From positions 1-21,000 of the IMG/VR virus record IMGVR_UViG_3300020001_000021: 21,000 bases of DNA; one strand, 5' to 3'. The notes below the pieces were generated by a model that was not told the origin of the DNA, ran no database searches, and saw only the letters and a program-made list of their open reading frames with translations. Origin of the DNA: a virus. Shown here one piece after another: positions 1 to 21,000 of this stretch (positions are counted from its first letter, which is position 1; the number at the start of each line of letters is the position of its first letter). The position numbers were made by a program, and so were the translations under genes.

Positions 1-1490
1 CGGCCTGCGACCAGTACAACACCTACGGCATGAAGGTGTACTACATCGAGCCGGACTGGGCGACTAAGACGCCCAGGATCATCACGGAGAACCCGTACGG
101 CGGGTACCCCGAGTTCGACCGCTTCGGCAACCTGGTGTCGTACACCCGCAAGATGCTCAAGCGTGCACGCGACCTATCGGTCGAGTATCCGGAACTGCAT
201 GCCGTCATCATGGCCAATGGGCGCAGCGGCGATGACATGGTTGAGATCATCCGGTACTGCGACAAGGATCAGGTCAGCCTGATCTATTGCGACAAGCACG
301 CACACGTCCTTTCTAACGTCAAGCATAACCTCGGGCAAATCCCAATGGCGGTTGCCGTCCGCCCCGGGCTTGACGATGAAATGCACGGCCAGTACGACGA
401 CGTTATCTGGGTCCAGATTGCCCGGGATTACCTTGCCAAGCTTAATATTGAGGCTGTGGAAAAGGCCATCCGGGCTCCCCTTGCCCTGCCGAATGATGTC
501 GGTGACGTTGCCTATGGGCCGGACGCCACGATCCGTTCGGCCAGTCCAGAGAAGATTAAGCGCATCGGCCTCGACGTCCCTCAGTCGTCGTTCGCCGAAA
601 GCCAGTTGCTCTCGAAGGAACTGCGCGATGGATCCCGGTATCCGGAGGGCAGAGAAGGGCAGATCGACGCCTCCGTAATCACGGGGCGCGGTGTTCAGGC
701 ACTGATGGGCACCATCGACACCCAGATTAAAGCGGCACAGACCGTGTTTGCCGACACATTCCAGCAGGTCATCCGTGTTTGCATGGTCATGGATGAGAAG
801 TACTGGGGCGGGTCCAGCAAGACCGTTAACGGCATGGCCGCTGGGGCGCCATATCAGGTGACCTACACCCCCTCCCGGGACCTCGACGGGGATCACTCCA
901 TTGATGTCAGCTACGGCCTCATGGCCGGGCTGGATCCCAACAGGTGGCTGGTGTTCGCGCTTCAGGCTCATGGCGCGAACCTTATCTCGCGCGACACGCT
1001 CATGCGCCACCTTCCGATGGACATGGACGTGATGGCCGAAGAGGCGCGGATCAACGTTGAGGACACGCGCAAGGCGATCATGCAGGCAGTGTTTGGCTAC
1101 GCTCAGGCGATCTCCGTCGTAGCGCAGACCGGGGGCGACCCCGCGATGGTGGTCGCCAAGATCACCCAGTTTGCGAACGACCTTCAGAAGGGGAAAACCG
1201 TTGAGCAAGCCGCGAGTCATGCCTTCCCGCCCCCTCCGCCAGCGCCGCCACCTGGCGCGGTACCTCCGGGATCTGACGGCCAGCCCGCCGCGCCCGGCGG
1301 ACCTCCGGGCGGCCCGGGAGCACCTGGCGAGATTCCGCAGGGACTCAACGCCAATGGCCTACTTCAGGGAGTTGCGGCGGCTGGCCAAGCGCCAGGAGGT
1401 CGCCCTGATCTTCAAACCCTTCTCGCGGGAATGAACTCAAGCGGCAAGCCCCAGCTCGGGGCACGGATCGAATCCCGGTCCCCGGTATAA
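1..1490 (+). CDS. Portal protein, 5' end outside window
   Basis: Forms the dodecameric ring at the capsid vertex through which DNA is packaged and ejected. The frame is open to the left edge (codons begin at base 3, reading A-C-D-Q-Y-N-T-Y-G before the first ATG at 30), so that ATG is probably internal and the gene starts upstream. The 486 visible residues hold a mixed alpha/beta body, then a helical part around residues 190-390 with Gln/Ala-rich helices (VQALMGTIDTQIKAAQTVF region), as expected for portal stem and crown segments. The tail from about residue 396 is Pro/Gly/Ala-rich and probably disordered. It is followed by small structural ORFs and putative internal proteins, which suits a portal at the head of the module. 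The family call rests on sequence feel and position; no single diagnostic motif was seen. Confidence 0.72.
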   Translation, partial: ACDQYNTYGMKVYYIEPDWATKTPRIITENPYGGYPEFDRFGNLVSYTRKMLKRARDLSVEYPELHAVIMANGRSGDDMVEIIRYCDKDQVSLIYCDKHAHVLSNVKHNLGQIPMAVAVRPGLDDEMHGQYDDVIWVQIARDYLAKLNIEAVEKAIRAPLALPNDVGDVAYGPDATIRSASPEKIKRIGLDVPQSSFAESQLLSKELRDGSRYPEGREGQIDASVITGRGVQALMGTIDTQIKAAQTVFADTFQQVIRVCMVMDEKYWGGSSKTVNGMAAGAPYQVTYTPSRDLDGDHSIDVSYGLMAGLDPNRWLVFALQAHGANLISRDTLMRHLPMDMDVMAEEARINVEDTRKAIMQAVFGYAQAISVVAQTGGDPAMVVAKITQFANDLQKGKTVEQAASHAFPPPPPAPPPGAVPPGSDGQPAAPGGPPGGPGAPGEIPQGLNANGLLQGVAAAGQAPGGRPDLQTLLAGMNSSGKPQLGARIESRSPV

Positions 1491-1506
1491 CACAGGAGAT
1501 ATCCAG

Positions 1507-1704
1507 ATGGCAGCCCAGAGCGATCCCGGTCTTCCCGGCCCGATGGATGGCGCCGCGAAGCGCCCCCCGCACAAGCAGGCCCACTCGCAGAAGCCGAAGC
1601 ACAGCGCGTCCGCGACGGGTCCGAGTGACCCGCGGATTGAGGCGCCGAAGCGCCGGACCGGCCCGCGCATCACCACGCGGGGCAGTAACAAGGGTGCCCG
1701 GTAG
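1507..1704 (+). CDS. Small basic Pro/Lys-rich protein
   Basis: A 65-residue protein without a family I recognise. A clear ribosome binding site (ACAGGAGAT) lies about 5 bases before the ATG, and the gene follows the portal stop by 16 bases. The product is rich in Pro, Lys, Arg, Ser and Gly, with no hydrophobic core, and looks unfolded and nucleic-acid-compatible. Small basic ORFs in this position are common in actinophage head modules, but nothing here shows a function. Confidence 0.6.
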   Translation: MAAQSDPGLPGPMDGAAKRPPHKQAHSQKPKHSASATGPSDPRIEAPKRRTGPRITTRGSNKGAR

Positions 1705-1713
1705 GGCGCGCTG

Positions 1714-1953
1714 GTGACCGACTCCGACGAAGACGAACCAATGTTCGTCTATGACATCACGAGGCCCCGCAGATTCTCGCGGGGCCTCGTTGCATCTATG
1801 GCCGTTGCCTGCGTTGGTGAACTGTTCGCCTCGGTTGGTGAACTGTTCGAGAACGTCGCGATGACCCTCGTGTCCCACGAGAAGTGGGTTGACGAGAACG
1901 CCGCCATCGGCAAGGCAATCGAATCACTTACAGACGTGACCCCATTCCAGTAG
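1714..1953 (+). CDS. Small hypothetical protein with internal heptad repeat
   Basis: A 79-residue ORF starting at GTG; an in-frame ATG at 1741 is an alternative start, and neither has a strong ribosome binding site. The middle carries a tandem repeat (VGELFAS then VGELFEN) encoded by a 16-base direct repeat at 1813-1828 and 1834-1849. The C-terminal half is acidic and amphipathic (HEKWVDENAAIGKAIESL), like a helical bundle segment. A 12-bp perfect inverted repeat at 1759-1790 lies inside the reading frame, so the N-terminal third may not be translated, or the hairpin may act on the mRNA. The stop is 12 bases before the next start. Function unknown; a start at 1798 after the hairpin is also possible. 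Confidence 0.5.
   Translation: MTDSDEDEPMFVYDITRPRRFSRGLVASMAVACVGELFASVGELFENVAMTLVSHEKWVDENAAIGKAIESLTDVTPFQ
1759..1790 (+). terminator. 12-bp GC-rich hairpin, terminator-like, inside an ORF
   Basis: Bases 1759-1770 and 1779-1790 are perfect reverse complements (ACGAGGCCCCGC / GCGGGGCCTCGT) around an 8-base loop. It resembles the U-poor GC hairpins that end other gene blocks in this window, but it is overlapped by the ORF at 1714-1953 and no T-tract follows. It could be an attenuator or processing hairpin between the portal unit and the genes downstream. Confidence 0.5.
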
Positions 1954-1965
1954 AGGGAGATCCCC

Positions 1966-2433
1966 ATGGCCAGTGGCGGATATCATCCTCCCGCTAATCC
2001 GGCCCCCTCTTCCGGGCCGGGGGCCTTGAGTCGTCGTACAGACGGCGGGCCTTCACAGCCGATGCGCGAACTCCCGAATGCGGAGTATGGCGCCGGTAAG
2101 GAATTCCGCGAGCTTCAGCAAGGCGCACCCCTCCCCCAGGCGCCTGCGCTCCCTCGGCCCTCGGCCCCCTCCCCGGCACAGTCACAGGGAGGTGGTCCGC
2201 AAGTCGTCCCGTTTAATGCCCCCTCCACTCGCCCCGGCGAGCCGGTCACTTCCGGCGCCGACTCGGGCGCTGGCCCGGGTATGGACGCACTGGGCCTGCC
2301 GGATCCACAGGAGATGGACCTGACCGCGATGAAGTCGCGGATGCCTGCGCTTGAAATGCTGGCGGGCCACCCCGGTACCTCGAAGGAGGTACGCAACTAC
2401 GTCCGCCGCTTGCGGGGCATGATTGGAACTTAG
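1966..2433 (+). CDS. Hypothetical structural-module protein, Pro/Gly-rich with helical C-terminus
   Basis: 155 residues with a good ribosome binding site (GAGGGAGAT) before ATG. The first 115 residues are rich in Pro, Gly, Ser and Ala and probably disordered; residues from about 118 on (MDLTAMKSRMPALEMLAG, then a basic EVRNYVRRLRG helix) look folded. Its TAG stop touches the ATG of the 1675-residue protein, so the two are probably translationally coupled. A disordered linker with a short helical end would suit a protein binding the portal or the internal protein, but that is inference. Confidence 0.68.
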   Translation: MASGGYHPPANPAPSSGPGALSRRTDGGPSQPMRELPNAEYGAGKEFRELQQGAPLPQAPALPRPSAPSPAQSQGGGPQVVPFNAPSTRPGEPVTSGADSGAGPGMDALGLPDPQEMDLTAMKSRMPALEMLAGHPGTSKEVRNYVRRLRGMIGT

Positions 2434-5400
2434 ATGGCTGGCTTTCTCGATGCGCTGAAGGCGTCCATCAGTAACCTGTTCAACGTCGGCGGAGAGGGTC
2501 AGAAGGCGTCCAACAAGGCCGCCTATGACATGGCGACTGCGCCATTCGATTCACACAAGGACATTGGCGACGCCTGGAATTCGTTCTTCAGCGCGGCGAA
2601 GTATGCGCCCCGGATGATCGGGGCGGAGCTGGGCGTCGCCGGTACTGCCATCGGGGGGGCGATCAACTCCAACCCGGTCACCCGTGGCGCGGCCTCCGGC
2701 CTTGAGACCGCGTACCGCGAGGGCATCTCCCGTCCTATCACGACTCTGTCTCTGAACGCCAACGAGGCGTCTCGTGGCGAGGATGACTCGTGGAAGAAGC
2801 TGTTCGATGGGGATGCGTGGGCTAAGGCGTATGACGCCTCGAAGGGCATCTCCATGGGGCAGGCCCTCATCGGCGGAGCCGCCCTCGGGGAGGATGGCAT
2901 AGGCGGCCAGGCCGCCTCCATTGACCAGATCAAGCAGGCGATCAACACCGGGAAGTACGACGAGGGCGCGCTCCAGTGGACGAGCGGCACGCTGGACGCC
3001 GCCGGTCGCATGTTCCTCGACCCGAGCATCATCGGCGGCAAGGCCGTGGGCCTTGCCCGCCTCCGTTATGTCAAGCCGCTTGCGGGCGCTCAGGTGGCTG
3101 AGGGTGCGGCCACCACGTACACCCTGTCCAAGCGGTTCGATCGCGTGGCGCAGGTGGTCCAGAAGGCGAAGTCCGCGGACGAAGTCCGCGTCCGGCTGCT
3201 GAACGACAACAGCAATGGCGCCGCTATGGCGTCCGTGCTGTTCAACGTGCGCCACGACCCGGAGCTTCTGCGCATCGCTACTCGCGCGGGCTACGGCGAG
3301 GGTGGTGCGTTCGATGACCTTAACGCGTACAACCAGACCCTGATTGCCGCGAAGCAGGACGCGTCGACAGGCATGCAGGCCGCCGCGGACATTGGGCGTT
3401 TGCGGCGTGGGGATTCCGCGATCGTGCGCCGTCAGCGCGCCAACATGGCGGACGAGCAGCCCGGCGACTGGGAAGACTACGTTAACCTGATGAAGACGGA
3501 TGCCAACGTCTTCGACCAGGCCGTGACCACCTCCCCCGAACTAATGCAGGCCGTGAAGGACGCACCGCTTCTGTCCTCCGGCAAGGTCGCGCTTCCGCAG
3601 ATGCGCGACTCGCTGTCCTCCCGCATGCGTTTCACTTTGCACCAGAGCGCCTTCAGTGACGCTCAGCCTTCCCTCGTGAAGGCCCCCATAGAGTCGATCA
3701 TGCGTACATGGATGATCCCATCCAATCGCCGCCTCCACGGAATCAACCTCATTGATGACAATTCCGATAAGGCGGTACGCACGTATCTCGATCGCGCCGG
3801 AATGCCCCAAGCGCAGAAAGCCTCTCTTCTCGATAGATACATGGCTGCCACGGGGAACAACGGTCAGCGGTCTGTGGTCATGGCGCAGATCGAAGACGCG
3901 GCTATCCGCCACATCGGCGGAGTGTACGGCTACTCACCGGCAGAGGTGGAGTCCATCACTCAGGCCGCGGCGTCGGGCGCTGGCCGCGCCCGCGAGATCA
4001 TGGCGAACAAGCACGAGTTCATGGCTCAGGATCTTCAGTCCGACCTTGCCGAACAGGGCAAGGTCATGCTTCACATTGATGAGGACGGGACCCGTCACGT
4101 CATTCCCGTGCCCGCGCTTGAGTCTCAGCTTCAGGACCTGTACCCGGTAGCCGACCCGGCTGCCGTGCATTCCGCGATGAAGAACTCTCAGTCCCTTGTT
4201 CGCAGCACCGCATCAACTGTCGCTGGCGATGTCTCGATGTTCATGGACAAGATCCACCGCATCTGGAAGCCGACCGTGCTTATCGGTCTGGGCTGGCCCG
4301 TGAGGGCGGGCTCGGATGAGGTGGCGCGCTCCGTCGCGCTGTTCGGTCTCGGCTCGCAGATAATGGGCATCGGCAAGGGCTTCCGCTATTCCGCGGAGAA
4401 CATCGCGGAGCGCGGGGCCACCCGCTGGGACGCGTACGTGAAGGGCCAGAACCGGGACCGCATTCAGGTGCTGAACCGGGTCATGGATCCGGAGATGAAC
4501 AACCACGCGCGCTTCCTCGACCTGGCGCACGCCTACTCCAAGGGCATGATCTCCACGAAGGAACTCGTGGAGACGACGACCGATGCCGTCAAGAAGGGCC
4601 TCGGGGATCCGATCCACGCGGGCCTGTGGCGCGGCGTCGAAGACGGCGTGATGTCGAAGAAGGAATTCGGGGGCGAGGTTGTTTCCCGCGCGCTGGCGAA
4701 GAATGAGAAGAACTGGTTCAAGAATCCGTATAGCCAGCGCGGGATTATCAATCAGGCGTACGATGAGGGCAAGTCGTCTGTCGACCCAATGACCGGCGGC
4801 GAGTACAAGCCAGGCGCGGATGTGAAGGTCATTCGGTCGAAGACCATTCAGCCGGACGAGACCACTGGCCGCATTCACAACAATGACTTCGTTCGGGCGA
4901 ACCTCGATCACCTGATCCCAGACGATTCGGGCATAACGCTGACCCACGTGGGTGACGGCGCTATCCGCATCGACGCGCACGCGCAGCAGCTCGGGTTCGC
5001 TGACCGCAGGCTGATCGCGAAGCGCGAGCTGAAGGACTTCCCGAACAAGGCGGCCCGGTCAGCTAACCGGCCGGTGATGGTGAAGCTGGGCAACGGCCAG
5101 AAGATCGTGATGGAAGGCGCCATGGAGGGCGCCGGTCACGGGCTAATGAAGCAGGCTTCCGGCGATGACGTGTACGCCAACTACCTCGCGGACTCGCACG
5201 AACTGATGCGCGACCGCATCGGCGCTTCGGCTGGCTGGTCTAATGGCATCACGGCGACGGACACAGTTCAGTACCCGAAGGCGTGGGAGCGGGCAGTTAA
5301 CATCCAGCTCGGGAACGACCGCGCGGCCCGCGGATTCCTTGAGGGCTCCAACTTCGACACGATGAAGCACTGGGCCGAGACGGATCCGGATGGGCAGGAC

Positions 5401-7461
5401 TGGGCGCGGACTACCGCGTTCACCGGCTCCATTGATGACCGGCTCGCACGCACGCAGGCGATGGTTGAGCACTACGTGCCGGACAACCAGGCCCTGCGGG
5501 ACAAGGTGCTGAACTACCGCGCCAACTTCGATGACCTGCACAAGGTTGTGCCGGACGACTCGATGAAGCCCCAGGTTCACGGCGAGCTTCTGGAATTCAA
5601 CCTGGGCGGCCCGAAGTCTCTTGAGCTGATCCGCAAGGGCACGCACAAGCTCATGGAGAAGATGGGCACGGTGCCGGGCGACAAGTTCTCCCGGTATCCA
5701 TTCCTCGACAAGTCCTACCGCGCCCACGTCGCGGACATGGCGAAGCTCGAATTCGATCAGCGCGGCGAGATCACCAACGCGCGCAAGTTCGAGATTCAGC
5801 AGGCCGCGCGAAAGAAGGCGCTGTACGACGTGAAGAAGTGGCTGTACAACTCGGACATGGTGTCCGAGGGGTCCAGCCTCATCCGGCACTTCTCGCCATT
5901 CTCGGCCGCATGGCAGGACGGCATGCGGGCCTGGTCCGGTATCGCATTCCGTGAGCGCCCCGAGACGATCGGCGCAATGAACCTTCTCTGGAATTCACCG
6001 GAGAAGGCGGGCATGATCGTTGACCAGGATGGCCGTCAGCTCAAGAAGGACGCCCAAGGCAAAGAGCACTACTACGAGGACGAGATCGACCCGCAAACGG
6101 GTATGCCCACCGGCAAGCGGATCGAGTACAAGAAGAAGCCTGGCGACTCTACCGACAAGTACATTCAGTTCGCTCTTCCCTCGTGGCTGTCGCCGGACCA
6201 GGTGGCGGACGGCGGGTCCGTTGATGTCCGCATCAACAAGGATTCGTTCAACACGTTCATGCACTTAGACCCCGGGGCTGGTCCTATTGTGACCGTGCCC
6301 ACTTCCGCGATCGTGCAGAAGTGGCACCCGGAGTGGGGCCAGAACGAGATCGTCAAGCGGATCCTCCCCTACGGCCCGTCGAATGACGCCGTGAAGAACG
6401 CCATGTCCAACGAGCTTCGCCAGGTCTACGAGAACTGGAAAGGCGAGGACGATTCGACGTGGCGCAATCAGGCGATGGCGATCTTGCAGACGGAGACCAT
6501 CAAGTACAACCAGGGTCAGCGCACCACGAAGCCCACCATGCAGGAGGCTTCCGACAAGGCGACTTCGCTGAAGCTCATGCGGACCGTCCTCACGTCGGTC
6601 CTGCCAGTGTCGCCCACCTTCCAGAGTCCCTACCAGGCCCACATCGACGCCTACAAGCAGTTGGAGGCGCGGGACCCGGGGACCGCGGATCAGCAGTTCT
6701 ACAACCGCTACGGGGATGACTTCTTCATCCTCACGGCGCGCGTGACTCAGGGCGTCAAGGGACTGCCTCCCACGATGGAGTCGTACAACGCGATCAAGAA
6801 GTACCGCGACATGATCGAGAAGAACCCCGACATCGCGGGCGCGATCGTCGGGGACGTGAGCGGTTCCTTTAACAAGGCCGTGTATGAGTGGCAGAAGCAG
6901 GAGCAGATCACGCCCGGCGCGTCTGCGAAGTTCCGTGAACTGATGGATATGCGGGACAGCGTGGAGGACGCCGGTCGGCGTCTCTCGTGGATCAAGTACC
7001 AGAACACGGCCGATGTCATTCACGCGGAGCTGTCGGCCCGCGACTTGACTAGTGTCGACGCGAAGGGTGCCGAAGACCTGAAGGATCTTCAGACCGGCAT
7101 CGTTCAGCAGCTCGGGTTCGACAGTAATGGTGCGCCCACGAAGTGGTACGAGGATTACACGGGCGGCAATCAGGCGAAGCAGGCGAAGATCCTTTCAGGT
7201 CTGCGCCAGGTCGCGCAGGACCCGGTGCTCTTGCATCGTGAGGACATTCAGGGCCTGGCGGATTACTTCGCCATGCGGGATGACTTCAAGCAGCAGCTCG
7301 CGGACCGCGCCGACAAGGGCGGCGCGAAGACGCTGGCCGCGAAGAAGAACGCCGACATTCAGGGCATGTGGGAACAGGCCGTGTTCGGTCTCAAGGAACA
7401 GAACCTCACCTTCTCCCGTCTCTACGACCGCTATCTGACTAGCGATGATCTGAAGGTGTAG
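2434..7461 (+). CDS. Giant (1675 aa) putative internal/ejected virion protein
   Basis: The largest gene in the window, starting directly after the upstream stop codon. The sequence is Ala/Gly-rich and mostly helical. The N-terminal 60-160 residues contain Gly/Ala-rich weakly hydrophobic stretches (AELGVAGTAIGGAI; GQALIGGAALGEDG), and a further hydrophobic segment lies near residues 605-650 (KPTVLIGLGWPVRAG to GLGSQIMGIGKGF). Such segments are typical of ejected proteins that cross membranes. No long coiled-coil or tandem repeats as in tape-measure proteins are apparent, and it lies between portal and capsid genes, not among tail genes. I infer an internal head protein delivered with the DNA, comparable in role to the large internal proteins of podoviruses. 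I see no catalytic motif I would defend. A tape-measure role or an embedded enzyme domain cannot be ruled out by eye. Confidence 0.6.
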   Translation: MAGFLDALKASISNLFNVGGEGQKASNKAAYDMATAPFDSHKDIGDAWNSFFSAAKYAPRMIGAELGVAGTAIGGAINSNPVTRGAASGLETAYREGISRPITTLSLNANEASRGEDDSWKKLFDGDAWAKAYDASKGISMGQALIGGAALGEDGIGGQAASIDQIKQAINTGKYDEGALQWTSGTLDAAGRMFLDPSIIGGKAVGLARLRYVKPLAGAQVAEGAATTYTLSKRFDRVAQVVQKAKSADEVRVRLLNDNSNGAAMASVLFNVRHDPELLRIATRAGYGEGGAFDDLNAYNQTLIAAKQDASTGMQAAADIGRLRRGDSAIVRRQRANMADEQPGDWEDYVNLMKTDANVFDQAVTTSPELMQAVKDAPLLSSGKVALPQMRDSLSSRMRFTLHQSAFSDAQPSLVKAPIESIMRTWMIPSNRRLHGINLIDDNSDKAVRTYLDRAGMPQAQKASLLDRYMAATGNNGQRSVVMAQIEDAAIRHIGGVYGYSPAEVESITQAAASGAGRAREIMANKHEFMAQDLQSDLAEQGKVMLHIDEDGTRHVIPVPALESQLQDLYPVADPAAVHSAMKNSQSLVRSTASTVAGDVSMFMDKIHRIWKPTVLIGLGWPVRAGSDEVARSVALFGLGSQIMGIGKGFRYSAENIAERGATRWDAYVKGQNRDRIQVLNRVMDPEMNNHARFLDLAHAYSKGMISTKELVETTTDAVKKGLGDPIHAGLWRGVEDGVMSKKEFGGEVVSRALAKNEKNWFKNPYSQRGIINQAYDEGKSSVDPMTGGEYKPGADVKVIRSKTIQPDETTGRIHNNDFVRANLDHLIPDDSGITLTHVGDGAIRIDAHAQQLGFADRRLIAKRELKDFPNKAARSANRPVMVKLGNGQKIVMEGAMEGAGHGLMKQASGDDVYANYLADSHELMRDRIGASAGWSNGITATDTVQYPKAWERAVNIQLGNDRAARGFLEGSNFDTMKHWAETDPDGQDWARTTAFTGSIDDRLARTQAMVEHYVPDNQALRDKVLNYRANFDDLHKVVPDDSMKPQVHGELLEFNLGGPKSLELIRKGTHKLMEKMGTVPGDKFSRYPFLDKSYRAHVADMAKLEFDQRGEITNARKFEIQQAARKKALYDVKKWLYNSDMVSEGSSLIRHFSPFSAAWQDGMRAWSGIAFRERPETIGAMNLLWNSPEKAGMIVDQDGRQLKKDAQGKEHYYEDEIDPQTGMPTGKRIEYKKKPGDSTDKYIQFALPSWLSPDQVADGGSVDVRINKDSFNTFMHLDPGAGPIVTVPTSAIVQKWHPEWGQNEIVKRILPYGPSNDAVKNAMSNELRQVYENWKGEDDSTWRNQAMAILQTETIKYNQGQRTTKPTMQEASDKATSLKLMRTVLTSVLPVSPTFQSPYQAHIDAYKQLEARDPGTADQQFYNRYGDDFFILTARVTQGVKGLPPTMESYNAIKKYRDMIEKNPDIAGAIVGDVSGSFNKAVYEWQKQEQITPGASAKFRELMDMRDSVEDAGRRLSWIKYQNTADVIHAELSARDLTSVDAKGAEDLKDLQTGIVQQLGFDSNGAPTKWYEDYTGGNQAKQAKILSGLRQVAQDPVLLHREDIQGLADYFAMRDDFKQQLADRADKGGAKTLAAKKNADIQGMWEQAVFGLKEQNLTFSRLYDRYLTSDDLKV

Positions 7462-7464
7462 CCA

Positions 7465-8757
7465 ATGAGCACCGAGTACGAGAGGCAGAAGGCTGCCGAG
7501 GCCGCGGCTCGGCAGAAGATGTACGACCAGGCAAGCAAGCCCACGGCGTACGAGCTTCAGAAGCAGGCCGAGGCTAACGCCCGGATGAAGGCCAACCCGG
7601 CGGCCTACCAGTCGCAGTTGCCCCGGTCGGGATCGAGCACCCCGAACCGGGGTGGCGGGGCGAGTAGCCGCCAGGCCGCCGCGGACGCGATGGCCCGCCA
7701 GCAGAAGGCGGGCCTCGCGAAGGCCGCCGCGCAGCGCGCCCTCATGGCGATCCCGCCGAAGGGTCCGCTCAGCTATCAGTCGAAGAACCCGACGTACTAC
7801 GACGCTGTGGATTTCCTGGCGAAGAAGTACGGGCTGAACCCGCTGATCTCTGGTGCTCTGGCGAATAAGCAGCTTGGCGCGGACTACCGCGAGCGGTACG
7901 GGCTGACGCCCGTACCCGGAAACGTGATGAAGGACGCCAAGGGCAACATCATTAAGGGCGCCCCGGTCCAGCCGGGTCCGGGCTACCAGGGCGGGCAGTT
8001 CGGCACGGATGGCGTCTTCATGGGCTACTACGACACGGCTGGCCGTGTCACGGCAACGTCCCTGAAGGACGCCTCGATTACCGCTATCGAGCACACCCAG
8101 AGCATCCCCGAGCATCACCAGCTCGTGGTGCCCGCGGACGCTGCCAAGGGAATCATCTTCGGCTGGACTCCGCAGAAGATCGCACAGTTTCAGAAGGACC
8201 GGGGCCTGAAGGTTACGGGTGTTGCTGACACGAAGACGGCTGCGAAATGGTCCGAGGGTGTGAATGGCGCGCAGAAGTACTACCAGTTCGGTGGGGCACC
8301 TATTACCCCGGACGACTTCCTGACCGCGAAGTACGGCACGAAGAAGAAGGCCACCAGCTCCGGCGGATCGGGGGGTGGCTCCGGCGGGGGTCGTGGTGGT
8401 GGCGGAGGTTCTGGTGGTGGCAGCGGAGTCGGTGCCACGCAGTCTCGCGTTACGCTCACGTCCCGGACTGATCTTCAGAACGCGCTCAACCAGATGTTCC
8501 AGGACAAGCTTGGCCGTAACGCCACGGATTCGGAACTCACCAGCTATCTGAAGCAGGTGAATTCGCAGGAGCGCATTCACCCCCAGGTGGCCACGGTTGA
8601 CGCCAATGGGAACTCGAATGTCTCCGGCGGCGTCGACCCGGTTCAGGTTGCGCAGAACTTTATGAATCAGGTTCAGGGTGGTGAGGTCGGAACCCGCGCC
8701 GCGGGCGTCGACTACTTCGCCGCGGCAATGAAGATGCTGGGCGGAGGTGGACTGTAG
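7465..8757 (+). CDS. Putative virion protein with peptidoglycan-binding-like domain and Gly-rich linker
   Basis: 430 residues, starting 3 bases after the giant gene with AAGGTG upstream of the ATG. The N-terminus is a charged Ala/Gln-rich helix (about 1-100). Residues about 233-265 (TPQKIAQFQKDRGLKVTG then DTKTAAKW) match the peptidoglycan-binding type 1 pattern, helix-FQxxxGLxVTG-helix. A Gly/Ser linker occupies about 297-324, and a helical C-terminal domain follows. A cell-wall-binding module in a protein between internal-protein genes suggests a part in crossing the wall during DNA delivery. No lytic catalytic residues were recognised. The stop codon overlaps the next GTG start by one base. 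Confidence 0.62.
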   Translation: MSTEYERQKAAEAAARQKMYDQASKPTAYELQKQAEANARMKANPAAYQSQLPRSGSSTPNRGGGASSRQAAADAMARQQKAGLAKAAAQRALMAIPPKGPLSYQSKNPTYYDAVDFLAKKYGLNPLISGALANKQLGADYRERYGLTPVPGNVMKDAKGNIIKGAPVQPGPGYQGGQFGTDGVFMGYYDTAGRVTATSLKDASITAIEHTQSIPEHHQLVVPADAAKGIIFGWTPQKIAQFQKDRGLKVTGVADTKTAAKWSEGVNGAQKYYQFGGAPITPDDFLTAKYGTKKKATSSGGSGGGSGGGRGGGGGSGGGSGVGATQSRVTLTSRTDLQNALNQMFQDKLGRNATDSELTSYLKQVNSQERIHPQVATVDANGNSNVSGGVDPVQVAQNFMNQVQGGEVGTRAAGVDYFAAAMKMLGGGGL

Positions 8758-9635
8758 TGGCGCCAACGATCAACGCTAATGACCTGGCGGCCAAGTACGG
8801 TTACGCCGCCTCGTTCTTCAACGCCGACCCGGAACTGAAGAAGCTTCTCGCCGCTGCCGTTAAGGCGCAGTGGTCACCGGAAGAGTTCTCGGCCCGGTTT
8901 ATGAACTCGGGCTGGTACAAGAACCATTCGTCTTCACTGAAGGATCTTCTCGCCCTCAAGGCGAAAGAGCCTGCCGAGTACAACAAGCGAATGTCGGATT
9001 CGCTTGCGAACATGCAGACCGAGGCGGGCAAGCTCGGGATCACCGTGGATCCCGCTCGCCTCAAGTCGATGGCCACCAACGCGGTTCTGTACGCGTGGGA
9101 CCAGGGCCAGATTGACCGCGCGTTCGCGGCGGAAATGAAGTACAACCCGAACGGCCAGCCGGGCGGGGATGTCGGATCCATGCAGTCTCAGATCCGCCAG
9201 AACGCGGCGGATTATGGGATCACGCTCGGGGACCAGGACATCTTCTCGATGGCACAGAAGATCGTTGGGGGTTCACTCGACCAGGAGGGTGCGCTTGAGC
9301 ACATCAAGCAACTCGCGGCTGGTAGATATCCGGGACTTCAGGACGAGATCAAGAAGGGCCTTTCGGTCCGTGAGGCCGCGAGTACTTACGTACAGTCGCA
9401 GGCCCGCATCCTTGAGGTTGATCCGAATCAGATCGACCTTGCCACGGACCCCAATCTCCAGAAGGCGTTGCAGGCACGCGGTCCGGACGGTAAGCCGATA
9501 CCGGGTGGCGTGCCACTGTGGCAGTACGAGCAGCAGCTCAAGCAGGACCCGAAGTGGCTTCAGACGAACAACGCCCGGCAGGATATGAACGGCGTGGCGA
9601 ATAAGGTCCTGAAGGATTTCGGACTTGTATCGTGA
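8757..9635 (+). CDS. Putative internal virion protein
   Basis: 292 residues from a GTG start overlapping the upstream stop by one base, with GGAGGTGG upstream. The sequence is helical with repeated acidic/basic amphipathic segments, one opening with DLAAKYGYAASFFNADPELK and another with SQIRQNAADYGITLGDQ. There is no signal peptide or membrane segment. Gln/Asn/Ala-rich composition and position with its neighbours suggest another internal or ejected protein. I do not recognise a named family. Confidence 0.6.
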   Translation: MAPTINANDLAAKYGYAASFFNADPELKKLLAAAVKAQWSPEEFSARFMNSGWYKNHSSSLKDLLALKAKEPAEYNKRMSDSLANMQTEAGKLGITVDPARLKSMATNAVLYAWDQGQIDRAFAAEMKYNPNGQPGGDVGSMQSQIRQNAADYGITLGDQDIFSMAQKIVGGSLDQEGALEHIKQLAAGRYPGLQDEIKKGLSVREAASTYVQSQARILEVDPNQIDLATDPNLQKALQARGPDGKPIPGGVPLWQYEQQLKQDPKWLQTNNARQDMNGVANKVLKDFGLVS

Positions 9636-9649
9636 GACGGGCGGAATAG

Positions 9650-10492
9650 ATGGCAACCACTACAGCTCCGCCCCCACTGAACCCCACGCAGCAGAACGCC
9701 TACACGTACCTGATGGACCTGTTCAACTCCTACGATCTGGGGACGCTCGCGCCCCGCATTCTGGACATGATCCAGAAGGGCTACGACACCGACTCCATTT
9801 CGCTCGGGTTGCAGGACTCCCCCGAGTACAAGGCGCGATTCAAGGCGAATGACGCCCGCCGCAAGGCGGGCCTTCCGGTCCTGTCGCCAGCGGACTATCT
9901 GGCGACGGAGCGCTCTTACCGTTCGATCATGTCATCGGCCGGGCTACCGCCCGGTTTCTATGACCAGCACGACGATTTCACGAAGTGGCTTGAGACGGAT
10001 GTCAGCCCGAAGGAAGTTCAGGATCGGGTGAACCTGGCGACCGACAAGGCCAATTCGATGGACGACGCGACGAAGGACACGCTCTGGCGCTATCACGGGA
10101 TAGCGCCCGCGGATCTCGCCTCGTTCTTCCTCGATCAGAACAAGGCGCTGCCCCTGTTGCAGAAGATCAGCAAGCAGGTCGACGTGGGCGCAGCCGCGGA
10201 ACGCCAGGGCCTGAACGTGGACGCTGGCCGGGCGGACGTGCTGGCCAACAGCCAGCAGGCCGCGAACGCGGACCAGCTCTTCGGGAACGTCGCCGCGGAC
10301 ACCCGCGAGGGCGGGCGCATCGCGCAGATTTACGGCGACGTGTACACGCAGCAGATGGCCGAGAATGAGCAGTTCTTCGGTGATGAGGCCGCGAAGCAGA
10401 AGAAGGCCACCCTCTCTTCGCAGGAGAGGGCGACCTTCGGCGGTAAGTCTGGCATAGGCCAGTCCTCGCTCACGCAGGCGCGGAACATCTAA
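9650..10492 (+). CDS. Putative internal virion protein, last of the internal block
   Basis: 280 residues starting at ATG 9650 behind a weak CGGAATAG site. The N-terminus has a Pro/Thr leader, then helical segments; one is rich in acidic and aromatic residues (PPGFYDQHDDFTKWLETD). The end is Gln/Lys-rich, with SSQERATFGGKSGIGQSSLT near the C-terminus. It resembles the preceding gene in composition and helix spacing, so the two may be distant relatives. It ends 42 bases before a strong hairpin, which closes the transcription block. Function inferred from position only. Confidence 0.58.
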   Translation: MATTTAPPPLNPTQQNAYTYLMDLFNSYDLGTLAPRILDMIQKGYDTDSISLGLQDSPEYKARFKANDARRKAGLPVLSPADYLATERSYRSIMSSAGLPPGFYDQHDDFTKWLETDVSPKEVQDRVNLATDKANSMDDATKDTLWRYHGIAPADLASFFLDQNKALPLLQKISKQVDVGAAAERQGLNVDAGRADVLANSQQAANADQLFGNVAADTREGGRIAQIYGDVYTQQMAENEQFFGDEAAKQKKATLSSQERATFGGKSGIGQSSLTQARNI

Positions 10493-10534
10493 AGGCTCCG
10501 GTCGCCCCTCAGCGATGCCGCCGGGGCAATGAAT

Positions 10535-10567
10535 GAGCCCCACCCCCGCTCGTCAGGGGTGGGGCTC
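10535..10567 (+). terminator. Strong 12-bp GC hairpin closing the internal-protein block
   Basis: GAGCCCCACCCC at 10535-10546 pairs perfectly with GGGGTGGGGCTC at 10556-10567 around a 9-base loop. It lies just after the last internal-protein gene. No U-tract follows, which is usual for terminators in high-GC actinobacteria. Confidence 0.75.
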
Positions 10568-10730
10568 CGCAGGGCGACTCGGGGAGGCTGGAACTCCCCG
10601 GCGCCGACCGCGTAGTGGAAGCCTACCGCATGTGGTAGCGTCCCCCGCGCGGAACGGGGAGAGGTCAACTCCGGCAGTTTCGCCGCGAGCCGGTTAGGGA
10701 CCGTGTCCACGGGACCCCCGGTTCGCGCCA
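10568..10730. other. Non-coding stretch, first half
   Basis: I see no convincing gene on either strand here. The stretch contains short inverted repeats: CTACC/GGTAG around 10622-10638, and GCGAGCCGG at 10685-10693 against CCGGTTCGC at 10718-10726 with one G-T pair. The longer antisense frames over this area contain no recognisable protein and cross the terminator and the tRNA-like element. Confidence 0.5.
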
Positions 10731-10804
10731 TGCCTCCTGGTTGTAAGTAGCAACGCCCGCCCTGATACGGCGGGAGGTCCGGGTGTCAAATCCCGGGGAG
10801 GTTC
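10731..10804 (+). tRNA. Degenerate tRNA-Ile(GAT)-like cloverleaf
   Basis: A 74-base cloverleaf can be drawn. The acceptor is TGCCTCC / GGAGGTT (five Watson-Crick pairs, one G-T, one T-T). The D stem is GTTG/CAAC with a 7-base loop. The anticodon stem is CCCGCC/GGCGGG with loop CTGATAC, giving anticodon GAT at 10764-10766. The T stem is CCGGG/CCCGG with loop TGTCAAAT. Departures from a normal tRNA are a 6-bp anticodon stem, a D loop lacking the GG pair, an 8-base T loop, a T-T first pair and no encoded CCA. It may be a decayed tRNA, a tRNA mimic, or a chance fold. Confidence 0.38.
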
Positions 10805-10805
10805 T

Positions 10806-10869
10806 GAGAAGGTGGTACACCCGAGCGCGGTTCAGCTTCCCCCGCGCTCGGGTGCCGGAAGCCCTTCTC
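10806..10869. ncRNA. Nested stem-loop, candidate structured RNA
   Basis: An outer 7-bp stem (GAGAAGG at 10806-10812 with CCTTCTC at 10863-10869) encloses a perfect 13-bp hairpin (CACCCGAGCGCGG at 10818-10830 with its complement at 10842-10854, 11-base loop). It begins two bases after the tRNA-like element. Both stems are perfect, which is unlikely from composition alone. There is no U-tract and no known RNA family that I recognise. Confidence 0.45.
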
Positions 10870-10942
10870 GTGCCCGTGGGCAGTAGCCCCGGGAAGTGGC
10901 ATTGCAGCGGCTCCGGACGGTGCATCAATGCAGTGTCGCGCC

Positions 10943-10974
10943 GCCCGGCGCGGGCGTGGGGCCTTGCGCCGGGC
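10943..10974 (+). terminator. 9-bp GC hairpin upstream of DUF397 gene
   Basis: GCCCGGCGC at 10943-10951 pairs perfectly with GCGCCGGGC at 10966-10974 around a 14-base loop. It lies 12 bases before the Shine-Dalgarno of the DUF397 gene. It could terminate transcription of the structured region, or sit in the 5' leader of the DUF397 mRNA and control it. Confidence 0.4.
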
Positions 10975-10995
10975 CTCTAACTTGCAGGGGGAACA

Positions 10996-11172
10996 ATGGC
11001 GGAGCGGTGGCTGAAGGCTTGCGCGCGTAACGCGTGCGTTGAGGTGTCCGAGTCCGGGATCAGGGACAGCAAGGATCTCGCCGTTCTCCCGCTCCCCCAC
11101 GAGCAGGTGGCGATCTTCATCGCCGCCGCGAAGAACGGCGAGTTCGATGAGCTTCGGACTGGGGAAGTGTAG
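10996..11172 (+). CDS. DUF397-family small protein
   Basis: A 58-residue gene with a good ribosome binding site (CAGGGGGAAC) ahead of ATG. The product has the DUF397 pattern known from Streptomyces and related actinobacteria: a short N-terminus with W5, then CVEV at residues 14-17, a Gly-(I/V)-x-DSK core (GIRDSKDLAVLPL), and a C-terminal helix ending in KNGEFDEL. Family members are about 60 residues long and are often encoded beside XRE-type regulators in developmental or antibiotic regulation; biochemical function is unclear. Here it lies 11 bases from the end of a convergent minus-strand gene and about 3 kb from an XRE-type gene on the minus strand. Its presence in a phage structural region suggests an accessory (moron) gene acquired from the host. 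Confidence 0.8.
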   Translation: MAERWLKACARNACVEVSESGIRDSKDLAVLPLPHEQVAIFIAAAKNGEFDELRTGEV

Positions 11173-11173
11173 A

Positions 11174-11191
11174 GGGCCTGCCCCTAACCGC
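11174..11191 (+). repeat. 18-bp direct repeat, copy 1
   Basis: GGGCCTGCCCCTAACCGC lies between the DUF397 stop and the end of the convergent minus-strand gene. An exact second copy is at 13604-13621, downstream of the capsid terminator. The two flank the minus-strand cassette, the tRNA and the scaffold-capsid pair. Confidence 0.8.
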
Positions 11192-11510
11192 AGGGACAGC
11201 AGGTGTGGACGGCCTGGTGCATCTGCCCAGTGTCTTTCCAGTAGTCGAACTGATCAGGGTCGGGATGCCCGACCCCGTGCTCTGGGTATAGACGCTAGAA
11301 GAACCCCCGGTCGTCACGCCAGTGCAGCTCCCATTCGCTCATGGCGTGCTCGGTCGGGTTGTGGATTACGCACGGCAGATCCTCACACTTCTCCGCTCGG
11401 TGGATGTTCGTGAGGACCGCGACGCCTGCAGCGGCGCCGAAAAACGGCTCGGAGTGAGAGCCGATGATCGCCCTCGTGGGATCGTCGGGGTCAAGCACGA
11501 CCCGGTTCAC
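11184..11510 (-). pseudogene. Cys/His-containing phage protein (GHPDPD type) interrupted by an in-frame TAG
   Basis: The minus frame begins at GTG 11510, overlapping the upstream mini-gene stop as GTGA, and runs 71 codons to a TAG at 11295-11297. Codons continue in the same frame for 36 more residues to a second TAG at 11184. The first part holds SHSEPFFGAAAGVAVLTNI, CEDLPCVIHNPTEHAM and WRDDRGFF. The part after the TAG holds HGVGHPDPDQFDYWKDTGQ and ends TCCPCG. I recall actinophage hypothetical proteins in which a Cys/His segment, a WRDD-like segment and an HG(I/V)GHPDPD segment lie in one chain, often with ER before the last. The TAG falls about where that Glu would be, so a GAG-to-TAG change fits. 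No start codon precedes the second half. It is either a nonsense-broken gene, a readthrough product, or a shortened 71-residue protein. Function unknown; metal binding is plausible. Confidence 0.65.
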
Positions 11511-11593
11511 TCGGGCACCTTGTGCTGGCAGTCGCACCACGTGCCGCCCTTGCACTGTTCGTGCTGGGCGTCTTTGCATTTCTCGCAGATCAT
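11507..11593 (-). CDS. 28-aa Cys-rich mini-protein (zinc-ribbon-like)
   Basis: This tiny gene starts at an ATG that shares ATGA with the stop codon of the LuxR-type gene, and its TGA overlaps the next GTG as GTGA. The product reads MICEKCKDAQHEQCKGGTWC, then DCQHKVPE: a CxxC pair, H, C, then CxCxH. Five cysteines and two histidines in 28 residues suggest a small zinc-binding unit. Similar CDCQH-ending mini-proteins are, as far as I recall, common unannotated ORFs in actinophage genomes. The double overlap with its neighbours is strong evidence that it is translated. Role unknown; it may bind the regulator or nucleic acid. Confidence 0.68.
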   Translation of the reverse strand: MICEKCKDAQHEQCKGGTWCDCQHKVPE

Positions 11594-11796
11594 TCAATGA
11601 CTCCATTCCTGATGGCGTGCGCTACGGCGTGCGCCTTTCCGTGTAGGTCATTGCTTTGGCAGTACCGATAGAGATCGTTCTTCACTGTGCGCTCGGAGAC
11701 GTACATGACGCTGGCGATCTCCCTGATTGACATTCCGTTCGAGACGAGCTGAAGCACTCGCACTTGGCGGAACGCAACCTCCCCACCGTTGCTCAT
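11590..11796 (-). CDS. LuxR/GerE-type helix-turn-helix regulator
   Basis: A 68-residue protein that is almost only a LuxR-type DNA-binding domain. The usual pattern is visible: VRVLQLVSNGMSIREIASVM then YVSERTVKNDLYRYC, i.e. helix 1, turn, SxREIA, and the recognition helix SERTVKNDL, followed by a C-terminal helix with AVAHAIRNGVIE. It has no receiver or ligand domain, so it resembles stand-alone GerE-like regulators. I chose ATG 11796 because the longer frame to 11886 runs antisense through the tRNA. There is no Shine-Dalgarno, but a promoter at 11803-11831 would start the transcript at or near the ATG. It heads a three-gene minus-strand cassette and opposes the late operon. Target unknown. 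Confidence 0.82.
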   Translation of the reverse strand: MSNGGEVAFRQVRVLQLVSNGMSIREIASVMYVSERTVKNDLYRYCQSNDLHGKAHAVAHAIRNGVIE

Positions 11797-11802
11797 CGCG
11801 CG

Positions 11803-11831
11803 ATGGTAACACCCATAACCCACCCGGTCAC
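11803..11831 (-). promoter_or_regulatory. Sigma70-like promoter for a leaderless LuxR-type transcript
   Basis: On the minus strand, GTGACC (11831-11826) and TACCAT (11808-11803) are separated by 17 bases. TACCAT fits the actinobacterial TANNNT -10 pattern. The start codon lies 6 bases after the -10 box, so transcription would begin at the ATG, explaining the missing ribosome binding site. The -35 overlaps the plus-strand terminator hairpin. Confidence 0.5.
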
Positions 11832-11849
11832 TCGCTGGCCGGGTCTTTT
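11822..11849 (+). terminator. Rho-independent terminator just before tRNA-Met
   Basis: ACCCGGTCA (11822-11830) pairs with TGGCCGGGT (11836-11844), nine pairs including one G-T, around a 5-base loop, followed by TCTTTT. It is the only hairpin in the window with a clear T-tract. It points rightward, so it would stop plus-strand transcripts crossing the cassette. It ends one base before the tRNA, so the tRNA needs readthrough, its own promoter, or processing of a longer RNA. Confidence 0.65.
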
Positions 11850-11923
11850 GACGGGGTAGTGCAGCTCGGTAGCACACCAGGCTCATAACCTGGAAGTCGC
11901 GGGTTCAAATCCCGCCCCCGCCT
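11850..11923 (+). tRNA. tRNA-Met (CAT)
   Basis: A full cloverleaf of 74 bases. The acceptor is GACGGGG/CCCCGCC with one A-C mismatch at position 2-71. The D stem is GTGC/GCAC with GG in the loop, the anticodon stem CCAGG/CCTGG with loop CTCATAA, the variable region AAGTC, and the T stem GCGGG/CCCGC with loop TTCAAAT. The anticodon CAT is at 11884-11886. The anticodon stem lacks the three G-C pairs of initiator tRNA and pair 1-72 is G-C, so it is more likely elongator Met, or Ile if the C is lysidine-modified. CCA is not encoded. Confidence 0.9.
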
Positions 11924-11980
11924 CTCCTGAAGCCGACCGACCGGCCCGGCTCAGCGTAACTAGCCCGGTAGCAGAAGCCT

Positions 11981-12005
11981 CAGACCCGCTCCCCCGGCGG
12001 GTCTG
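11981..12005 (+). terminator. 9-bp hairpin between tRNA and scaffold gene
   Basis: CAGACCCGC (11981-11989) and GCGGGTCTG (11997-12005) pair perfectly around a 7-base loop. It lies 58 bases after the tRNA and 32 bases before the scaffold ATG, with no T-tract. It could end the tRNA transcript or form part of the scaffold-capsid mRNA leader. The rest of 11924-12037 shows nothing beyond the scaffold ribosome binding site. Confidence 0.45.
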
Positions 12006-12037
12006 TGCGGTCTGTGCCCACCTTTTAGGGAGAACGC

Positions 12038-12580
12038 ATGTCTCAGCAGGATTGGTTCGATGACGACCAGGACGACGCCGACGACGAGCCCAGCGCTCCG
12101 GCTCAGCCGAATCCTCGTGATCTGAGGAACCAGCTCAAGCAGGCCCTGAAGGCCAACAAGGAAATGAGCGCGAAGCTCGCTTCTGCCGAAAGCCTGGTGC
12201 GAAAGACGAACATCGGTAACTACTTCCGCGAGAAGGGTATCAACCCGAAACTCGCCAAGTATGTTCCTGCCGACCTCGATCCCAGCGACGACGCTCTAGC
12301 GAAATGGATCGAAGAGGACGGAGAGCTGTTCAATATCAAGCCGGTTGACGGTGGCGAGAATAAGCCATCAGATTCCAATACTGGTACTCCGGGTACCCCG
12401 GGACTGACAGGTGACAATATCACCCCTGAAGTCCAGCAGGGCTGGAACCAGATCAACAACACGACCGCCAACGCTTTGCCTCCCGGCAAGGCGGAAGAGC
12501 TGATGTCGAAGATTACCTCTGCGACTAGCCAAGAGGAACTTAAGCAGCTTCTCTTCTCGCACGGCGCGTCATCGTTCTAA
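12038..12580 (+). CDS. Putative scaffolding protein
   Basis: 180 residues with AGGGAGAA upstream of ATG. The N-terminus is very acidic (MSQQDWFDDDQDDADDE). A charged helix likely to form a coiled coil follows at about 28-57 (RDLRNQLKQALKANKEMSAK), then a compact central part with NYFREKGINPKLAKYVPADL, a Gly/Thr/Pro linker, and a helical C-terminus (EELMSKITSATSQEELKQLL). An acidic coiled-coil protein directly before the major capsid gene is the usual scaffold arrangement: it guides procapsid assembly and leaves before DNA fills the head. A capsid protease is not seen. The call rests on composition and position. Confidence 0.75.
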   Translation: MSQQDWFDDDQDDADDEPSAPAQPNPRDLRNQLKQALKANKEMSAKLASAESLVRKTNIGNYFREKGINPKLAKYVPADLDPSDDALAKWIEEDGELFNIKPVDGGENKPSDSNTGTPGTPGLTGDNITPEVQQGWNQINNTTANALPPGKAEELMSKITSATSQEELKQLLFSHGASSF

Positions 12581-12624
12581 ACATCTGCTGAAGTCCCTGA
12601 AACTTCAGCCAATAAGGAACGGTT

Positions 12625-13551
12625 ATGTCTAACGCATATACCGGGACTACTGAGCTGTCCAATCTTGTCAAGACCGGCTATGACCGGCTTGTCGAGTTTG
12701 GTCTCCGGGCGCAGACCGTTATCCGCAACGTCGCGGACAAGCGCCCCCAGCAGCTCACTAACCCGGGCACCACGATCACCTTCAGCTTCTACTCGGACCT
12801 GACCGCCGTCTCTTCGGCGCTCACCGAGGCGACTGACCCGGACTCGGTGGCGGTCTCGAACCCGTCGACTGTTTCCCTCACGCTCAACGAGTACGGCAAC
12901 GCGGTTCTTCAGACCCGCAAGGTTCGGCTGTTCACCATCTCGGACATCGACCCCGCTATCGCGGACATGGTCTCGTTCAACATGGCGGACTCGCTGGACA
13001 CCCTGGCGCTGACCACGCTTCGTGCGGGCACGAACGTGATCTACGCGTCGGGTTCCTCGACGGTCGGCGTCACCGGCTCTGCCACCATCACCTCCGCGCA
13101 CGTCCGCAAGGCCGTCGCGAAGCTCCGTGCGGCTAAGGCCGTTCCGCGGCGTGAAGAGTTGTGGTGGTGTGGCATTCACCCCGAGGTTTCGCACGACCTC
13201 CGCGCCGAGACTGGCGCTGGCGGCTGGCGTACCCCGCACGAGTACAACTCGAACGGGAACCTGTGGAAGGGTGAGATCGGCCAGTACGAGGGCGCCTTCT
13301 TCGTGGAGACCCCGCGTATGTACAACGCCACGGACGGCGCCTCTTCGGCGCGCGTCTTCCGTACCATCCTGTGCGGTCAGCAGGCTCTGGCGGAGGCCGT
13401 TGCAGAAGAGCCGCACATCGTGTTCGGTGAGGTGACGGACAAGCTCAAGCGGTTCCGGCCGGTTGGCTGGTACGGCGTGCTCGGATGGGCGCGCTACCGC
13501 GAAGAGGCTCTGTACCGCATCGAAACCACCAGCTCCATCGACAACGCGTAA
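12625..13551 (+). CDS. Major capsid protein, N4-gp56-like
   Basis: 308 residues, ATG preceded by AAGGAACGG. The layout resembles the N4-gp56 family of HK97-fold capsid proteins: an N-terminal helix (LVKTGYDRLVEFGLRAQTVI), a KRPQQLTNPGTTITFSFYSD strand region, ALTEATDPDSVAVSNPSTV, a YGNAVLQTRK strand, and an N-terminal-domain helix over IDPAIADMVSFNMADSLDTL. The C-terminal half contains the loop GWRTPHEYNSNGNLWKGEIG and VETPRMYNA, and closes with FRPVGWYGVLGWARYREEAL. It forms the icosahedral shell. Its position after the scaffold and before a strong terminator suits a highly expressed gene. Confidence 0.85.
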   Translation: MSNAYTGTTELSNLVKTGYDRLVEFGLRAQTVIRNVADKRPQQLTNPGTTITFSFYSDLTAVSSALTEATDPDSVAVSNPSTVSLTLNEYGNAVLQTRKVRLFTISDIDPAIADMVSFNMADSLDTLALTTLRAGTNVIYASGSSTVGVTGSATITSAHVRKAVAKLRAAKAVPRREELWWCGIHPEVSHDLRAETGAGGWRTPHEYNSNGNLWKGEIGQYEGAFFVETPRMYNATDGASSARVFRTILCGQQALAEAVAEEPHIVFGEVTDKLKRFRPVGWYGVLGWARYREEALYRIETTSSIDNA

Positions 13552-13561
13552 CCCGCGTTGC

Positions 13562-13600
13562 GGAAAGGCCCGGCGGCACCCCCTGTCGCCGGGCCTTTCC
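13562..13600 (+). terminator. 14-bp terminator hairpin after the major capsid gene
   Basis: GGAAAGGCCCGGCG (13562-13575) pairs perfectly with CGCCGGGCCTTTCC (13587-13600) around an 11-base loop, starting 11 bases after the capsid stop. There is no long T-tract. It probably terminates or stabilises the capsid mRNA and sets capsid expression apart from the genes that follow. Confidence 0.82.
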
Positions 13601-13603
13601 TGT

Positions 13604-13621
13604 GGGCCTGCCCCTAACCGC
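13604..13621 (+). repeat. 18-bp direct repeat, copy 2
   Basis: An exact copy of the 18 bases at 11174-11191 (GGGCCTGCCCCTAACCGC). It lies 4 bases after the capsid terminator and ends 20 bases before the next start codon. Both copies follow the end of a plus-strand gene, so the repeat might be a shared signal or a trace of duplication or recombination. Confidence 0.8.
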
Positions 13622-13641
13622 GTCCAGACCAGGAGCAAGCC

Positions 13642-13890
13642 GTGCCTACCTTAACGCCCCCCACCAGAGACCAAGGGCCAGCCGCCATGGATCGCCTATT
13701 CGTGCGATACAAGATCGCACGCGGTGTCTCGCTTTTGGTGACGGGCGCGAGCGTAGTGGAAATGCAGTACCCGAGTCAAACAGACATTGCCGCCGCGGAC
13801 TATTTCTACCAGGGCGGCATGGTGTGGACCATTTCAGACGCTGAGGCGCTAACTCTCACTAACGCCGGATACGGGGCATACATCACATGA
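13642..13890 (+). CDS. Small head-region protein, possible head decoration or completion protein
   Basis: 82 residues from GTG 13642, supported by AGGAG seven bases upstream; ATG 13687 is an alternative. The product has a short Pro-rich leader, then a compact beta-looking domain with VRYKIARGVSLLVTG, VVEMQYPSQTDIAAADYFYQ and WTISDAEALTLTNAGYG. Small proteins of this sort often follow the capsid gene in actinophages, and the end reads like a decorating beta-barrel or a head-completion protein, but I cannot assign it. Its TGA overlaps the next ATG as ATGA. Confidence 0.68.
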   Translation: MPTLTPPTRDQGPAAMDRLFVRYKIARGVSLLVTGASVVEMQYPSQTDIAAADYFYQGGMVWTISDAEALTLTNAGYGAYIT

Positions 13891-14072
13891 GCGGCAAGAA
13901 GAAGCCTCCCACTAAGCGCGCACCCATGGCAAAGCCCATGCCGCCCATTGTGGGCGGCCAGCCCGCCGGGCCTAGCTCCCCGCCCGCCCTTCCACTAAAG
14001 GGGATGAAGGGGAAGCCAACTCCGGCGGTAATGAAGAAGGCTCCGGCGAAGAAGTCGGGTCGCGGGAAATAG
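13887..14072 (+). CDS. Small Lys/Pro-rich basic protein
   Basis: 61 residues starting in the ATGA overlap with the preceding gene, which argues for coupled translation. The sequence is rich in Lys, Pro, Gly and Ala (MSGKKKPPTKRAPMAKPM; ends KKAPAKKSGRGK) and has no hydrophobic core, so it is probably unstructured and nucleic-acid-binding. Its last 101 bases overlap the 3' end of the antisense XRE-type gene. Function unknown. Confidence 0.6.
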   Translation: MSGKKKPPTKRAPMAKPMPPIVGGQPAGPSSPPALPLKGMKGKPTPAVMKKAPAKKSGRGK

Positions 14073-14334
14073 GCACGACCCGGATCTCCATCCGGTAGCC
14101 CAGTGCGAGAAGGAACTTCGCCGCACTGCGGAAGCTCATGCTCTTCCCGTGCCGCACTCCGGTGCGGACGGCTGCCACGTACGAGGTGTGCACGCCAAGT
14201 ATCTCGGCCATCTCGGTAGTGGAGATGCCCTGTTCTTCGAGGATCCGGGCTATCAGGCGGCCGAGTTCCGCGTTGACCCGCTGCACCTCCTCTTCGGCCT
14301 CGACAGCCGCCGCATCCCATTTAGGAGTCCCCAT
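13972..14334 (-). CDS. XRE-type helix-turn-helix regulator, antisense to the structural operon
   Basis: A 120-residue minus-strand protein. After an acidic helical N-terminus (about 7-35), residues 37-65 form a helix-turn-helix of Cro/C1 (XRE) type: GISTTEMAEILGVHTSYVAA with a basic turn RTGVRHGKS. Then comes FRSAAKFLLALGYRMEIRVV, the end usual in HigA-like antitoxins and small actinobacterial XRE proteins. Residues after about 92 are Ser/Pro-rich and lie opposite the Lys-rich plus gene, so the real domain may end earlier. The ATG shares the palindrome CCATGG with the ATG of the plus gene at 14333. No Shine-Dalgarno is seen; a GTG at codon 17 behind GAAGAGGAG is an alternative start. No toxin gene is adjacent. 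It could be a repressor, an antitoxin relic, or a moron controlling the late operon. Confidence 0.72.
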   Translation of the reverse strand: MGTPKWDAAAVEAEEEVQRVNAELGRLIARILEEQGISTTEMAEILGVHTSYVAAVRTGVRHGKSMSFRSAAKFLLALGYRMEIRVVPISRDPTSSPEPSSLPPELASPSSPLVEGRAGS

Positions 14335-14617
14335 GGCCGGGAACTGTAGTTCACGATGCCCATCGCCGGGAAGTCACGCCACCTTCGGTGAGTGCATCCG
14401 TTCCCAGAACATCAAGGTCGGTTACTGCCGGTCCGCGGCTGGGCACGACTTCACCCGGCAGAAGAAGTGGGACAGCGAGCTAGCGGAGTACAAGTCGGCG
14501 CGTGCTCAGGGCATTCAGCCGGAGGGCACTTCGCTCGCTCAGACCAGGCGCGCGGTTGAGGCGTCCAACAAGGTGGGCCTCGCGTACGACGCAGGCACCC
14601 GCACCTTCGGAGGCTAA
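14333..14617 (+). CDS. Small Cys-containing head-region protein
   Basis: 94 residues. I chose ATG 14333 rather than an earlier in-frame start because TTAGGAG lies six bases upstream and earlier codons run antisense through the XRE-type gene. The N-terminus has four cysteines (NCSSRC, FGEC, GYC), suggesting a small zinc site. The remainder (DFTRQKKWDSELAEYKSARA, then GIQPEGT and a helix to GLAYDAGTRT) is a charged helical region. I remember similar proteins with the QGIQP segment from Streptomyces phage head modules, without known role. It ends 3 bases before the GTG of the tail-fibre gene. Confidence 0.7.
   Translation: MAGNCSSRCPSPGSHATFGECIRSQNIKVGYCRSAAGHDFTRQKKWDSELAEYKSARAQGIQPEGTSLAQTRRAVEASNKVGLAYDAGTRTFGG
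14341..14352. promoter_or_regulatory. Dyad GAACT-GT-AGTTC, candidate operator at the XRE promoter
   Basis: Five-base perfect arms lie seven bases upstream of the XRE-type start codon. The minus-strand -10-like TACAGT (14348-14343) lies within the dyad, so a bound repressor would block that promoter. I see no good -35. It is inside the coding sequence of the plus gene, so it could also be chance. Confidence 0.35.
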
Positions 14618-14620
14618 TCC

Positions 14621-16072
14621 GTGGCGACCGTATTCAGCGAGACCTTCTATCAGGGCGCCGCTGGCGATCTGCTGACCACCGGCAACTGCAACTTCACCAC
14701 ACTTACTGGCGCCTCGGTGTTCGCGGCCAGCGCGCCCACGGGCGCGTTCAGCCCGCTCAGTGCACTGTTCAGCACAGCCTCAACCATGACGGCGCTTGAG
14801 TCCTTCTCGGGTGGCCTGACGGCGAACGTCTACTACACGATGTACCTGAAGGTCACGGCCTTCCCTTCGGTTACGACGCTCATCGCGCATCTCCGCGCGG
14901 CCGGTGTCGCGCGGCACCAGCTCCGCATCACGAACCTCGGCCAGCTTCAGCTCCGCAACAACGTGACCGCTGTTGCCACGTCGGTGGCGACGCTCACGGC
15001 GGGCGCGTGGGCGCGGCTGGACTGGCAGGTGCTCAACGGCACCACGCAGACCCTGAAGATTTTCCTGGGTGCGAACATCAACGGCACGGTCGCGGACGAG
15101 ACGATCTCCGGTGCGTCCACGACGGGGACGATGGATGAGTGCCAGTGGGGTGTCACGACCGCGGCCACCGTTGACCTTTACCTTGCCGGGATTGTGCACA
15201 GCGACTCGGCTCTGCCGGGCGCGTACGTCTCGCCCCGCCCAGCGATCAATAACTCGAAGCTGGGAATGATCGGGGATTCGCTGACGTACCAGGCTGGGCC
15301 TGGCGCTGCGAACCTTACCTCAATGCTGGTGTCGTCCGGGTGGTCGTCATCGAATATAACCATTGATGGTCTTGTTGGCCGTTCGATTATCAACGGCGCT
15401 TCTTCTTCTCAAACCGTCCTTGACGGATGGTGGGCCTCGGGTCTGAACCCGAAGTATTTCATCATCGCATTGGGCACTAACAATAAGAATGCCTCGGACG
15501 CTAACTGGAATTCTTATATCAATGCGCTTTTGAATTACATTGGTACCGGGCACACAATCTATTGGGTGAATCTCGGTTTCCAGGATGCTAGCGATTCCCG
15601 GGTAATCGCATTCAATTCCCGCCTGCAAACAATAGCGGGCGGGCGCGCTGATCTTTTCCCGCTGGACTGGAATACCGCCGCGCCGCATTCGATCGCGGCG
15701 GACTGGCTGGTTGGTGACCCTGACGGCGTGCACATGGTGTCCGCCGGATATGTGGTCCGGAACAGCTTCATCACCTCCGGAGTGCAAGGGAGTGCTCCCG
15801 TCGTGCCCGCAACCTCTGGCTCCGTACAGGCGGAGCTTAACCGTCTCGCGAATGGCGGGACGAACTACCGCACCGGCACCTCAATCAAGGGCGAGCAGGC
15901 CGCGGCGAATGAGTGGGCCGGGACCACCGGGAAGTCCATGGTCGCGGCGCTCAACGCTAAGGCGTCGATCACCAACCCGAACGCATTCCTTGACTTTCAG
16001 GGCGTGTGCAACTACCTCGCCGGGACCACGGGCCTCGGCCCCCCAGACGCTTTACGTCACATAGCGTCCTAA
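14621..16072 (+). CDS. Tail fibre/receptor protein with SGNH (GDSL) hydrolase domain
   Basis: 483 residues, GTG start behind GGAGGCTAA. The N-terminal 200 residues look like a beta-sandwich (LamG-like), opening MATVFSETFYQGAAGDLLTT. An SGNH hydrolase follows: block I GMIGDSLTY with catalytic S220, block III GTNN at 285-288, and the Asp-His pair D368-x-x-H371 in DPDGVHMVSAGY. Such enzymes remove acyl groups from sugars, and on phage tails they act as depolymerases or esterases on cell-surface glycans. The last 85 residues (AELNRLANGG, NEWAGTTGKSMVAALNAKA, NYLAGTTGLGPPDAL) repeat the short LAGTTGL-type motif common at the end of actinophage tail proteins. The hydrolase section, about 15340-15700, uses more A/T third bases than its flanks, which suggests a swapped domain. 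Confidence 0.82.
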   Translation: MATVFSETFYQGAAGDLLTTGNCNFTTLTGASVFAASAPTGAFSPLSALFSTASTMTALESFSGGLTANVYYTMYLKVTAFPSVTTLIAHLRAAGVARHQLRITNLGQLQLRNNVTAVATSVATLTAGAWARLDWQVLNGTTQTLKIFLGANINGTVADETISGASTTGTMDECQWGVTTAATVDLYLAGIVHSDSALPGAYVSPRPAINNSKLGMIGDSLTYQAGPGAANLTSMLVSSGWSSSNITIDGLVGRSIINGASSSQTVLDGWWASGLNPKYFIIALGTNNKNASDANWNSYINALLNYIGTGHTIYWVNLGFQDASDSRVIAFNSRLQTIAGGRADLFPLDWNTAAPHSIAADWLVGDPDGVHMVSAGYVVRNSFITSGVQGSAPVVPATSGSVQAELNRLANGGTNYRTGTSIKGEQAAANEWAGTTGKSMVAALNAKASITNPNAFLDFQGVCNYLAGTTGLGPPDALRHIAS

Positions 16073-16088
16073 CGTTTGGACGAAACGA

Positions 16089-16241
16089 ATGTTCGCATTA
16101 GTCGCGGCAATCCTCTGGTTCCTTGTCGCCTGCGGCGTCGGGAACGTCGGCCCGGTGAGCCTGGTGTGGCTGGGCGCGGGGTTCTACGCCCTGCACTTCG
16201 CCTTCGACCTCGGCTTCCCTGGCATCCGGCGCACCAACTGA
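16089..16241 (+). CDS. 50-aa membrane protein
   Basis: A small gene in the gap between two tail genes. The product has two hydrophobic stretches, FALVAAILWFLVACGV and VSLVWLGAGFYALHFAF, separated by a short GNVGP turn, and a basic end (GIRRTN), so it would form a hairpin in the membrane. The ribosome binding site is weak (GGACGAAACGA). The same ACGAAACG string recurs ahead of the next gene at 16242-16249. Single small membrane proteins of this sort are frequent in Streptomyces phage tail modules; their role is unknown. Confidence 0.65.
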   Translation: MFALVAAILWFLVACGVGNVGPVSLVWLGAGFYALHFAFDLGFPGIRRTN

Positions 16242-16258
16242 ACGAAACGGAATAGCCC

Positions 16259-17143
16259 ATGGCGGCCACCTTTGCCGACCTAAAGTCCGAGGTCTACGGG
16301 CACGTCTACGGCTATGCCCGTGACCAGGAGCAAGCCACCTACCTGACTGTCGGCGTCGATGCCGACGACGTAACCCTTACCGTCGCTGACGTAACTCAGC
16401 TCTCGAAGGGCGTTGTGGAAGTTGAGGATGAACTGGTTTGGGTCCTGTCCAAGAACACCACTGCGAACACTGCGGCGATCGCCCCCTCGTGGGGGCGGGG
16501 CTACCTGGGGTCTACGGCCGCATCCCATTCGGTGAATGCCCGGGTTACTTCCAACCCCCGGTTCTCTCGGCTGGCCATCTCGAATGCAATCAACGAGACC
16601 ATCCTTGCCGTGTACCCCATGCTGTACGGCATCGGGCAGACCACCTTTACGTGGAATGCCTCGAAGACGACGTACGACCTGGCGTCTTCCGCAGATCGTG
16701 TCCTCAATGCTGAGTGGTCCCTGCCGGGACCGTCGCAGGAATGGCCGCGGATCCGCCGGTGGCGGGAAGTTCTCTCCGGCAGTGGCGGCCTGAACCAGAT
16801 CACCATCTACGACGGCATCGTTCCCGGACGTACCGTACGCATCAACTATGCCAAGAAGCCGACCGCACTGAGTGCGGATGGCGATCTCCTGACGGACACC
16901 GGCCTCGCGGAATCCGCGCGGGACGTGATCGTGTACGGCACTGTCGCGAAGCTCGTGATGCTGTCGGAGGCTGGGCGGCTTCAGTCGCGCGCCATCGAGA
17001 CTTCCGAGATCAACGCCGACATTCCGGCGGGAATGGCGTCGTCGGTCGGTAAGCGCTTCTTCGATCTCTATCAGCAGCGGCTCGCGGAAGAGCGGAACCG
17101 CCTTCTTCTGCGGTTCCCCCCGGCGATTCATCTCACGAGGTAG
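16259..17143 (+). CDS. Head-tail adaptor / neck protein
   Basis: 294 residues. The N-terminal 110 residues mix a helix (FADLKSEVYGHVYGYA) with a beta domain (VGVDADDVTLTVADVTQL, VVEVEDELVWVL, WGRGYLGSTAASH). Helices follow (RLAISNAINETILAVYPMLY), then a beta region with VRINYAKKPTAL and a C-terminal helical part (ARDVIVYGTVAKLVMLSE; FFDLYQQRLAEERNRLLLRF). The helix-strand layout with a long basic C-terminal helix resembles adaptor proteins that bind below the portal, such as T7 gp11 or HK97 gp6 types, but it is longer. It presumably joins the portal to the tail. The next gene starts 3 bases after its stop. Confidence 0.6.
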   Translation: MAATFADLKSEVYGHVYGYARDQEQATYLTVGVDADDVTLTVADVTQLSKGVVEVEDELVWVLSKNTTANTAAIAPSWGRGYLGSTAASHSVNARVTSNPRFSRLAISNAINETILAVYPMLYGIGQTTFTWNASKTTYDLASSADRVLNAEWSLPGPSQEWPRIRRWREVLSGSGGLNQITIYDGIVPGRTVRINYAKKPTALSADGDLLTDTGLAESARDVIVYGTVAKLVMLSEAGRLQSRAIETSEINADIPAGMASSVGKRFFDLYQQRLAEERNRLLLRFPPAIHLTR

Positions 17144-17146
17144 GCA

Positions 17147-18577
17147 ATGGCCCTTCGCTATTACTCGAACACGGCCATTGCTACCACGCTGGCCGCCCCC
17201 ATCAACAACTCCGACACGTCGATGGTCGTGTCGGCCGCGTCCGGGTTCCCCGGCTCGTTCCCCTACACCCTGATCGTGGACTTCGGGCTGTCCACGAGCG
17301 AGGTCGTGGAGGTCACAGCAGCGGCCGGGACCACGCTGACGATTACCCGCGGTGTCGACAACACCTCCGCACAGTCCCACGGGCTGGCCGCGCCCGTAGT
17401 GCACGGCATCAGTAAGCGGGATGTCTCGGAGCCGAACTCGCACATCGCGGCGACGACGAACGAGCACGGTCTCTCGGGTGGCTCCGCTTTCGCCGGGACC
17501 ACCCAGACTCAGACGCTCACCAACAAGACGATGAGCGGCGCGAGCAACACCTTCACGTCGCTGCCCGCCGCTCAGGTGACAGGTAACCTGTCCGGGGTTT
17601 CTTCGGTGACCAGCTCGGGTGCCATCTCCGGCACCACGATCGCCGGTACGACGATCACCGGCTCGTCGGTTGTGACGGGCACAGCGCACGCCGCGACTGG
17701 ACTGACTGGTGCGGTGACCGCGACGCGCTACGTGGGCGGTACGGCCACTGTGGCGCCCACCACGGGCACGTTCATCACGGGCGACTACGTCATCTCGGCC
17801 AACGGCAAGCTGTGGATCTGCACTTCGGGCGGCACACCCGGCACATGGGTCAACGTGGCGTCCACCTTCCTGCCCCTCGGGGGCGGCACCCTGACGGGTG
17901 ACCTTCAGGGCACCACGGCCACCTTCTCCGGTGCCGTGGGCCTGGCGTCGGCCGCGGTGACCGGCGCGACCACGGGCCGGGACCTGGTCCTGACGGGCGC
18001 GACGGACACTGTCCAGCTCTCCGTCAAGGGCAACGGCACCCAGACGAACTTCCTCTTCCAGGTGAAGAAGAGCGACAACACCTCGTTCCTGTCGGTCGAC
18101 AACTCCGGAAACCTCATTGTCGCCGGTACGTCGACTCTGACAGGGAACGTTATCGGCGGCACCACTGATGCCGTCGATTGCTCGAACACGATCGGCATCA
18201 CCGTGCCGACTTCGATCGGTTCCCTGACGTGGGACACGAATGACCGCGGCAACGCCGCGATGCACTCGACCGCATCGAACACGTCGCGGTTCATCGCGCC
18301 CCGCACGGGGCGGTACGGGTTCGGCTTCACATGTGCGACCGGCACCCAGACGGGCGCCGGGATCTTCGATCTCCGTATCCGCATCTCGGGTACCACGGAT
18401 GTGGCCGCCGATAGGCGCACCTCGAACTCCGGCTCAAACAACTACGCGAACCTGTACTCCGAGGTTTACCTGACTTCCGGTGACTATGTGGAGGCCCGCG
18501 CCGCGTCGTCGGGCACGACGAGCACGACGATCAACACCGATACGCACGCGCACTTCCACTACATCGGCCCGTCTTAA
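17147..18577 (+). CDS. Tail fibre with C1q-like tip domain
   Basis: 476 residues, with GAGGTAGGCA before ATG. The N-terminal domain (MALRYYSNTAIATTLAAPIN; VVEVTAAAGTTLTITRGVDN; HGLAAPVVHGISKRD) is a beta module common at the base of actinophage fibres. Next come the QTLTNKTMSGASNT motif and Thr/Gly/Ser repeats (AISGTTIAGTTITGSS; GGGTLTGDLQGTTATFSGAV), typical of trimeric beta-helical fibre shafts. The last 135 residues (MHSTASNTSRFIAPRTGRYG; FDLRIRISGTTDVAADRRTS; SEVYLTSGDYVEARAAS; ending HFHYIGPS) match the jelly-roll pattern of C1q/TNF-like heads. It probably trimerises and binds the host surface. Strong Thr/Gly bias also explains the long shadow frame on the other strand. Confidence 0.8.
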   Translation: MALRYYSNTAIATTLAAPINNSDTSMVVSAASGFPGSFPYTLIVDFGLSTSEVVEVTAAAGTTLTITRGVDNTSAQSHGLAAPVVHGISKRDVSEPNSHIAATTNEHGLSGGSAFAGTTQTQTLTNKTMSGASNTFTSLPAAQVTGNLSGVSSVTSSGAISGTTIAGTTITGSSVVTGTAHAATGLTGAVTATRYVGGTATVAPTTGTFITGDYVISANGKLWICTSGGTPGTWVNVASTFLPLGGGTLTGDLQGTTATFSGAVGLASAAVTGATTGRDLVLTGATDTVQLSVKGNGTQTNFLFQVKKSDNTSFLSVDNSGNLIVAGTSTLTGNVIGGTTDAVDCSNTIGITVPTSIGSLTWDTNDRGNAAMHSTASNTSRFIAPRTGRYGFGFTCATGTQTGAGIFDLRIRISGTTDVAADRRTSNSGSNNYANLYSEVYLTSGDYVEARAASSGTTSTTINTDTHAHFHYIGPS

Positions 18578-18586
18578 GGGGAGCAG

Positions 18587-20500
18587 ATGCCCACGATGCT
18601 CTCCCCGCTCCCGGCTAGCCTTTCGCTCCCCGCCGGGTCGGCGTCGACATATGGCCTGAGTGGGATTGATTACGACTACGCAATTAACACCATTCCGTTC
18701 CTGTCGGCGGCCCGCGAATCGCGGATGCTTGAGCGGAAGACGGCACCGTTCCGCAAGCAGCAGTTTGATATGGCTGCTAATGCTGGTGAACAGACGTTCT
18801 CCGGGTACTGGTACCGCTCTCAGCTCTCGTTCCATTCGGGGGCTGGGCAGCGGTACCTTGACCCGCTGTCCACTAACCCGTACGCGCAGGTGGACCAGTC
18901 GATCTGGTCCCGGTTCTATGACAGCGCCGGGGTGAACATCTGGACTCAGGGCAAGCTCAGCCTTCTGCCGGCATCGGTCTCGATGACCGCTGCGAGTTGC
19001 ACTCAGGCCGTGTCGTACACGGCCTCCGGCAGGGATGTGGCCTTCTTCGCTGGCGGCACCACGCCTTTCACTGTCTTCTCGAATGCTGGTGTTGATGGCA
19101 CCAGCACAGGAACATGGTGGGCCGGGACCGCACCCACCACATGTACCACAAACGGCACGCTAGTATATGCTGCGTCGACTGACGGCGTATATTCCACGCC
19201 CGCTGTTTATGATGTGTCCGCGTCCGTGTGGACGAAGGTCTGGAACTCCGGCTCATCCGCGAATGCTATCGGATGGGTGAAGCAGCGCCTGGTGGCCGGT
19301 ATCGGCGCCTCCATCTATGAGCTGGTCGGGGCGGGACCCGCCCTGCCGACCGCGAAGTACACGCACCCGAACAGCTCGTGGGTGTGGACCTCCATCGGTG
19401 AGACTTCGACCGCGATCTACGCGGCCGGGTATGCGGGCGCCAACTCAGCTATCTACAAGTTCGTCCTGGGTACCAGCGACGGCACCATGCCGACGCTGAC
19501 TAGCGGCATCATCGCCGCACAGCTTCCGGCCGGGGAGGTGGTCCAGTCTATCTACGGCTATCTGGGCATCTATCTGTGCATCGGCACAAATAAGGGTGTC
19601 CGCATAGCCCAGGCCAATGACACCGGGGACCTTGAGTACGGCCCCCTGATTGTCGAATTGGCAAATCCGGTGTACCAGTTCGCGGCGGACGACCGCTTCG
19701 TGTGGTTCACTGCCTCGGCTGCCATTGGCGGATCGAGCGGTACCTACCGCATTGATCTTGGCAACGAGATCGCGAACTTGCGGTTCGCCTACGCCTCCGA
19801 CTTCTATGAGCCTACGAGCACGGGAGTTGTGAAGGCGTGTGCGTTCATCGGTGCGACGAACCGGATTGCGTTCAGCGACGCGGCGAAAATCTGGTACGCC
19901 CACGTTTCGGATCTGATGTCTTCGGGATCACTAACAACTTCCCGAATTCGCTTCTCGACTCTAGAGCCAAAGCTGTTCAAGCTTGCCCGGTTGCGTGGGC
20001 CTACCCTGGTTGGCTCTCTTTCGATCGCGACTCTGGATCAGACGGATGTGGAGACCCCGATCCTCACGGTGTCGGGGTCGAATCCGGGGGCTGACGACAT
20101 CAGCCTGAATACTCCTGCGTCCGCGCAGGAGTTCATTTCGCTGAAGTTCACGCTCGCGCGCAACGGTTCCACCCATTCCACTGGTGCGGAGCTGTACGGC
20201 TATCAGCTTAAGGCCCTGCCCGCTTCCCCGAGGAAGCGGATCATTGTCCTGCCTTTGCTGTGCTTCGACCACGAGAAGGATTCGGACGGAACCCACACGG
20301 GTTACGAGGGATATGCAATTGACCGCCTTGAGGAACTAGAAGCCCTCGAAGACTCCGGCAATACGGTGCTTCTTCAGGACTTGCGGAGGGACCGTACCTA
20401 TGAGTGCACTATCGAAGACATCAGGTTCGTCCAGACGAGCCCCCCTTCCGGCACCGACTCGTGGGGCGGCTACATCTTCCTCTCCGTCCGCACCGTTTAA
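18587..20500 (+). CDS. Large beta-rich tail protein (nozzle/baseplate-like)
   Basis: 637 residues; GGGGAGCAG precedes ATG. The N-terminal part contains YRSQLSFHSGAGQRYLDPLS and a Trp/Tyr-rich stretch leading to KLSLLPASVSMTA. The central 150-430 region is a chain of repeating beta units (GRDVAFFAGGTTPFTVF; TTCTTNGTLVYAASTDGVYS; SIYELVGAGPALP; IYGYLGIYLCIGTNKGVRIA; DRFVWFTASAAIGG; AFIGATNRIAFSDAAKIWYA), which reads as a beta-propeller. The C-terminal part has LPLLCFDHEKDSDGTHTGYE, then a TYECTIEDIRFV strand. Propeller-containing tail proteins of this plan occur in actinophages as minor tail proteins and in short-tailed phages as nozzle proteins. Which role applies depends on tail type, which this window does not settle. 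Confidence 0.68.
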   Translation: MPTMLSPLPASLSLPAGSASTYGLSGIDYDYAINTIPFLSAARESRMLERKTAPFRKQQFDMAANAGEQTFSGYWYRSQLSFHSGAGQRYLDPLSTNPYAQVDQSIWSRFYDSAGVNIWTQGKLSLLPASVSMTAASCTQAVSYTASGRDVAFFAGGTTPFTVFSNAGVDGTSTGTWWAGTAPTTCTTNGTLVYAASTDGVYSTPAVYDVSASVWTKVWNSGSSANAIGWVKQRLVAGIGASIYELVGAGPALPTAKYTHPNSSWVWTSIGETSTAIYAAGYAGANSAIYKFVLGTSDGTMPTLTSGIIAAQLPAGEVVQSIYGYLGIYLCIGTNKGVRIAQANDTGDLEYGPLIVELANPVYQFAADDRFVWFTASAAIGGSSGTYRIDLGNEIANLRFAYASDFYEPTSTGVVKACAFIGATNRIAFSDAAKIWYAHVSDLMSSGSLTTSRIRFSTLEPKLFKLARLRGPTLVGSLSIATLDQTDVETPILTVSGSNPGADDISLNTPASAQEFISLKFTLARNGSTHSTGAELYGYQLKALPASPRKRIIVLPLLCFDHEKDSDGTHTGYEGYAIDRLEELEALEDSGNTVLLQDLRRDRTYECTIEDIRFVQTSPPSGTDSWGGYIFLSVRTV

Positions 20501-20789
20501 GGTCTCGTGGCCCCTGCCCATCAAGCACCAGTTCGCTGTCCCCGCGGAGACGCGGGGCTTCGAGGATCACACCGGATTCAATGCGAGTGAGGGCCGGGCG
20601 CTGGAAGCTTTCCAGTCCCGGTTCCTCATGGACAGGTGGAATGACCCGTACGTCAAAGCGACTGGCCTGTATGACGCGCCCACTAAGCAGGCGGTTATCC
20701 GCATTCAGCATCACGCCCAGTTCGAGATGAACGGGAGGCTTGACGAGCGCACCTGGGATTACGCCCAGGAGGTCAAGCCTGATGACTGA
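20400..20789 (+). CDS. Peptidoglycan-binding-domain protein overlapping the previous gene
   Basis: 129 residues from ATG 20400, which has a strong ribosome binding site (GGAGGG, nine bases upstream) but overlaps the tail gene by 101 bases. Residues 1-34 are Ser/Ala/Pro-rich linker. From about residue 35 (SWPLPIKHQFAVPAETRGFE) the protein looks folded. Residues 60-125 fit a peptidoglycan-binding helix bundle (EGRALEAFQSRF; TGLYDAPTKQAVIRIQHHAQ; MNGRLDERTWDYA). No ATG or GTG starts the folded part, so 20400 is preferred over an unseen start. It precedes a holin-like gene, so it may be the wall-binding part of the lysis system, or a wall-binding tail component. No catalytic domain is present. 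Confidence 0.65.
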   Translation: MSALSKTSGSSRRAPLPAPTRGAATSSSPSAPFKVSWPLPIKHQFAVPAETRGFEDHTGFNASEGRALEAFQSRFLMDRWNDPYVKATGLYDAPTKQAVIRIQHHAQFEMNGRLDERTWDYAQEVKPDD

Positions 20790-21000
20790 GCAGCGCATTG
20801 CGATGGAGGCGATGGTGAATCACACCCATCGTTCCGGCCGCAACCCGCTGGCGATCTATCTGCTGGGCCTGGTCGTCACGGCCGGGCTGTCGTTCACGGC
20901 TGGCCTTCTGGTCGGCCGTGACGGGTCGACGCCCGTCGAGAAGCTGATGCCTCACGGCCTGGTCATTGCCTGGTACGTCCTGCTATTCGCTGGCGGCCTC
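20782..21000 (+). CDS. Holin-like membrane protein, 3' end outside window
   Basis: The ATG at 20782 lies 8 bases inside the upstream gene and has AGGAGG nine bases before it. The visible 73 residues have a short charged N-terminus (MTEQRIAMEAMVNHTHRSGR), a hydrophobic helix (PLAIYLLGLVVTAGLSFTAG), a charged turn (GRDGSTPVEK), and the start of a second hydrophobic helix (GLVIAWYVLLFAGGL) that runs off the window. Small proteins with two or more helices after a wall-binding protein are typically holins. An unrelated structural-module membrane protein is the alternative. Confidence 0.6.
   Translation, partial: MTEQRIAMEAMVNHTHRSGRNPLAIYLLGLVVTAGLSFTAGLLVGRDGSTPVEKLMPHGLVIAWYVLLFAGGL

Follow-up and report, generated by a model that had tools for sequence, protein, structure and literature searches.

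In the Beephvirinae, a group of Streptomyces phages, cultured members keep an array of tRNA genes between two genes of the late operon, and 14, 21, 19 and 22 tRNA genes were found at this site in Abafar, Stella, Manuel and Immanuel3, respectively. Abafar has been described as a virulent phage without lysogeny genes (PMC11536984). Morons of temperate phages are extra genes that lie within a conserved operon with a promoter and a terminator and that are absent in close relatives. In Streptomyces, DUF397 proteins are usually preceded by an XRE partner, as in the Scr1/Scr2 pairs (PMC6262351, PMC10364602). Among LuxR-type regulators, GerE-like proteins (PDB 1fse, 7x1k) consist of a single HTH domain. 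Finally, actinophages encode hypothetical proteins with a GHPDPD motif (Gordonia phage Neville gp67, Sixama gp186, Daredevil gp8).

The DNA analysed here (hereafter the window) is a 21-kb fragment related to the Beephvirinae. It shares with their tRNA array the site and the flanking genes and keeps a tRNA-Met and a weak tRNA-Ile, but it carries protein genes on both strands instead of most of the tRNAs (Table 1). As in morons of temperate phages, the otherwise conserved late operon contains additional genes that are absent in sister contigs, here accompanied by a candidate promoter and a terminator-like hairpin; the difference is that the nearest characterised relative of the window is virulent, which makes expression from a lysogen implausible. 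The DUF397 gene belongs to the same protein family as the Streptomyces pairs, but no XRE gene adjoins it, and the neighbouring regulator on the minus strand is of the GerE type. The whole of this 68-aa regulator is the HTH domain, as in the GerE-like proteins, and it matches GerE and a CheY-annotated chain by sequence, whereas it differs from them in being phage-borne and without known partner or target. Identity of the third minus-strand gene to the actinophage GHPDPD proteins is at most 59% over the shared region, and the window copy departs from them by an amber codon at an invariant Glu, by C75Y and C108G, and by a gene order and orientation that are not shared.

We consider it likely that the window comes from a Beephvirinae-like phage with foreign genes at its tRNA site, namely a DUF397 gene and a probably autoregulated pair of HTH protein and mini-protein that trails a decayed GHPDPD gene. 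This explanation is preferred because of the enlarged gap when compared to 70 sister contigs, the GerE domain, the relatives of the mini-protein, the TAG together with C75Y and C108G, the lack of a second trio, the codon usage and the virulent relative.

Table 1. Positions of the features described at the insertion site, counted along the window
Feature	Positions	Strand	Basis or remark
Accessory region flanked by two conserved genes of the virion operon	10493-12037		1,545 bp
tRNA-Ile(GAT)-like gene	10731-10804	+	ARAGORN alone; below Rfam tRNA reporting; weak
DUF397 protein gene (58 aa), within the insertion	10996-11172	+	Exceeds the cut-off of Pfam PF04149 (E=8e-6)
Untranslated 3' part of the third gene, RLYPEHGVGHPDPD...HTCCPCG	11184-11294	-	Continues the frame after the TAG; has no start codon of its own
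In-frame TAG	11295-11297	-	Position is Glu in 68/68 aligned relatives
Truncated third ORF (71 aa), GTG start	11295-11510	-	N-terminal part of a GHPDPD-family protein
Mini-protein (28 aa), MICEKCKDAQHEQCKGGTWCDCQHKVPE	11507-11593	-	Member of the recurrent viral C..C...H..C.GGTWCDCQH family
LuxR/GerE-type HTH protein (68 aa), single domain, without sensor domain	11590-11796	-	Pfam GerE
Candidate leaderless promoter, GTGACC (11831-11826), 17-nt spacer, TACCAT (11808-11803)	11803-11831	-	Found by eye
Terminator-like hairpin and CTTTT	11822-11849	+	-15.2 kcal/mol, fold z = -3.4
tRNA-Met(CAT)	11850-11924	+	Rfam, 65 bits

The insertion at the tRNA-array site

The site is flanked by a conserved late gene (9650-10492) and a putative scaffold gene (12038-12580). 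These genes stand 1,545 bp apart in the window vs 44-255 bp in the 70 sister contigs, which had been chosen by similarity of their major capsid protein and in which homologues of both flanking genes were found together. Moreover, the content of the insertion is missing at that site from all 70. Since the gap is so much larger than in the sisters and the site holds tRNA arrays in the four named phages, the region is an accessory, moron-like insertion, and our best reading is that it comprises the minus-strand gene group as well as the DUF397 gene. We therefore conclude that protein genes got into the tRNA-array site of the window phage, and thus that this site in these Streptomyces phages also takes protein genes. 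Under the mechanism proposed here, the incoming DNA would have consisted of the plus-strand DUF397 gene and a minus-strand mini-operon, probably of foreign origin, lodged between the late gene and the scaffold gene where cultured relatives keep their array. The tRNA-Met is 80.6% identical to the tRNA-Met found at the same site in L093, and the tRNA-Ile(GAT)-like gene is possibly the decayed remnant of a tRNA gene from an earlier array. The data fit both a replacement of tRNA genes and an entry into an array that was already short.

As regards lifestyle, the sequence-only reading had likened the gene group to a moron expressed independently of lytic growth, possibly from a prophage. The moron part of this claim holds, as an accessory insertion on the opposite strand that is absent from the 70 sisters, and the position on the minus strand amid virion genes is likewise confirmed by the annotation of the sisters. 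The prophage part is not supported: the nearest named relatives are the Beephvirinae and Abafar is virulent without lysogeny genes, so expression from a prophage is unlikely and the window phage is probably virulent too, as judged from this relative.

Between the tRNA-Met and the scaffold gene, the non-coding stretch 11900-11971 is common to sister contigs L026, L052 and L053 (72% identity over 72 bases). An element of the form GACCGGCCC...GCGTAA was recognised by eye in this region and is present in L018 and L093 too.

The HTH and mini-protein genes

The first minus-strand gene encodes a genuine LuxR-type HTH protein, as had been claimed, since its GerE domain (PF00196) scored 30.9 bits against a curated Pfam cut-off of 23.5 (E=2e-7); the sequence search also returned the GerE chain 1fse from the PDB (E=2e-5). 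No relative of this protein appeared in viral contigs by peptide-pattern search, and phage records gave weak and scattered matches only. Small phage-borne HTH proteins usually repress or tune their own promoter. From this habit and from the position of the gene, the window protein would be expected to do the same.

An own promoter had also been proposed, and here the outcome is mixed. A plausible candidate exists (GTGACC-N17-TACCAT), with the TACCAT box lying 6 nt before the ATG of the HTH gene, but a stricter scan gave no 9-of-12 sigma70 match. Boxes of the TANNNT type occur 5-8 nt before 1.1% of all ATG/GTG codons of the window, and before 0.23% when the -35 box must also match at 4/6 positions or more; as this chance rate was computed after the candidate had been found, it is suggestive only. 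The HTH protein would most likely be made from this leaderless promoter directly upstream. On the plus strand, the terminator-like hairpin spans 11822-11844, overlaps the candidate promoter and stands just before the tRNA-Met, which bears out the terminator and tRNA that had been noted nearby. A terminator-like hairpin on the minus strand (11463-11445, inside the third ORF) is weaker and at chance level.

The second gene, described earlier as a 28-residue Cys-rich protein, is real because it has relatives in about 35 viral contigs. The window copy is a short frame that matches the family pattern (CxxC, a His and a Cys ahead of GTWCxCQH). As tblastn had yielded nothing, relatives were sought by a DNA pattern, which identified 29 stretches with the exact GTWCDCQH and six more when the Asp was relaxed; most of them translate into short frames in which CxxC, a His and a Cys precede the signature, and their neighbours vary. 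These tiny Cys-rich viral proteins (contigs L094-L122 and L231-L236, C..C...H..C.GGTWC[D]CQH) occur in many unrelated contexts. The pattern had no match in 396 actinobacterial genomes, tblastn found none for the mini-protein in phage records, and a longer relative gave chance matches only. In addition, no model matched in Pfam (window copy), in PHROGs, or in NCBIfam (two relatives), although proteins so short are hard for such searches. Note that GTWCDCQH mini-proteins are easily missed by gene callers. The mini-protein would be made by translational coupling after the HTH protein, and its Cys and His residues suggest that it most likely folds round one metal ion as a protein- or nucleic-acid-binding zinc knuckle.

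Codon usage was compared by log-odds scores. The HTH gene, the mini-protein ORF and the third ORF ahead of its TAG fall in the top 3.5-5% of spurious ORFs and below the 5th percentile of late genes, whose own scores are somewhat flattered because the training set of late genes included the comparison genes. Such intermediate values are as expected for real but foreign genes. The DUF397 gene scored high, and the 36 codons behind the TAG scored like spurious frames.

Elsewhere on the minus strand, an ORF downstream of the capsid genes (13972-14334) weakly resembles an XRE-type HTH (HTH_37/HTH_3), with scores short of the curated cut-offs, and no relative of it was found in the sister loci searched.

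Co-occurrence of the minus-strand genes

As the sequence-only reading had stated, the three minus-strand frames overlap as ATGA (HTH and mini-protein, 11590-11593) and as GTGA (mini-protein and third ORF, 11507-11510); SD-like sequences precede the mini-protein and the third ORF. From this tight coupling, that reading had gone on to suggest that the three products work together, and had named co-occurrence of the three genes elsewhere as part of the test. A functional regulatory cassette of this kind, in which the HTH protein, the mini-protein and a deliberately short third product of 71 aa act together, could draw on the two 4-nt overlaps with their SD-like sequences, on the nearly complete set of family-conserved positions kept in the upstream 71 codons, and on one viral contig (L168) in which a GerE-type HTH gene lies one gene upstream of a GHPDPD gene. 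Nevertheless, we regard it as unlikely, since neither the 115 GHPDPD loci nor the 29 mini-protein loci contained the trio, GerE stood upstream in just one of the 65 GHPDPD neighbours scanned, and the stub is devoid of the part where most invariant residues of the family lie.

Indeed, the mini-protein pattern occurred in none of the 115 GHPDPD loci (regex, about 3 kb on each side), and a LuxR-type HTH was detected by phmmer in one of them, i.e., L168. The single GerE found by Pfam among the 65 upstream neighbours should be read with the choice of these neighbours, which were picked by position and length, the L168 HTH having been put in on purpose. In L168 itself, the HTH gene (2399-2638) and the GHPDPD gene (2998-3279) are separated by an ORF (2619-2996), and no mini-protein was found. 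Conversely, none of the 29 mini-protein loci held an HTH or GHPDPD relative within the fetched stretches, and where a mini-protein record does encode a GHPDPD protein (3 of 28), that gene lies outside the fetched neighbourhood. The three-gene order thus has no second locus in the collections searched, an absence that applies within these finite collections and to a single-sequence HTH search that is weak for distant HTHs.

The overlaps themselves say little on shared function. In 16 of 34 mini-protein relatives, about half, the longest frame upstream likewise overlaps by 4 nt, and the upstream ORFs are unrelated; some of these frames may not be genuine genes, and the overlap is partly built in because ATGA is the start of any frame that begins with Met-Ile. 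Defence-system models gave no convincing match. The gene group looks like a one-off accessory insertion rather than a conserved system of three genes. Taken as such a system, it is of minor weight, since it is not conserved and one of its genes is broken; what is still of interest is the insertion site, together with two recurrent phage families that are unnamed in the searched libraries, the GHPDPD proteins and the GTWCDCQH mini-proteins.

The in-frame TAG of the third gene

The third gene had been taken as intact, its frame being read across a stop. From its start at the GTGA overlap (11510), the frame is cut by the TAG after 71 codons, ahead of the GHPDPD motif, and in the window no continuous frame runs through that motif. 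When 68 family members were aligned with the window, their Glu 72, Cys 75 and Cys 108 (68/68, 68/68 and 65/65) fell opposite the stop, Tyr and Gly of the window; these losses weigh against a three-gene system as well. A wider regex count of 97 distinct sequences gave Glu in 88, Asp in 6 and Gly in 3 at the position of the TAG. The N-terminal H37, C47, H50, H55, R65 and D67 are all kept. Strongly conserved positions depart from the family in 1 of 11 cases upstream of the TAG vs 4 of 16 downstream, a difference that is not statistically significant, and two near-invariant glycines are lost behind the TAG besides the two cysteines. On average, the part ahead of the TAG is 45% identical to the family and the part behind it 51%. 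When the TAG is read as Glu, the frame matches actinophage hypothetical proteins across the stop, with 56-58% identity in Gordonia phages. As the similarity to the family hardly differs between the two sides of the amber, this stop may be of recent date, or some readthrough may occur. From these substitutions, we read the third gene as a decaying relic with a fairly young stop; the ORF would descend from a putatively metal-binding GHPDPD-family phage protein, of which presumably only the 71-aa stub can be made.

Readthrough of the TAG into a full-length GHPDPD protein, by a leaky stop or by a suppressor tRNA encoded elsewhere in the genome, is the next alternative. The frame stays open for 36 codons past the TAG and reaches the usual C-terminal end of the family, at the 51% identity given above, the suppressor could lie outside the 21-kb fragment, and readthrough of in-frame stops has been argued to be common in bacteria (PMC7918605). 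We hold it to be quite improbable, since the region it would restore has lost both invariant cysteines as well as two near-invariant glycines, no suppressor tRNA lies within the window, and the TAG is an ordinary stop of this phage, ending 5 of its 15 annotated genes; the codon-usage score behind the TAG also resembles non-coding frames, on just 36 codons. An assembly or sequencing error, with the third gene intact, would need a change of one base (GAG to TAG) in a metagenome-derived assembled record. It seems more doubtful still, as one such error would leave the loss of C75 and that of C108, independent changes close to each other, without explanation. Very improbable, finally, is a two-component regulatory pair of the HTH protein and a metal-binding mini-protein transcribed against the late operon, with the third gene expressed at a low level by readthrough and the tRNA site serving as an antisense control point for late transcription.

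The GHPDPD family comprises 346 confirmed matches in viral contigs, and no match was found in plasmids. AlphaFold2 predicted its fold with a pLDDT of 88 and a pTM of 0.74 for an intact member (L004, 68 aligned sequences), and not for the broken copy of the window. Foldseek returned no solved structure for this model at E <=0.001, VIA-align 2 gave no Z of at least 2 among the chains re-examined, and the viral structure library returned the own family only. By sequence, a profile search retrieved nothing in the PDB, no PHROGs model was matched at E 0.01 by 11 aligned members, no Pfam model was convincing and no NCBIfam model matched at the thresholds used.

A further GHPDPD match that seemed to hold an internal TAG (L228) was set aside, as this TAG is its normal stop, and it makes no second case. 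Within the window, three genes end in a TAG that has the following start codon in frame and no more than one codon away (2433/2434, 7461/7465 and 17143/17147), so that readthrough would fuse the neighbouring products; these three arrangements may be due to chance.
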